Positions 1 to 58,620 of a stretch of DNA of 58,620 nucleotides are shown here, piece by piece. The position numbers and the translations under genes are program-made. The notes under the pieces were generated by a model that worked only from the letters and a program-made list of their open reading frames with translations, searched no databases and was not told where the DNA came from. Position 1 is the first letter of the stretch; each line of letters starts with the position of its first letter. This stretch comes from Clostridiales bacterium (lineage in GTDB: Bacteria; Bacillota; Clostridia; Oscillospirales; CAG-272): contig JAAVYP010000044.1 of the NCBI GenBank assembly GCA_022791195.1, positions 1-58,620 on the forward strand. Direction: 5' to 3'.

Positions 1-238
1 GGGGTTTTTGTTTTGGAAAAAACAAGGAGGGAAACGAACCCGAACGATATCCCGTCATCTGCTCCAAAAAAAAACGCCCCCGTGAGGGGGTTTTTGTTTT
101 GGAACAAACAAGGAGGGAATCGAACCCGAACGATATCCCGTCATCTGCTCCAAAACAAAATGCCCCCGTGAGGGGGTTTTTGTTTTGGAAAAAACAAGGA
201 GGGGAATCGAACCCGAACGATATCCCGTCATCTGCTCC
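1..238. repeat. Three tandem copies of an 86-bp unit with terminator-like hairpins
   Basis: The units start at 1, 87 and 173, so the period is 86 bp. Copies differ at only a few bases. Each unit boundary carries a CCCCC-GTGA-GGGGG hairpin followed by a T-rich run, which looks like a plus-strand terminator. On the minus strand each unit also contains GGGTTCGATTCCC, the sequence of a tRNA T-loop with its three inner pairs, followed by CTCC. The outer T-stem pairs do not form and no D or anticodon arm is visible, so this is not an intact tRNA. The array is cut by the window edge and may continue upstream. Short frames across it are not credible genes. Confidence 0.85.
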
Positions 239-241
239 GCG

Positions 242-273
242 TCGGAACGAGTTATGCTCGTTCCGATTTTTTA
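242..273 (+). terminator. Rho-independent terminator
   Basis: A perfect 10-bp stem (TCGGAACGAG paired with CTCGTTCCGA, loop TTATG) is followed by six T. It ends whatever is transcribed through the tandem repeats. Confidence 0.85.
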
Positions 274-527
274 TTTCATAAAAAATCAGTCACCCGCTCC
301 ACTGTTCCTCATTTTCCGCAAAAGGTCACGCTCGGCGTGCCTGCTCGGTTGTAAACATCACCAACCTTTTGCGGGTGCGCCTTCGGCGCATGGTATCTTT
401 TTTTCCCGGTAGACATAACAAGTGCTCTTGTGAGAGGGTTTTGTTATGATCGAGTAGAACTTTTCCGCTGCATGGCGGCATAAGCAGACTTTTCATAATT
501 CACTAATAAATGTTAAGAATAATTTTA
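274..527. other. Non-coding stretch with small hairpins
   Basis: No gene is seen. A TGCGCC-TTC-GGCGCA hairpin at 376-390 is followed by a T-run, a possible second terminator. A CATAACA/TGTTATG inverted repeat spans about 414-447. CAAAAGGT near 319 can also pair with ACCTTTTG near 364. Confidence 0.5.
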
Positions 528-556
528 TTGTCATCTTGATAGGGGTATGGTATAAT
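528..556 (+). promoter_or_regulatory. Promoter of ogt, followed by an AGAAGC stem-loop
   Basis: TTGTCA at 528-533 and TATAAT at 551-556 are 17 bp apart, a good sigma-A promoter. Immediately downstream lies AGAAGCAAAGC-agga-GCTTTGCTTCT (557-582), so the mRNA would begin with a stable stem-loop. The string TATAATAGAAGCAAA recurs at 38285 and 38397 as the head of the dispersed repeats described there. Confidence 0.75.
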
Positions 557-635
557 AGAAGCAAAGCAGGAGCTTTGCTTCTATTTACGCTTATGTAAGC
601 GAAATGCCGGACAAGCTGAAAGGCTTTCACACAAA

Positions 636-1097
636 ATGAATGCTATTGGAAGATATCAGACTGAACTGGGCTTCATTACGGTCAGGGCAGATGAAACGGC
701 CGTGACGGCCGTTTGTTTTACCAGCGAAAGCGATTGTTTTCTGCCCGAAAAACGCAGTGTGCTGACGGACAGCACGGCTTTGCAGATTCGCGAATATTTG
801 GCCGGCTGTCGGCGGGAATTTGATTTGCCCCTGCGGCCGTCGGGAACGCCGTTTCAACAGCGGGTGTGGAGCGCACTGTTGAATATCCCTTACGGAGAGG
901 TACGAACGTATACAGAGATCGCCGCTGCCATCGGCAGTCCAAGGGCGGCAAGGCCGGTTGGTTCTGCCTGCGGGGCGAATCCGCTGTTTTTGCTGGTTCC
1001 GTGCCATCGGGTGGTGGCCAAACACGGCATTGGCGGCTATGGCGGGGATGTGGCCCGCAAACGACAGCTTTTGTTATTAGAGGGAATTGCTTATTAA
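636..1097 (+). CDS. ogt: Methylated-DNA--protein-cysteine S-methyltransferase
   Basis: This 153-aa protein removes methyl groups from O6-alkylguanine by suicide transfer to its own cysteine. The active-site motif PCHRVV puts the acceptor at Cys123. Upstream lies the helix-turn-helix-like DNA-binding segment (residues about 72-112: FQQRVWSALLNIPYGEVRTY, then the RAARPVG arginine-finger region). The N-terminal ribonuclease-like domain is short, as in Ogt/AdaB single-domain enzymes. The ATG at 636 follows GAAAGG at a rather long spacing. The gene appears to have its own promoter (528-556). Family assignment is secure; whether it is called ogt or adaB is convention. Confidence 0.93.
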   Translation: MNAIGRYQTELGFITVRADETAVTAVCFTSESDCFLPEKRSVLTDSTALQIREYLAGCRREFDLPLRPSGTPFQQRVWSALLNIPYGEVRTYTEIAAAIGSPRAARPVGSACGANPLFLLVPCHRVVAKHGIGGYGGDVARKRQLLLLEGIAY

Positions 1098-1178
1098 CAT
1101 TCGTTCGTTTTGACCGTATGATGTGGATAGGGGCCACTTTGTCAAAAGCTTGAATATGGAAAGAACAGGTACAACACA

Positions 1179-2003
1179 ATGAAAAAAATATACATACGTT
1201 TACTGATGCTTGTATTATCCGGCAGTCTGCTGCTGGCCGCTTGTCAGAAAAATCCCGCATCGCTCCAGACGGGCAAGGCGAACGAGGACGACAGCGAACC
1301 GCGCACCTTGCTGAAACGGGAGGAGCCGGGGCATATCCCGACGATTGTGATTGATCCCGGCCACGGTTTCGGCGATGTCGGCGCGGCCGGTCCGGAAACG
1401 CCGTTAGGCCAGTACGAGTGGGAACTGACAATCGACATGGCGAAATCGCTGAAAGAAGATTTGGAAGAGCGGGATTTTCGGGTTTATTTAACCCATGACG
1501 GTGAAAAATTTCCGTCTGTTGCCGAGATTGAATCATTGGCCGATCAATACGGGGTCTCGTACGATAAAACAAAAGAGCAATGGATGGATAATAAGATTTT
1601 CTCTCCCTATGAACGGGTGATTTATATGAACTGTTTGGACGCGATGGTAGGGGTCGATTTTGCGATTTCCATTCATGTCAATGCCAATGCAAACTCGGCC
1701 GATATTTCAGGCTTTGATTTGGATTATTGTGCCGAAAACGATTGGTCTGACCAAAGCCGGGCCATCACCCAGGTGATAAAGGACAAGCTCCATTCGGCCT
1801 ATCCCGAATCGAATCTTTGGTATTATGAGGACAAGTGGGACGAGGCATTTGTTGTAACCAAGTTCAATACCATGCCCTCCGCCCTGCTTGAAACGGGCTA
1901 TTATACCAATGAAGGGGACGTAAAAAATCTTAGAACACAGGCTTGGCGAAACGGGCTTATGCAGCGGGTGGCCGAGGCAATCGAGAATGCTTTTGCCCAG
2001 TAA
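1179..2003 (+). CDS. N-acetylmuramoyl-L-alanine amidase (Amidase_3) lipoprotein
   Basis: The 274-aa protein has a lipoprotein signal peptide with lipobox LLAAC (Cys22), a charged linker to about residue 52, then an Amidase_3 domain. Visible hallmarks are DPGHG (first zinc histidine, His62), SIHVNANAN (second zinc histidine, near residue 164) and LLETGYYTN, which holds the catalytic glutamate near residue 236. Amidase_3 enzymes cut the amide bond between muramic acid and the stem peptide. As a lipoprotein it would act on the outer membrane face during wall remodelling. No SPOR, LysM or SLH targeting domain is present. The NUDIX gene follows at once, so the two may be co-transcribed. Confidence 0.9.
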   Translation: MKKIYIRLLMLVLSGSLLLAACQKNPASLQTGKANEDDSEPRTLLKREEPGHIPTIVIDPGHGFGDVGAAGPETPLGQYEWELTIDMAKSLKEDLEERDFRVYLTHDGEKFPSVAEIESLADQYGVSYDKTKEQWMDNKIFSPYERVIYMNCLDAMVGVDFAISIHVNANANSADISGFDLDYCAENDWSDQSRAITQVIKDKLHSAYPESNLWYYEDKWDEAFVVTKFNTMPSALLETGYYTNEGDVKNLRTQAWRNGLMQRVAEAIENAFAQ

Positions 2004-2018
2004 AAGGAGGACATGACC

Positions 2019-2525
2019 ATGGAAAAACAAGAGTTTTGGGACATTTATGACGAAAATAAAGTGCTGACCGGCAAAACCATGAAACGCAACGATTGGATCT
2101 TGGGGCCTGGTGAATATCACCTGACGGTTTTGGGGGTCATCAAGCGAAGCGACGGACGTTTTTTGATCACCAAACGCAAAATGAATAAAGCGTTTGGCGC
2201 CGGCTGGTGGGAGGTTCCCGGCGGCGCGGCCATGGCGGGCGAAAGCTCCTATCAAGCGGTGCTGCGCGAGGTGCGTGAGGAAACGGGCGTGGATGTCTCT
2301 GCCTGCGATTATCGGCTGGCGCTGACCTATAAGAGAGAAGCCGGCAAGGGCGATAATTATATTGTCGATGTCTATACGTTTTCCTGCGATTTTGACCAGC
2401 AGGATGTGCACTGCCAGGTGGAGGAAACCGATGGCTTTATGATTGCTTCGGCTGAAGAGATTGCCGCGTTTGCGGGCGAAGGCATCTTTCTTCATTATGA
2501 TAGCATCAAAGAAGCGTTTGCATAA
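2019..2525 (+). CDS. NUDIX hydrolase
   Basis: The Nudix box is complete (GX5EX7REUXEEXGU at about residues 68-90, with REVREETGV at its end), so it should hydrolyse a nucleoside-diphosphate-linked substrate with Mg2+. The N-terminus (FWDIYDENKVLTGKTMKR) resembles the isopentenyl-diphosphate isomerase-like NUDIX branch, but the substrate cannot be read from sequence. Two in-frame ATGs exist at 2013 and 2019. AGGAGG at 2005-2010 lies only 2 nt from the first and 8 nt from the second, so 2019 is chosen, giving 168 aa. It lies 15 nt after the amidase stop codon and ends before a strong terminator. Confidence 0.88.
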   Translation: MEKQEFWDIYDENKVLTGKTMKRNDWILGPGEYHLTVLGVIKRSDGRFLITKRKMNKAFGAGWWEVPGGAAMAGESSYQAVLREVREETGVDVSACDYRLALTYKREAGKGDNYIVDVYTFSCDFDQQDVHCQVEETDGFMIASAEEIAAFAGEGIFLHYDSIKEAFA

Positions 2526-2596
2526 TTCGATGCAGAAACAGACAGCATCAGCAGTGCCGGCTGCCGGATAACGGATTGATCGATACAATTTATAAA

Positions 2597-2629
2597 AAAT
2601 ACGGCCAGGAAAAAGGGCCGTATTTTTTG
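2597..2629 (+). terminator. Rho-independent terminator after the NUDIX gene
   Basis: AATACGGCC (2598-2606) pairs with GGCCGTATT (2616-2624), followed by a T-run. The T-run touches the -35 box of the next promoter. Confidence 0.88.
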
Positions 2630-2658
2630 TTGAATTATGAAATGACGTGTGCTATAAT
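2630..2658 (+). promoter_or_regulatory. Promoter of the short alanyl-tRNA synthetase gene
   Basis: TTGAAT (2630-2635) and TATAAT (2653-2658) are separated by 17 bp. The roughly 140-nt leader that follows can form GGTCT/AGACC and TGAAAC/GTTTCA pairings. It has no recognisable T-box sequence. Confidence 0.75.
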
Positions 2659-2804
2659 AAAGAGAAAATAAAAAGCAGCGCCAGCAGAATGAAACATATG
2701 CCTTAATGGGTCTCTATTATTTTATTTTGCGTCAATAGACCGAACTTATGGGATAAATCGTTGTTAGCGTTTGTTTCATGGTTCGGAAAAAAGGAGATGG
2801 TCAG

Positions 2805-4574
2805 ATGAAAATTGATCTGAAAAACAAGTATATTCAATACTTTCTTTCAAAGGGACATGTGAAAATGGAGTCGGCTTCGGTTGTGCCGGAAAACGATCCC
2901 TCTTCGCTGTTTATCACGGCTGGCATGCAGCCGCTTGTTCCCTATTTGCTGGGGGCGCCCCATCCGCTTGGCAAGCGAATTACCGATTATCAGAAGTGTT
3001 TCCGCTTAACAGACCTCGATTTGGTGGGTGATAAAACACACCACACGTTTTTTGAAATGCTGGGCAACTGGTCGCTGGGCGATTATTTTAAAGAAGAGGC
3101 CGTTGCGTGGAGCTATGAGTTTTTAACACAGGTTCTTTCCATTCCGCCGGCTCGCTTGGCTGTGACGGTTTTTGAAGGAAACGACGTTGCCGCGCGGGAT
3201 GAGGAAACTGCGGCATTGTGGAAAAAAGCCGGCATACCCGAAGAGCGTATCGCCTATTTGCCGGCCGAGGATAACTGGTGGCCTTCCTTTGAGCAGCATG
3301 GCCCCTGCGGGTCGGATACCGAGATTTTTTATTGGAGCGACAATGAAAATCCGGCGCCGGCGGTGTATGATCCCTCTGATAAAAGATGGGTCGAGATTTG
3401 GAACAATGTGTTTATGCAGTATAATCACACTGAATCGGGCGCGTTTGAAGAGTTGGCGCAGAAGAATGTGGATACCGGCATGGGCGTTGAACGGGCGACG
3501 GCCGCGCTGGAAGGGGTGGATGATAACTACCTGACCGAGATCTGGCAGCCGATTATGGACAAAATCTGCGAACTGTCCGGAAAGGAATATAATCAGGATA
3601 CCGAGCGGGCCATGCGGATTGTGGCCGACCATATGCGCGCGGTGGTGATGATCGCCGCAGACGGTGCCAACATTTTGCCGTCTAATAAAGACCAGGGCTA
3701 TATTTTGCGTATGCTGATCCGCCGGATGCTGCGGTACGCCAAGATGCTTGATATTGATATTACAAGCGACTTTGATGTGCAGATTGCCGCTGTTATTGCC
3801 GACATGTTTGCGGCCTATTATCCTGAGGTCCGTGAAAACTTTGGACAGGTGGAGAAGGTTCTTGTTTCAGAGAAAGAAAAATTCGCCAAGACCATTGAGA
3901 GGGGCTTAAAAGAGACTATGCGCTTCCTTGGCGAGGTGGAAGCAGGCGGCAGACTTGCCGGAGAGAAGGCCTTCCGTTTGTTCGATACATTCGGCTTCCC
4001 GATTGAGATGACGGTTGAATTAGCAGGCGAAAAGGGAATCTCTGTGGATACAGAGGGCTTCCAGCGCTGCTTTGCTGAGCATCAGGAAAAATCCAGAAAA
4101 GGCTCTGAGCATAAATTTAAAGGAGGCCTTGCCGACACAGGTGCCGAAACGGCCAGGCTGCATACAGCCACTCATCTGTTGCAGGGCGCTTTGCGGACGC
4201 TGCTCGGCGACGGGGTGCAGCAGAAGGGCAGTAATATTACGGCCGAACGGCTGCGTTTCGATTTTAGCTTTGACCGGAAGGTGACAAGAGAAGAACTTGA
4301 CAAGGCTGAAGCAATTGTCAATCAGGCCATTGCCGAAAAGATAGACGTTATCAAAACCGACATGCCCTATCAAGAGGCACAGGCAAGCGGCGCACTCGGC
4401 TTCTTTAAGGATAAATACAACGATGTGGTGTCTGTCTACGAAATTCCCGGTTACAGCAAAGAAATTTGCGGCGGACCCCATGCGCAGAACACGGCGGAGT
4501 TAGGTCATTTTAAGATTGTGAAAGAAGAGGCCTGCTCCAGTGGTGTGAGAAGAATCAAAGCTATACTGGACTGA
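2805..4574 (+). CDS. Short alanyl-tRNA synthetase-like protein (no beta-barrel or C-Ala domain)
   Basis: The protein has 589 aa counted from ATG 2805, chosen because AAAGGAG lies 8 nt upstream; an earlier in-frame ATG at 2778 lacks such a site. Residues 1 to about 245 are the class II catalytic core of AlaRS (FFEMLGNWSLGDYFK, HGPCGSDTEIF, DTGMGVERATAALEG). The tRNA-recognition helices follow to about residue 440. The editing-like domain keeps the zinc set His453/His457 (HTATH) and Cys555/His559 (CGGPH; usually CGGTH). Compared with the usual roughly 875 aa, the beta-barrel before the HxxxH motif and the whole C-terminal DHHA1/C-Ala part are absent. It may be a working compact AlaRS, a paralogue of a full-length alaS elsewhere, or an enzyme with another role. 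Confidence 0.85.
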   Translation: MKIDLKNKYIQYFLSKGHVKMESASVVPENDPSSLFITAGMQPLVPYLLGAPHPLGKRITDYQKCFRLTDLDLVGDKTHHTFFEMLGNWSLGDYFKEEAVAWSYEFLTQVLSIPPARLAVTVFEGNDVAARDEETAALWKKAGIPEERIAYLPAEDNWWPSFEQHGPCGSDTEIFYWSDNENPAPAVYDPSDKRWVEIWNNVFMQYNHTESGAFEELAQKNVDTGMGVERATAALEGVDDNYLTEIWQPIMDKICELSGKEYNQDTERAMRIVADHMRAVVMIAADGANILPSNKDQGYILRMLIRRMLRYAKMLDIDITSDFDVQIAAVIADMFAAYYPEVRENFGQVEKVLVSEKEKFAKTIERGLKETMRFLGEVEAGGRLAGEKAFRLFDTFGFPIEMTVELAGEKGISVDTEGFQRCFAEHQEKSRKGSEHKFKGGLADTGAETARLHTATHLLQGALRTLLGDGVQQKGSNITAERLRFDFSFDRKVTREELDKAEAIVNQAIAEKIDVIKTDMPYQEAQASGALGFFKDKYNDVVSVYEIPGYSKEICGGPHAQNTAELGHFKIVKEEACSSGVRRIKAILD

Positions 4575-4625
4575 TCCCAACCATCTGTACACATGCAGAT
4601 CAATGGTATATAACACAGTGAATAC

Positions 4626-4666
4626 AAAAGGCTGTGCAAAGGAAAATTCCTTTGCACAGCCTTTTT
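4626..4666. terminator. Bidirectional terminator between convergent genes
   Basis: A perfect 19-bp stem (arms 4626-4644 and 4647-4665, core GGCTGTGCAAAGGAA) is flanked by an A-run and a T-run. It can stop both the synthetase mRNA and the minus-strand ABC transporter mRNA. Confidence 0.9.
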
Positions 4667-4809
4667 CTGACGATGCGTGTTTTTCTTTATCTTTGCGCCG
4701 GGACAGGCGTTTTTTCTAATTTTGCATGCCGTAAACGGAATAGGAGAAGAGCATGTTTGCCAACATACAGAAATTTTCCGGGGCCTGTTGGCGCTCTGCG
4801 GCATCTGTA

Positions 4810-6462
4810 TTATTGAACGCCGATTTTATGTTCAAATTTGCTTTTTCCGCCGGTGAAAATATAGGCAAAGAAAATCGAGCCGGTGATTAGCGCATAGAAC
4901 ATGGTAAGCAAGCCGAACAAAACGGCGGAAGAGAAGGCAACACTGATGCCCATGATGAGCGATAAGGGCAGCCAATAGAGTAACATGCCGCCAAAGACGG
5001 CCAGAATCACAGCGCCTGACTGTTTGATAGCCGTAATGTCTGCCGGAAAATCCAATCGGGGCATCCATAAATTACAGCAAAGGCCCCAGCCCGCGCTCGC
5101 ACAGCTGACAAACAGCGGTGCGGTTAGCAGTAAGAGAAAATGAACAGGGGTTAACTGATAGAAAATGCTGATGACAATCGCAAAAATGATGGTGAACGGA
5201 GCGCTGACAATGATATGACATAAAAGCTTGGAGAGCAGCACCTCGCCGGGCTTGACCGGCATGGCTTTTAACTGCCAGATGCGGCTTCTTTCGATTGAAA
5301 CAGAGGGGGCGGTAATGCAGTTGAAAGAAACGCAGATCGCCGAGGCAAAGCACAAAAGAACAGGAATGATGGCCTCAAAATGAAATGAAAAAGATAAGTC
5401 AGAAAATTCTTTTTCCATTTCGGGCAGCATGGCGCTCAGCGTGTCTTTGTAATAAACAAGCAGCACCATGGCGATGATTTGAAATAAGGTGCCCATGGAA
5501 GAATTTAAAATATACATCGGCATCGAGAAAAAACGGGAAAGCTCTTTCTTGGTCAGCGCGGCAAGCGAAGAGCTGCGGTTCATTTTTTTGGCGATGTATT
5601 TTTTCTTTCTTTCCCCGCGGTTGGCGGTGGCGATGGACACAAACGATTTTGTTAAGATCCAGTAAACAAGGGCAAAGGGCGCAAGGCAGGAGAGGGGGAA
5701 GAGCAGTCCGTCTAAAAGGCTGCCGGCACAGAACCGCCCCAACCAGTTAAAGATGAAAATGCCGGTGGCCACTTTGGCGCCTTGCTCAGCGACAACGCCG
5801 ATCACGGCGTCCATGTTCATGGCAAAGACCATATATCCCAAAAAGAAAGCGATAAAGACGAGGGTCGTTATCAGTGTTTTAAAAGGGAGCTTCGAGGCCA
5901 GAAAAGCGACAAAGGCGCCGATGATGGCTGTGATTGCCAAGGACAACAGCGGAATCAGAAGCAGCGCAAGAATACAGCCGAGAACCATCGGCACTGTTAC
6001 CTGACTGTACAGAACCAGAAAAACAGAGGCCGGAACCAGCACTAAGGCTGAAAAAAGAAGATTGATAAAGTAAAGGGATATCATGCGGCTGAAAAGAATG
6101 GCCCATGATGGGATGGGCATAGCCAGCAGCCGTTCATTATCCGGCGCTTCGTAAAGCTGTTTTTCGGTGGAAAAAACACTGCCGACAAAGCAAAGAACAA
6201 GCGCGAGCAGCGCAAAAAGAGAAATGTAATTGGCAATGCCCTGTGCGCTGCCGTCTAACATAAGCATCGCGGCGCCAAAGCTGGCGGCGCAGGAGAGGGC
6301 AATAAAGACAATCGCTAAATAAGCAAATAGGATGCCGAATAAAATTAGCCGTCCGGTGCCTGTTTTTTTATATTTGCCATTTTTCTTTTTCTTTAGGTTA
6401 TTGCGTCCGAATAACGTGAAAAAAATCTGGGATAATTGGGATCGAATTAATGCTTTAAGCAT
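4810..6462 (-). CDS. ABC-2-type transporter permease, large
   Basis: This is a 550-aa polytopic membrane protein with about twelve hydrophobic segments and a lysine-rich stretch near residue 25 (LKKKKNGKYKK). It probably pairs with the ATPase encoded just upstream. The size and the duplicated look of the membrane segments fit the large Firmicutes ABC exporter permeases of unknown substrate. The start is ATG 6462, because AAAGGAG lies a few bases upstream; an in-frame start 11 codons earlier has no such site. About 95 bp separate it from the ATPase gene. Substrate unknown. Confidence 0.8.
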   Translation of the reverse strand: MLKALIRSQLSQIFFTLFGRNNLKKKKNGKYKKTGTGRLILFGILFAYLAIVFIALSCAASFGAAMLMLDGSAQGIANYISLFALLALVLCFVGSVFSTEKQLYEAPDNERLLAMPIPSWAILFSRMISLYFINLLFSALVLVPASVFLVLYSQVTVPMVLGCILALLLIPLLSLAITAIIGAFVAFLASKLPFKTLITTLVFIAFFLGYMVFAMNMDAVIGVVAEQGAKVATGIFIFNWLGRFCAGSLLDGLLFPLSCLAPFALVYWILTKSFVSIATANRGERKKKYIAKKMNRSSSLAALTKKELSRFFSMPMYILNSSMGTLFQIIAMVLLVYYKDTLSAMLPEMEKEFSDLSFSFHFEAIIPVLLCFASAICVSFNCITAPSVSIERSRIWQLKAMPVKPGEVLLSKLLCHIIVSAPFTIIFAIVISIFYQLTPVHFLLLLTAPLFVSCASAGWGLCCNLWMPRLDFPADITAIKQSGAVILAVFGGMLLYWLPLSLIMGISVAFSSAVLFGLLTMFYALITGSIFFAYIFTGGKSKFEHKIGVQ

Positions 6463-6558
6463 GAAGGATGCTCCTTTCTGAAAGTAAGCGACCAAAAACC
6501 GCGGGGTTTGTTTGATGATAGATGATCTTGGGTTCTGCGGTCTGGTTATCGGTGAAAG

Positions 6559-7269
6559 TTATGATTGTTCTGCCAGTTCAAGGAATACATCCTCCAAAGA
6601 GGTGTCGCCGTGAACCTGCTCGGTGGGACCGGAAACAATCAGTTTGCCGTTTTTAATGATAGCGATATGATCGCACAGCTTTTCAGCAACCTCCAGAATG
6701 TGGGTGGAAAAGAAAATCGCGCAGCCGTCGGCGCACATTTCATGCATAATCTCTTTGACGGCGTGAGAGGCCACCGGGTCGAGTCCGACAAAGGGTTCGT
6801 CCATAATTAGCAGCTTGGGCTTGTGAATAAGCGCGGAAATAATGGCTAGTTTTTGGGCCATACCGTGTGAATAAGAGGATATTTTCTGCGCTAAATTTTG
6901 GGTCAGCCCGAATGCATCGGCATATTGGCTGATGCGCGTTTCCCGGTCTTGGGCCGAAACGCCGTAAATATCCGCCACGAAATTGAGGTATTGAATACCC
7001 GTCATAAATTCGTATAGGTCGGGATTGTCCGGAATATAGGCAAGCTCCCTTTTTGCGTTTAACGGATCTTCGTTAATCGAAATGCCGTTGATTAAGATTT
7101 CTCCTTGGTCAAATTTGACAATGCCGCAGCAGGATTTGATGGTCGTTGTTTTGCCGGCGCCGTTATGACCGATAAAGCCGTAGATTTGACCGGGTTCAAT
7201 GTGCAGCGAAAGCTGATCTACCGCTTTTTTATTTCCATAGGTTTTGGTGAGATTTCTGATTTCTAACAT
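6559..7269 (-). CDS. ABC transporter ATP-binding protein
   Basis: The 236-aa nucleotide-binding subunit has Walker A GHNGAGKTT (about residues 35-43), an SYSHGMAQKLAI signature in place of LSGGQ near residue 132, Walker B LLIMDEP and the switch-histidine motif FFSTHIL. It belongs to the CcmA/drug-exporter-like branch, and with the downstream permease it would form an exporter. GAGAATTTT precedes the ATG. The degenerate signature (SHGMAQ) is common in this subfamily. Substrate unknown. Confidence 0.92.
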   Translation of the reverse strand: MLEIRNLTKTYGNKKAVDQLSLHIEPGQIYGFIGHNGAGKTTTIKSCCGIVKFDQGEILINGISINEDPLNAKRELAYIPDNPDLYEFMTGIQYLNFVADIYGVSAQDRETRISQYADAFGLTQNLAQKISSYSHGMAQKLAIISALIHKPKLLIMDEPFVGLDPVASHAVKEIMHEMCADGCAIFFSTHILEVAEKLCDHIAIIKNGKLIVSGPTEQVHGDTSLEDVFLELAEQS

Positions 7270-7770
7270 AAAATTCTCCTTATCACATGATCGGTTGATT
7301 CAAATCGTTTTTAATTATATACAATTCACAGTGTTTTGTAAATAGTTTCGCGCACACAGGTGAGGCCGCGCGGTTATAAATACAAAAAGCATAGTAACAC
7401 CAAACGGTGCTGCTATGCTTTGTCTGTGTTTGCAAAATTAAAAAACACGACACCGGCCTTGTGATAGGGCAATCTTGCACAAAATTGTATACAGCATACA
7501 CAAAGCCGGCGCGGCATATTTAGAACTCTCACTAAAACTGATACCGTATAAGGCGGTTTTCAAAACGTGCTACCGACAAAAACAAAGCGCAAGCGCAAAC
7601 TTGCAAGCTTATGCATACGGCTGCGGTTTCATACCTGAGTACTGAACGCTACCTCCGAAAATGCCCTGCCGCTCCGTACAGACTCTGCCGGCATTCGTGA
7701 TATAAGTAAGCGAAGAGGAGGTTATGAGATGTCTCCTGACTTAAATATATAGCTCTTTTTCAATTAGGGG
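7270..7770. other. Gene-free stretch upstream of the ABC genes
   Basis: No convincing coding sequence. At about 7383-7425 a hairpin (AAAGCATAG ... CTATGCTTT, inner ACACC/GGTGC pairing) has T-runs on the minus strand and could be a terminator or attenuator in front of the ABC operon. At about 7715-7749 GAGGAGG precedes a six-codon frame (ATG AGA TGT CTC CTG ACT TAA), which is too short to call. Confidence 0.4.
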
Positions 7771-7800
7771 TTGAAAAATGATAAACGAATGTGGTAAAAT
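7771..7800 (+). promoter_or_regulatory. Promoter of the candidate ncRNA
   Basis: TTGAAA (7771-7776) and TAAAAT (7795-7800) are 18 bp apart. The expected start site (about 7807) falls exactly at the first base pair of the RNA's closing helix, which supports both calls. Confidence 0.75.
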
Positions 7801-7806
7801 ATGTCT

Positions 7807-8117
7807 GTACCGTGGTCGCCGGCTTTCCGGTGGGTAAGGTGTTGATGCACCCGAATCGGTTGGAATGGGTCCAGCATATCCAACCGTCCACGGTATTCAC
7901 TTCAGGAGAGAGAGCTCCCAAAAGAGAATAGAATATTCAAATGATTGCAGCAATGCTGCAAAGATGTATGGAAGCAATTTCTTGCCATCGACATCCATCT
8001 GTATACAGTATACAGATGGAATGCCAAAAAGTCAATATATTTGTCGAAAAAGTACTTTCGGTGAACAAAAACACTGGTTGAAACACAGTATTTACTGTGT
8101 CAGCCAGTGTTTTTTTA
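7807..8117 (+). ncRNA. Candidate structured non-coding RNA with a four-way junction
   Basis: About 311 nt run from a sigma-A promoter to a strong terminator without a credible reading frame. The 5' part folds into a four-way junction. P1 is TACCGTGG 7808-7815 with CCACGGTA 7888-7895 (8 perfect pairs). P2 is GCCGG/CCGGT 7818-7831. P3 is GGTG/CACC 7838-7851. P4 is GGTTGGA/TCCAACC 7858-7885, extended by ATG/CAT. Downstream are GGAG/CTCC, TTGCAGC/GCTGCAA (7945-7961) and an 11-bp hairpin CCATCTGTATA/TATACAGATGG (7995-8019). It does not carry the signature sequences of RNase P, SRP RNA, tmRNA or common riboswitches that I can recognise. Its class is unknown. No gene lies immediately downstream in the same unit, so a trans-acting RNA is more likely than a riboswitch. 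Confidence 0.6.
8067..8117 (+). terminator. Terminator of the candidate ncRNA
   Basis: ACACTGG (8071-8077) pairs with CCAGTGT (8104-8110). An inner stem ACACAGTA/TACTGTGT (8083-8100) sits inside, and seven T follow. Confidence 0.88.
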
Positions 8118-8235
8118 GAATTTTGAAATTTTCTTAATTCTTCTTAAAACCGCATACAAATCAAGCTGGTTTTTGTATAATAATGGCGAAAAAGAAAAAT
8201 CATCGAACCATGCATTGGTTGAGAAAGGGATTGAC

Positions 8236-8352
8236 ATGATGATAAAAAAGAATGAGAAAAAAAGAAGCGTGAATGTAATTGGCATGATTGTTGCCGTGAT
8301 TGCTTTGATGGGCGTTTGCTTGTGCGCCGAAATTGGCAGAAAAAATCACTGA
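8236..8352 (+). CDS. Small single-pass membrane peptide, 38 aa
   Basis: A short frame (M-M-I-K-K-N-E-K-K-R start) has a basic N-terminus, one hydrophobic segment (VIGMIVAVIALMGVCLC) and a short polar tail. AAAGGGA lies 5 nt before the ATG, and a TATAAT box is at 8176-8181, though without a clear -35. The N-in positive charge followed by one membrane span is typical of small bacterial membrane proteins and of some type I toxins. No family is recognised. It lies between the ncRNA terminator and a bidirectional terminator, as its own unit. Confidence 0.5.
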   Translation: MMIKKNEKKRSVNVIGMIVAVIALMGVCLCAEIGRKNH

Positions 8353-8425
8353 TGATTCCTGTGTATAACCCTTTCCGATGATTCGCGGGGATGGCGAAAA
8401 AAAGTTTAAGAGAAAATCTGAACAC

Positions 8426-8458
8426 AAAAAAAGCGAACAGATTTCTGTTCGCTTTTTG
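8426..8458. terminator. Bidirectional terminator between the small peptide and rplL
   Basis: A perfect stem AAAAAGCGAACAG / CTGTTCGCTTTTT with loop ATTT serves both converging units. It ends the rplJL transcript right after rplL. Confidence 0.9.
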
Positions 8459-8472
8459 AGAGCTTGTGTCGC

Positions 8473-8850
8473 TTACTTCAATTCAACAGAAGCGCCAGCT
8501 GCTTCGAGCTGTGCTTTGATTGCGTCAGCGTCTTCTTTAGAAGCGCCTTCTTTAACAGCCTTAGGAGCCGATTCAACCAGTTCTTTTGCGTCTTTCAGAC
8601 CTAAACCGGTAATTTCACGAACAGCCTTGATAACGTCCAGCTTCTTGTCGCCGACAGCAGCAAGAACAACGTCAAACTCGGTCTTTTCCTCAGCAGCGGC
8701 TGCAGGTGCGCCAGCAGCGCCGGCAACAGCAACAGGAGCAGCAGCGGTAACGCCGAATTCCTCTTCCAGTGCTTTCACAAGGTCGTTCATTTCAAGAATT
8801 GTAAGAGATTTAATTTCTTCTAAAATCGATAAAGCTTTTTCGCTAGCCAT
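8473..8850 (-). CDS. rplL: 50S ribosomal protein L7/L12
   Basis: The 125-aa stalk protein recruits translation factors to the ribosome as dimers bound to L10. It has an N-terminal dimerisation helix region, an Ala/Gly-rich hinge (residues about 37-52) and a C-terminal domain with the conserved [12 protein letters not shown] helix. GGAGG precedes the ATG. It follows rplJ by 49 bp and is followed by a terminator rather than by rpoB, so here the stalk genes form a two-gene operon. Confidence 0.98.
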
Positions 8851-8899
8851 TTTAAAAATCCTCCGTTAAAATAAGAATTAAATTTGAATGTACGTCTGA

Positions 8900-9433
8900 T
8901 TATTCTGCATCAGCTGCTTCGGCCGCCGGTGCTTCGGCGCCCTCTGCGTTTTTGTCAATGATTGCTTGCAGTACGTAAGCAAGATTGAACAGCGGGCTTC
9001 TCATGCTGCCCATAATTTTGCAAACCATGGTTTCCTTGGAAGGAACTTTTGCGATTGCATTCACTTCGTCTACGCTGATGGCAGCGCCGTCCATGAAACC
9101 GCCCTTGATTGAGAAAGTCTCAATTTTCTCAGCATATTCGCTGAGGATTTTAGCGGGTGCAACCGGGTCTTTCTCGCTGACAGCCAAAGCCGTCATACCG
9201 ACTAACTGATCGCTGAATTGATAGCCGGCCTCTAAGCAAGCTCTGTCGATAATCGAGTTCTTATAAACCTTGTATTCAACGCCTGCACCGCGCAGCGCAG
9301 CACGCATTTTGGTATCGTCTTCAACGCTGATACCCGAATAGGTTACAAGAACGCCGGCAGTCGATGCTTTAATCTTTTCAGTAAGAGACGCTACCACAGC
9401 TTTCTTGGATTCAAGAATTTTTGCACTTGGCAT
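8900..9433 (-). CDS. rplJ: 50S ribosomal protein L10
   Basis: The 177-aa protein anchors the L7/L12 dimers on 23S rRNA. Typical segments are the N-terminal rRNA-binding part (KAVVASLTEKIKAS, TYSGISVEDDTKMRAALR, YKVYKNSI) and the C-terminal helix that holds L7/L12. GGAGG lies upstream of the ATG. The mRNA begins with an L10 leader, the site through which L10-(L12)n is known to repress its own synthesis. It is first in a two-gene operon with rplL. Confidence 0.97.
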   Translation of the reverse strand: MPSAKILESKKAVVASLTEKIKASTAGVLVTYSGISVEDDTKMRAALRGAGVEYKVYKNSIIDRACLEAGYQFSDQLVGMTALAVSEKDPVAPAKILSEYAEKIETFSIKGGFMDGAAISVDEVNAIAKVPSKETMVCKIMGSMRSPLFNLAYVLQAIIDKNAEGAEAPAAEAADAE

Positions 9434-9592
9434 TCTATTTTACCTCCGTATGGATTCAAAACAAAAACTTCCTTTACGATACGGCGACCGAAAAGAAAGC
9501 TCACAATAAAATCTATATGATCGTTTTCTCCTCGGCAGGAAAGCGCTTTTACAAAATGCAGCTTTTACCGTAACCTGCTGTCTTTGGATTGT
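9434..9592 (-). ncRNA. Ribosomal protein L10 leader
   Basis: On the minus strand the 5' UTR of rplJ contains CCAAAGACAGCAGG (complement of 9574-9587) and the partner CCTGCCGAGG (complement of 9530-9539), the hallmark sequences of the L10 leader family. CAGCAGG pairs with CCTGC, and an AAAAGC-rich arm lies between. In known bacteria L10-L12 complex binds this leader to shut off rplJL translation. Confidence 0.85.
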
Positions 9593-9598
9593 TTTCTT

Positions 9599-9627
9599 AT
9601 TCTATCATATGATTATGCATAAGTCAA
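9599..9627 (-). promoter_or_regulatory. Promoter of rplJL
   Basis: Read on the minus strand, TTGACT (complement of 9622-9627) and TAGAAT (complement of 9599-9604) are separated by 17 bp, placing the start just before the L10 leader. Confidence 0.75.
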
Positions 9628-9755
9628 CAGTTATTTTGCATTTTTTCTTGCAGTGCATTCCCTGCCGGGTCTATTCGCGCCTTGCAAAACATAAACTGTT
9701 ATGATATAATTTACCTTGGTTTATTATGTATTAAAATGAAATGAGGCTGTATAAA

Positions 9756-10595
9756 ATGACATTATTGCAATCACTGCTTTTGGGTATTGTCCAAGGGCTG
9801 ACCGAATTTCTGCCTGTGTCCAGTTCGGGGCATTTGGCGATGCTGCATAGCTTTTTTGGCATTGAGTCGGGCGAAAATATCGTGGCTTTTGATCTTCTTT
9901 TGCATTTGGGCACCCTGATTGCGGTGTTTATTGTGTTTTATAAAGATATCTGGGCGCTGATCAAAGCCTTCTTTTCCATGATGGGCAAGGTGTTTACCGG
10001 CAAGTTTTCGTGGCGGGGCCTTGCGGCGGAAGAACGGATGGTCATCTTTGTGATTGTGGCGACGCTGCCGCTGGTGGTTGTCAAACTGCTTGATTTGGAC
10101 GTCATGGTCGAAAAACTGTCGGCCAGTCTGCTGGCTGTGGGCATTATCCTGCTTGTCAACGGCTTTGTCCTTTTTGTCTCGGACCGTTTTCATAAAGGAA
10201 ACAGAACGATGGAAAACGCAAAGTGGTATCACGCGCTGGGCATCGGCGTTTGCCAGATGTTTGCAACGCTGCCGGGATTGTCCCGCAGCGGTTCAACGAT
10301 TACCGGCGGTCTGATGGCCGGGCTTGACCGGGAAAGCGCGGTTCGCTTTTCCTTTATTCTTTCCATTCCGGCGATTCTGGGCGCCAGTGTTTTTAAGGTG
10401 CCGGATTTGTTCGAGCAGCATACCGATGCGGCGCAGTGGATGGTCTATTTGGCCGGCATGGCCGCCGCCGCTGTGGTGGGTGTGGTTGCAATGAAGCTGT
10501 TAAACTATATTTCTAAAAAGAGTAATTTTAAAATATTTTCCTATTATTGCTGGGCAGTCGGTGCGGCCGCCGTTATTTACAGCCTGATTGGCTGA
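9756..10595 (+). CDS. uppP: Undecaprenyl-diphosphatase
   Basis: This membrane enzyme of the BacA/UppP family dephosphorylates undecaprenyl diphosphate to recycle the lipid carrier of wall synthesis; the family is linked to bacitracin tolerance. Both signatures are present: GLTEFLPVSSSGHL near the N-terminus and PGLSRSGSTITGGL at about residues 168-181, with several hydrophobic helices. ATG 9756 is preferred to the in-frame ATG 9741, because GAGG at 9743-9746 lies 9 nt before it. The protein is 279 aa, close to the family norm. It is followed after 45 bp by ftsK. Confidence 0.95.
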   Translation: MTLLQSLLLGIVQGLTEFLPVSSSGHLAMLHSFFGIESGENIVAFDLLLHLGTLIAVFIVFYKDIWALIKAFFSMMGKVFTGKFSWRGLAAEERMVIFVIVATLPLVVVKLLDLDVMVEKLSASLLAVGIILLVNGFVLFVSDRFHKGNRTMENAKWYHALGIGVCQMFATLPGLSRSGSTITGGLMAGLDRESAVRFSFILSIPAILGASVFKVPDLFEQHTDAAQWMVYLAGMAAAAVVGVVAMKLLNYISKKSNFKIFSYYCWAVGAAAVIYSLIG

Positions 10596-10640
10596 TGGCT
10601 TAACCGCTCTGCTTTTACGGATAGAAAGGTGTAGACGAGC

Positions 10641-13211
10641 ATGGCCGGAACGCAAACAAAGAAAAAGAAAAAACAAACAAAAAAACCGTCCCGCACGGCA
10701 AGACCGGCGGGTAATAATAAAAGAGGAAACAGAGAAGTAAAGAAAGACGGGCTGCTATACCAGTGCATCCCGTTTATTCTGCTTGTTGTTGCTTTGTTTG
10801 TGGAGATATGCCTGTTATTGCCGGACAAGCTTGGCTTGTTGGGGGCAGGTATCAGCGGCCTTTTCTTTGGCTTGTTTTCGGTGACTGCCTATCTGCTGCC
10901 TGTTTTTTTAGCGGTGATCGCGGCCTATTTCAGACGCATTGACAAATCCATTTGGTGCAAAGTGGTCTATGCTTCCATTTGTCTTGTCATGGCCGGCGCC
11001 TTGTTTCATGCTTTTTCGGGAGTTAGTGATACACTGAATCCGGTTACGTTGTTTAAAGCGGGCATGGAGAAAAAAGGCGGCGGAGCGGTCGGCGGCCTTG
11101 TTGGCGGTCTCTTGCTGGTGCTGGCCCGCCGGACAGGTACGGCCATTCTTTCGATTGCCTGTATTTTGTTATTCGGTCTTTTGCTTTTCGATTTAACGCC
11201 GCACCATTTGTGGATGATATTGAAAGAGCGTGCGATTGAACGAAAAGAACTGGCGCAGGAACGAAATGCAGCAGCCCGCGCGGAAAATCCGTCGGGTCAG
11301 AAGTTTTCTTTCCGTGTGCAGCAGCCGGCGTCCGGCAGTGGTTCTGTGCGCGCATCGTTTCAGAAGAAAAAGGAGGGCGCGCGGCGGCCCGGTTCCCGCC
11401 GTATTATCGAAGAAAACGAACGAATTGTCGAGGAATTGTCGGCCGCGCATGCAGAGAGCATGCCCGCAGAGCCTGAAATGGCAGAGGAAACGCCAAACGT
11501 CGTGGAACGCACAGGCGATTCATTGGAGGGAGAGATCAACCTCGATGCAATCTTTGCCGATGAAGATCCGTTTGTGAGCAGTGAAAGCGATACTGCGTCA
11601 GACGAAGCAGCGCAGGACCAATCCGCCTTGCAGGAAGAGGATGCTTCGCCCTCCCAGGCTTTGCAGGAAGAAGAGGAGGAACTGCTTCTCGCGCGCGAGC
11701 CTGTGGGCACAAAAGAGCCGGAAGAGAAGAAGGAATATATCTTCCCCCCCTTGTCTCTGTTAAAAAATCCGCCCCAGCGTGTAGCAGCCGTTGGCGAAGA
11801 AGAGGCAAAGGCCAACGCCGTCAAGTTGGTCAAAACGCTGGCCAGCTTCCGGGTGAACACGAAAATTTCTAATATTTCAAGAGGGCCGACCATTACAAGA
11901 TATGAACTGGTGCCCGAGGAAGGGGTGCGCGTTCGTTCGGTTGCGAATTTGGTGGACGATATTTCGCTGTCCCTTGCCACCGAAGGGGTACGGATTGAGG
12001 CGCCCATTCCGGGCAAGAGCGCGATCGGCATTGAGGTGCCCAATAAAAATGTAGAGACGGTGTATTTAAGAGAGTTAATTGATCATGATACTTTCCGGTC
12101 AGCCGGCAGCCGGCTGACCGCCGCCCTCGGCATGGATGTGGCGGGCGCGCCGCGGTATTTTGACATTGCCAAAATGCCGCACTTGCTGATTGCGGGTGCC
12201 ACCGGTATGGGTAAATCGGTCTGCATTAACAGTATATTGACCTCTCTTTTGTATCGGGCCAGCCCTGAGGAATGCAAACTGATTCTGATTGACCCAAAGA
12301 AGGTGGAGCTTAATATTTACAACGGACTGCCGCATCTTTTGGTGCCGGTGGTCAGCCATCCCAAAAAGGCGGCCGGTACGCTGAACTGGGCCTGCATCGA
12401 AATGGAAAGACGTTTTGAGATGATCGAAGAAGTGGGCGTTCGTGATATCAACGGATATAACGAAGTGGTGGCACGTGAGCCCGAGCGGGAATATCTGCCT
12501 AAAATTGTGATTATTATCGATGAGCTGGCCGATTTAATGATGACCGCGCCCGACGATGTGGAAAATTCCATTTGCCGCTTAGCGCAGAAAGCGCGTGCCG
12601 CCGGTATGCACTTGATTATCGGTACGCAAAGACCTTCTGTCGATGTTATCACGGGTCTTATTAAGGCCAACATTCCGTCCCGTATCGCGTTTACCGTGGC
12701 CTCGCAGGTGGATTCAAGAACGATATTGGATATTGCCGGGGCTGAAAAGCTGATCGGACGGGGCGACATGCTGTTTGCGCCGGTGGGCAGCAGCAAGCCT
12801 ATGCGTATTCAGGGTTCTTTTGTCTCTGACCAGGAGGTGGACGCGGTGGTTGAGTTTATCAAGCGCCAGTCGGGCGATACCGGTTATGATCAAGAGGTGG
12901 CTTCCTTGATTGAAAAAGAGGCCGAACGCTGCGGAACGAAAAAGGGCGCCGGCGGTGCTGCTTCCGCCGATGGGGGCGGTGAGGATGATCCCCGTCTGAT
13001 GGAGGCGCTGGAGGTAGCGCTTGATAACGGGAAAATATCGACCTCTTTGCTGCAGCGCCGTATGTCGATTGGCTATGGCAAAGCGGCCAAGCTGATTGAC
13101 CAGTTGGAGGCCAAGGGGTTTGTGGGACCGCTTGAAGGCTCCAAACCGAGAGAGATTCGCATAACCAAGCAGGAATATATGGAAATGATGGTGAACCGGG
13201 AGGAAGAGTAA
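10641..13211 (+). CDS. ftsK: DNA translocase FtsK/SpoIIIE
   Basis: The 856-aa septal DNA pump moves chromosomal DNA through the closing division or sporulation septum. It has a basic N-terminus, about four membrane helices (residues about 40-195), an acidic Glu/Ala/Ser-rich linker (about 200-370), a motor domain with Walker A GATGMGKS near residue 518 and Walker B IVIIIDELADLM near 627, and the C-terminal winged-helix gamma domain (from about 790: LMEALEVALDNGKISTSLLQ) that reads polar DNA motifs. FtsK and SpoIIIE cannot be told apart by sequence alone here. The tmk start codon follows within 2 nt. Confidence 0.95.
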   Translation: MAGTQTKKKKKQTKKPSRTARPAGNNKRGNREVKKDGLLYQCIPFILLVVALFVEICLLLPDKLGLLGAGISGLFFGLFSVTAYLLPVFLAVIAAYFRRIDKSIWCKVVYASICLVMAGALFHAFSGVSDTLNPVTLFKAGMEKKGGGAVGGLVGGLLLVLARRTGTAILSIACILLFGLLLFDLTPHHLWMILKERAIERKELAQERNAAARAENPSGQKFSFRVQQPASGSGSVRASFQKKKEGARRPGSRRIIEENERIVEELSAAHAESMPAEPEMAEETPNVVERTGDSLEGEINLDAIFADEDPFVSSESDTASDEAAQDQSALQEEDASPSQALQEEEEELLLAREPVGTKEPEEKKEYIFPPLSLLKNPPQRVAAVGEEEAKANAVKLVKTLASFRVNTKISNISRGPTITRYELVPEEGVRVRSVANLVDDISLSLATEGVRIEAPIPGKSAIGIEVPNKNVETVYLRELIDHDTFRSAGSRLTAALGMDVAGAPRYFDIAKMPHLLIAGATGMGKSVCINSILTSLLYRASPEECKLILIDPKKVELNIYNGLPHLLVPVVSHPKKAAGTLNWACIEMERRFEMIEEVGVRDINGYNEVVAREPEREYLPKIVIIIDELADLMMTAPDDVENSICRLAQKARAAGMHLIIGTQRPSVDVITGLIKANIPSRIAFTVASQVDSRTILDIAGAEKLIGRGDMLFAPVGSSKPMRIQGSFVSDQEVDAVVEFIKRQSGDTGYDQEVASLIEKEAERCGTKKGAGGAASADGGGEDDPRLMEALEVALDNGKISTSLLQRRMSIGYGKAAKLIDQLEAKGFVGPLEGSKPREIRITKQEYMEMMVNREEE

Positions 13212-13212
13212 A

Positions 13213-13860
13213 ATGGCACGTCTTATCGCAATTGACGGATTGGATGGCAGCGGCAAGAATACACAGTCGGCCCTGTTGGCAGATTACCTGCAAAATGCCG
13301 GCTATACGGTGCGCCTGCTCTCGTTTCCCACTTACAAGGGATCGGCCTCGTCGCTTGTGAAGCTGTATTTAGCGGGCGGCCTTGGCGCCGCGCCCGAGGA
13401 CACCGGCGCTTATGCGGCTTCCACCTTTTTTGCCTGCGATCGCTATGTTTCCTATCGGAACGATTGGCAAAAGGATTATGAAAAGGATGATGGCGTGATT
13501 ATCGCCAATCGTTATACAACGGCCAATGCGGTGCATCAGCTTTCCAAGCTGCCCCGTGCACAGTGGGAGGACTTTTTGGCCTGGCTCTGGGACTATGAAT
13601 TTGACAAACTGGGTTTGCCTGCGCCGGATGCGGTGGTCTATTTAGAGGTTATTCCTCAAGTGGCGGCCGGCCTGATTGAGAGCCGCGGGCAGCAGAAGGA
13701 TATTCACGAGAAAAACCTCTCTTATTTAAAGAAAAGTTATGAAGCGGCGCTGTTCTGCTCTGAAAAACTGGGCTGGAAGCGGATTCGCTGCTGCCAGGAC
13801 GGCAGGATGAAAAGCAGAGAGGAAATTTTTATGGCCAGGAAGGGAGCGCTGCAATTATAA
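13213..13860 (+). CDS. tmk: Thymidylate kinase
   Basis: The 215-aa P-loop kinase would convert dTMP to dTDP. The P-loop reads GLDGSGKNTQ, with Asn where Ser/Thr/Gly is more usual before the final Thr. The nucleotide-monophosphate region CDRYVSY (about residue 77) and NRYTTAN (about 97) fit the family, and a lid segment follows (ESRGQQKDIHE, residues about 156-166). It overlaps the stop/start junction with the DJ-1 gene and lies immediately after ftsK, so co-transcription is likely. Specificity for dTMP is inferred from family likeness. Confidence 0.87.
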   Translation: MARLIAIDGLDGSGKNTQSALLADYLQNAGYTVRLLSFPTYKGSASSLVKLYLAGGLGAAPEDTGAYAASTFFACDRYVSYRNDWQKDYEKDDGVIIANRYTTANAVHQLSKLPRAQWEDFLAWLWDYEFDKLGLPAPDAVVYLEVIPQVAAGLIESRGQQKDIHEKNLSYLKKSYEAALFCSEKLGWKRIRCCQDGRMKSREEIFMARKGALQL

Positions 13861-14399
13861 TGGCAAAGGTTTATGTTTTGTTAGCCGAAGGGTTTGAAGA
13901 GATCGAAGCCCTGTGCCCGGTGGATGTGCTTCGCCGGGGCGGGCAGGAAGTGCGGCTGGTGTCCCTTGACGGGCTTGAAGTAAAGGGAGCGCGGGGTGTA
14001 ACGGTTTTGGCGGATGCAACCCTGCCGCAAATCGACGATGTGCCCGATTTACTTATTTTGCCGGGCGGCATGCCGGGGGCAAAAAATCTGGATGAAAGCG
14101 CTGCGGTGCATGCGCTTTTACGGAAGACTATCGATGCAGGCCGCTTGGTGGGCGCGATTTGCGCAGCCCCGATGATCTTGGGCAAAGCCGGCTACCTTTC
14201 TGGCCGGCGGGCGGTTTGCTATCCCGGTTTTGAAAAAGATTTAGCCGGCGCTGTTCTCACCGGCGCGAGAGTGGAGCGGGACGGGCCGTTTATTACCGCC
14301 TGCGGCATGGGCGCGGCGCTTGCCTTTTCAGAGGCGCTGCTGGCCGCGCTGACGGATGCGCAGACCGCGAAGAGTGTGATGGAACAGGTGCTGGCATGA
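13860..14399 (+). CDS. DJ-1/PfpI family protein (YajL/ThiJ type)
   Basis: The 179-aa class I glutamine-amidotransferase-like protein has the family nucleophile in GAICAAPM (Cys near residue 102), the conserved acidic FEEIEA at about residues 12-17, and LPGGMPGA. DJ-1/YajL proteins are linked to oxidative stress defence, protein or glyoxal repair and chaperone activity; which applies is not visible. Its ATG overlaps the tmk stop codon and its stop overlaps the next start, so it is part of a tightly packed operon. Confidence 0.9.
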   Translation: MAKVYVLLAEGFEEIEALCPVDVLRRGGQEVRLVSLDGLEVKGARGVTVLADATLPQIDDVPDLLILPGGMPGAKNLDESAAVHALLRKTIDAGRLVGAICAAPMILGKAGYLSGRRAVCYPGFEKDLAGAVLTGARVERDGPFITACGMGAALAFSEALLAALTDAQTAKSVMEQVLA

Positions 14400-14944
14400 C
14401 CAAAGAAGAGGCACGGGCGTATTTTCGTCAGAAACGGGCGCACATGGAGCCTGCCGTTAAGGCGCGGTACGATCAGGCCATTGTCCGGCATTTGCTTGCC
14501 TCTTCCTATTATCAGAACTGCGAAAAGCTGCTTGGCTATTATCCATTGCCGGGCGAGATTGATGTGTTGCCGCTGCTTGAAAGAGCAAGACGGGACGGAA
14601 AAATAGTCGGCCTGCCGGTATGCAGTGAGGCAGGCATGGTAAAAAAGTTAACATTTATGCGTTATAGTGGTAAGGTAAAGACTGGACGGTATGGTATCTG
14701 CGTGCCGGAGGGAACTGAAATTGTCCGGCCGGATGCAGGGACGCTCTGCCTGGTGCCGGGCTTTGCCTATCGGCAGGACGGACACCGGCTTGGGTATGGC
14801 GGCGGCTATTATGATCGGTTTTTATGTCAGTTTTCCGGCGTAAGCGTTGGTTTGTTTTACCGGTCGTTTTTATGCGATGATGTGCCGGCAGACCCCTTTG
14901 ATATACCCTGTGGAATAATTGTGACAGAGGATGGAATACATTGA
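14396..14944 (+). CDS. 5-formyltetrahydrofolate cyclo-ligase
   Basis: The 182-aa protein of the MTHFS/YgfA family converts 5-formyl-THF to 5,10-methenyl-THF with ATP. The N-terminal KEEARAYFRQKR segment, YYPLPGEID, and the C-terminal signature RLGYGGGYYDRFL (about residues 127-139) are all present. The start overlaps the DJ-1 stop by 4 nt. The folate role fits loosely with the neighbouring thymidylate kinase. Confidence 0.93.
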   Translation: MTKEEARAYFRQKRAHMEPAVKARYDQAIVRHLLASSYYQNCEKLLGYYPLPGEIDVLPLLERARRDGKIVGLPVCSEAGMVKKLTFMRYSGKVKTGRYGICVPEGTEIVRPDAGTLCLVPGFAYRQDGHRLGYGGGYYDRFLCQFSGVSVGLFYRSFLCDDVPADPFDIPCGIIVTEDGIH

Positions 14945-15864
14945 AACTAAAAGAAACCATTACAGCGCCAATCGCGGTTCTTGTTGCCTATGGGCTTTAT
15001 TATGTCTGCTTTGTCAGCGACATTGCTGCGAGCGCCTTGGCAAAATATGACGAATATTCGATTGTATCGGGCATTGTGCTGATTATCATGACCCTGCTGC
15101 TGCCGGCTGTGTTTTATGCAAAATTAAAGGGCGTGGGCTATGGCGCCCAAATGAATTTTCTTTCGTTTAAGGGTTCGCGTATTATTTTTTCGTTTTGTAT
15201 GCTTGTTTGTCTTTGCACCGGCGTGATCCTTATGGCTCTGATGTATCAGCAGGTCGGCCTTGCCGGCATTAAATATTCGTTGGTCGAAACGTATACCATG
15301 CGCCTTTCCAATCGGGAATTGCCTGTTGTATACCGATGTGTGGCGTATGCGGCACTGCCCGCTTTTGCAGAAGAGTTTTTGTATCGCGGCGTGGTGATGA
15401 CCGAATACAAGCAAAGCGGTTTTTTCGTTTCTGTGTTTTTCAGCGCGCTTTTGTTTGCTTTTGGCCAGTTTTCGTTTGTCAGCTTTCCTGCCTTCTTCTT
15501 TGTGGGACTTGTGATGGGCGTGGTTTATTATGTGTCCGAATCGCTTGTGATCACCGTTTCGGTTCGGCTGGCTTTTAATTTGTTGTTGTTTTTCTTTGAG
15601 GACGCCGTGTGGTCTTTGGTGTTTAAGCCATCTAATTTTGTGTTTTTTGTGTGCCTGACTGTCGTATTGTTTTTGCTTTTTATAACCTTGGGGCTTTCCG
15701 AGGCACAGCGTATTTATTACACCAAGGGCGTCGATGCGGAAAAGGCGCCGGCGAATAAGCTGAGTAAGGACTTTAAGGGGAAACAGGCGTTTGCTGCCGC
15801 TGTTTTGTCTCCTACGTTTATGATGTGTGCGGCCGCTTTTGTTGCGGTGACGCTGATTGGGTGA
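14941..15864 (+). CDS. CPBP (Abi/CAAX-like) membrane protein lacking the active-site histidines
   Basis: This 307-aa protein has about eight membrane helices and the CPBP/Rce1-like core. Motif 1 is intact (AEEFLYRG: Glu144, Glu145, Arg149). The His of the second motif (usually FxxxH) is Gln176 in LFAFGQF, and the His of the third (HxxxN) is Arg209 in VRLAFN, with Asn213 kept. Both positions that normally bind the metal are therefore lost, which suggests a non-proteolytic relative. Translation probably starts at TTG 14941, which overlaps the preceding stop and follows AGAGG by 10 nt. It sits between the folate gene and mltG. Confidence 0.8.
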   Translation: MKLKETITAPIAVLVAYGLYYVCFVSDIAASALAKYDEYSIVSGIVLIIMTLLLPAVFYAKLKGVGYGAQMNFLSFKGSRIIFSFCMLVCLCTGVILMALMYQQVGLAGIKYSLVETYTMRLSNRELPVVYRCVAYAALPAFAEEFLYRGVVMTEYKQSGFFVSVFFSALLFAFGQFSFVSFPAFFFVGLVMGVVYYVSESLVITVSVRLAFNLLLFFFEDAVWSLVFKPSNFVFFVCLTVVLFLLFITLGLSEAQRIYYTKGVDAEKAPANKLSKDFKGKQAFAAAVLSPTFMMCAAAFVAVTLIG

Positions 15865-15871
15865 GGTAAGA

Positions 15872-17725
15872 ATGGATAATAACCTGAATCATCAAGAAAA
15901 TAAAAATGTCAGAACCAAGATGGATGCGGATGGCAATTTGCAAATCCGCAGTTCCAGCAAAAGGCAACCGTCTGCGGCGGGTTCTCAAAATACGCCTGAC
16001 GGATCAAAAACGAAACGTCCGGTCAGGGCTGCCCGCGCGGTGAAAAGAGAGGCTGCCCCCAAGGGAAATGTAGTTAAGAGAACCGACCCGACCAAAAGCA
16101 ATATGCAAAATAAAACGACCGTCAAGCGGAAAAATCCGCCGGCTTTGCCAAAGGCAAACGATAAGCCGCTTAAACGTCCGGCTGATCATAGCGCTGGCCC
16201 CGACGGCGTTGAATATTCGTTTACCAACAGCCAGCTTTTTAATAATGGTCATACGAAATTAGAAGGAACCGCCTTTTCGGCTGCGAAAGCGGAAACGCCT
16301 GCACCCCAGCCTAAAGATGGACAGACAAAGGTTCTTTCGCTTGGTAAGGGGGCGCAAAACAACGAGGCAACAAGAATAACGCCTGCGGTGCATATGAATC
16401 GGCCTGTGCGCAAAGGGGCAAACCTGAAGGGGCCCATGCCGGTAAAAGCGGGTCTGACCGCTGACAATGGCGGCAGCAGAAGAGAGGGGACGCTGCCTGC
16501 TGGTGAAGCGAGAACGCCGGGTAAGACAGCGCCGGCGCCAGCTTTTGCGACAAAGGTAAACCAGGCAGTCAAAATGCCCCGCGTGCCGAAAAAGCCGCGC
16601 AAACAAAGAGACACAGAGCCGCCGGATGGTGCGATGAACAGCATTTCGCAGGCATTTATTTATATCGCCGCTGTGCTGCTGACCTCGATTGTGCTGAGCT
16701 ACATCGTCATTACCAATGCAAATGATATATTTGCTTTTGTAAAAAGCGATGAGGAGTGTACCCTCACGATTGAGGCGGGCACCGATTTGAATCAGTTGGC
16801 TGATCAGCTGAAAAAAGCGGGCATTATTGAGCACAAATTGACATTTAAAATTTATATAAAATACAGAGGGAAAGATTCAGATGCGTATACACCGGGCACC
16901 TATACGGTTTCACCCTCTATGAACTACGACCAGCTCATCAGTGCGATTACGCCGAAGGTGCAAAGAGAAACGGTGGTTATCACCGTGCCGGAAGGATATA
17001 CCGTCCAGCAAATTATCGACCTGTTTGTCGAAAAGGGAATTGGTGATCGGGAAAAATTTGTCGATGTCATTCAAAACTATGATTTTGATTATTGGTTTAT
17101 GAAGGATATTCCTAACAATAAGGACCGTTATTATCGCTTAGAGGGCTATTTATTCCCCGATACCTATTATTTCTATACCGACATGAGCGAAGTGACCATT
17201 ATTAATAAGTTTTTGGATAACTTTGACAAAAAGTATAAAGAAGAATATAAAACAAGAGCCGATGCTTTGCATATGACAACCGATGAGGTGTTGACTCTGG
17301 CTTCGATTATTCAGGCCGAGGGCAAGGAAAAAATCATTACGTTGGGAGAGGGCGACGATACCAAGACTTATGTGGACTACGGCTTAATCTCGAAAGTGTT
17401 TGCTAACAGACGCGCCATTAATATGCGGCTGCAGTCGGATGCGACAACTCTGTTTGCTCTGACGATGGATAAAACGGGCGAAGAGAAGGTAACCGGGTCG
17501 AATAAGAATTACAAGAATCCATATAATACCTATGAAATAGACGGACTTCCGCCGGGGGCTATCTGCAATCCTGGTTTGAACGCAGTTTCTTTTGCGCTCT
17601 GGCCGGATGACGACGCCGTGACAAGACAGCTTTATTACTTCGTTTCGGATGCGAAGGGTATGACCTATTTCTCAAAAACATTAAAAGAGCATGAGGAATT
17701 AACCGCCCGCATCAATGCTGAATAG
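15872..17725 (+). CDS. mltG: Endolytic murein transglycosylase MltG
   Basis: The 617-aa bitopic membrane enzyme cuts nascent glycan strands and helps set strand length. Residues 1 to about 255 are a long Lys/Pro/Ala-rich, probably disordered cytoplasmic region. A single membrane helix lies at about 258-282, followed by LysM-like and YceG catalytic domains. The catalytic segment reads LTLASIIQAEGKE (about residues 475-487), with Glu in the expected place; the C-terminal part has LPPGAICNPG. ATG 15872 is chosen because GAGG lies 5 nt upstream. The disordered N-terminus is much longer than in E. coli MltG (340 aa). Confidence 0.93.
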   Translation: MDNNLNHQENKNVRTKMDADGNLQIRSSSKRQPSAAGSQNTPDGSKTKRPVRAARAVKREAAPKGNVVKRTDPTKSNMQNKTTVKRKNPPALPKANDKPLKRPADHSAGPDGVEYSFTNSQLFNNGHTKLEGTAFSAAKAETPAPQPKDGQTKVLSLGKGAQNNEATRITPAVHMNRPVRKGANLKGPMPVKAGLTADNGGSRREGTLPAGEARTPGKTAPAPAFATKVNQAVKMPRVPKKPRKQRDTEPPDGAMNSISQAFIYIAAVLLTSIVLSYIVITNANDIFAFVKSDEECTLTIEAGTDLNQLADQLKKAGIIEHKLTFKIYIKYRGKDSDAYTPGTYTVSPSMNYDQLISAITPKVQRETVVITVPEGYTVQQIIDLFVEKGIGDREKFVDVIQNYDFDYWFMKDIPNNKDRYYRLEGYLFPDTYYFYTDMSEVTIINKFLDNFDKKYKEEYKTRADALHMTTDEVLTLASIIQAEGKEKIITLGEGDDTKTYVDYGLISKVFANRRAINMRLQSDATTLFALTMDKTGEEKVTGSNKNYKNPYNTYEIDGLPPGAICNPGLNAVSFALWPDDDAVTRQLYYFVSDAKGMTYFSKTLKEHEELTARINAE

Positions 17726-17796
17726 ATAAATCAAATAATGGCGGATGCGCTTTTCGTCCGGCGTCTATTGATTTTTTGGGTTGTTTGCGGTATTAT

Positions 17797-18073
17797 AAGA
17801 AAAAGCCTTGCGGCTTTGTCTTAGACAATTTAACTGACCGTGCGTTCGCACGCTCTGCCGGGTAAACCGGCACCGTTAAATGTGCAAATAAGAAAAAGCC
17901 TTGCGGCTTTGTCTTAGACAATTTAACTGACCGTGCATTCGCACGCTCTGCCGGGCAAACCGGCACCGTTAAATATATAGAACAAGAAAAAGCCTTGCGG
18001 CTTTGTCTTAGATAATTTAACTGACCGTGCGTTCGCACGCTCTGCCGGCAAACCGGCACCGTTACATGCAAGA
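17797..18073. repeat. Three tandem copies of a roughly 93-bp structured repeat
   Basis: Units begin at 17797, 17890 and 17984. Each has a first stem-loop AAAGCC-ttgc-GGCTTT flanked by AAGA/TCTT. A 51-52-bp core follows (17829-17880, 17922-17973, 18016-18066) in which TTTAAC pairs with GTTAAA around two hairpins, CGTGC(G/A)TTCGCACG and GCCGG-n-CCGGC. The third copy ends GTTACA. The cores are relatives of those at 36.9, 37.1, 38.3 and 38.4 kb. It lies between mltG and pfkA. No spacers of equal length or Cas genes are present. Confidence 0.88.
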
Positions 18074-18166
18074 AATAGAAAAAGAGAAATGATTAACATT
18101 GGCAAGGCCGGTCAGGCGTTGACTATGCAAAGGATTCAAACTGCAGAAAGGAAGGATGTTTTTAAA

Positions 18167-19228
18167 ATGAAAACATTTGAAAGAATTGGGGTACTGACTT
18201 CGGGCGGCGACGCACCTGGTATGAATGCGACCATCCGTGCCGTTACCAGAGCAGCGCTGGCAAACGGCGTGGAAGTTATGGGTATTTATGAGGGCTATAA
18301 AGGCCTGATGGAAGGCAATATGAAACTCTTTGACGAGCGGGATGTTTCCAACATTATTAACCATGGCGGAACTATGCTGTATTCTGCCCGCAGTCCGGAA
18401 TTTAAGACCGAGGAGGGCATGGCCCGCGCCATTAAGGTGTGTGAAGAAAACCATATCAATGGCATTGTGGCCATCGGCGGTGACGGTACGTTTCGCGGTG
18501 CAACCGACCTTTCTAACAGAGGGATTGCCTGCATAGGTCTGCCTGGAACGATTGATAACGATATTACAGCCACCGATTATTCGATTGGTTACGATACGGC
18601 GATGAATACAGTCATCGAGATGGTGGACAGACTGCGCGATACTTGTGAATCGCATCTGCGCTGCAATGTTATCGAGGTGATGGGACGCAATGCGGGTTAT
18701 ATTGCCCTGAATACGGGTATCGCCGTAGGCGCTTCAATTGTTGTGGTCAGTGAGCTGCCGTTTGATGAAGATAAAGCGATTGAAGCCGTGCTTGAATCAA
18801 AAAAAGAGGGCAAGCGAAACTTTATCGTCATTGTTTCTGAGGGAGCCGAGGGCTTTGCTGAGCCCTTTACCAAGCGCTTTGCAGAAAAGACCGGCATCGA
18901 AACCAAGTTTGCAAGGCTCGCGCATGTGGTGCGGGGCGGCTCTCCTTCGCTTAGAGACCGTGTGCTGGCAACCGAGATGGGCACCGAGGCGGTTAACTTG
19001 CTGTTAGAAGGCAAGAGCAATCTTGTCGTTTGCAATCACGATAATAAAATCTGCTCGATGGATATTGACCGTGCACTTATCTTAGATAGAATGTATAAGG
19101 GCAAGCTCAAAGAGGGCGATTTGGATTCCTATAGCGAAGAGGACGTTCAGCAAATGAGAGACTTCTGCGCGAAAAAGAGTGCCGAATTTAAAAAATTATA
19201 TGAAATGTCCTATTTAATTTCCAGATAA
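18167..19228 (+). CDS. pfkA: ATP-dependent 6-phosphofructokinase
   Basis: The 353-aa enzyme phosphorylates fructose 6-phosphate in glycolysis. The N-terminal GGDAPGMNATIRA, the nucleotide motif GGDGTFRGA and the catalytic PGTIDNDI are intact. Gly in GGDG and in PGTIDND are the ATP-type residues; PPi-dependent enzymes have Asp and Lys there. The C-terminus is somewhat longer than in the 320-aa Bacillus enzyme. ATG 18167 is chosen because GAAAGGAAGG lies upstream; the frame stays open 26 codons further without a good ribosome site. A strong terminator follows, so it appears monocistronic. Confidence 0.95.
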   Translation: MKTFERIGVLTSGGDAPGMNATIRAVTRAALANGVEVMGIYEGYKGLMEGNMKLFDERDVSNIINHGGTMLYSARSPEFKTEEGMARAIKVCEENHINGIVAIGGDGTFRGATDLSNRGIACIGLPGTIDNDITATDYSIGYDTAMNTVIEMVDRLRDTCESHLRCNVIEVMGRNAGYIALNTGIAVGASIVVVSELPFDEDKAIEAVLESKKEGKRNFIVIVSEGAEGFAEPFTKRFAEKTGIETKFARLAHVVRGGSPSLRDRVLATEMGTEAVNLLLEGKSNLVVCNHDNKICSMDIDRALILDRMYKGKLKEGDLDSYSEEDVQQMRDFCAKKSAEFKKLYEMSYLISR

Positions 19229-19241
19229 ATAGGGGATCGAA

Positions 19242-19271
19242 AAACGGACCGGTTGCTGGTCCGTTTTTTGC
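19242..19271 (+). terminator. Terminator after pfkA
   Basis: AAACGGACC (19242-19250) pairs with GGTCCGTTT (19258-19266), followed by a T-run. Confidence 0.9.
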
Positions 19272-19460
19272 GGCAGCAGACATGATGGTTTTGTGCAGCG
19301 AATGATCAAACAGAGAAAATCACTGTTGAAAAAAAGGCGATTTTGTTATACAATAATAAGAAGTGAAGAATCAAGTCTCCGCTGGATTAAAAACGGGTGT
19401 TTTTAAGAAATCAATCCGGCGGCACATGCCGTAATGTAGTGGAGCAAGGACGGATGAAAG

Positions 19461-20999
19461 ATGATCAGTAAAGTGTATTCAGCGGGGCTTTTTGGGGTGG
19501 ACGGTTTTGGTATCACCGTGGAGTGTGATATACAAAATCGCTTGTCGCAGTTTGATATGGTCGGTCTGCCTGACGCGGCCGTAAAAGAAGCGAAAGAGCG
19601 GATTCGCTCTGCTTTTGTCAATTGCGGCTTTCCATTTCCGGATACATCCATTGTCATGAATTTGGCGCCGGCAAACAAGAAAAAAGAGGGCACCGCTTAT
19701 GATTTAGCGATGCTTGTGGCCCTGCTTTGCGCCTCGGGTGCTTTGCAGGAGGACGGAATGGCGGACCGGTGCTTTATTGGTGAGCTGTCCCTTTCAGGCG
19801 AGGTGCGCGGCGTGAATGGCGTGCTGTGCCGGGTTGTGGCCGCCAGAGACGAGGGAAAGAAAGAAGCCTTTGTTCCGTTTGAAAATGCGGAAGAAGCCGC
19901 GGTTGTCGAGGGCATTTCGGTCTACGGCGTGAAAAATGTACAAGCTTTGACGGATCATTTAAAGGGCGTTCGTCTGATTGAACCGACCCGGTTTAATCAG
20001 GAAATTTTTACAAAGGGCGTGAAGAGCACGCTGTTTGATTTTGCCGATGTGAAAGGACAGGAAAGAGCCAAGCGCGCGCTTGAAATTGCAGCGGCGGGCG
20101 GGCACAATATTCTGTTAATCGGGCCGCCCGGTACGGGCAAAAGCATGTTGGCCAAACGACTGCCCGGCATCTTGCCCGATCTGACCTTTGATGAAGCGAT
20201 CGACGTGACGAAAATTCATTCCATTGCGGGCATATTGCCTGCGCATACATCGCTGATTGTAGAGCGGCCTTTTCGCGCACCGCACCATACAACCACCCCG
20301 GCGGCCATGTCGGGCGGCGGCAGCGGCACCATCCACCCTGGCGAGGTGTCGTTGGCTCATCACGGCGTCTTGTTTTTAGATGAACTGCCCGAATATGCAA
20401 AAAATGTAACCGAGGTGCTGCGCCAGCCCTTAGAGGACGGCGAAATTACGATCACCAGAGCCACCGGCCGGGTGACCTTTCCGTGCGAGCTGACACTTGT
20501 CTGCGCGATGAACCCCTGTAAATGCGGATACTACGGCCATCCCACGAAAGCGTGTACCTGCGGCGAAACACAGCGTAAAAAATACGTCTCTAAAATCAGC
20601 GGGCCCTTGCTCGACCGCATTGATTTGCAGATTGAGGTGCGTTCGCTGACCTATGCGGAGCTGTCTGATAAAAAGGGGGGCGAGCCTTCGGCTGTCATTC
20701 GAGAGCGGGTCAACCGTGCCCGCGCTTTTGCGCACGCCCGGTTTGCGGCGGCCGGCGAGAAGATTAGCTGCAACGCACAGATGAATGCGGCGCAGATCCG
20801 GCGTTATTGCGTGTTGGATGAACAAACCGACGCGCTGCTGCATGAGGCTTATGATTCATTGGCCCTGTCAGCCAGAGGGCACGACCGTATACTGCGTATG
20901 GCCCGTACCATTGCCGATTTAGAACAGAGCGCCGCCATTGAGCCGGATCATATTTTAGAGGCCATTTCCATGCGGAAGTTAGACAGAGAAGTATTCTGA
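19461..20999 (+). CDS. comM: YifB/ComM family Mg-chelatase-like AAA+ ATPase
   Basis: The 512-aa protein has an N-terminal ChlI/Lon-like domain (residues 1 to about 170), an AAA+ Mg-chelatase module with Walker A GPPGTGKSMLAKR near residue 215 and Walker B LFLDELPE near 305, a CxCGYYGH...CTCG cysteine cluster, and a C-terminal domain. ComM in naturally competent bacteria is a hexameric helicase that aids branch migration during recombination; in many Clostridia it is annotated yifB. It stands alone between pfkA and argG. Confidence 0.93.
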   Translation: MISKVYSAGLFGVDGFGITVECDIQNRLSQFDMVGLPDAAVKEAKERIRSAFVNCGFPFPDTSIVMNLAPANKKKEGTAYDLAMLVALLCASGALQEDGMADRCFIGELSLSGEVRGVNGVLCRVVAARDEGKKEAFVPFENAEEAAVVEGISVYGVKNVQALTDHLKGVRLIEPTRFNQEIFTKGVKSTLFDFADVKGQERAKRALEIAAAGGHNILLIGPPGTGKSMLAKRLPGILPDLTFDEAIDVTKIHSIAGILPAHTSLIVERPFRAPHHTTTPAAMSGGGSGTIHPGEVSLAHHGVLFLDELPEYAKNVTEVLRQPLEDGEITITRATGRVTFPCELTLVCAMNPCKCGYYGHPTKACTCGETQRKKYVSKISGPLLDRIDLQIEVRSLTYAELSDKKGGEPSAVIRERVNRARAFAHARFAAAGEKISCNAQMNAAQIRRYCVLDEQTDALLHEAYDSLALSARGHDRILRMARTIADLEQSAAIEPDHILEAISMRKLDREVF

Positions 21000-21004
21000 T
21001 TTGA

Positions 21005-21052
21005 TTATGCATATAGAGTGCATAAATATGCATAATATGCATAAAAGGCAAA
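21005..21052. promoter_or_regulatory. Cluster of TGCATA half-sites upstream of argG (possible ARG boxes)
   Basis: The pattern ATGCATA or its near-copies TGCATA/TATGCAT occurs several times within about 45 bp, in an AT-rich region before the argG promoter. ArgR operators are 18-bp palindromes with TGnATwwwwATnCA character, so this looks like repeated operator half-sites. No argR gene is in the window. Confidence 0.5.
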
Positions 21053-21089
21053 ATGCGGAGAATATCTTGCTTTAAAGTGAAAAATAGAC

Positions 21090-21118
21090 TTGACAAATCG
21101 AGAAGAATGGTGCATAAT
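21090..21118 (+). promoter_or_regulatory. Promoter of the arginine operon
   Basis: TTGACA (21090-21095) and CATAAT (21113-21118) are separated by 17 bp. Transcription would start about 45 nt before argG. Confidence 0.8.
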
Positions 21119-21150
21119 TATACCAATTAAATGAATATTAATACATATTA
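21110..21150. promoter_or_regulatory. Probable ArgR operators overlapping the -10 region and start site
   Basis: TGCATAATTATACC (21112-21125) and ATGAATATTAATACAT (21131-21146) both follow the ARG-box form TGnATwwwwATnCA with one or two departures. Their place over the -10 box and initial transcribed region fits arginine-dependent repression. Confidence 0.5.
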
Positions 21151-21168
21151 TATAACAGGAGGCAACCA

Positions 21169-22398
21169 ATGAGTGCAAAAGAAATTAAAAAAGTCGTGTT
21201 AGCCTATTCAGGCGGTCTTGATACTTCGATTATTATTCCGTGGTTGAAAGAGAACTATAATAACTGCGAGGTTATCGCGGTTTCGGGCGACGTCGGCCAG
21301 GGGACAGAGCTTGAGGGACTGGAAGAAAAAGCGCTGAAAACAGGCGCTTCCAAGCTGTATATTGAAGATTTGAACGATGAGTTTATCGATGACTACGTAT
21401 TTCCGACCGTAAAGGCCGGCGCTAAATACGAAGGGGACTATCTGCTTGGCACCGCGTTTGCAAGACCGGTGATTGCTAAGCGAATTGTCGAGATTGCCAA
21501 GCAAGAGGGGGCAGACGCCATCTGCCATGGCTGCACCGGAAAGGGCAACGACCAGGTTCGTTTTGAATTGGCTATCAAAGCGTTTGCGCCCGATATGGCG
21601 ATTATTGCGCCTTGGCGTGAATGGGATATCAAGAGCCGCGAAGAAGAAATTGAATATGCAGAGGCGCATCAGATCCCGCTGAAAATCAATCGGGAGACCA
21701 ACTATTCCAAAGACAAAAACCTGTGGCACCTGTCTCATGAGGGATTGGATTTGGAAGACCCCGCTAACGAGCCGCAGTACGAGAAAAAAGGCTTTTTGGA
21801 AATGGGTGTATCGCCGATTGACGCACCCGATAAGCCAACCTATGTCACCATCCATTTTGAAAAGGGCGTGCCGGTTTCCATTGACGGCGTGGCCATGAAG
21901 GGCTCGGACATTGTGCGCCGGCTGAATACGCTTGGCGGCGAAAACGGCATCGGCCTTGCTGACTTGGTTGAAAACCGTTTGGTGGGTATGAAGAGCCGCG
22001 GCGTGTACGAAACACCGGGCGGAACCATTTTGTACCGGGCGCATCAGATTTTAGAGACGATTACCTTAGACCGGGAAACACAGCATTATAAAGAACAGGC
22101 GGCCATTAAATTTGGCGAGCTTGTGTACTTTGGCCAGTGGTTCACCCCGTTAAGAGAGGCGCTCAGCGCTTTTGTGGATGTGACCCAAGAGCACGTAACC
22201 GGTGATGTAAAACTGAAGTTATACAAAGGCAATATTATCAATGCAGGGGTAAGCTCACCCTATTCGTTGTACGATCCGGAGATTGCAACCTTTGATGAGG
22301 ATGAGGTGTACAACCAGGCAGACAGCGCCGGATTCATCAATCTGTTCGGACTGCCGCTGAAAGTACAGGCGAAACTAAAAGAAAAACTGGGCGAGTAA
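21169..22398 (+). CDS. argG: Argininosuccinate synthase
   Basis: The 409-aa ATP-dependent enzyme joins citrulline and aspartate to argininosuccinate. The PP-loop AYSGGLDTS (about residues 11-19) binds ATP, and [13 protein letters not shown] carries substrate-binding residues. Length and motifs are normal. AGGAGG lies 7 nt before the ATG. It is the first gene of the arginine block and is followed by argH after 51 nt. Confidence 0.98.
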
Positions 22399-22449
22399 TT
22401 AAGAAGCGCTGGCGGCAACGTCCGGGCAGGGGAAAGGATGTCATAAGAG

Positions 22450-23826
22450 ATGGAAAAATTGTGGACAGGACGCTTTTCTGAAGCGTTGGACAAGGCGGCG
22501 GACGAATTTAACGCGAGCATCCGTTTTGATTCAAAAATGGTGCGGCAGGATATCACGGGTTCCATGGCCCATGCCGCTATGCTGGGCGCTACCCATATTC
22601 TTCCGAAAGAGGATTCGGAAACGATCATACAGACGTTGGCCGAGATTTTAGCCGATATTGAAAGCGGCAAAACGGCTATTGATATGAGCTGCGAAGATAT
22701 ACACATGTTTGTGGAGCAGGAGCTGACCGCCCGCATTGGCGATTTGGGCAAAAAGCTGCATACAGCCCGCAGCCGCAATGACCAGGTGGCGCTTGATCTG
22801 CGTCTCTACCTGCGAGATGAATGCGCAGAAATCATGGCACTGCTAAAAGACTTGCTGGCTGTCCTCTGCGATAAGGCAGAGGAAACCAGCGATGCCCTCA
22901 TGCCCGGCTATACCCATTTGCAGCGGGCCCAGCCGGTGACCATGGCCCATCATCTTTTGGCGTATGGCATGATGTTCAGCCGGGATTTAGAGCGGCTGCA
23001 AGACGCCGTTCGGCGCATGAACGTCTCTCCCTTAGGCTCTTGTGCCTTGGCCGGTACTACCTTTCCGACCGACCGGGCGCTGAGTGCGGCGAAGCTTGGC
23101 TTTGACGGAGTCATGCTCAATTCGATGGACGGGGTTTCCGACCGGGACTTTGTAGTCGAGCTGCTAAGCGATTTTGCGCTGATTATGACCCATTTGTCCC
23201 GCTTTTGCGAAGAGCTGATTCTTTATAGCAGCTGGGAGTTTAAATTTATCGAGCTGTCAGATGCTTTTACGACAGGCTCTTCGATTATGCCGCAAAAGAA
23301 AAATCCCGATATGGCCGAGCTGATTCGCGGCAAAACCGGCCGGGTGTATGGCGATTTGATGGCCATGCTGACGGTGCTCAAGGGACTGCCGCTTGCCTAT
23401 AATAAGGATATGCAAGAGGATAAAGAGGCGATTTTCGACGGGGTCAAAACCGTCAAGGACTGTCTTGCCATTTTTGCTCCTATGCTGGCGAGCATGAGCG
23501 TTTACCGGGAGAATATGCTAAGGGCGGCCAAAGGCGGCTTTATCAACGCGACCGATTTGGCCGATTATCTGACCAAAAAGGGCGTGCCGTTCCGCAGTGC
23601 CTATAAAACAGTGGGACAGATTGTGGCGGCTTGTATCCAAGCAGGCAAAACGCTGGAGGATATGACCATCGACGAATATCAGGCATATGATGCCCAGTTT
23701 GAGAGCGATTTGTATGAAGCAATCGCGATTCCCACCTGTGTGGCCAAACGAAATTCGCTTGGCGGCGCTTCACCGGATAATATCAAGATACAAATTGACT
23801 ATATTAAAAGCAAAATCGAAGGCTGA
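22450..23826 (+). CDS. argH: Argininosuccinate lyase
   Basis: The 458-aa fumarase-superfamily lyase splits argininosuccinate into arginine and fumarate. The signature loop GSSIMPQKKNPD (about residues 277-288) with its catalytic Ser is present, as are HTARSRNDQ and the His of GYTHLQRAQP. The length is typical. It completes the last step of arginine synthesis together with the neighbouring argG. Confidence 0.98.
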   Translation: MEKLWTGRFSEALDKAADEFNASIRFDSKMVRQDITGSMAHAAMLGATHILPKEDSETIIQTLAEILADIESGKTAIDMSCEDIHMFVEQELTARIGDLGKKLHTARSRNDQVALDLRLYLRDECAEIMALLKDLLAVLCDKAEETSDALMPGYTHLQRAQPVTMAHHLLAYGMMFSRDLERLQDAVRRMNVSPLGSCALAGTTFPTDRALSAAKLGFDGVMLNSMDGVSDRDFVVELLSDFALIMTHLSRFCEELILYSSWEFKFIELSDAFTTGSSIMPQKKNPDMAELIRGKTGRVYGDLMAMLTVLKGLPLAYNKDMQEDKEAIFDGVKTVKDCLAIFAPMLASMSVYRENMLRAAKGGFINATDLADYLTKKGVPFRSAYKTVGQIVAACIQAGKTLEDMTIDEYQAYDAQFESDLYEAIAIPTCVAKRNSLGGASPDNIKIQIDYIKSKIEG

Positions 23827-23879
23827 AAGTTGAAATTTTAGGTGGCTGCTTCTGACAACGGCGCAGCATGGAGGCGAAC

Positions 23880-24803
23880 ATGAAAAAAGTTTTTATTGAC
23901 GGAAGCGCAGGAACGACAGGCCTTCGCATTTACGATCGACTCAAAGACAGAGAAGATATTTCGCTGATCACCCTGCCGGAAGAAAAGAGAAAAGACGCCG
24001 GCGCCCGCAAAGAGGCGATGGACCAGTCGGATGTTACTTTTCTGTGCCTGCCTGATGATGCAGCGAGAGAAGCGGCCGGCATGGCGGATGCCGATACGGT
24101 TGTCATCGATGCTTCCAGCGCACACCGGGTACATCCGGACTTTGCCTATGGATTTCCTGAACTTTCGGCCGTGCATAAAGAGAGGATTAAACAAGCCAAG
24201 CGCATCTCGGTGCCGGGTTGTCACGCAAGCGGGTTTATCGCGCTTGTTTATCCGCTGGTTGCCAGCGGCCTTTTACCGGCCGATGCGGCATTAACCTGTC
24301 ATTCGTTAACCGGCTATTCGGGCGGCGGTAAGGGCATGATTGCTTCGTATGAAGAGGAAAACCGAAACCCTTTGCTTGACGCCCCCAGACAATATGCGTT
24401 AGGCCAAACCCATAAACATTTACCCGAAATGAAAGCGCGAACGGGCTTGGAACAGGAACCGGTTTTTTGTCCGATTGTGGCCGATTATTACTGCGGCATG
24501 GAGGTTACCGTTCCGCTTTTTGCCTCTTATCTGCGGGGGACAAAGGCGGATATTGGCGCGGTTTATCGAAAGACCTATGAAAACACCATGATCACCGTGC
24601 TTGATGATTGGAACGAAGGCGGCTTTGTGTCAGCCGGTGCTTTGGCCGGTTTTGACGGTATGCAGATTTGCGTGGCCGGCAACGAGGAACGCATTTTGCT
24701 GATGGCCCGCTATGATAATTTGGGGAAAGGCGCTTCGGGGGCGGCGGTGCAGTGTATGAATTTGAGCATCGGCGCAGACGAAACCAAGGGCCTTGTGTTG
24801 TAG
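23880..24803 (+). CDS. argC: N-acetyl-gamma-glutamyl-phosphate reductase, short type
   Basis: The 307-aa NADPH-dependent reductase makes N-acetylglutamate semialdehyde. The N-terminus (KVFIDGSAGTTG) is a dinucleotide-binding fold, and the catalytic Cys lies in SVPGCHASGF near residue 115. At about 310 residues it belongs to the shorter type 2 AGPR branch, not the 345-aa type 1. ATG 23880 is chosen because GGAGG lies 5 nt upstream; the in-frame ATG at 23868 overlaps that site. Confidence 0.95.
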   Translation: MKKVFIDGSAGTTGLRIYDRLKDREDISLITLPEEKRKDAGARKEAMDQSDVTFLCLPDDAAREAAGMADADTVVIDASSAHRVHPDFAYGFPELSAVHKERIKQAKRISVPGCHASGFIALVYPLVASGLLPADAALTCHSLTGYSGGGKGMIASYEEENRNPLLDAPRQYALGQTHKHLPEMKARTGLEQEPVFCPIVADYYCGMEVTVPLFASYLRGTKADIGAVYRKTYENTMITVLDDWNEGGFVSAGALAGFDGMQICVAGNEERILLMARYDNLGKGASGAAVQCMNLSIGADETKGLVL

Positions 24804-24845
24804 AATGAGCGGTTATATATTGCTTGGAGAGAAGAGAGATAGAGT

Positions 24846-26060
24846 ATGTTGGAACAGATAAACGGGGGCGTGACCGCCCCGAAAGGATATAAAGCAAACG
24901 GAATCCACTGCGGCATCCGGGCGAATAAATCGAAAAAGGACTTGGCGCTGGTGGTGAGCGAAAAACGGGCCGCCGCTGCGGCTGTCTATACCACCAACTT
25001 GGTGCAGGGGGCCCCGATTGCCGTTTGTCGTGAGCATTTGGCAGATGGCTATGCGCAGGCGATGATTTGCAACAGCGGCATTGCCAATACCTGTGCACAG
25101 GGGGGCAAAGAAGCGGCCGAGGCTATGTGCCGGTTGGTCGAAGAACACACGGGCGTTTCAGCGGCTGATGTGATTGTTGCCTCGACCGGCGTGATTGGCC
25201 AGCCACTGAATGTAGAGCCGATCAAACAGGGCATGCCGGCGCTTGTCGATGGTCTAAGCACCGATTCAACGGCGGCGGCCGAGGGCATTATGACGACTGA
25301 TACCCACCGCAAAGAGACGGCAGTTGTGTTTACAATCGGCGGTAAAAGGTGCGTGATCGGCGGCATGGCTAAGGGTTCGGGCATGATTCATCCCAATATG
25401 GCCACCATGCTGGTGTTTTTAACCACCGACTGTGCGATCACGCCGGCCATGCTGCAAAAGGCTCTTTCGGCGGATATTCAGGATACTTTCAATATGGTTT
25501 CGGTTGATGGGGATACATCAACAAACGATATGGTCAGTATCATGGCGAACGGCCTCGCCGGCAATCCGGTGATTGACAGCGAGGGGGCTGATTTTGATAC
25601 CTTTAAAGCGGCTCTGCGTCAATTAACAACTTATCTTTGCCGGCAGATTGCGGGCGACGGGGAAGGGGCCACCAAGCTGCTTGAGTGTCGGGTGGCCGGT
25701 GCGAAGGATACAGATACCGCGAAACGGGTGGCCAAAGCCGTCATTTGCTCTTCTTTAACGAAATCGGCTATGTTTGGCGCCGACGCCAACTGGGGCCGGG
25801 TGCTTTGCGCGATCGGCTATGCCGGCGTACCGGTGAATATTGCGAAAACGGCAGTTTCCTTTAAGAGCGCGGCCGGCGAAATTTGTGTGTGTCAGAACGG
25901 CGAGGGCATCCCCTTTTCGGAAGAGCAGGCAAAGAAAATTCTTTTAGAGGATGAAATCGAAATCATCATCGCTTTGCAGGATGGCGAAGGCGCCGCTTCT
26001 GCATGGGGCTGTGATTTAACCTATGATTATGTAAAAATCAACGGCGATTACCGGACATAA
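24846..26060 (+). CDS. argJ: Glutamate N-acetyltransferase / amino-acid N-acetyltransferase
   Basis: This 404-aa Ntn-fold enzyme transfers acetyl from N-acetylornithine to glutamate, which closes the acetyl cycle. The autocleavage site is in KGSGMIHPNMATMLVF, where the Thr of ATML becomes the N-terminal nucleophile of the beta chain (near residue 185). With ArgJ present, no argE is needed; whether it can also use acetyl-CoA like the bifunctional enzymes cannot be read directly. No argA is in the block. Confidence 0.96.
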   Translation: MLEQINGGVTAPKGYKANGIHCGIRANKSKKDLALVVSEKRAAAAAVYTTNLVQGAPIAVCREHLADGYAQAMICNSGIANTCAQGGKEAAEAMCRLVEEHTGVSAADVIVASTGVIGQPLNVEPIKQGMPALVDGLSTDSTAAAEGIMTTDTHRKETAVVFTIGGKRCVIGGMAKGSGMIHPNMATMLVFLTTDCAITPAMLQKALSADIQDTFNMVSVDGDTSTNDMVSIMANGLAGNPVIDSEGADFDTFKAALRQLTTYLCRQIAGDGEGATKLLECRVAGAKDTDTAKRVAKAVICSSLTKSAMFGADANWGRVLCAIGYAGVPVNIAKTAVSFKSAAGEICVCQNGEGIPFSEEQAKKILLEDEIEIIIALQDGEGAASAWGCDLTYDYVKINGDYRT

Positions 26061-26095
26061 CAGGCTTTATCCATGAATGAGAAAGGAAACGAAAA

Positions 26096-26965
26096 ATGAA
26101 CGAAATGACCAATGCGCAGCGCGCGCAGGTGCTCATACGCGCACTGCCTTATATTCAAAAATATACCAATAAGATTTTAGTGGTCAAATACGGCGGCAAC
26201 GCTATGATTTCCGACCATTTAAAGGACGCGGTCATGGGGGACATTGTGCTTTTGTCTCTAATCGGCGTTAAGGTTGTTTTGGTGCATGGCGGCGGGCCGG
26301 AAATCAACGAAATGCTAAGCAAGACCGGCAAAAAAAGCGAGTTTATTGACGGCCTTCGCGTGACCGACCAGGAAACCATGGATATTGCGCAAATGGTGTT
26401 GGCGGGCAAGACAAATAAGGATTTGGTCAACCTGCTTGGCAAAAAAGGCGGCAAAGCGATTGGTATTTCCGGCATTGACGGCCGCTTGATCGAGGCGAAA
26501 CCGCTGGACGAACGCTTGGGTCAGGTGGGCGAGATTACAGCCGTGAATCCGGAGCCTATTTTGGATTTGCTGGAGAAAGGTTATATTCCGGTGATCTCTA
26601 CCATCGGCTGCGACAGCGACGGAAATGTATACAATATTAACGCTGATACAGCAGCGGCCAGCATTGCCGGCCGGCTGCGGGCCGAGAGTTTTATTTTAAT
26701 GACCGATGTGGACGGTATTTTACGGGACCGCAACGATCCTGCGACCCTGATTCCCACCATTCATGTGAGCGAAGCACCCCAGTTAATCAACGAGGGCGTG
26801 ATTTCGGGCGGCATGATACCCAAGGTAGAAAGCTGTATCGAAGCGATTCGCCGGGGTGTGAACCGTGTGTTTATCATTGACGGACGCATTCCCCATTCAA
26901 TTATCATCGAAACGCTGACCGATGAAGGCATTGGCACGATGTTTGTTAAGGAAGCGCTGAACTAA
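26096..26965 (+). CDS. argB: Acetylglutamate kinase
   Basis: The 289-aa amino-acid kinase phosphorylates N-acetylglutamate. Motifs are VVKYGGNAM, VHGGGPEIN and the C-terminal SGGMIPKVE. The N-terminal helix (residues 1-20, AQRAQVLIRALPYIQKYTNK) is the type associated with hexameric, arginine-inhibited kinases, so feedback inhibition is plausible. AGGAAAC precedes the ATG. It sits between argJ and argD. Confidence 0.97.
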   Translation: MNEMTNAQRAQVLIRALPYIQKYTNKILVVKYGGNAMISDHLKDAVMGDIVLLSLIGVKVVLVHGGGPEINEMLSKTGKKSEFIDGLRVTDQETMDIAQMVLAGKTNKDLVNLLGKKGGKAIGISGIDGRLIEAKPLDERLGQVGEITAVNPEPILDLLEKGYIPVISTIGCDSDGNVYNINADTAAASIAGRLRAESFILMTDVDGILRDRNDPATLIPTIHVSEAPQLINEGVISGGMIPKVESCIEAIRRGVNRVFIIDGRIPHSIIIETLTDEGIGTMFVKEALN

Positions 26966-26978
26966 AGGGGTGATATAG

Positions 26979-28154
26979 ATGATACAGGAGCTTGATCAGG
27001 AGTATATCGCCCATACCTATGCGCGTTTTCCGGTGACATTTGTCAAGGGCGAGGGCGCGCTTCTTTATGATGAGAGCGGAAAAGCATATATTGACATGGG
27101 CGCAGGCATTGCGGTGAATACCTTTGGCGCGGCCGACAAAACGTGGTGTGCGGCTGTGAGCGAACAGCTTGGCAAGCTGCAGCATACGTCCAATCTTTAT
27201 TATACAGAGCCGTGTGCTAAACTGGCCGCATCTTTATGCCGCCGCACCGGTTTGAAACGGGTGTTTTTTGCCAATTCAGGGGCCGAGGCCAATGAGTGTG
27301 CCATTAAAGCCGCGCGCAAATATGCTTTTATGAAATATGGCGACGAAAGCCATGCCACGATTATCACGCTTAAAAATTCTTTTCATGGGCGTACCATTAC
27401 AACCCTTGCCGCGACAGGGCAGGATGCTTTCCATACCTCGTTTGGTCCGTTTACCGAGGGGTTTGTCTATGCCGATCCGGAAGAGCCGGAAAGCCTTGAA
27501 AAGCTGGCATCTGCCAATCAATGCTGCGCGGTGTTGTTTGAGTTAGTGCAGGGCGAGGGCGGCGTGCGGCCTCTTTCCCAGTCGTATGTAGAGGAAATCA
27601 AGCGGGTTTGCGAAAAATACGGGCTTTTGATGATGATTGACGAGGTGCAGACCGGCAACGGAAGAACCGGCTCTCTGTATTGCTATGAGCAATACGGCCT
27701 GTCGCCGGATGTGGTGACAACGGCCAAGGGCCTTGGCGGCGGTCTGCCGCTGGGCGCGGTTTTGTTTGGGGAGCGAACAAAGGATGTTTATGACCCCGGC
27801 AGCCATGGCTCTACCTTTGGCGGCAACCCGGTTTGCTGCGCCGGTGCGCTCTCTATCTTAGATCGGTTGGACGATGCGCTGTTTGCAGAGGTCAGACGCA
27901 AGGGCGGGCTGATTCGAGAACTGCTTGCCGGCTGCGGCGAGGTGACAGGCGTAACAGGACTTGGCCTTATGATCGGTGTCGAAACAACCAGGCCGGCTAA
28001 GGAAGTGGCCGCGGCCTGCCTTGCCAAAGGCGTTGTGGTTTTAACCGCAAAAGATAAAGTCAGACTGGTGCCGCCGCTTGTTATCAGCGATGAGCAAATC
28101 AAAGAAGCGGTGCGTGTTTTAAAAGAAGTGCTGCAGGAGAGCAGTGCGGAATAA
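26979..28154 (+). CDS. argD: Acetylornithine aminotransferase
   Basis: The 391-aa class III PLP aminotransferase converts N-acetylglutamate semialdehyde to N-acetylornithine. FFANSGAEANE, the DEVQTGNGRTG pocket and the PLP lysine in TTAKGLGGGLPLGA (near residue 249) are present. It begins 13 nt after argB. The same family also serves succinyl-DAP synthesis in some bacteria, but the location fixes the arginine role. Confidence 0.96.
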   Translation: MIQELDQEYIAHTYARFPVTFVKGEGALLYDESGKAYIDMGAGIAVNTFGAADKTWCAAVSEQLGKLQHTSNLYYTEPCAKLAASLCRRTGLKRVFFANSGAEANECAIKAARKYAFMKYGDESHATIITLKNSFHGRTITTLAATGQDAFHTSFGPFTEGFVYADPEEPESLEKLASANQCCAVLFELVQGEGGVRPLSQSYVEEIKRVCEKYGLLMMIDEVQTGNGRTGSLYCYEQYGLSPDVVTTAKGLGGGLPLGAVLFGERTKDVYDPGSHGSTFGGNPVCCAGALSILDRLDDALFAEVRRKGGLIRELLAGCGEVTGVTGLGLMIGVETTRPAKEVAAACLAKGVVVLTAKDKVRLVPPLVISDEQIKEAVRVLKEVLQESSAE

Positions 28155-28238
28155 CAAAACGAAAGTAAAACAAAAGACAAAAAGGTCTGAAAATAAAGCG
28201 AAACCGACATACATCCCAAGGAAGGAATGATCATAACC

Positions 28239-29174
28239 ATGAAACATTTATTAAAGCTGCAGGATTTATCGGCCGATGAGATTTTAGAGGTGTTGAATCT
28301 GGCCGACCAGTTAAAATATGAGAAAAAGAACGGAATTGCACATCCGCATTTGCAGGGCAAAAGCTTAGGCATGATTTTTGCTAAGGCGTCGACCCGAACC
28401 CGTGTGTCCTTTGAGGTGGGTATGTATGATTTAGGCGGACAGGCCCTGTTCTTGTCGGCCGATGATATGCAGATTGGCCGGGGCGAGCCGGTCAGCGATA
28501 CGGCCCGCGTGCTATCGCGCTATCTTGACGGCATCATGATTCGTACCTTTGACCAGGCAGAGGTAGAAAATCTGGCGGATTTTGGGGATATATCCATTAT
28601 CAATGGCCTCACAGACTACGCCCATCCCTGCCAGGTGTTGGCTGATTTAATGACCATCCGAGAGCATAAAGGCTATTTAAAAGGTCTCAAGCTTTGTTAT
28701 GTTGGCGACGGCAACAATATGGCCAATTCGCTCATTGCCGGCGGCATCAAAATGGGCCTTCGCGTTGCCTGCGCCTGCCCGAAAGAGCATGAACCCGACG
28801 CCGCGCTGATGAAATGGGCGGCGGAAAACGGCGATTTTCTCTGCACAGAGGATGTGCTGAAAGCGGCAGAAGGTGCTGATGTGCTTTACACCGATGTGTG
28901 GGCTTCAATGGGGCAGGAAAAAGAGGCAGAGCAAAGACGCAAGGATTTTGCCGGCTATCAGATCAACGACAGCGTGTTGGCGGCAGCCGCACCGGGCGCT
29001 ATGGTGCTGCACTGTTTGCCGGCTCACAGGGAAGAAGAAATCACCGCTAAGGTGTTTGAAGAACACGCCGGCGAAATATTTGATCAGGCCGAAAACCGCC
29101 TGCATGCGCAGAAAGCGGTTATGGTGCTTTGCATGAAAAATACAGAAGGTACGAAGGGAACAAGTGATCGATGA
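28239..29174 (+). CDS. argF: Ornithine carbamoyltransferase
   Basis: The 311-aa enzyme makes citrulline from ornithine and carbamoyl phosphate. The carbamoyl-phosphate loop is ASTRTRVSFE; HPCQ and the ornithine-side HCLPAHR are intact. ATGs occur at 28227 and 28239; AAGGAAGGA touches the first, so 28239 is preferred, which also gives the usual MKHLLKL start, although its spacing of about 13 nt is long. The stop overlaps the carA start by 4 nt (ATGA), indicating coupled translation with the enzyme that supplies its substrate. Confidence 0.95.
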   Translation: MKHLLKLQDLSADEILEVLNLADQLKYEKKNGIAHPHLQGKSLGMIFAKASTRTRVSFEVGMYDLGGQALFLSADDMQIGRGEPVSDTARVLSRYLDGIMIRTFDQAEVENLADFGDISIINGLTDYAHPCQVLADLMTIREHKGYLKGLKLCYVGDGNNMANSLIAGGIKMGLRVACACPKEHEPDAALMKWAAENGDFLCTEDVLKAAEGADVLYTDVWASMGQEKEAEQRRKDFAGYQINDSVLAAAAPGAMVLHCLPAHREEEITAKVFEEHAGEIFDQAENRLHAQKAVMVLCMKNTEGTKGTSDR

Positions 29175-30259
29175 AAAAGGGTTATCTGGTCCTTCAGAAT
29201 GGACAGGTTTTTGAGGGAATTCGCTTTGGCGCCGGTTCAGACGAAACGTCATCCGGTCAAATGGATTCCATCGGTGAGCTGGTGTTTACTACCGGCATGG
29301 TGGGTTATTTAGAGACGCTGACTGACCCCAGCTATTATGGGCAAATCGTCATGCAGACTTTCCCACAGATTGGCAACTATGGTGTGATTTCAGAGGATTT
29401 TGAGGGAGACAGCGCCGTGCGCGGTTACGTGGTGCGCCAGCTCTGTGAAACACCGTCGAATTTCCGGTGTGAAAAGACGCTGGACGCTTATCTGAAAGAA
29501 ATTGGCATACCGGGGCTCTATGGTGTGGATACCAGGGAACTGACCCGCATTATCCGAGAAAACGGCACCATGAATGCCATCATCTGCGATGAGGTGCCGT
29601 CTGATTTGACGGCCGTGCAGGCTTATCGGGTGGCCAACGCGGTGCGCAGCGTAACAAAAGAAGAAATCTTGACCTATCAGGCTGAACATCCGGTGTATAA
29701 AGTGGCGCTGATTGATTATGGCGCCAAGCAAAATATAATCAGAGAGCTTTGCCGCCGCGGCTGCGATTTAACCGTATATCCGCCGTCTGTCAAGGCCGAA
29801 ACCCTGCTTGCCGGCGGTTTTGACGGGGTTATGCTGTCCAACGGCCCTGGCGACCCCGCTGAGAATACTGAAGAAATTGCTGAAATTAAAAAATTAATCA
29901 GCCGCATTCCGCTTTTCGGCATTTGTTTGGGCCATCAGCTTTTGGCGCTGGCTTTAGGCGGAAAGACCGAGAAATTAAAGTACGGTCACAGAGGCGCCAA
30001 CCAACCGGTTAAGCAGGTGGACGGCACCAGAACCTATATTACCAGCCAAAATCACGGTTATGCCGTTGTGGCCGCATCGCTCGCCGGCATTGGAAAAGAA
30101 ATTTTTGTCAATGCGAATGACGGTACCTGCGAGGGAATGTCTTATGAAGATCAAAAGGCCTTTTCGGTGCAGTTTCATCCCGAGGCCTGCGCAGGACCGC
30201 ACGATACCTCATTTTTGTTCGATCGATTTATCATGCTGATGGAGGAACACCATGCCTAA
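29171..30259 (+). CDS. carA: Carbamoyl-phosphate synthase, small (glutaminase) subunit
   Basis: The 362-aa subunit hydrolyses glutamine and channels ammonia to CarB. The N-terminal CPSase_sm_chain domain runs to about residue 170. The class I amidotransferase domain follows, with the nucleophile in FGICLGHQ (Cys near residue 252) and the His/Glu pair in QFHPEA. It overlaps argF at its start and carB at its end, so all three are translationally coupled. Confidence 0.97.
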   Translation: MKKGYLVLQNGQVFEGIRFGAGSDETSSGQMDSIGELVFTTGMVGYLETLTDPSYYGQIVMQTFPQIGNYGVISEDFEGDSAVRGYVVRQLCETPSNFRCEKTLDAYLKEIGIPGLYGVDTRELTRIIRENGTMNAIICDEVPSDLTAVQAYRVANAVRSVTKEEILTYQAEHPVYKVALIDYGAKQNIIRELCRRGCDLTVYPPSVKAETLLAGGFDGVMLSNGPGDPAENTEEIAEIKKLISRIPLFGICLGHQLLALALGGKTEKLKYGHRGANQPVKQVDGTRTYITSQNHGYAVVAASLAGIGKEIFVNANDGTCEGMSYEDQKAFSVQFHPEACAGPHDTSFLFDRFIMLMEEHHA

Positions 30260-33200
30260 GGATAATACGATAAAAAAAGTTATGGTCATAGGCTCGGGGC
30301 CGATTGTCATTGGTCAGGCCGCCGAATTTGACTATGCAGGCGCACAGGCTTGCCGGGTGCTAAAAGAAGCGGGCGTCAATGTGGTTTTGGTCAACTCAAA
30401 CCCGGCGACGATTATGACCGACAAGGCGCTGGCCGATGAAATTTATTTAGAGCCGCTTTCGCTGGAAACAATCAAGCGCATTATTGAAAAAGAAAGACCT
30501 GACAGCCTTTTGGCTGGTCTTGGCGGCCAAACGGGTCTTACGCTGGCTATGCAGCTTGCCAAAGACAATTATTTAGAAAAAATGGGCGTGCGTTTGATTG
30601 GTACAAACGTAGAAGCCATCGACCGGGCTGAGGACCGGGAGCTGTTTAAAGAGACTATGGAGAGCATCGGCATGCCGGTGATTCCGTCTGACATTGCCAC
30701 AACCGTTGAGGATTGTCTTGCCGTGGCCGACCGGATTGGCTATCCGGTCATTGTGCGGCCGGCCTTTACGCTTGGCGGGGGCGGCGGCGGCGTGGCCTAT
30801 AATGCCGAAGAACTAAAAGTGATCGCCAGAACCGGCCTTGACCTTTCGCCGATCACTCAGGTGTTGATTGAGCGCTATATTTACGGCTGGAAAGAAATTG
30901 AGTTTGAAACCATGCGGGACGGCGCCGGCAATGTGATTGCGGTTTGCTCAATGGAAAACTTTGACCCGGTTGGTGTGCACACGGGCGATTCCATCGTCAT
31001 TGCACCGGCGGTTACGCTTTCTGAAAAAGAATATCAGATGCTGCGCTCGGCTTCTTTAAAAATTATATCAGAGCTGAAAATCGTGGGCGGATGCAACTGT
31101 CAGTTCGCTTTGAATCCGGACAGCTTTGAATTTGCTGTGATTGAGGTCAATCCGCGTGTGTCCCGTTCTTCGGCGCTGGCGTCGAAAGCGACCGGTTATC
31201 CCATCGCCAAGATCACAACCAAAATCGCGCTGGGTTATACGCTCGATGAAATTAAAAATGACATCACTGGTAAAACCTGTGCCTGCTTTGAGCCGGCGAT
31301 TGACTATGTTGTTGTCAAACTGCCCAAATGGCCGTTTGATAAATTCCCCACGTCAAAAAGAACCTTGGGTACACAGATGAAGGCAACGGGTGAGGTCATG
31401 GCCATTGCGCCCTCGTTTGAAGCAGCGATTATGAAGGCCGTCCGCGGAGCTGAAATATCGTTGGATACCCTGAACGCCGCCCCCATCAGCGATAAACCAT
31501 TGATGGAAAGACTGGCTATTTGCGATGACCGAAGGCTCTTTACCGTGTTTGAGGCTTTAAAAGCCGGCGTAAGCCCCGACGAAATTTTTGAGATCACAAA
31601 AATTGACCGTTGGTTCTTGGGCAAGCTGCAAATTTTGGTTGACTATGAGAACAAAATCAGCGGCAAAGGCGTGCTTAGCGAAGCGGATTACCAAGAAGGC
31701 AAAAAGCTTGGCTATTTAGACATTAGCTTGCAGGCGCTGTCAGGCGCTGATACGATTCCGCATCGGGACGCCGTCTATAAGATGGTGGACACCTGCGCGG
31801 CCGAGTTCGACGCACAAACTCCCTATTTTTATTCGACTTATGACGACGTTTGCGAGGCGCGCAGCTTTGCTGACTCAGGCAAAAAGAAAATCATCGTGTT
31901 AGGCTCCGGGCCGATCCGCATTGGCCAGGGCATTGAATTTGACTATTCCTCGGTGCACTGCGTTTGGACGCTGAAAGAGCTTGGCTATGATGTGGCCATT
32001 ATCAACAACAACCCCGAAACCGTGTCAACCGACTATGACACCGCTGACCGGCTGTATTTTGAACCGCTGTCACCCGAAGATGTGATGAACGTGATCCGCG
32101 TGGAAAAGCCGGTGGGCGTGGTGGTTGCCTTTAGCGGACAAACCGCCATTAAATTAACAAAATTCTTAGACGATAACGGTATACAGATTTTGGGTACATC
32201 GGCCGAGGGCATTGATACGGCCGAGGACCGCGAACGCTTTGACGCGCTGTTGGAGAAATTCAACATCAGCCGGCCGAAGGGTACCGGCGTCATGACTAAG
32301 GAAGAGGCTCTGGAAGCGGCCCACCGGCTCGAATATCCGGTTCTTCTTCGTCCTTCTTATGTTATCGGCGGTCAGAATATGACCATTACGCATAACGACA
32401 AAGCGGTAGAGCTGTATATGGACCGTATCTTGTCAACCGGCATTGAAAATCCTGTCCTGGTGGATAAATACATGCCTGGCACCGAAATTGAGGTGGACTG
32501 TATATCCGACGGCAAAGACGTGCTCATTCCCGGCATCATGCAGCATATTGAGAGGGCGGGCGTCCATTCGGGTGACTCCATTGCGGTCTATCCGGCCTTC
32601 TCCCTTTCAGATAAGATGATTAAAAAGGTGTGCGATTGTTCGGAAAAACTGGCTCTTTCGCTGGGCACAAAGGGTCTTGTCAATATCCAGTATTTGATTT
32701 ACCGCAATGAGCTGTATGTGATTGAAGTCAACCCCCGGGCATCCCGAACCATTCCTTATATCAGCAAAGTTACCGGTGTGCCTATGGTTGATTTGGCGTC
32801 AAAGATTATGACCGGCGCCGCTCTTTGTGACCTTGGCTATGGCACCGGCCTGTATCCGACGCCGCCGTATTTTGCGGTTAAGGTACCGGTGTTCTCCTTT
32901 GAGAAACTAACCGACGTCAATTCCTACTTAGGGCCGGAGATGAAAAGTACGGGCGAGGTGCTGGGCATTGGCCGTTCGTTAAACGAAGCCTTGTTCAAGG
33001 GGCTGTGCGCGGCCGGCATCAAGATGAAACTGCCCACCAGCTCTCATTCAGTCGGCGTGCTCATTTCGGTGGAAGATCATGACTATTATGAAATCGTCAA
33101 TTTGGCGAAAAAGTTAGACGACATGGGCTTCCGTATTTATGCGACCTCGGGCACGGCGCATGTTATCAGTCAGCTTGGTATCGATGTCACCACTGTGGCC

Positions 33201-34289
33201 GGTTTAACGCCGGGCGGCGAGGTGTATGAACTGATGGAGGAAGGCCGCATCAGCTATATCGTCTACACAGGCGCTATGCTGGACGCCACGATGGAGGACT
33301 TCATCGCCCTGAACCGCAGGGCGCTGCAGCTCTCGATTGCCTGCCTGACCAGCCTTGATACCGCCAACGCGGTAGCCGATATCATTGCCAGCCGGTATAC
33401 CGAGCATAATACCGAACTGATTGATATTAACGCCATGCGCAAGACAAGACAAAAGCTGCATTTTACCAAAATGCAGGGCGCGGGCGATGACTATCTCTTT
33501 ATTGATAACCGCGAAGGGGTCGTGTCCTCCCCCGAATCCATTTGTATTGCGGTGTGTGACCGCCATTATGGCATTGGCGCGACCGGCGTGGTGCTGGTGG
33601 AAAACTCAGCCGTGGCTGATGTTGGCATGCGGGTGTTTAACCGCGATGGCAGCGAAGCGAAAATGGCGGGCAACAGCATCCGGTGCCTGGCCAAATATGT
33701 GTATGACAAAGGCATTGTGCAAAAAGAGTCGCTGACAGTCGAAACGGCCAGCGGAATCAAACAGCTTTCGCTCAATGTCATGAACCAAGAGGTTTCTTCG
33801 GTGAGTGTGGAGATGGGCGTGCCTGATTTTGCTCCCAAGAGCTTGCCGTGTACGTTGTCTGGTGAGAAAATTCTGAACCAGTCAGTACCCATCGGCGGCA
33901 TTGGCTATCAGATTTCGGCGCTCAGCGTCGGTACACCGCACTGCGTGGTCTTTGTGGATCGAGTCGACAGCGTTGATATGAAGAAAATGGGCCCCGTGTT
34001 TGAACATGCAGAGATTTTCCCAGATCGGGTCAACACTGAGTTTATACGGGTTGTCAACGAATATACCTTAAAGATGCGGGTATATGAGCGGGGCAGCGGA
34101 GAGACCATGTCCTGCGGTACGGGCGCCTGTGCCGCAGTTGTGGTGGCGTGTGAGCTTGGCTTCTGCCCGAAAGGGGAGGATATCGTCGTAAAACAAAAGG
34201 GCGGGGATATTACCGTGAATTATACCGATGCCGGCATTACCCTGACCGGCGACGCGAAGCTCATTTTTGAAGGCGACTTTTATTATTGA
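30252..34289 (+). CDS. carB: Carbamoyl-phosphate synthase large subunit fused to a DapF-like domain
   Basis: One 1345-codon frame. Residues 1 to about 1061 are a normal CarB: two ATP-grasp halves (GSGPIVIGQAAEFDY near the start, GSGPIRIGQGIEFDYSS near 553) and a C-terminal MGS-like allosteric domain. Without a stop or ribosome site the frame runs on, from about residue 1062, into some 284 residues with the diaminopimelate epimerase fold (FTKMQG, NRDGSEA, PHCVVFVD, YERGSGET, SCGTGACA). In this part Ala1139 replaces the first catalytic Cys, Asp1079 replaces the usual Asn of GND, Thr1228 replaces the Asn of GNPH, and Thr1111 replaces the Asp of GADG, while Cys1288 is kept. The carbamoyl-phosphate role is certain; that of the appended domain is unknown. 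Confidence 0.93.
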   Translation: MPKDNTIKKVMVIGSGPIVIGQAAEFDYAGAQACRVLKEAGVNVVLVNSNPATIMTDKALADEIYLEPLSLETIKRIIEKERPDSLLAGLGGQTGLTLAMQLAKDNYLEKMGVRLIGTNVEAIDRAEDRELFKETMESIGMPVIPSDIATTVEDCLAVADRIGYPVIVRPAFTLGGGGGGVAYNAEELKVIARTGLDLSPITQVLIERYIYGWKEIEFETMRDGAGNVIAVCSMENFDPVGVHTGDSIVIAPAVTLSEKEYQMLRSASLKIISELKIVGGCNCQFALNPDSFEFAVIEVNPRVSRSSALASKATGYPIAKITTKIALGYTLDEIKNDITGKTCACFEPAIDYVVVKLPKWPFDKFPTSKRTLGTQMKATGEVMAIAPSFEAAIMKAVRGAEISLDTLNAAPISDKPLMERLAICDDRRLFTVFEALKAGVSPDEIFEITKIDRWFLGKLQILVDYENKISGKGVLSEADYQEGKKLGYLDISLQALSGADTIPHRDAVYKMVDTCAAEFDAQTPYFYSTYDDVCEARSFADSGKKKIIVLGSGPIRIGQGIEFDYSSVHCVWTLKELGYDVAIINNNPETVSTDYDTADRLYFEPLSPEDVMNVIRVEKPVGVVVAFSGQTAIKLTKFLDDNGIQILGTSAEGIDTAEDRERFDALLEKFNISRPKGTGVMTKEEALEAAHRLEYPVLLRPSYVIGGQNMTITHNDKAVELYMDRILSTGIENPVLVDKYMPGTEIEVDCISDGKDVLIPGIMQHIERAGVHSGDSIAVYPAFSLSDKMIKKVCDCSEKLALSLGTKGLVNIQYLIYRNELYVIEVNPRASRTIPYISKVTGVPMVDLASKIMTGAALCDLGYGTGLYPTPPYFAVKVPVFSFEKLTDVNSYLGPEMKSTGEVLGIGRSLNEALFKGLCAAGIKMKLPTSSHSVGVLISVEDHDYYEIVNLAKKLDDMGFRIYATSGTAHVISQLGIDVTTVAGLTPGGEVYELMEEGRISYIVYTGAMLDATMEDFIALNRRALQLSIACLTSLDTANAVADIIASRYTEHNTELIDINAMRKTRQKLHFTKMQGAGDDYLFIDNREGVVSSPESICIAVCDRHYGIGATGVVLVENSAVADVGMRVFNRDGSEAKMAGNSIRCLAKYVYDKGIVQKESLTVETASGIKQLSLNVMNQEVSSVSVEMGVPDFAPKSLPCTLSGEKILNQSVPIGGIGYQISALSVGTPHCVVFVDRVDSVDMKKMGPVFEHAEIFPDRVNTEFIRVVNEYTLKMRVYERGSGETMSCGTGACAAVVVACELGFCPKGEDIVVKQKGGDITVNYTDAGITLTGDAKLIFEGDFYY

Positions 34290-34328
34290 GATAAGAAGCA
34301 AGCGATTTCGTGTTGGATGTTTGTATAA

Positions 34329-34368
34329 AAATAGAGGCAGCAGAATCATTTCCTGCTGCCTTTATTTC
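34329..34368 (+). terminator. Terminator of the arginine operon
   Basis: GGCAGCAG (34336-34343) pairs with CTGCTGCC (34353-34360), followed by TTTATTT. It ends the roughly 13-kb argG-to-carB unit. Confidence 0.85.
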
Positions 34369-34388
34369 ATTATGTTCGGGAGGAATAG

Positions 34389-35189
34389 ATGGTTTACCGA
34401 GTGGATGCACTGATCGAAAACGGCGTTAATCCCATAACAAAGGGTGCATACGATGCCTCGTGGATTGTTTTGATGCTGACAGATGCAAGAGAGTATCAGC
34501 AAATGTGCGGACGCGGCCAAGGCTGCGCTTATACGATAAAAATCAGCCGCTTGACCTATGCCCATTGGCCGTTTGCGGTTGGCGATTTTATTGGTTTTAA
34601 CGAGGCAAATGGAAAAAACATCATTTTGGTGATATCCGAATCCGATGTCAAAGCGGCCAAGGCGGCTTATGCGGGTCATTCGTACAAAGACGCCTTTTTG
34701 CGTGCATATGAGCCTGCCGTTTTGATACACAGTACGCCTATCGGCCATTGGCAGAAAATCAAACAAGACGGCATGTTAAAAAGCTGGAACAGGCTGAAAG
34801 CCGAACACGACGTTTGGGAAGAACATCCGATCGGCAGCAGGTTGGGCGATCCTTGTGATTTTAGCGATTATATTATGTTCGGCCGGGGCGTTACCGGCGA
34901 AATCATTGTCAATTCAAAGCAGAAAAATGAAATCACTATGGATGTGAACACAACCTATCAGCCCGGTGCCAGACTTTACTTTGATGCCGCTAAAATAGCT
35001 AAAGATGGTTTGCTGGTGCGTGACGGCTGCCATTTGAAGGTGAGAGATCATTTGCCTCTCTTTCCGTATATGATTTGGGCCGCCGACTGGCGGACAGCGG
35101 GGCTGATAGGCCCGGTGTCTACGCCAAAGACTTTTGCCGAGCAGGCAGATGGGCAGTTTCAAGCGAATTTTAAGGAATATAAGCTGTAG
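34389..35189 (+). CDS. Unknown protein with a Tpt1/KptA-like (ADP-ribosyltransferase-fold) region
   Basis: The 266-aa soluble protein is not a family I can name. Residues 1 to about 105 have no recognised motif. From residue 111 the order is VLIHSTPIGHWQKIKQDGML, which resembles the HxT...I...GL start of ADP-ribosyltransferase-fold enzymes. LYFDAAKIAKDG (197-208) then RDGCHLKVRDHLP (211-223) match the spacing of the closing segment of RNA 2'-phosphotransferase (DA..L...G ... NG.WL...VP). The LRH motif of true KptA is missing. GGGAGG lies 6 nt before the ATG. It stands between two terminators, so it is expressed alone. Function is unproven. Confidence 0.6.
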   Translation: MVYRVDALIENGVNPITKGAYDASWIVLMLTDAREYQQMCGRGQGCAYTIKISRLTYAHWPFAVGDFIGFNEANGKNIILVISESDVKAAKAAYAGHSYKDAFLRAYEPAVLIHSTPIGHWQKIKQDGMLKSWNRLKAEHDVWEEHPIGSRLGDPCDFSDYIMFGRGVTGEIIVNSKQKNEITMDVNTTYQPGARLYFDAAKIAKDGLLVRDGCHLKVRDHLPLFPYMIWAADWRTAGLIGPVSTPKTFAEQADGQFQANFKEYKL

Positions 35190-35233
35190 CCAAGAACTTT
35201 GCAGGCAAGCAATGCCGGTATGCGGCAAAGTAA

Positions 35234-35265
35234 AAAAAGAGAGAGTATGGTAACTCTCTCTTTTT
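35234..35265. terminator. Bidirectional terminator
   Basis: AAAAAGAGAGAGT pairs with ACTCTCTCTTTTT around a 6-nt loop, between two convergent genes. Confidence 0.9.
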
Positions 35266-35283
35266 GTTTTTATGTTAATAAGT

Positions 35284-36546
35284 TTATTTGTGACTTTCCG
35301 CCACGGGTTCTTTGGGTTTCACTGTGATGACACATTCAATAATCCGTTGGTTGTCGGTTTTCGTCACTGTGATGGAAAGGTTTTCATACTCGAACGAATC
35401 GCCTTCTTCGGGAATTTTGCCGAGCTCTTCCATAATCCAGCCGCTGACCGTGGCCGAGTCAACCTCTCCGGTTAGGTCAAAGAACTCAAACATTTTATCG
35501 ATTTCGGCACTGCATGAAATTTTATAAACGCCCTCGTCGATTTTTTCAAACGATTCGATGACTTCATCGTGCTCATCCCAAATTTCGCCGACAAGCTCTT
35601 CTAAAATATCTTCCATGGTGACGATACCCGCCGTGCCGCCATATTCATCGGAGACAACGGCCAAGTGGGTTTTGGCCTCCTGCAGCGATTTAAGAAGATC
35701 ATTAATCTTGGTTTTAGGCGTGACATAGATGACTGGTGTGATGATTTCTTCAATCGAGGTTTTGTGCTTGAGAGTCGTATCGAAAAAGTCATGAATATGA
35801 ATAACGCCGATGATGTTGTCAATATTTTCTTTAAAAATAGGAATACGCGAAAAGCCGGACTCCATGAATGTATCGGTAATCTCATCAATCGAAGCGGTCT
35901 CGTCAATCCCTACGATATCAACGCGGGGTGTGTAGATTTCATTTACTTCGCGGTCATTGAAGTCAATGACGTTGTTGATCATCTCTTTGTCTTCTTCGTT
36001 GATGGCGCCCTCTTTTTCGGCTTCGTCCACCAAGGTGAGCAGCTCTTCCTCTGTGATAGAGCGGTCATCACCGGTTTTGAAAATCAGCGAAAGCAGTTTT
36101 TTCCATTGGGTAAACAGAAAATTGATGGGGGTCAAAATAAAAACAAGTACGCTCAAGAAAGGCGCTGAAAACATAGCAAATTTTTCAGGCGATTCTTTGG
36201 CAATGCTTTTCGGCGAAATTTCACCGAAAATGAGTACCGTGACCGTGATTACAACGGTCGAAACCGTCGGCCCTGCGTTCCCTAAAAAGCGAACAAACAA
36301 CAGCGTCGAAACCGAGGCCGCCGCAATATTGACAATATTGTTGCCGACTAAGATGGTGGATAAAAGCTTATCATAATTATCAGAAAGCTTGTAAGCAAGC
36401 GCCGCCCGCTTATTTCCGCCCTCCGCCATGTTTTTAAGGCGGATGCGGTTTAATGAAGAAAACGCGGTTTCTGTCGCTGAAAAATAGCCTGATAATATGA
36501 CGCATAAAATAATGATAATAATCGATAATATACTTTCATTATCCAT
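35284..36546 (-). CDS. CNNM/CBS-domain membrane protein (hemolysin C / CorC family)
   Basis: The protein has about 420 aa: a CNNM (DUF21) domain of four membrane helices (residues 1 to about 190), two CBS domains (about 205-325) and a C-terminal CorC_HlyC domain. Members take part in Mg2+/Co2+ efflux or homeostasis, with CBS domains sensing nucleotides; old annotations as hemolysin are misleading. ATG 36546 is chosen as the first ATG; AAGGAG lies about 15 nt upstream, rather far, so the start is uncertain. It is a single gene with a shared terminator. Confidence 0.9.
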
Positions 36547-36799
36547 ATCGATTGTAAAACTCTCCTTCAAAATTCAAACTGATTGTTGTTTTGTTTTTTA
36601 ATTTAACAGCTTGATCAGCAACGAAAGGGTCTTCGTGCCGGAGGTTTTCTGTCGAAATCGTATAATGGAAAGCAATAAGGTAATGGTATATCGTAAAAGA
36701 TATTACATAAAGGAGGTTCTTCCATAAATGACTCTCTTATAATTTATCAATGTTAAATTCGTAATGAAAAGATATACGTAAAGTGTGGCTTGCTGCCAA

Positions 36800-36946
36800 A
36801 AGCAAACTTTGGAAGCCAATCGTTAGATTTGCTTCAATATGCTGCATCAATTCCGCTGCCTAAAAATTTAACGATGGTCGGCCTGCCGACAGGACATGCG
36901 TGAGCATGACCAGTTAAATTTTAGAAGCAAATTTTTAATTTGCTTA
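36800..36946 (-). repeat. Dispersed composite repeat with three-way-junction core (copy D)
   Basis: Read on the minus strand: a GAAGCAAATT-type stem-loop, then the 52-bp core (complement of 36867-36918) with TTTAAC/GTTAAA closing two hairpins, CATGC-TCAC-GCATG and GTCGGC-AG-GCCGAC. A tail follows (GGCAGCGGAATTGATGCAGC) and a last stem-loop GAAGC-AAATC-GATT-GCTTC. It is almost identical to the copy 210 bp to the right. Confidence 0.88.
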
Positions 36947-37010
36947 AATCTTCGTGCCTGAAAGTTAGCAGGTTCCGGCAAAGCCGGAATTTCGCTTGAA
37001 AAAGCGAAAA

Positions 37011-37166
37011 AGCAAACTTTGGAAGCTAATCGTTAGATTTGCTTCAATATGCTGCATCAATTCCGCTGCCTAAAAATTTAACGATGGTCGGCTTGCCGAC
37101 AGGACATGCGTAAGCATGACCAGTTAAATTTTAGAAGCAAATTTTTAATTTGCTTCCATTATAGCA
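37011..37166 (-). repeat. Dispersed composite repeat with three-way-junction core (copy E)
   Basis: Same layout as copy D. The core is the complement of 37077-37128. On the minus strand it is headed by TATAAT (complement of 37158-37163) directly followed by GGAAGCAAATT...AATTTGCTTC. Differences from copy D lie mainly in hairpin loops. Confidence 0.88.
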
Positions 37167-37270
37167 TATTCAATTGAATTTCACAACCACTGTTTGCAAA
37201 CTTTGTGTATTTTTCATACAAAGCGGAATGACATGGCAGGATAAAGAGCTTTGTGATGATGCGTTCTTGC

Positions 37271-37299
37271 TTGAATAAAAAAAGGATATATGATAAAAT
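37271..37299 (+). promoter_or_regulatory. Promoter of the amidohydrolase gene
   Basis: TTGAAT (37271-37276) and TAAAAT (37294-37299) are 17 bp apart, about 85 nt before the start codon. Confidence 0.65.
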
Positions 37300-37385
37300 T
37301 AAAAATAAGCCTGATGTTTTTTTCGCAGCAGGTTTTGTGGTTGAAAATATGTTTATGATGAGAAAAAACAGATGAGAAAGTAAAA

Positions 37386-38189
37386 ATGATTATTGATTTT
37401 CATACCCATGTTTTTCCGGAAAAAGTAGCGCCGCGCGCACTGGAGCGGCTGCTTGGCGGCATTGCTTCGCAAAATCGTAAGGGCGAGGCGTTTACCGATC
37501 TTACCTTGGCGGGGCTGCGCTCTTCCATGCAGCAAAGCGGTGTGGCCCTTAGCGTGGTGCTGCCCATTGCAACCAAGCCCTCGCAAACTGCCTCTATCAA
37601 TGATTTTGCCCAAAGTATCTGGGCAGACGATATCATTTCGTTTGGCAGTCTGCATCCCGAGCAGGAAGATTATGCGGCGGTTTTGGAGGATCTAAGCCGG
37701 CGTGGTTTTAAAGGAATCAAACTGCATCCGGAATTTCAGCAGTTTTATATTGATTCGCCGCGTTCTATACAGATTTTAAAGAAAGCAGAAGCGCTTGACC
37801 TGCTGGTCGTCGTGCATGCGGGAGTAGACGTAGGCATGCCGCCGCCTGTTCACTGCACGCCCGAGCGGTTGGCCCACGTGCTGCAGGAAGTGAGCGGCGA
37901 AAAACTGGTGGCCGCGCATCTTGGCGGTTTTGAAATGTGGGATGAGGTTGAAAAGCATATCGTCGGCACACCCATTTTACTGGACACAGCCGTGATTGGT
38001 CCGGTGATTGCCGCCGAACAATATAAACGGATCATTCAGGCGCATGGCGCCGACAAAGTTTTGTTTGCTACCGATTCCCCGTGGGAAGAGCAAAGCGAGG
38101 CGCTCCAAACCCTGCGCTCTCTTGGGCTTTCTGAGAAAGAATGGCAGCTTATTACCTATCAAAATGCGGCGCGTTTGTTAGGACTGTGA
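37386..38189 (+). CDS. Amidohydrolase family protein (Amidohydro_2 type)
   Basis: This 267-aa metal-dependent TIM-barrel hydrolase starts with IIDFHTHVFPE, whose HxH pair binds the metal. KLHPEFQ (about residue 118), a His in VVHAGVD, HLGG in AAHLGGFEMW and the final Asp in FATDSPW (near residue 221) complete the set. The family includes decarboxylases and lactonases, and the substrate is not evident. The gene is flanked on both sides by the dispersed structured repeats. It appears monocistronic; no clear ribosome site is seen before the ATG. Confidence 0.88.
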   Translation: MIIDFHTHVFPEKVAPRALERLLGGIASQNRKGEAFTDLTLAGLRSSMQQSGVALSVVLPIATKPSQTASINDFAQSIWADDIISFGSLHPEQEDYAAVLEDLSRRGFKGIKLHPEFQQFYIDSPRSIQILKKAEALDLLVVVHAGVDVGMPPPVHCTPERLAHVLQEVSGEKLVAAHLGGFEMWDEVEKHIVGTPILLDTAVIGPVIAAEQYKRIIQAHGADKVLFATDSPWEEQSEALQTLRSLGLSEKEWQLITYQNAARLLGL

Positions 38190-38284
38190 AAAATTTGGTG
38201 AACAGGCGGGAACTATCTTTTTGAATAGTATAAAATAATTTGTGAATAAGCAGAGCGCACAGTGGCATTTTGACTGGTTTGTGC

Positions 38285-38371
38285 TATAATAGAAGCAAAT
38301 CGAAGCTTTGCTTCAAAAATTTAACTGAACGTGCATATGCGCGTTCTGCTGGCAAAACCAGCACCGTTAAA
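38285..38371 (+). repeat. Dispersed repeat with three-way-junction core (copy F)
   Basis: TATAAT at 38285 is followed by GAAGCAAA-...-TTTGCTTC and the core 38320-38371: TTTAAC/GTTAAA around ACGTGC-ATAT-GCGCGT and TGCTGG-caaaa-CCAGCA. The second hairpin has base pairs different from the other copies yet still pairs. Confidence 0.88.
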
Positions 38372-38396
38372 TTTTAAGATAGTGGAAATTTTGTGC

Positions 38397-38575
38397 TATA
38401 ATAGAAGCAAACCTGCGGTTGGCTTCTAAAATTTAACTGGTCATGCTTACGCATGTCCTGTCGGCAAGCCGACCATCGTTAAATTTTTAGGCAGCGGAAT
38501 TGATGCAGCATATTGAAGCAAATCTGCGGTTGGCATCCAAAGTTTCGCTTTTTCAAGCGAAATTTCGATTAGCTT
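38397..38575 (+). repeat. Dispersed composite repeat with three-way-junction core (copy G)
   Basis: TATAAT (38397-38402), stem-loop AGAAGC-AACC-tgc-GGTT-GCTTCT, core 38432-38483, tail GGCAGCGGAATTGATGCAGC, then a further GAAGC stem-loop and a TTTCGCTTTTT-CAAGCGAAA hairpin. It is the plus-strand counterpart of copies D and E, and lies 112 bp after copy F. The rest of 38190-38690 holds no gene. Confidence 0.88.
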
Positions 38576-38695
38576 GCATTTCTATATGATGATAAAAAGG
38601 GAAATGGGTGCTTTTGTAAACCGCAGATCTCATCAATGATGATGACAAGTAAGACAAAGAACATATGATTCGATTTTTTTGGAGATCGATTGAAC

Positions 38696-39412
38696 ATGGA
38701 AGACGAAAAATACACGAAAAAGAGAAAAATAATCGGCCTTTTGGTTTTGGTTGGCGTGTTAATTGGCGTAGGCGCACTGACGTGGGTTATCACGAAACGG
38801 ATTGTGTCGATTGGCAGCGCGCCCGAGGACATGCAGGAGTTTATCGCTTCTTTTGGTTATGCAGGCTGGCTGGTGGCGCTTGGTATACAGGTGCTGCAAA
38901 TTTTAGTCGCTTTTATTCCGGGTGAGTTAGTTGAATCGGGCATGGGTTATGCCTTCGGCGCCTGGCTTGGTACGGCCCTGTGTTATGCGGGCATTCTGGT
39001 GGGCCAAACGCTGGTGTTCATCATCATACGCAAGTTCGGCGTGCGGGCCATTGGCTATTTTGTTTCGTTAGATAAATTAGACCGTTTTCATTTTATGCAT
39101 AATGAAAAGCGGTTAAAGCAGATTATCTTTATTCTCTTTATCATTCCGGGTACGCCGAAAGATCTGCTGACGTATTTGGCGCCCTTAACGAGTATTAAGC
39201 TGTCTGAATTTTTGACCATTTCTCTGATTGCCCGTTTTCCCTCGGTGGTTTCTTCGACCATCGGCGGCAATTTGCTGTCCAACGGTGAATATGTTTATGC
39301 GGCCATTTTGTATGCCGTGACCGGTATTGTCAGCTTGGTGGGTATGAAAGTGTATAATGTAATTTTGAATAAGAAGGAAAAGCACCATGCAAACAACACA
39401 AAATCATTTTGA
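38696..39412 (+). CDS. TVP38/TMEM64 (VTT domain) membrane protein
   Basis: The roughly 238-aa membrane protein of the DedA/VTT superfamily has a basic N-terminus, five or six hydrophobic segments, and the conserved core PGELVESGMGYAFGAWLG (about residues 76-93) and IPGTPKDLLTYLAPLT (about 147-162). Members are linked to phospholipid movement between leaflets and to membrane homeostasis. The start may be ATG 38696 or the TTG two codons earlier; GGAG is upstream of both. The 3' end overlaps the MATE gene by 26 nt in another frame, so the two are likely co-transcribed. Confidence 0.88.
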   Translation: MEDEKYTKKRKIIGLLVLVGVLIGVGALTWVITKRIVSIGSAPEDMQEFIASFGYAGWLVALGIQVLQILVAFIPGELVESGMGYAFGAWLGTALCYAGILVGQTLVFIIIRKFGVRAIGYFVSLDKLDRFHFMHNEKRLKQIIFILFIIPGTPKDLLTYLAPLTSIKLSEFLTISLIARFPSVVSSTIGGNLLSNGEYVYAAILYAVTGIVSLVGMKVYNVILNKKEKHHANNTKSF

Positions 39413-40799
39413 GCAGATGACAGGGACGCCCGTGTCCCGATTGATTGCCCGCCTTGCCATTCCTTCTGTCGTTTCCATGCTGGTGTCATCCATTTATAAT
39501 TTGGCTGACACCTATTTTGTGTCCCAAATTGACCGTGAGGCGGCCGCGGCGATCGGGGTCGTTTTTTCGCTCATGGCCGTGATTCAGGCGCTGGGCTTTA
39601 CGTTGGGTATGGGCAGCGGCAACTATGTCTCCCGGCTTTTAGGCATGAAAGAAGAGCAAAAAGCCGCCACAGTTGTGTCGGTGGCCTTTTTTACAGCGCT
39701 TTTGCTTGGCGTCGTGATCGGCGCGTGCGGGCTGATCAATCCTGTCGGCTTTGTGGCGCTTTTGGGGGCCGGCGGCGCCGTGCGTACCTATGCGGCGCAG
39801 TACGCGGTCTTTATTTTAATAGCGGCGCCGTTTATGATGTGCAGCTTTGTGATGAATAATCAACTGCGGGCACAGGGTTTTGCCACCTGCTCTATGGTGG
39901 GGCTGACGGCCGGCGGTGTTTTGAATATGGTGCTCGATCCGATACTGATTCACTTCATGGGCATCGGCGGGGCAGGGCTTGCCACCATGATCAGCCAAAT
40001 CATTAGTTTTGTGATTTTGCTTGTGCTGACCATGAGAACCAGCGGTGTTATTCGGGTTCGGCGGCGGTGTTTTCAGCCTTCGTGGCCGGTCTATAAAGAG
40101 ATCTTTCACGCAGGACTGCCTTCCTTTTGCCGGCAGGGACTGGTGAGCGTTTCCTCGGTCGTGCTGAATTTTGCAGCCGGTTCCTTTGGCACAGCGGCGC
40201 TGGCCGCTATGACCATTGTCAATCGGGTGACGATGTTTATCTATTCGGCGCTCATCGGCTTTGCACAAGGCTTTCAGCCGGTTTGCGGGTTTAACTGGGG
40301 CGCGAAACGATATGACCGGGTCATGCAGGCCTATCGCTTTTGTCTGAAAGTGGCGCTCATTATGCTCAGCGCCTTAGGGGTGCTCTTTTTCCTGCTGGCC
40401 TCTCCCCTTTTGTCGTTGTTTCAAAAGGATGAAGCCGTGCTGGCTATCGGTATAGCTGCCCTGCGTTTTCAATGCGTCGGCATGCCGCTGCAGGCGGTTA
40501 TTATGATGGGCCAGTTTTTAACCCAGTCGATTGGCTATGGCGGCCGTGCCGCGGTGATTGCGATGGGCCGGCAGGGCTTGTTCCTGATTCCGGGCTATTT
40601 GATTTTGCCCTTGTTTATGCAGGTGACCGGTATTGAGGCCGCACAGCTTGTTTCGGATGTTTTCACCTTTATCCTGACTCTGTTCATTATGAGGGGCGTG
40701 ATGAAGAATATCAAAGAATTGTCTGCGTTACAGTCAGCAGACGAATCGAAAGAAATGTGCGAGTGTTCTTCGTTTGTTCATAAACAGGGCATACAATAA
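39387..40799 (+). CDS. MATE family multidrug/cation antiporter
   Basis: The 470-aa polytopic protein (about twelve helices) has the typical MATE N-terminus (PVSRLIARLAIPSVVSMLVS, then YNLADTYFVSQ) and the second-half repeat (FNWGAKRYDRVMQAY near residue 305). Members export drugs or metabolites using Na+ or H+ gradients. The start lies inside the end of the VTT gene, with AAGGAAAAG upstream. The last 25 residues are polar and Cys/Ser-rich. Substrate unknown. Confidence 0.93.
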   Translation: MQTTQNHFEQMTGTPVSRLIARLAIPSVVSMLVSSIYNLADTYFVSQIDREAAAAIGVVFSLMAVIQALGFTLGMGSGNYVSRLLGMKEEQKAATVVSVAFFTALLLGVVIGACGLINPVGFVALLGAGGAVRTYAAQYAVFILIAAPFMMCSFVMNNQLRAQGFATCSMVGLTAGGVLNMVLDPILIHFMGIGGAGLATMISQIISFVILLVLTMRTSGVIRVRRRCFQPSWPVYKEIFHAGLPSFCRQGLVSVSSVVLNFAAGSFGTAALAAMTIVNRVTMFIYSALIGFAQGFQPVCGFNWGAKRYDRVMQAYRFCLKVALIMLSALGVLFFLLASPLLSLFQKDEAVLAIGIAALRFQCVGMPLQAVIMMGQFLTQSIGYGGRAAVIAMGRQGLFLIPGYLILPLFMQVTGIEAAQLVSDVFTFILTLFIMRGVMKNIKELSALQSADESKEMCECSSFVHKQGIQ

Positions 40800-40878
40800 C
40801 ATAGAACCATTGACAAACGAAATGCACAGCGGCAGGTGATTTTTTGTGTATGAGACCGCTGTGCGACGGAAAGGCAAA

Positions 40879-41232
40879 ATGAAAATGAATATGCAGATGC
40901 TTTTGATTGTACTCAATCGTACGGATAAATTAAATCCCTTGTTGGATGCCTTTATGGAAAAAAACATTAAAGGCGCCACCATTTTAAAAAGTACCGGCAT
41001 GGTGAAAATGCTGGCAAAGGATATTGAACATTATCCGATTTTCGGATCGCTTCGCAGCCTGTGGGATTCAGAAGAGCGCAAAGACAGCCGAACCCTGTTT
41101 TTGATTTTGCCGGAGGATTTGGTCGAAACAGCCAAGGAATGTGTGCGTGCTGTGGTGGGCGATTTATCAAAGCCGGATACCGGCATCATGGTCACTCTGC
41201 CCCTTTTGTCGATAGAAGGGATGAATTTCTGA
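40879..41232 (+). CDS. PII-like small regulatory protein, probable partner of the antiporter
   Basis: A protein of about 117 aa with a ferredoxin-like pattern. A first strand (MLLIVLNRTDKLNPLLDAF) leads to the PII-like turn KGATILKSTGMVKML. A loop region (HYPIFGSLRSLWDSEERKDS) corresponds in place to the PII T-loop. A second strand-helix follows (TLFLILPEDLVETAKECV), ending GDLSKPDTGIMVTLPL. It matches the size and layout of PII-like sensors such as those controlling transporters, but I cannot name the family or ligand. AAAGG is 4 nt before ATG 40879; other ATGs follow at +2 and +4 codons. Its TGA overlaps the antiporter ATG by one base. Confidence 0.65.
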   Translation: MKMNMQMLLIVLNRTDKLNPLLDAFMEKNIKGATILKSTGMVKMLAKDIEHYPIFGSLRSLWDSEERKDSRTLFLILPEDLVETAKECVRAVVGDLSKPDTGIMVTLPLLSIEGMNF

Positions 41233-42404
41233 TGCCGTTTAGTATCCTGTTTTACATAGCGTTGATTTTATTGGCCGGCTTGTTGATGGGTCGGGCCGTC
41301 AAAATGGTTCGTCTGCCCAATGTGACGGGCTATCTGTTGGCCGGTCTTTTGTTGGGTCCCTCGGTGCTTGGCGTTTTGCCGTCCGGCTTTGTGCATGAGT
41401 TAGAGTTAGTGTCAGAAATGGCGCTGGCGCTGATTGCGTTTACCGTGGGGGCAGAATTTAAGTTTACTTATCTGAAAAAGGTGGGCATCACTCCGCTTGT
41501 CATTGCTTTGTTTGAGGCACTGGCGGCCATGCTGGTGGTAGCGGCGACACTGCTTGCGCTTGGCTTTGGTTTTGATTTGGCCTTGCTGCTCGGCGCTATT
41601 GCGTCTGCGACCGCGCCGGCCGCGACGATTATGGTGGTCAAGCAGTATCGTGCCAAAGGCCCGGTGACCGATACTCTGCTCAGCGTAGTAGCGCTGGACG
41701 ATGCGGTCGCTTTGATTTCGTTTGGCTTTGCGCTGGCTGTGGTCAATACCATGCAGCACCCCGGTGAAGTCAGCCTGCTTTTTTCGATTTTGAAGCCGTT
41801 TGGCGAGGTGATCGGCTCGGTGGTGTTAGGGGCGGTGCTTGGCCTTTTGATTCAGCTGCCCATGCGCTTTTTCAAAAAGACCTCCAATCGGTTGATCATC
41901 ATTCTCGGCTTTGCCTTTTTGGGATCGGCGCTTGCTTCCATGCTCGGTCTTTCGCCGCTTTTGCTTTGCATGTGCATGGGCGCGGCGGTGATTAATTTCT
42001 GTGAGGACGGCTCCGATTTGTTGGATATTGTGGATTCGGTCACGCCGCCTATCTTTTTGATGTTTTTCGTGGTGTCGGGCGCCGAGCTGAATTTAGCCAT
42101 ACTGCCGCAAATCGGTGTGATTGGCGTGGCTTATGTACTGGCCCGCGTGGTTGGCAAAATCGGCGGCGCCTCTCTTGGCGCGGTGCTCACCAAAGCGCCG
42201 CCGACCGTTCAAAAGTACGTTGGCTTTACGCTGGTGCCCCAGGCCGGCGTTGCGATCGGCCTTTCTCTGCTGGCGGCAAAGGCTTTGCCCGAGGTGGGCG
42301 CCACCATCCAGGCGGTGGTGCTTTGCGGCACGTTTATTTATGAACTGGTGGGACCGGTCTGCACCAAACTTGCTTTAAAAAAGGCGAATGAAATTCAGTC
42401 GTAA
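41232..42404 (+). CDS. Cation:proton antiporter, CPA2 family
   Basis: The 390-aa membrane protein has about twelve helices and the Na+/H+ exchanger domain (NVTGYLLAGLLLGPSVLG near residue 35). The ion-binding aspartates of KefB-type antiporters have a likely counterpart in VVALDDAVALISF (near residue 157). No RCK/TrkA-N or other soluble C-terminal domain is attached, so gating may depend on the overlapping PII-like protein. A longer in-frame extension upstream runs antiparallel to nothing but overlaps the PII-like gene and lacks a ribosome site. Substrate ion (K+ or Na+) unknown. Confidence 0.9.
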   Translation: MPFSILFYIALILLAGLLMGRAVKMVRLPNVTGYLLAGLLLGPSVLGVLPSGFVHELELVSEMALALIAFTVGAEFKFTYLKKVGITPLVIALFEALAAMLVVAATLLALGFGFDLALLLGAIASATAPAATIMVVKQYRAKGPVTDTLLSVVALDDAVALISFGFALAVVNTMQHPGEVSLLFSILKPFGEVIGSVVLGAVLGLLIQLPMRFFKKTSNRLIIILGFAFLGSALASMLGLSPLLLCMCMGAAVINFCEDGSDLLDIVDSVTPPIFLMFFVVSGAELNLAILPQIGVIGVAYVLARVVGKIGGASLGAVLTKAPPTVQKYVGFTLVPQAGVAIGLSLLAAKALPEVGATIQAVVLCGTFIYELVGPVCTKLALKKANEIQS

Positions 42405-42444
42405 TCGTTATAATAGAAATGGAACTCTTTCCGAATCCAATCAA

Positions 42445-42475
42445 GCCGGCCGCGTTTTCAACGGCCGGCTGTTTT
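42445..42475 (+). terminator. Terminator after the antiporter
   Basis: GCCGGCCG (42445-42452) pairs with CGGCCGGC (42462-42469), followed by TGTTTT. The T-run touches the ribosome site of the next gene. Confidence 0.8.
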
Positions 42476-42485
42476 GAGGTGCGTT

Positions 42486-43424
42486 TTGTTGATCGCTGTG
42501 ATTGTTTTGTTGATACTTTTGCTTTTTCTGGCCCTTGGCGGCTTGGTTGCCTTTTTGTGTGCTTGTCTGCGGCGGGATCGATATCTTGAATCAGGCTTTC
42601 TCGCGGCTGATAACCCGAAATATGCCTATGTGCAGTCATGCATGCAAGCACAGGCCGAACTGCAAAACAGCCCGCATGAAGATGTCTGGCTCACCTCTTT
42701 TGACGGCAAAAAACTGCACGGTGTTTTGTTCCCGAATGGCCAACGCGAGCGGTTTGTTCTCATGATGCATGGCTATCATTCCTGCCCGGCGTATGATTTT
42801 GGTAAGCTTGCTCGTTTTTATGAAAGCCTCGGCTATGGTCTTCTCTTGGTGACCCAGCGCGCTCACCGGGAAAGCGAGGGCCGCCTTATCACTTATGGCG
42901 GGAAAGAACAATATGATTGCCTTTTCTTTTGCCGCCATCTTGCCGCCCGTTATCCGGCATGCAAAATCATCTTGCATGGTATCTCGATGGGCGGGGCCAC
43001 GGTCATGCTGGCCGGTGCGTTAGACCTGCCGGTGCATGTAAAAGGATTGATTGATGACTGCGGCTATTCTTCCGCCTTTGATGAAATTGCCTATACGGCA
43101 AGACAGCGCATGCACCTGCCCGTCATCGCGGTGCGCGCAGCGAACTTGTTTTCGCGCCTGCTGACGGGCGTTTGCTGGCATAACGTGTCGGTGCCGGAGG
43201 CCGTGCGCCGAAACACACTGCCCAAACTGTTCATTCACGGCGAGGAAGATGGGTTGGTGCCCTATGAAATGGGCCTTGCCAATTACAAGGCAGCGGCGGG
43301 AGAAAAGACGTTTATTTCGGTGCCCCGGGCAGGGCATGCGGCGGCGCATCTGACAGATCCGGAAAAAGTCGAAAAGGCGCTGCGTGTATTTACCGAAACC
43401 GTGTTTGCAAAAACGGGAGAATAG
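42486..43424 (+). CDS. Membrane-anchored alpha/beta hydrolase
   Basis: About 312 aa: one N-terminal membrane helix (residues about 1-28), then an alpha/beta hydrolase domain. The nucleophile elbow is HGISMGG (Ser near 164), the acid lies in HGEEDGLVP (near 251), and His in RAGHAAAH. The oxyanion region is MMHGYHS. It resembles the YqkD/prolyl-oligopeptidase-like esterases common in Firmicutes. No ATG is close to the start; TTG 42486, 6 nt after GAGG, is the best guess. Substrate unknown. Confidence 0.83.
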   Translation: MLIAVIVLLILLLFLALGGLVAFLCACLRRDRYLESGFLAADNPKYAYVQSCMQAQAELQNSPHEDVWLTSFDGKKLHGVLFPNGQRERFVLMMHGYHSCPAYDFGKLARFYESLGYGLLLVTQRAHRESEGRLITYGGKEQYDCLFFCRHLAARYPACKIILHGISMGGATVMLAGALDLPVHVKGLIDDCGYSSAFDEIAYTARQRMHLPVIAVRAANLFSRLLTGVCWHNVSVPEAVRRNTLPKLFIHGEEDGLVPYEMGLANYKAAAGEKTFISVPRAGHAAAHLTDPEKVEKALRVFTETVFAKTGE

Positions 43425-43440
43425 GGGGTGAAGCCTGTAT

Positions 43441-43465
43441 CCCTTTTACCTTTCGTGTTGATAAA
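43441..43465 (+). repeat. Left arm of a 25-bp perfect inverted repeat around the lipoprotein gene
   Basis: The first bases are CCCTTTTACCTTTCGTG. Its exact reverse complement is at 44344-44368, on the other side of the AT-rich lipoprotein gene, giving a unit of 928 bp. Confidence 0.9.
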
Positions 43466-43500
43466 TGCCTGAGATAAAATTCTTCGTCGAAATGACTGAA

Positions 43501-43532
43501 CGGGCAGCTACCACAATACGGATAGCTGCCCG
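43501..43532. other. Hairpin downstream of the lipoprotein gene
   Basis: CGGGCAGCTA pairs with TAGCTGCCCG around a 12-nt loop. It lacks a T-run in the minus direction, so a terminator role for the lipoprotein mRNA is possible but not clear. Confidence 0.5.
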
Positions 43533-43568
43533 CCAAATCGGAAGTTAACTCGCAAGCTATTGAGGCTC

Positions 43569-44234
43569 CTATTCGTAATTTTGTTGAGTAATATTTAGTA
43601 TCACTTGATTTCCCTCAAAATCAAGCGTGCCCATAAAATCCTTCGTCTTGATTGTAAAATTAACAAAATCATCCATATCAAGAGTGGCGCTGTTCACACA
43701 TAAGTCACCAGAATTATTTACAGTTAGTATCATATCAGAATTAAGTAAGGCATCGTCCTCAAACACATGTATTTCTTTATTGATAGGTTCAAAATATCCA
43801 ACATGCGAACGATGTAAACCAGACCCATATGAAAAGGTATAATATAATTCGTATGTTCCATCTTTATTCAAGTCTGCAAGGGCCATACTTGTAATGCCGA
43901 ACCCTCCAGAACATGTACCAATACTGTAAATTTCGCCGTCATACATGATAAATGACTCGGTGGAACTGCTGTACTTAAAAATAGAGTAATCGGAATTGTC
44001 TGCTACGAAATCAGGCGTTATATTATAGCATTCATCTGTATCATAGTATGTCGTAAAGCCCTCCATTTTTTCGAGAAAGTCAGAAACTTGCGTATCAGAC
44101 GATGTTATTGTCAATTCGGATTCCGGTGCAAGAGTATCAAGAGCTGTTTTTTCTGAAATCGGACTTGTAGAACAAGCTGATAAACTTATCGTAATGCAAA
44201 ATGCCAGACAAATTATGCTTTGTACTTTTTTCAT
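43569..44234 (-). CDS. AT-rich lipoprotein of unknown function
   Basis: The 221-aa protein has a lipoprotein signal peptide (MKKVQSIICLAFCITISLSA) and lipidation Cys21, then an acidic, Asp/Ser/Tyr-rich extracytoplasmic domain without a motif I recognise. Phrases such as ALADLNKDGTYELYYTFSYG resemble FG-GAP/EF-like DxNxDG loops, so calcium binding is possible. ATG 44234 is chosen because GGAGGG lies 7 nt upstream. Base composition is clearly richer in A+T than that of the neighbours, and the gene lies between perfect inverted repeats; both suggest recent transfer. Confidence 0.75.
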   Translation of the reverse strand: MKKVQSIICLAFCITISLSACSTSPISEKTALDTLAPESELTITSSDTQVSDFLEKMEGFTTYYDTDECYNITPDFVADNSDYSIFKYSSSTESFIMYDGEIYSIGTCSGGFGITSMALADLNKDGTYELYYTFSYGSGLHRSHVGYFEPINKEIHVFEDDALLNSDMILTVNNSGDLCVNSATLDMDDFVNFTIKTKDFMGTLDFEGNQVILNITQQNYE

Positions 44235-44286
44235 TAAGTTTCCCTCCAAACATCAAAACTGGAATTTCCCTATTTTCTACACTTTT

Positions 44287-44315
44287 AGTATATTACATCA
44301 AACTGTTCCTGGCAA
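44287..44315 (-). promoter_or_regulatory. Promoter of the lipoprotein gene, inside a repeat
   Basis: On the minus strand TTGCCA (complement of 44310-44315) and TATACT (complement of 44287-44292) are 17 bp apart. The segment from 44368 down to about 44285 resembles 58193-58274, which carries a promoter at the same place. Confidence 0.65.
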
Positions 44316-44343
44316 GGTTTTTGTTGAAATTGCCAGAGATTCT

Positions 44344-44368
44344 TTTATCAACACGAAAGGTAAAAGGG
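44344..44368 (-). repeat. Right arm of the 25-bp inverted repeat
   Basis: Exact reverse complement of 43441-43465. Unlike the left arm, it continues inward as the promoter-bearing repeat shared with 58193-58274. Confidence 0.9.
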
Positions 44369-44385
44369 ACAAGCCTGTTTGCGCA

Positions 44386-44415
44386 TTGACTTTCCCGATT
44401 GGTTTGATGTATAAT
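44386..44415 (+). promoter_or_regulatory. Promoter of proS
   Basis: TTGACT (44386-44391) and TATAAT (44410-44415) are 18 bp apart. Confidence 0.78.
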
Positions 44416-44473
44416 AAAAAAATCAAAGGCTTTTTGTGATTATAGATATTTTTTATAAAAGAGAGGATTCATC

Positions 44474-46195
44474 ATGAAGGTTTCCGCACTGCTGGGACAG
44501 CGTTTTAAAGAAGCACCCTCTGACTGCGTGATTGAAAGTCACGCCTTAATGGCGCGCGGGGGGTATATGAAGTATATGGCCAACGGCATTTTTTCGTTAT
44601 ATATGCCGGGCAAGCGCATTATGAAAAAGATCGAGGCGATTTTACGAGACGAGATGGACCGTATCGACGGCCAAGAGGTGACTTTTCCGGTGGTGATGCC
44701 TGCTTCGCTGTGGATGAGTTCGGGACGGTATGATTCCATCGGCAGCGAGATGGCGCGCTTTGCGGACCGCAGCGGCAACAAAATGGTGTTAGGCATGACG
44801 CATGAGGAAGCAGCGGTTCATTTGGCCAAGGACACGGCGGTGTCTTACACCGACTATCCTTTTATGATTTACCAAATTCAAACAAAATTCAGGGACGAGC
44901 CTCGCTCCCGCGGCGGTTTAATTCGCGTGCGCGAATTTACCATGAAGGATGCTTATTCTTTCCATACCTCTAAAGAGGATATGGCGGCTTATTATGATCG
45001 CTGTTTTCACGCGTATGAGCGCATTTTCAAGCGGGTGGGCGCGAAAAATGTGATCGATGTGCAGAGTGATTCGGGCATGATGGGCGGCAGCCTTTCGCAC
45101 GAATTTATGCTCCTGACCGAAATTGGCGAGGATACCCTGGCGGTATGCAGCGCTTGTGATTATCGGGCTAATATGGAGGCCGCCGCCTGTATTGTGGAAA
45201 ATCAAAAGGGTGAAAGCGCGCCGCTTGAAAAGGTACATACGCCGAACTGCAAGACGATTGATGAGCTGCAGGCATTTTTGCATATCGACAGCAAATCGCT
45301 TGCCAAGGCGGTGGTCTATCAGAAAAACAGCGACAATTCCTATATCGTCGTGTTTGTTAGAGGCGATTTGGATGTCAATGAAACCAAGCTGCGCAATGCG
45401 GTGGGCGAACCCATTTATCCGGCTGTTATTACCGAAGAAAGCGGCATCGTGGCCGGCTTTATCGGCCCGGTAGGACTGACGAAAAACGCTCAGGTGATTA
45501 TCGACCGTTCCCTGCAGGGGGCAGGGCCGCTGGTCTGTGGGGCAAACGAGGTGGATTATCACTATACCGGTCTTGATCTTGAGCGGGATGTGGCGTCGCC
45601 TGTCTATGTGGATGTAGCAAAGACTTATGAGGGGGCCATCTGTCCGAAATGCGGCCGTCCGGCCATTACCTTGAAACGGGGCATTGAGATTGGAAACATC
45701 TTCCAGCTTGGCACGAAATATACCGAGAGCATGGACATGACTTATTTGGATAAAGACGGCGTGGCCAAACATCCGATCATGGCTTGTTACGGCATTGGCG
45801 TGGGGCGCCTTGCGGCTTCGATTTGCCAGGAAAGCCACGATGATTACGGACCGATTTGGCCAATGTCCATTGCCCCCTGGCAGATAGAAATCTGCAATCT
45901 GCGGGCGGATGATGAAACGGTCAACCAAACAGCTATTGCCTTGTATGAAGAGCTGACGGCGGCCGGTATTGAAGTGCTGTACGATGACCGGGATATCCGG
46001 CCGGGCGCTATGTTTGCCGACGCTGATTTGTTCGGCATCCCGATTCGGGTGGTGGTCAGCCCCAAAACCTGTGCAAGAGGGGTTGTGGAAGTCTCGTTCC
46101 GGGACAAATCCTTCAAAGGGGATGTCGAAAAGGGCGATTGTGTTAAAACGCTTGTGCAAATGGTCGAAGAGCAGCTTGCGCGCTATCGGGCGTAA
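44474..46195 (+). CDS. proS: Prolyl-tRNA synthetase, bacterial type with editing insertion
   Basis: The 573-aa class II synthetase charges tRNA-Pro. Motif 2 region FRDEPRSRGGLIRVREFTMKDAYSFH (first part near residue 138), an INS editing domain between about residues 225 and 395, motif 3 MACYGIGVGRLAA (near 437) and a C-terminal anticodon-binding domain are all in place. This is the prokaryotic ProS with an editing domain, which clears mischarged Ala-tRNA-Pro. AGAGGA precedes the ATG. It is monocistronic with its own promoter and terminator. Confidence 0.97.
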   Translation: MKVSALLGQRFKEAPSDCVIESHALMARGGYMKYMANGIFSLYMPGKRIMKKIEAILRDEMDRIDGQEVTFPVVMPASLWMSSGRYDSIGSEMARFADRSGNKMVLGMTHEEAAVHLAKDTAVSYTDYPFMIYQIQTKFRDEPRSRGGLIRVREFTMKDAYSFHTSKEDMAAYYDRCFHAYERIFKRVGAKNVIDVQSDSGMMGGSLSHEFMLLTEIGEDTLAVCSACDYRANMEAAACIVENQKGESAPLEKVHTPNCKTIDELQAFLHIDSKSLAKAVVYQKNSDNSYIVVFVRGDLDVNETKLRNAVGEPIYPAVITEESGIVAGFIGPVGLTKNAQVIIDRSLQGAGPLVCGANEVDYHYTGLDLERDVASPVYVDVAKTYEGAICPKCGRPAITLKRGIEIGNIFQLGTKYTESMDMTYLDKDGVAKHPIMACYGIGVGRLAASICQESHDDYGPIWPMSIAPWQIEICNLRADDETVNQTAIALYEELTAAGIEVLYDDRDIRPGAMFADADLFGIPIRVVVSPKTCARGVVEVSFRDKSFKGDVEKGDCVKTLVQMVEEQLARYRA

Positions 46196-46206
46196 AAGAG
46201 CAGACA

Positions 46207-46239
46207 AAAACGCTGAAACCGGATTGGGTTCGGCGTTTT
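46207..46239 (+). terminator. Terminator after proS
   Basis: AAAACGCTGAA (46207-46217) pairs with TTCGGCGTTTT (46229-46239), followed by TT. Confidence 0.85.
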
Positions 46240-46396
46240 TTGATGATGTGTATGGGAAGTTGTTCTTGACAAGCTGACCTGATTATTTGTTGGCACAGCC
46301 GACCGCCACAAGCAAATTTTCATTTAGTTTGCTAGTTGCAAAATGAGGTTTTTGTTGTGGACTTGTTGTGTTTAAATAAGAAAGAGGTGAAAAACG

Positions 46397-47056
46397 GTGT
46401 TTGAAAATCTGTTTTTGCGTAAAAAAGCGATTCCTGAAAAGCTGATATCCTTTGGCTTTGTCAAAAAGGGAAGCCAATATCAATATGAAACAATGATCAT
46501 GGACGACGATTTTCGTCTGGTCATTTCGATTGACCAAACCGGTGTACCAGACACTACGCTGACCGAGGCGGCCACGGGTGAGGCATATGTGTTATATAAA
46601 ACAAATGCGTCTGGTTTGTTTGTGGAGCAAATCAGAGCGGCTGTCGAAGAGGTTCTTTCATCGGTTGCCGAACACTGCTATGAAGCAGCCGTTTTTAAAG
46701 CCGAGCAGTCTGTGCAGGTGATTGAATATGTCCGTAAAAAATATCATGATGAACCGGAATATCTGTGGGATCGGTTCCCGGATAACGCCGTGTGGCGGCG
46801 AAAGGACAATCAAAAATGGTATGGCGTGCTGTTAACGGTTGCACGCCGAAAGCTCGGCCTGCCGTCGGATGAAGTGGTTGAGATCATCGATTTTAGGGCC
46901 CAGCCCGATATGTTGGAAAAGCTGATTGACGGCAGACGCTATTATCCGGGATGGCATATGAATAAAAAGCATTGGGGCACGATCATATTAGATGGTTCTG
47001 TTTCGTTTGAAGAAATTTGCCGGCGAATTGATGAGAGTTATCTGTTGGCGAAATAA
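46397..47056 (+). CDS. MmcQ/YjbR family protein
   Basis: The 219-aa protein has a C-terminal half (residues about 115-219: FPDNAVWRRKDNQKWYGVLL, then PGWHMNKKHWGTIIL) that is the MmcQ/YjbR, CyaY-like double-wing fold. The N-terminal half (residues 1 to about 100) is an additional domain beginning MFENLFLRKKAIPEKLISFGF, also seen in longer Firmicutes members. Molecular role unknown; DNA binding has been proposed for the fold. Translation probably starts at GTG 46397, 9 nt after GAGG. Confidence 0.85.
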   Translation: MFENLFLRKKAIPEKLISFGFVKKGSQYQYETMIMDDDFRLVISIDQTGVPDTTLTEAATGEAYVLYKTNASGLFVEQIRAAVEEVLSSVAEHCYEAAVFKAEQSVQVIEYVRKKYHDEPEYLWDRFPDNAVWRRKDNQKWYGVLLTVARRKLGLPSDEVVEIIDFRAQPDMLEKLIDGRRYYPGWHMNKKHWGTIILDGSVSFEEICRRIDESYLLAK

Positions 47057-47073
47057 GGAGAAAAAGGCTAAAC

Positions 47074-47110
47074 AAAAGAGCAGACGCCATACCGGCGGCT
47101 GCTCTTTTTG
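47074..47110 (+). terminator. Terminator after the MmcQ/YjbR gene
   Basis: AAAAGAGCAG (47074-47083) pairs with CTGCTCTTTT (47099-47108), with an inner CGCC/GGCG pairing. It also faces the end of the convergent PHP gene. Confidence 0.85.
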
Positions 47111-47181
47111 GTTTAGAAAACGTATTTGTCGGCGGCGGCCCCGTGCTGTCAATCCGAAAAAATGCAAAGGGACGCTTGTTT

Positions 47182-48057
47182 TTATTTCAGACGAATGATG
47201 TTGCTAAAGGCCATTTTTCCGTCTTGGTCTGTTACCTCTGCGCGGATCCAGGCGCTTAGCTCTTTTGGCTTGTGGACTGCTTCGGTTAGATTGCTGCCCC
47301 GCATGATACGCGCCGGGTGATGGGAATCATCCGAAAAGAAAGCTATTTTTTGAACGGGTGAGCAAAGAACTTTGATTTCGTCTCCTTCTTTGGAAATGTG
47401 AATTTCGGGGCCTTGTGTGGCATAAAATTCGCCGTTCTTTATTTTTTGCAAAAGTTCTTTTGTTTCGGTTTTGCCGTCGGTCACATCCACCATAATCGAG
47501 GAAACGGTTTGGTCGCCTTCATAACGGTGCGCGTCATCAGCGGCGATCAGCGGCATAATGACGCCGGCGTTGGCAAGCAAATCAACAATGGCGCCTGAAT
47601 AGGCTCTGTCCGATTGAAAAAGCCCGGAAACGGTGTTGTAAATCTCGGTGGCGGCAAGTCCGTGCAGCGGTTTGACTTGTTCAACACTGTTGAGCGACCA
47701 GGCGGGATGAGCTAAAACAGCAATGCCGCCTGCTTCGTTAATTTGATCGATTATTGTTTGTGCATCCGCTTCGTGCGAAATGGCCGGATCATACGCTAAT
47801 CCCAAACCGACAATGTGAAAGACGCCTTTTTTGGTGTCGTTGCCGCCAATGTTGTATTCACAGCCTGCTATCGTGCGAAGACCCTCGATTTCCTTTTCCT
47901 GTGAGAGAATCCAATGGTCTGTCAGGGCGATTAAGTCGTATCCGGCGTCGCGGTAGCATACAGCAACTTCTTCGGGTGTTCGATGTCCGTCCGAACGGGT
48001 GGTGTGGGTGTGCAGGCCCAGTTTCATTCGCTTTTTTCCTAAAAGATCGGTGTACAT
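47182..48057 (-). CDS. PHP-domain metallophosphoesterase-like protein
   Basis: The 291-aa protein begins its PHP domain with KLGLHTHTTRSDGHRTPEE (HTH metal pair) and has ALTDHW (residue about 45), a GCEYN segment, VLAHPAW (near 125) and a DAHRYEG histidine (near 185). PHP proteins of this length are stand-alone phosphoesterases or related hydrolases. The C-terminal roughly 85 residues form a separate beta-rich part. ATG 48057 is chosen, with AAAGGAAAG just upstream. Substrate unknown. Confidence 0.87.
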   Translation of the reverse strand: MYTDLLGKKRMKLGLHTHTTRSDGHRTPEEVAVCYRDAGYDLIALTDHWILSQEKEIEGLRTIAGCEYNIGGNDTKKGVFHIVGLGLAYDPAISHEADAQTIIDQINEAGGIAVLAHPAWSLNSVEQVKPLHGLAATEIYNTVSGLFQSDRAYSGAIVDLLANAGVIMPLIAADDAHRYEGDQTVSSIMVDVTDGKTETKELLQKIKNGEFYATQGPEIHISKEGDEIKVLCSPVQKIAFFSDDSHHPARIMRGSNLTEAVHKPKELSAWIRAEVTDQDGKMAFSNIIRLK

Positions 48058-48231
48058 AATCTTTCCTTTCATTCAACAGCTGCCAAGTAATCAGTTGTGT
48101 TTTTTGTTATTATAGCACGATGAACATGCCTTTTTCAAGCGGCCCGGCCAAAGAAGAGCCTGTTTTTGGCGATTGCGTGCTGCGAAACAGCCTGTGCCAA
48201 GAAAATTGTCATATTTGTTAATATGCACCGA

Positions 48232-48260
48232 TTGACTTCGGCTTGTTTTTATGCTAAAAT
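48232..48260 (+). promoter_or_regulatory. Promoter of the aryl-acid operon
   Basis: TTGACT (48232-48237) and TAAAAT (48255-48260) are separated by 17 bp, about 300 nt before the first gene. Confidence 0.75.
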
Positions 48261-48266
48261 GAACAA

Positions 48267-48557
48267 AGAATTTTCATAAACAGGATATAGACTAAGATCG
48301 GGAAGGCGTGCTGCGGGTGTTTTCTCTTTTTGCCGGCTGATGGAGAGAAGAGAGGGGACTTTTGGTGCGTATCGTGAAGAAGTGTAAGCGCGCACCGACA
48401 GATAAGACCATATTGTGGATGCGGGCTGCTTTGGTGGGCCGCGAATTGATTTCGTCCTCTTGTAGCTGCTGCAAAGAGGGCTGTTCTTTTATGTAGTGAA
48501 TGGGCAAACGGTCGAATCACCCTGTTGCATGATGGCGCTTGGGCGCGGAGGAGCAAA
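48267..48557 (+). other. Long 5' leader without a gene
   Basis: About 290 nt lie between the start site and the ATG of the first ligase. Pairings seen include GGTGCG/CGCACC (about 48364-48398), a purine-rich GGAGAGAAGAGAGG facing TTTTCTCTTTTT, and later CTTGTAGCTGCTGCAAAG. No T-box, riboswitch or leader peptide was recognised. Confidence 0.5.
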
Positions 48558-50210
48558 ATGCCGATTACGGAATTGTTAGAAAAAAATGCAAGAAGCTGTC
48601 CGGATGATATTGCTTTAGTTGAAATTAATCCGGAGCTAATGGAGAAAACCCGTGAGAACTGGCGGGAATTTGAGTTAATTGAGCCGGCGCCCGAAGCGCC
48701 TCACCGCAAAGAAATGAGCTGGCGTGCGTTTGATGAAAGGGCCAATCAGTTGGCCAATCTTCTGCTGCAAAGAGGAGTTAAAAAGGGCGATAAAGTTGCT
48801 ATTTTGTTGATGAATTGCTTGGAATGGCTGCCCATCTATTTTGGGGTGCTGAAAACAGGCGCGCTGGCCGTTCCTTTTAATTATCGATATACCACAGATG
48901 AAATCGACTATTGCTTGCAGCTTGCAGAAGCAGACGGCATCTTGTTTGGCCCTGAATTTGTCGACCGGTTGGCGCCTCTGTGTACCCGAAAAGAGGCAAA
49001 AGAGATGAAATTTACCTTTTTTGTGGGAGAGGGGACGCCCGACTTTGCTGAATCGTATGATGAACTTGTTGGCCAGAGCAGTGTTTGCGCCCCGGCGGTT
49101 GAGCTGCATGATGATGACTTGGCGGCTATCTATTTCTCATCGGGCACAACCGGGTTTCCTAAAGCGATTCTGCATGCCCATCGGGCCTTGATGCATGCCT
49201 GCAAGACCGAGCAGGCCCACCACGGACAAACCAAAGAGGATGTGTTTTTGTGCATACCGCCGCTTTACCACACCGGCGCGAAAATGCACTGGTTCGGTTC
49301 TCTGCTCGCCGGCGGACGCAGCGTGCTGTTAAAAGGGGTAAAACCCGAGTGGATAATGGACACCGTGTCCAAGGAAAAATGCAGCATTGTGTGGCTGTTG
49401 GTGCCATGGGCGCAGGATTTGTTAGACGCGATTGAAAGCGGCCGGATTGCGCTTTCGGATTATGCCATTGATTCGTGGCGGCTGATGCATATCGGCGCGC
49501 AGCCGGTGCCGCCCTCTTTGATTAAACGGTGGAAAAAGGTGTTTCCGTCGCATCAGTACGATACCAATTACGGACTTTCTGAGTCAATCGGCCCGGGTTG
49601 TGTGCATTTAGGTGTTGACAATATCCATAAAGTAGGGGCGATTGGCAAAGCGGGCTATGGCTGGCAGACGAAGATTGTCGATGCCGAGCGAAATCCGGTG
49701 GCGCAGGGCCAGGTGGGCGAGCTTGCCGTAAAAGGGCCGGGCGTGATGCTTGGCTATTACAAGGATGAAAAAGCGACGAAAGAGTCGCTGGCGGACGGCT
49801 GGCTTTATACCGGCGATATGGCCGAAGAGGATGAGGATGGCTTCATTTATTTGGTAGACCGCAAAAAAGACGTTATTATTACAGGCGGCGAAAATCTTTA
49901 TCCAGTGCAGATTGAGGATTATCTGCGGAAAAACGAACATATCAGCGATGCCGCTGTGATTGGCCTGCCCGATGCGCGGCTGGGTGAAATTGCCGCGGCG
50001 ATTGTGCAGGTCAAAGAAGGGCATACCCTAAGCGAAGAAGAGTTTAACGCTTTTTGCGCGGGCCTGCCTCGCTATAAGCGGCCGCGCCGGGTGATTTTTG
50101 CCCATGTGCCGAGAAACGCGACCGGCAAAATTGAAAAACCCAAACTGCGTGAGCTCTATGGTGCAAAAGATGTGGTTGCACAGCAAAATGAAATAACGGA
50201 GGTTCATTAA
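48558..50210 (+). CDS. AMP-forming acyl-CoA ligase
   Basis: The 550-aa ANL-superfamily enzyme activates a carboxylic acid to its CoA thioester through an acyl-adenylate. The P-loop-like YFSSGTTGFPKAILH (near residue 194), YGLSES (near 345), the YTGDMAEED motif (near 415) and the C-terminal domain with the catalytic lysine in NATGKIEK (near 522) are complete. ATG 48558 follows GGAGGAG by 5 nt. It is the first gene of a run with iorA, iorB and a phenylacetate-CoA ligase, so an aryl acid is a likely substrate, but the acid is not readable from sequence. Confidence 0.9.
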   Translation: MPITELLEKNARSCPDDIALVEINPELMEKTRENWREFELIEPAPEAPHRKEMSWRAFDERANQLANLLLQRGVKKGDKVAILLMNCLEWLPIYFGVLKTGALAVPFNYRYTTDEIDYCLQLAEADGILFGPEFVDRLAPLCTRKEAKEMKFTFFVGEGTPDFAESYDELVGQSSVCAPAVELHDDDLAAIYFSSGTTGFPKAILHAHRALMHACKTEQAHHGQTKEDVFLCIPPLYHTGAKMHWFGSLLAGGRSVLLKGVKPEWIMDTVSKEKCSIVWLLVPWAQDLLDAIESGRIALSDYAIDSWRLMHIGAQPVPPSLIKRWKKVFPSHQYDTNYGLSESIGPGCVHLGVDNIHKVGAIGKAGYGWQTKIVDAERNPVAQGQVGELAVKGPGVMLGYYKDEKATKESLADGWLYTGDMAEEDEDGFIYLVDRKKDVIITGGENLYPVQIEDYLRKNEHISDAAVIGLPDARLGEIAAAIVQVKEGHTLSEEEFNAFCAGLPRYKRPRRVIFAHVPRNATGKIEKPKLRELYGAKDVVAQQNEITEVH

Positions 50211-50212
50211 AT

Positions 50213-51949
50213 ATGGAAAAGAAATTAATGCTCGGTAATGCGGCGGTGGCCCGCGGCGCCTATGAGGCCGGCGTGAGAGTTGTCTCTTCTTATCCCGGAA
50301 CGCCCAGCACCGAAATTACCGAAAACATGGTGCAGTATGAAGATGTTTTCTGCGAATGGGCGCCCAACGAAAAGGTGGCGGGCGAGGTGGCGATCGGCGC
50401 TTCGATTGCCGGCGCCCGTGCGATGTCCTGCATGAAGCATGTGGGCTTAAATGTCATGGCCGACCCTGTGTTCACCGTTTCTTATATTGGCGCGAACGGC
50501 GGCCTTGTCTTTTGTGTGGCTGATGACCAGGGCATGCATTCTTCGCAGAACGAGCAGGATTCAAGACATTACGCAAAAGCATCAAAAATCATGATGTTAG
50601 AGCCGTCTGATTCGGGCGAGTGCAAGGAATTTACCAAGCTGGCCTTTGATTTGTCAGAAGAATACGATACCCCCGTGTTTTTGCGGCTGTCCACCCGTGT
50701 TTCTCATTCGCAGTCATTTGTAACGCTTGAGGATCGCAAGGAAGTCACGCTGAAACCCTATGAAAAAAATATTGCGAAAAATGTCATGATGCCGGCCAAT
50801 GCCGTGAAACGGCATGTGATTGTCGAAGAGCGCATGAAAGCGCTGACCAAACTGGCCGAGATCACTCCGCTCAACCGAACCGAAGAGAACGGCGCCAAAA
50901 TCGGCGTGATTTGTGCCGGCATTGCGTATATGTATGCCAAAGAAGCCTTGGGCGACCAGGTTGATTATTTAAAACTCGGCATGGTTTATCCGCTGCCCGA
51001 AGAAAAGATCAAAGCATTTGCCGCGGCGCATGAGAAGGTGTTTGTGATTGAAGAGCTGGATCCCTTTATTGAGGAGCACTGCCGGGCTTTGGGTCTGTCG
51101 GTGATTGGCAAAGAAGCATTTTCGCTGCTTGGCGAATATACTCCGTCCATGATTAAAAAAGCAGTTTTGAAAGAGGAAGCGCCTGCCTATGAAGCAGTGG
51201 AAGAAGCGCTGCCGGTGCGGCCGCCGGTGATGTGTGCGGGCTGCCCGCACAGAGGCACTTTCTATGTGCTCAAAAAGCTGGGTCTGACCGTTTCGGGCGA
51301 TATTGGCTGCTATACGCTGGGCGCGGCTGCTCCGCTGCAAAGCGTCGATACAACCATTTGTATGGGGGCCTCGGTTTCGGCGGCGCACGGCATGGCCAAA
51401 GCGCGCGGCAAGGAATTTAACCGCAAGCTGGTTTCGGTGATCGGCGATTCCACCTTTATGCACTCGGGCATGACAGGCCTTGTGGATATCGTGTACAATC
51501 AAGGGGCTAATACGGTCATTATTTTAGATAACTCGATTACCGGCATGACAGGCCATCAGGATAATCCGACCACGGGCTATACCATCAGGGGCGAAGAAAC
51601 CAAACAGGTGAATTTGATTACCCTTTGCCACGGTCTCGGTGTTGAACATGTGGTGGTGGCTGATCCGTTTGATGTCAAAGAGTTTGAGCGGGTCGTTAAA
51701 GAAGAGACAGAGAGAGACGAACCTTCGGTTATTATCGCCCAGCGGCCTTGTGCATTGTTGAAAAAGGTCAAATATACCGGTAAGGTGGCTATCAATGATC
51801 AGTGCAGAAAATGTAAGCAATGTATGAAGCTTGGCTGCCCCGCTATTTCGTGCGTGGGCGATCAGATTGTTATTGACGAAAGCCAGTGCGTTGGCTGTGA
51901 GCTCTGCATTGGTGTATGTCCGTTTCATGCAATTGAAAAAGCAGAGTGA
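50213..51949 (+). CDS. iorA: Indolepyruvate:ferredoxin oxidoreductase, alpha subunit
   Basis: The 578-aa subunit binds thiamine diphosphate and carries the pyrimidine-binding and ThDP domains in one chain (VSSYPGTPSTEI near residue 24; MCAGCPHRGTF near 342; GDIGCYTLG; GDSTFMHSG and DNSITGMTG around the ThDP site near 410-445). A C-terminal ferredoxin part has two Cys clusters (CRKCKQCMKLGCP and CVGCELCIGVCP). With IorB it interconverts aryl pyruvates and aryl-acetyl-CoA plus CO2 and reduced ferredoxin. It starts 2 nt after the ligase stop. Confidence 0.96.
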   Translation: MEKKLMLGNAAVARGAYEAGVRVVSSYPGTPSTEITENMVQYEDVFCEWAPNEKVAGEVAIGASIAGARAMSCMKHVGLNVMADPVFTVSYIGANGGLVFCVADDQGMHSSQNEQDSRHYAKASKIMMLEPSDSGECKEFTKLAFDLSEEYDTPVFLRLSTRVSHSQSFVTLEDRKEVTLKPYEKNIAKNVMMPANAVKRHVIVEERMKALTKLAEITPLNRTEENGAKIGVICAGIAYMYAKEALGDQVDYLKLGMVYPLPEEKIKAFAAAHEKVFVIEELDPFIEEHCRALGLSVIGKEAFSLLGEYTPSMIKKAVLKEEAPAYEAVEEALPVRPPVMCAGCPHRGTFYVLKKLGLTVSGDIGCYTLGAAAPLQSVDTTICMGASVSAAHGMAKARGKEFNRKLVSVIGDSTFMHSGMTGLVDIVYNQGANTVIILDNSITGMTGHQDNPTTGYTIRGEETKQVNLITLCHGLGVEHVVVADPFDVKEFERVVKEETERDEPSVIIAQRPCALLKKVKYTGKVAINDQCRKCKQCMKLGCPAISCVGDQIVIDESQCVGCELCIGVCPFHAIEKAE

Positions 51950-51969
51950 GTAAAGAGGGGTGGCTGAAT

Positions 51970-52587
51970 ATGGAAAAGAAAAAAACAACGAATATCATGA
52001 TCGTCGGCGTGGGCGGTCAGGGCACCCTGCTGGCCAGCCGCATTCTGGGCAATACGGTGATTAACGAAGGATATGATGTCAAGGTGTCTGAGGTGCATGG
52101 CATGAGCCAGCGCGGCGGCAGCGTGGTTACTTATGTGAAGTTTGGCGAGGCAGTGTATTCGCCGGTCATTGAAAAGGGCGAGGCGGACATCATTCTTGCC
52201 TTTGAATCGTTAGAGGCCTACCGGGCGCTGCCTTATCTCAAAAAGGGCGGCCGCATGATTGCGAATGTGCAGCAGATGAATCCCATGCCTGTGATTACCG
52301 GCGCGGCTGAATATCCGGCTGATATTCATGAAAAGTTAGCAGAGCGAATTGATTTAATCTCGGTGCCGGCGGCGGAGCTTGCCAAGGAAGCAGGCAGTCT
52401 CAAGGCGGTCAATGTCGTTCTGATCGGCGTGATGGCGCGCTTTACCGATATTGCTTATGATAAATGGATCGAAACCATCAAAAAAACCGTGCCGCCCAAG
52501 TTTTTGGAGATCAATCTGAAAGCATTTGATCTTGGTTATCATCAGGAAGGAGAGACGGGAAGTGGCTTATCTGCACAAAGAGATTGA
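51970..52587 (+). CDS. iorB: Indolepyruvate:ferredoxin oxidoreductase, beta subunit
   Basis: The 205-aa gamma-type POR domain protein has IMIVGVGGQGTLLASRILG near its start and the HGMSQRGGSVVTYVKFG motif near residue 43, as in IorB. It pairs with IorA. ATG 51970 follows AGAGGGG by about 10 nt; an in-frame GTG at 51946 would overlap the iorA end. The 3' end overlaps the next gene by 26 nt. Confidence 0.95.
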   Translation: MEKKKTTNIMIVGVGGQGTLLASRILGNTVINEGYDVKVSEVHGMSQRGGSVVTYVKFGEAVYSPVIEKGEADIILAFESLEAYRALPYLKKGGRMIANVQQMNPMPVITGAAEYPADIHEKLAERIDLISVPAAELAKEAGSLKAVNVVLIGVMARFTDIAYDKWIETIKKTVPPKFLEINLKAFDLGYHQEGETGSGLSAQRD

Positions 52588-53866
52588 AACCATGCCAAGA
52601 GACCAGATCGAAGCGCTGCAAAGCGAACGGCTGGTCTGGCAGGTGAAGCGCATGTATGAGAACGTGTCGCTGTTTAAAGAACGTATGGATAAAGCAGGCC
52701 TGACCCCCGCCGATATTCACGGCATCGAAGACCTTGGCCGGCTTCCTTTTTCCTATAAACAGGATTTAAGAGATTATTATCCCTTCGGCTTGTTCGCCGT
52801 GCCAATGGAAGAGATCGTGCGTACGCACGCCTCTTCCGGCACAACCGGCAAACGCATTGTGGTTGGCTATACAAGAGACGATCTTGCCATCTGGGCTGAC
52901 TGCGTGGCCCGTATGATGACGGGTCTTGGCCTCGACAGCAAGGACATCGGCCAGATTTCCTATGGCTATGGACTGTTTACCGGCGGGCTTGGCGCCCATG
53001 GCGGGGCTGAGCAGATCGGGGCTACGGTCATTCCCATGTCCAGCGGAAATACCGCCCTGCAAATTCAGACGATGGTTGATTTTGGGTCTACGTTTTTGTG
53101 CTGCACCCCTTCCTATGCATTGTATTTAGGCGAAGCCGCCGCCGAAGCCGGCGTGCAGGATCAGCTCAAGCTAAAGACCTGCATTTTGGGGGCAGAACCA
53201 TGGACAGAGGATATGCGCCAGGCGATTGAAGCCAAGTTAGGCGCCAAGGCGTATGATATCTACGGCCTTTCTGAAATTCTTGGCCCGGGCGTTTCGGGCG
53301 AGTGTGAATACCAGTGCGGCATGCACGTGTGGGAAGACCATTTTATACCGGAAATTATCGATCCGGATACCGGCGAGAAACTGCCGGCGGGTGCTGAGGG
53401 CGAGCTTGTGTTCACCACGATTACGAAACAGGGCTTTCCGCTGATTCGCTATCGCACCCGGGATATTTGCCGGCTGGATTATGAAACATGCCGGTGCGGC
53501 CGAACCCATGTTCGTATGATGAAGCCGCAGGGCCGCACCGATGATATGCTTATTATCAGAGGAGTGAACGTGTTCCCTTCGCAAATTGAAGAGGTTTTGC
53601 TGAAGCTGGACGGCAAGGTAACGCCGAACTATCAGATTATTGTAGATCGGGTGAACAACACTGATACGCTGGACATTAATGTGGAAATGAGCGAAGCTTT
53701 GTTTGAGGATGATGTCAAAAGCATTGAGAAGGTGGAGAGAACCATCGTAGAGCGTCTGCGCTCTATGCTTGGCATTGGCGCTAAAGTTCATCTGGTGCAT
53801 CCCAAGAGCATTACCAGGAGCGAGGGCAAGGCCAAAAGAGTGATCGACAACCGAAAACTTCATTGA
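52562..53866 (+). CDS. paaK: Phenylacetate--CoA ligase
   Basis: The 434-aa AMP-forming ligase of the PaaK type has THASSGTTGKRIVVGYT (near residue 81), YGLSEILGPGVSGEC (near 237), RYRTRD (near 300) and the C-terminal GRTDDMLIIRGVNVFP. The length is typical. Translation starts at GTG 52562, 9 nt after AAGGAG and inside the iorB 3' end. It activates phenylacetate or related aryl acetates; with IorAB it can link aryl acids to aryl pyruvates. Confidence 0.95.
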   Translation: MAYLHKEIETMPRDQIEALQSERLVWQVKRMYENVSLFKERMDKAGLTPADIHGIEDLGRLPFSYKQDLRDYYPFGLFAVPMEEIVRTHASSGTTGKRIVVGYTRDDLAIWADCVARMMTGLGLDSKDIGQISYGYGLFTGGLGAHGGAEQIGATVIPMSSGNTALQIQTMVDFGSTFLCCTPSYALYLGEAAAEAGVQDQLKLKTCILGAEPWTEDMRQAIEAKLGAKAYDIYGLSEILGPGVSGECEYQCGMHVWEDHFIPEIIDPDTGEKLPAGAEGELVFTTITKQGFPLIRYRTRDICRLDYETCRCGRTHVRMMKPQGRTDDMLIIRGVNVFPSQIEEVLLKLDGKVTPNYQIIVDRVNNTDTLDINVEMSEALFEDDVKSIEKVERTIVERLRSMLGIGAKVHLVHPKSITRSEGKAKRVIDNRKLH

Positions 53867-53925
53867 TGGCAAATCATCGTGTGACAAGAAAAGGTACCGA
53901 TTCTAAAGAAAGGTAGGGAAACAAA

Positions 53926-54315
53926 ATGCGTATTCAACAAATTTCTGTATTTGTAGAGAACAAGACAGGCCGCCTTGGTGAGGTCATTCACGCGCTGGCT
54001 GTGGCCGGCATTGATATTCTTGCCCTTTCGATGGCGGATACAACGGATTTTGGCGTGCTGCGTATGATTGTGGATGATCCTGACAAAGCGAAAACGGTTT
54101 TGCGCGAGGCGGGCATGATTGTGAAAAGCAACCATGTGCTGTCTATCCTGGTGGATGATCAGCCGGGCGCTTTGGCCGGGCTGTTAGAAAAACTCAGCCG
54201 CGGCGGCATTAGCGTGGAATATATGTATGCATCGCTTGTCCGCAAGCAGGATAAGGCCATGATGCTGCTTCGTGTGGATAACACTGAGGCGGCTGAACAG
54301 CTATTAGGCGAATAA
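53926..54315 (+). CDS. Tandem ACT-domain protein
   Basis: The 129-aa protein consists of two ACT domains (residues about 1-65 and 70-129); both begin with the typical strand and Gly-rich turn (VENKTGRLGEVIHALA; VDDQPGALAGLLEKLS). ACT domains bind amino acids, so this is probably the amino-acid sensor of the neighbouring aryl-acid genes. Stand-alone ACT proteins next to paaK/iorAB are a recurrent arrangement. AGAAAGG precedes the ATG. Confidence 0.9.
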   Translation: MRIQQISVFVENKTGRLGEVIHALAVAGIDILALSMADTTDFGVLRMIVDDPDKAKTVLREAGMIVKSNHVLSILVDDQPGALAGLLEKLSRGGISVEYMYASLVRKQDKAMMLLRVDNTEAAEQLLGE

Positions 54316-54333
54316 ATTGATTTGGATATATAA

Positions 54334-54361
54334 TTCATGACTGTCCATAAACAGTCATGAA
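54334..54361. promoter_or_regulatory. Inverted repeat between the ACT gene and the aminotransferase gene
   Basis: TTCATGACTGT pairs with ACAGTCATGAA around CCATAA, an 11-bp perfect stem without a T-run. It could be an operator or an mRNA processing or stability element. Confidence 0.55.
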
Positions 54362-54390
54362 GCAAAACAGCAGGTAGGCAGGTTGAACAA

Positions 54391-55581
54391 ATGAATTATA
54401 ATTTTTCCAATCGAATGAAAGATATGCAGGGCTCTGCCATTCGTGAAATATTTAAAGCGGCAGCAGACCCCGAAACCATTTCGCTGGCCGGCGGCAACCC
54501 CGCGCCCGAGACCTTCCCGGCGGGGGAGCTTGCTAAGATTGCAAGCGAAATTTTAGAGAAAGAGGGGACGCTCGCCCTCCAATATGGTTTGACAGAGGGA
54601 TATCCCAAACTGCGGACGGCCCTTTGCGAAAGACTGCGTGAAAAAGAGGGCATTGGCAGCGAAAACGATGAATTGATTGTCGTTTCGGGCGGCCAGCAGG
54701 GCATTGATCTTACGGTCAAGTGCTTGCTTAACGAAGGGGATGGCATTCTGGTCGAAGAGCCTTCGTTTATCGGTGCGCTGAATGCCTTCCGCTCGTATGG
54801 CGCCAAGCTGATCGGCGTGCCGATGGACGAGGACGGTATGAGCCTTTCGGCCTTACGGGAAGCGATCGAGACGAACGAACGTATCAAGGCGATTTATACA
54901 ATTCCTAATCATCAGAATCCATCGGGTATTACCATGTCGGCCGAAAAACGGCAGGCAGTTTACCAAATAGCCAAAGAACATGGCCTTGTTATCATTGAGG
55001 ATAATCCATATGGCGAAATTACCTTTGACGGAAAACCGCCCAAATCGATCAAGAGCTTGGATGACGGTACCACCGTGGTATACTGCGGCTCTTTTTCCAA
55101 GGTGTTATCGCCGGGTATGCGTATCGGCTTTTGCATAGGCCCGAAGGAGATTATCGCTAAAAACGTGATCGCCAAACAGGTGGCGGATGTCCATACGCCG
55201 ATGCTCACCCAGCTGTTGGCCTATGAATATATGACCCGGTATGATATGGAGGCCAATATTCAAAAGGCGGCGGCCTTGTATCGGCATAAGTGTGAAACGA
55301 TGCTGGCGTGTATCAAGAAATATTTTCCGTCCGAAATCACGCATACCACACCAAACGGCGGTCTGTTTATCTGGTGTGATATGGGCGAGGGATATGACGC
55401 GGCCGAAGTGGCGCTGCGCTGCGCGAAAGAGAAGGTCGTTTTCGTGCCGGGCAATACGTTTATGGTGGATATGAACAAGCCTTGCTCGGCTTTTCGGCTG
55501 AATTATTCAACCATGTCGGATGAAAAGATTGAAGAGGGCATCCGCATTTTGGGCGGCGTGCTTGGGGATATTATGAAATAA
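54391..55581 (+). CDS. PLP-dependent aminotransferase (class I/II, aromatic or 2-aminoadipate type)
   Basis: The 396-aa fold-type I aminotransferase has SLAGGNPAPETFP near the N-terminus, VVSGGQQGIDL (near residue 95), NHQNPSG (near 171), EDNPYGE, and the PLP lysine in CGSFSKVLSPGMRIGF (near 237). It resembles the LysN/Aro8-like group that accepts aromatic or long-chain amino acids. Its place at the end of the ligase-iorAB-paaK-ACT run suggests it interconverts aryl pyruvates and aromatic amino acids. Confidence 0.9.
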   Translation: MNYNFSNRMKDMQGSAIREIFKAAADPETISLAGGNPAPETFPAGELAKIASEILEKEGTLALQYGLTEGYPKLRTALCERLREKEGIGSENDELIVVSGGQQGIDLTVKCLLNEGDGILVEEPSFIGALNAFRSYGAKLIGVPMDEDGMSLSALREAIETNERIKAIYTIPNHQNPSGITMSAEKRQAVYQIAKEHGLVIIEDNPYGEITFDGKPPKSIKSLDDGTTVVYCGSFSKVLSPGMRIGFCIGPKEIIAKNVIAKQVADVHTPMLTQLLAYEYMTRYDMEANIQKAAALYRHKCETMLACIKKYFPSEITHTTPNGGLFIWCDMGEGYDAAEVALRCAKEKVVFVPGNTFMVDMNKPCSAFRLNYSTMSDEKIEEGIRILGGVLGDIMK

Positions 55582-55955
55582 AGCGGGGTTTCGGCTTTGC
55601 CGAAGGGACGGCAGTTTGCTTCGCCGTCTTGCTTTGGCACAGCGAATTTGTAAGCTATCAAAAAAAGACATGCCCTTGAGGGAGGGGCTGCATAAGGAAG
55701 CGGCTTCTCCCTTCTGCTTTGTAATCAGCCAGACAGATTGAATTGTAGGGAAAATTCAAATCATAATGGGGGATTACGCAGTGAATAACATACAGGCAAA
55801 AGCAATAAAAATCGTCAACAGCGATTGGATGACCGCATTAACTATATGGCAGCAGGAAAAGCCTGCTGCTTTTCTGCGTTAAAAAGATGGAAAAAGCCAT
55901 AGATTATTGATATAATATATATACTCAGAAACAAATAGAATCGGAGTGACCAACT
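55582..55955. other. Intergenic region, no credible gene
   Basis: It holds a CGGCTTTGCCG hairpin close to the aminotransferase stop codon and a 38-codon frame (55766-55882) that runs through the terminator at 55848-55875, so it is not called. A TATAAT at 55911-55916 may be the -10 box of the AraC gene; no good -35 was found. Confidence 0.5.
55848..55875 (+). terminator. Terminator before the AraC gene
   Basis: GCAGCAGG pairs with CCTGCTGC, followed by TTTTCTG. Confidence 0.75.
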
Positions 55956-56846
55956 ATGCCGATCATACTTGACCATCAACTGCGGGAACAGATAAATCAT
56001 GATGCCGCTGTATTTCCCATCACATATTTCTGTGACGAACTGGCCTCTCTTCCAAATTGGGCAGGGCCTTTGCATTGGCATCCTGACTTTGAGATCGCTA
56101 CTGCTGTAAGCGGGGTTTTGGATTTTCAAGTCGCAAGACAGCATATCATACTGAATGCAGGCGACAGCATATTTGTGAACGGAAATATACTGCATGGAAT
56201 CAAACAGTTATCAGGCAATATTCCGGATCCGGTGCCGAATATCGTCTTTTCGGGTGCTATGATTGCACCCGAAACCAGCGCGGTCTATCAAAAATATATT
56301 CAGCCGATCTCTCGCTGTGATACCTTGCCTTTTGTCGTGTTTAATCAAAAAAACAGTTGGCATGATGAAGTGAATCGGATCGTTAATCAAGTTTACTGTC
56401 TGATGGACGAACAAAGTCCATGCTATGAAATGGCTGTTCAACGCGAACTTAGCCGTATATTTGAATATATATTCTCGAATTTTGATGATTTTCCCAAATC
56501 AGAAAATACACGAATACAAATCAATACTCAAATACGCATCCAAAAGATGCTCTCGTATATCCATGAACATTATGCCGAAGCTGTCACACTCGAAGATATT
56601 GCGGGAGCGGCTAACATCAGCCGCAGCGAAGCAGGGCGTTGTTTTAATACCTATATGGGCGCCTCTCCTGTGGATGCTCTTATCAAACATCGGCTTCAAG
56701 TTGCACACAGTCTGATTCAGGATACAACGCTGACACTTCAGGAAATCAGCGATTCCTGCGGTTTTCATTCGGTACACTATTTCAGCCGTCAATTTCGGCG
56801 GATTTATGGATACACACCGGGACAATATCGAATTTTGGGTAAATAG
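55956..56846 (+). CDS. AraC family transcriptional regulator
   Basis: The 296-aa protein has an N-terminal cupin-like sensing domain (LHWHPDFEIATAVSG near residue 40, then NAGDSIFVNGNILHGI) and a C-terminal pair of helix-turn-helix motifs (residues about 195-295: VTLEDIAGAANISRSEAGRCF and FHSVHYFSRQFRRIYGYTPGQYR). Members usually activate nearby sugar or small-molecule transport genes, and the MFS gene 96 bp downstream in the same direction is the natural target. The coding sequence is more AT-rich than that of the core genes. Confidence 0.93.
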   Translation: MPIILDHQLREQINHDAAVFPITYFCDELASLPNWAGPLHWHPDFEIATAVSGVLDFQVARQHIILNAGDSIFVNGNILHGIKQLSGNIPDPVPNIVFSGAMIAPETSAVYQKYIQPISRCDTLPFVVFNQKNSWHDEVNRIVNQVYCLMDEQSPCYEMAVQRELSRIFEYIFSNFDDFPKSENTRIQINTQIRIQKMLSYIHEHYAEAVTLEDIAGAANISRSEAGRCFNTYMGASPVDALIKHRLQVAHSLIQDTTLTLQEISDSCGFHSVHYFSRQFRRIYGYTPGQYRILGK

Positions 56847-56942
56847 TGCTTTTGTTTGGTTTTTTAGTGTCTTTATTTTGCTTGATTATGATGATATAAT
56901 GCAATCCGATTATAATGCTGTATGCAGCGAAAAGGAGCAGTC

Positions 56943-58136
56943 ATGACAAAGCAAAAAAACTATAAACAAACCCTTATCGCTTGTTATCTCGGTTTTGTTA
57001 CTCAAGCGATATCGGCTAATTTTACACCACTCTTATTTTTGACATTCAAGAACGCATATGGAGTGGGACTTGAGAAGATTGCGCTGATTCCGTTGGTGTT
57101 TTATTTAACACAATTACTCATTGACCTGGCCGCTGCAAAATTCGTCGACAAAATAGGATACCGTACCTGCGTGGTGTCATCGCAGGTGTTGTCCGCCGTG
57201 GGGCTTGTTTTAATGGCTATTCTGCCGGAACTGCTTCCTATTCCTTTTGCCGGGATTCTGATTGCAGTAGTGCTTTATGCGATGGGCAGCGGTCTTATTG
57301 AAGTATTAGTAAGTCCAATTGTAGAAGCCTGTCCTTTTGAAAACAAAGATGGCGTGATGAGTTTACTGCATTCTTTTTACTGTTGGGGTGCGGTAGGGGT
57401 GATTTTGGGTTCGACGCTCTTTTTTTCAGTATTTGGCGTTGCAAACTGGAAAATACTCACGCTGATCTTTGCATTAGTGCCGTTATATAATGCATTTAAT
57501 TTTATCTTCTGTCCTATTGAACGCTTAGTTGAAGATGGAAAGAGTATGCGTACCGGTCAACTGCTTCGATTACCGTTGTTTTGGCTTTTGATATTGCTTA
57601 TGATATGCGCCGGTGCATCCGAAGCTTCTATGGCTCAATGGGCGTCTGCATTCACCGAGTCGGCAATGGGTGTATCTAAAACAGTCGGTGATCTGGCAGG
57701 GCCCTGCCTGTTTGCCGTGTTTATGGGAATATCCCGAATCTTGTATGGGAAAATGAGCGAGAAGCTGGATCTGACCAAAACCATGCTGGCGTGCGGTGTT
57801 TTATGCGTGATATGCTATTTGACGGCGTCATTGGCCTCTGTACCGATTATCGGATTGGCCGGCTGCGCGCTTTGCGGTGTTTCGGTTGGCATTATGTGGC
57901 CGGGAACGATCAGCATTTCTTCACAGAAGTGCCCGAGAGGCGGCACAGCTATGTTTGCATTTTTAGCTTTGGCAGGGGATTTAGGCGCTACCGTAAGTCC
58001 CGCAATGGTCGGCGGCGTTTCCAATATGGTTGGCGGTAATCTTAAAACAGGATTGTTCGCCGCTACCGCATTTCCGCTGATATTGATTCTTGGGCTGGTT
58101 GTTCTTCATCGGAAATTTGGTAGATTATCAAAATAA
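56943..58136 (+). CDS. Major facilitator superfamily transporter
   Basis: This 397-aa protein with about twelve helices has a weak MFS motif after helix 2 (DLAAAKFVDKIGYRT, residues about 59-73). It resembles sugar/fucose-permease-like MFS proteins in layout. ATG 56943 follows AAGGAG by 5 nt; the in-frame start seven codons earlier overlaps that site. TATAAT at 56895-56900 suggests its own promoter. Together with the AraC gene it forms a regulator-transporter pair; the transported compound is unknown. Confidence 0.9.
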   Translation: MTKQKNYKQTLIACYLGFVTQAISANFTPLLFLTFKNAYGVGLEKIALIPLVFYLTQLLIDLAAAKFVDKIGYRTCVVSSQVLSAVGLVLMAILPELLPIPFAGILIAVVLYAMGSGLIEVLVSPIVEACPFENKDGVMSLLHSFYCWGAVGVILGSTLFFSVFGVANWKILTLIFALVPLYNAFNFIFCPIERLVEDGKSMRTGQLLRLPLFWLLILLMICAGASEASMAQWASAFTESAMGVSKTVGDLAGPCLFAVFMGISRILYGKMSEKLDLTKTMLACGVLCVICYLTASLASVPIIGLAGCALCGVSVGIMWPGTISISSQKCPRGGTAMFAFLALAGDLGATVSPAMVGGVSNMVGGNLKTGLFAATAFPLILILGLVVLHRKFGRLSK

Positions 58137-58192
58137 AGACAAGTTTGTTGAAAGGTATCATGATTCGTGGCTGTCACCCGAAGAAATGGAAT

Positions 58193-58274
58193 CACTTTTA
58201 CCTTTTTGTTGATGGAAAAATTTCTGGCGATTTCACAAACAAGTCTTGTCAGGGACTGCTTAATCGTATACAAT
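58193..58274 (+). repeat. Promoter-bearing repeat related to 44285-44368
   Basis: Starting CTTTTACCTTT, about 80 bp follow the minus strand of 44368-44285 with scattered differences (shared blocks TGTTGAT, TCTGGC, ATTTCA, CAGG). At the same position both have a promoter: here TTGTCA (58246-58251) and TACAAT (58269-58274), 17 bp apart. It drives the gene at 58326. Confidence 0.7.
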
Positions 58275-58325
58275 AGAATAGAAATGATGAAGAAATAGAC
58301 AAACCGGAATTTGAGAGCGGGTTGA

Positions 58326-58620
58326 ATGATTATGGATTTAAAGAAAATAGAAAATTTGATTGATAAACAAAAAGTTAGTTTTATATGTTCTATTGACGAT
58401 GAAAATTGTCCTAATGTAAAAGCTATGCTCTCTCCCCGCAAAAGAATAGGGCTAAAAGAGTTTTACTTTTCTACTAATACTTCATCTATGAGAGTAAAAC
58501 AATATAAAGATAATTCACGTGCCAGTATTTACTTTTATCATAAAGGATTTATTAAATATGTTGGGATTATGTTAAAAGGTAAAATGGAGATCTTAACAGA
58601 CCAAGAAACTAAAAACATGA
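58326..58620 (+). CDS. Pyridoxamine 5'-phosphate oxidase-like FMN-binding protein (partial, cut by window end)
   Basis: 98 codons are visible. The sequence (MDLKKIENLIDKQKVSFICS, then FYFSTNTSSMRVKQYKDN and IYFYHKGFIKYVGIMLKGKMEIL) shows the split-barrel fold of the PNPOx-like family, which binds FMN or related cofactors; the Ser/Thr-x-x-x-K pattern at STNTSSMRVKQY is the phosphate-binding part. ATG 58326 or 58332 may be the start; no strong ribosome site is visible. The gene is strongly AT-rich compared with the rest of the window, hinting at transfer. The C-terminus lies outside. Confidence 0.8.
   Translation, partial: MIMDLKKIENLIDKQKVSFICSIDDENCPNVKAMLSPRKRIGLKEFYFSTNTSSMRVKQYKDNSRASIYFYHKGFIKYVGIMLKGKMEILTDQETKNM

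Follow-up and report, generated by a model that had tools for sequence, protein, structure and literature searches.

A new family of four-way-junction RNAs from Clostridia with hypervariable loops and a predicted convergent antisense promoter

The window, by which we mean the whole 58,620-nucleotide stretch of DNA analysed here, carries a predicted self-standing RNA gene; it has its own promoter, shows compensatory changes on the window strand and lacks a consistent neighbour gene. Comparison with related genomes identifies its predicted product as a member of a new family of four-way-junction non-coding RNAs (ncRNAs) that is absent from Rfam. A published set of 3161 intergenic candidate structured RNAs of human microbiomes comprises objects of the same kind from a similar habitat, and a listed, unnamed candidate in it may overlap the new family (PMC8040213). 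A well-supported RNA family, with its strand, ends and architecture fixed comparatively, is thereby added for a poorly covered order of gut Clostridia. Furthermore, hypervariable loops that match across two different scaffolds and a convergent promoter close to the consensus jointly predict an RNA-RNA recognition code outside plasmids. On the comparative evidence, we consider the chances roughly balanced that these RNAs act in trans, recognise their partners by a loop code and are restrained by antisense transcription.

Results and discussion

The RNA gene of the window

A previous sequence-only reading of this DNA had proposed an orphan structured RNA with a sigma-A promoter starting transcription at about 7807, precisely where a four-way junction begins. 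The promoter is indeed present (TTGAAA-18-TAAAAT); it matches the consensus at 10/12 positions, has a TG upstream of the -10 box in the manner of extended -10 promoters, and retains both hexamers unchanged in the congeneric genome G001, where substitutions fall in the spacer. The -10 box ends 8 nt before the modelled P1, at the upper end of the 1-8 nt seen in the family. The four paired helices of that reading, P1-P4, are recovered in both the MFE and the centroid structures (Table 1), with a closing helix of nine pairs in both rather than the eight originally counted. The complete 319-nt unit has a folding z-score of -7.0, and none of 100 shuffled sequences is equally stable. Similarly, the strong terminator said to end at 8117 is borne out by inverted-repeat arms followed by a T run, and at its place G001 has another hairpin with a T run. 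The junction itself is 100% identical in G001, with flanks diverged by substitutions and indels. G001 is the only close relative carrying the window RNA; searches of the congeneric genomes G002 and G003 yielded no match to it.

As regards the interior of the unit, in which the earlier reading saw no credible gene, the 90-aa ORF at 7865-8137 has no Pfam match and spans several indels relative to G001. Taken together, conservation and compensatory changes, along with a constant spacing of the promoter and the presence of terminators, strongly support an independent, promoter-driven structured ncRNA.

Table 1. Predicted features of the RNA locus (window coordinates)
Feature	Position	Strand	Remarks
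Sense promoter	7771-7800	+	TTGAAA 7771-7776, 18-nt spacer, TAAAAT 7795-7800
Four-way-junction RNA domain (family core)	7807-7896	+	MFE and centroid agree; model match 7809-7893
P1, 5' strand	7807-7815	+	pairs with 7888-7896; 9 pairs
P2 hairpin	7816-7833	+	arms 7816-7822/7827-7833; loop CUUU
P3 hairpin	7838-7851	+	arms 7838-7842/7847-7851; loop is the family's hypervariable position
P4 hairpin	7857-7886	+	arms 7857-7867/7875-7886, one bulge; loop with UCCAG
P1, 3' strand	7888-7896	+	no U-run after it in the window; U-run in most relatives
Near-perfect palindrome TCCATCTGTATACAGTATACAGATGGA	7994-8020	.	overlaps the antisense -10
Convergent antisense promoter	8007-8035	-	TTGACT 8035-8030, 17 nt, TATACT 8012-8007
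Intrinsic terminator of the sense RNA	8067-8117	+	arms 8067-8085/8096-8114, then T run

Detection and distribution of the family

Starting from the window and continuing with a distant copy, DNA searches led to dispersed copies in the genomes G012, G011 and G026. A first covariance model (R1), built from ten dispersed copies with the window excluded, detects the window at 7809-7893 with 24.9 bits (E ~2e-4 in the loci searched). Two later models score it, within its own genome, at 49.1 bits (R2; E = 1e-8) and 44.4 bits (R3; E = 9e-7), values that are not independent as both models include the window. Off-target pattern matches in other phyla and rejected coding matches reach at most 25.5 bits with R2, those of the pattern in Actinobacteria, Proteobacteria and others staying at or below 22 bits.

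R1 matched 12 of the 395 genomes searched in the window's family; the matches in G200 and G134 were judged false and rejected, being GC-rich and apparently coding, with neither a promoter nor a U-run. With the refined models, carriers number 24 of 385 genomes of the window's GTDB family (R3) and 16 of 394 genomes of the order (R2), the latter distributed over six families; one further genome, from another family of the class, has both promoter and junction. In total we collected about 95 distinct copies, which come from six or more families belonging to a single order of Clostridia. As the large-sample searches were strictly filtered, the carrier counts are lower bounds, and the genomes compared are mostly draft MAGs. 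The public titles of the carriers are those of 'Clostridia bacterium' or 'Oscillospiraceae bacterium' MAGs, many of them from herbivore guts. Some genomes hold 6-11 copies, frequently in arrays that also contain a second, probably longer RNA type. The patchy spread, with 24/385 carriers even in the window's own GTDB family, indicates that the RNA family is accessory.

The flanks of about 50 copies, inspected through ORF lists and recognisable sequences, contain no recurrent neighbour gene and no consistently adjacent transposase or integrase; no rRNA or tRNA adjoins any of the first 20 copies, many of which lie at contig ends.

The covariance search against Rfam that had been suggested for the window yielded no counterpart in Rfam 15. 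Membership in the raiA type, raised as a possibility at the same time, finds no support: the raiA model (RF03072) has no match in the window, either at the Rfam gathering score or at E-values up to 10. Six carrier genomes are likewise without a raiA match, as are the control genomes of the same search. The raiA motif RNA (ModT) does resemble the present RNA in being an orphan, independently transcribed structured RNA of Clostridia; in contrast, its 209-position model finds nothing here. Weak matches to eukaryotic miRNA and snoRNA families (E up to 10) were set aside, and stem mostly from the terminator hairpin.

Covariation and the folded strand

Alignment A5 has 30 distinct rows; double-sided changes occur at 24 of its 33 pairs, and 94.7% of the cells are paired. 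Sliding one partner lowers the pairing to 32-46%. In alignment A6, with 93 distinct rows, 93.1% of the cells are paired, as against 38-51% in the slid controls. The conservation of P1-P4 in homologues, which the sequence-only reading proposed to check, is well attested: 29/33 pairs covary by double-sided changes in A6, and 0/500 shuffles approach the observed level on A5. Both alignments were fitted to the structure and are hence biased in its favour; nevertheless, given how large the effect is and how far pairing falls in the slid controls, there is little room for doubt about the covariation. Placed in the family frame, the window has 24 standard pairs, of which 21 have double-sided alternatives among its relatives, with P3 and P4 partly gapped or misaligned on account of their differently shaped stems. 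Among the alignment cells G-U pairs outnumber A-C combinations by 423 to 38, which identifies the window strand as the folded RNA and rules out the antisense strand as the structured one.

Typical copies and the antisense promoter

A typical copy, which we term type I, consists of a -35 box close to TTGAAA or TTGCAA, 17 nt, TATAAT, 1-8 nt, the helices P1, P2, P3, P4 and P1', and a U-run. P2, with the family consensus GCCGG-NNNN-CCGGU, is the most conserved part of the RNA; the P4 loop has CCA or CUA in many relatives at the place of the window's UCCAG. The sense promoter matches at 9/12 positions or better in 91% of type I copies, as against 7% under the null, and P1 is mostly followed by at least six U in 8 nt. 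Most copies, comprising promoter, junction and U-run, are about 100 nt long, the U-run coming straight after P1. Consequently, of the proposed ncRNA of about 311 nt the independent unit stands, and the length does not extend to most relatives. The window copy is a single, somewhat atypical type I member with a 3' extension of about 200 nt to 8117; it has no U-run, a typical and not a defining feature that a few other copies also lack. The extension is a local variant, the conserved element being the junction only.

Downstream of the RNA, 72% of type I copies have a predicted convergent antisense promoter with at least 11/12 matches, as against 0.1% of shuffled flanks. A perfect TTGACA-N16-18-TATAAT occurs in 55% of type I copies and in none of the shuffled flanks, and only 16% of the second RNA type have such an antisense promoter. 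Among the copies of G012 the spacers of this promoter differ while its hexamers stay constant, which argues for its function. In several copies the predicted antisense start lies at the end of the U-run, so that the two transcripts would be nearly coextensive. The corresponding promoter of the window has 10/12 matches, lies about 110 nt from P1 and is weaker and more distant than those of its relatives; taken alone it is not significant, and both of its hexamers are kept in G001.

The palindrome at this position is 27 nt long, contains GTATAC repeats, has the look of an operator and is only partly kept in G001. A small hairpin (GUCY-loop with CCGGC-RGAC) was noticed between the U-run and the antisense start in the 3' flanks of type I copies of G011, G012, G026, G154, G044 and G511; its changes are more compatible with a stem in the antisense transcript, where they give U-G, than with one in the sense transcript, where they give C-A.

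A second RNA type with the same loops

The second RNA, type II, is related to type I and lies upstream and sometimes also downstream of type I in G011, G012, G026, G154, G380 and G511. It has a promoter and a three-way junction of P1, P3 and P4 without P2. Complete upstream copies have about 150-200 nt more of conserved sequence, which terminates at a hairpin that has T runs on either strand; type II is probably longer than type I. Within its 3' domain (columns 100-250 of alignment A7) CCCGAAAGATAACTCC and GACAAAAGATTCACATCCTTTG are conserved, with no predicted consensus fold. No type II partner was found in the 83% complete window genome (G000) or in G001.

The stems of type II are almost invariant, with 96% identity in the P3 stem versus 47% in the P3 loop. 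When upstream type II copies are compared with type I copies of the same array, the loops show 15 mismatches in P3 versus 48 expected and 5 in P4 versus 31 expected. Identical P3 loops are shared by 7 of 14 type I/type II pairs, against 0.5 expected in a permutation test, and p is 0.001 when the loops are permuted within genomes only. In G026 no two of the eight type I P3 loops are alike. As the stems around the loops differ between the two types, the sharing is unlikely to stem from gene conversion of a 7-nt tract. Not every array has a type II, and loops also differ between some neighbours (L068). As a separate observation, two P3 loop sequences appear to have swapped array positions in the orthologous arrays of G011 and G380, and two arrays of G186 hold the same two P3 loops in opposite order; the loci compared are L056 versus L078 and L084 versus L159.

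A possible mechanism and its alternatives

The presence of shared loops on different scaffolds suggests that both RNAs meet the same partner. Neither complements of the loops on the sense strand near the arrays nor P3-P4 loop-loop pairings are in excess over shuffled sequences. The antisense RNA of type I would be the one certainly complementary partner, and with no other complement on the sense strand near the arrays the simplest scheme is that it controls type I and recognises type II. According to this scheme the constant junction and P2 would form a scaffold and possibly a protein dock, the conservation of P2 suggesting a bound protein, and the P3 and P4 loops would provide the specific recognition surface. 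The antisense transcript would be the complement of type I and, as the loops are shared, would match those of the type II partner as well; it might limit type I in cis and recognise type II by loop-loop pairing, as in plasmid copy control. Loop diversification would prevent cross-reaction between copies that coexist in a genome. The window would have kept only type I, with a longer 3' tail. We put forward more tentatively a generalised form, in which two constant scaffolds (four-way in type I, three-way in type II) carry the same short hypervariable loop pair as a locus address, to be read by the type I antisense RNA or by an outside target, with many orthogonal addresses per genome.

The plasmid systems ColE1 RNA I/RNA II and CopA/CopT offer a parallel, with an antisense RNA and loops that could diversify into incompatibility-like specificity groups. 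In contrast to them, the present RNAs are chromosomal, have no replicon or mRNA attached, and share loops between two sense scaffolds.

The main rival to antisense control, unlikely yet deserving serious attention, regards type I and type II as two scaffolds for the same guides. Their loops would pair with a common outside target, be it mRNA or the DNA of a mobile element or phage, the loci would differ by target, and the antisense promoter would only tune dosage. Loops that are common to two different scaffolds and otherwise hypervariable, the patchy and multicopy distribution, and the failure to find a sense-strand partner near the arrays all agree with such guides; against them stand the small size of the loops (only about 7 and 6 nt) and the fact that no nuclease, recombinase or other gene consistently adjoins the RNAs.

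We regard as distinctly improbable a toxin-antitoxin-like pair of overlapping small RNAs, in which one strand would be active or toxic and the convergent antisense RNA would neutralise it. The model is SdsR/RyeA, the type VIII toxin-antitoxin system of E. coli, which likewise has two overlapping sRNAs with convergent promoters (predicted ones in our case) and a structured member of about 100 nt; it differs in being a single locus rather than a multicopy family and in sharing no loops with a second scaffold. To our knowledge, no sequence or structure relation exists between SdsR/RyeA and the new family. In many copies the convergent promoters nearly bound the RNA, and the patchy, multicopy occurrence is that of addiction modules. 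However, such a pair does not on its own account for the loops shared with type II, and its toxicity is putative. Mutually cis-encoded sRNAs that degrade each other are a known precedent (PMC6610125).

Slimmer still is the chance of a mobile or repeat element that spreads in copies and needs its structure for nothing but its own transposition. Up to 11 copies per genome, tandem copies and the many copies near contig ends would fit it, and multicopy motifs have been handled as mobile or repeat candidates elsewhere (PMC11109978). The lack of a consistently adjoining transposase or integrase, the conservation of promoter spacing and of G-U-rich RNA pairing, and single copies that keep common neighbours, such as those located 3' of rplL-rplJ both in the window and in G395, or the array that G011 has in common with G380, speak against it, as does the search of 2.9 million viral contigs with one P2-based pattern, which gave no match.

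That P1 and the U-run form an attenuator, making the RNA a cis-acting leader that controls a downstream gene, is very improbable: a U-run directly after P1 does resemble an expression platform, but the downstream genes are unrelated and often convergent, those next to the window copy being a 38-aa ORF preceded by a separate -10 box, and the convergent rplL-rplJ. Least credible of all is that the RNA is a divergent representative of an already described family, raiA for instance. Size and clostridial distribution might plead for this, but neither the window nor 40 related loci have an Rfam 15 match at the gathering score or a credible one at higher E-values.

Genomic neighbourhood of the window copy

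The window RNA lies between an ABC transporter operon on the minus strand and the convergent rplL-rplJ genes. In G395, from another genus, a copy is also found 3' of rplL-rplJ (L10 being identified by similarity to that of the window), and the copy of G317 has neighbours in common with the other neighbours of G395; this shared context suggests that these copies may occupy an old chromosomal position.

The claim that no gene lies directly downstream of the terminator needs some qualification. About 120 nt beyond it, at 8236-8352 (+), is an ORF for a 38-aa single-helix peptide (MMIKKNEKKRSVNVIGMIVAVIALMGVCLCAEIGRKNH), with a separate TATAAT box some 55 nt before it; in G001 the peptide is conserved at a length of 39 aa. 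A conserved direct repeat, CTTAATTCTTCTTAA, precedes the ORF. A small hydrophobic peptide was rejected as a partner of the family, as it accompanies only 2 of 72 copies. The window genome also has an interspersed repeat, TGTAACGGTGCCGGC...GTTACA, at L105 (G000:C17:61561-61633) and L106 (G000:C63:99-171); with a weak 20-bit resemblance to P1-P2 and no U-run after P1, it is probably unrelated to the RNA. Finally, the Rfam L10 leader is recognised with 61 bits at 9453-9605 (-), upstream of rplJ.
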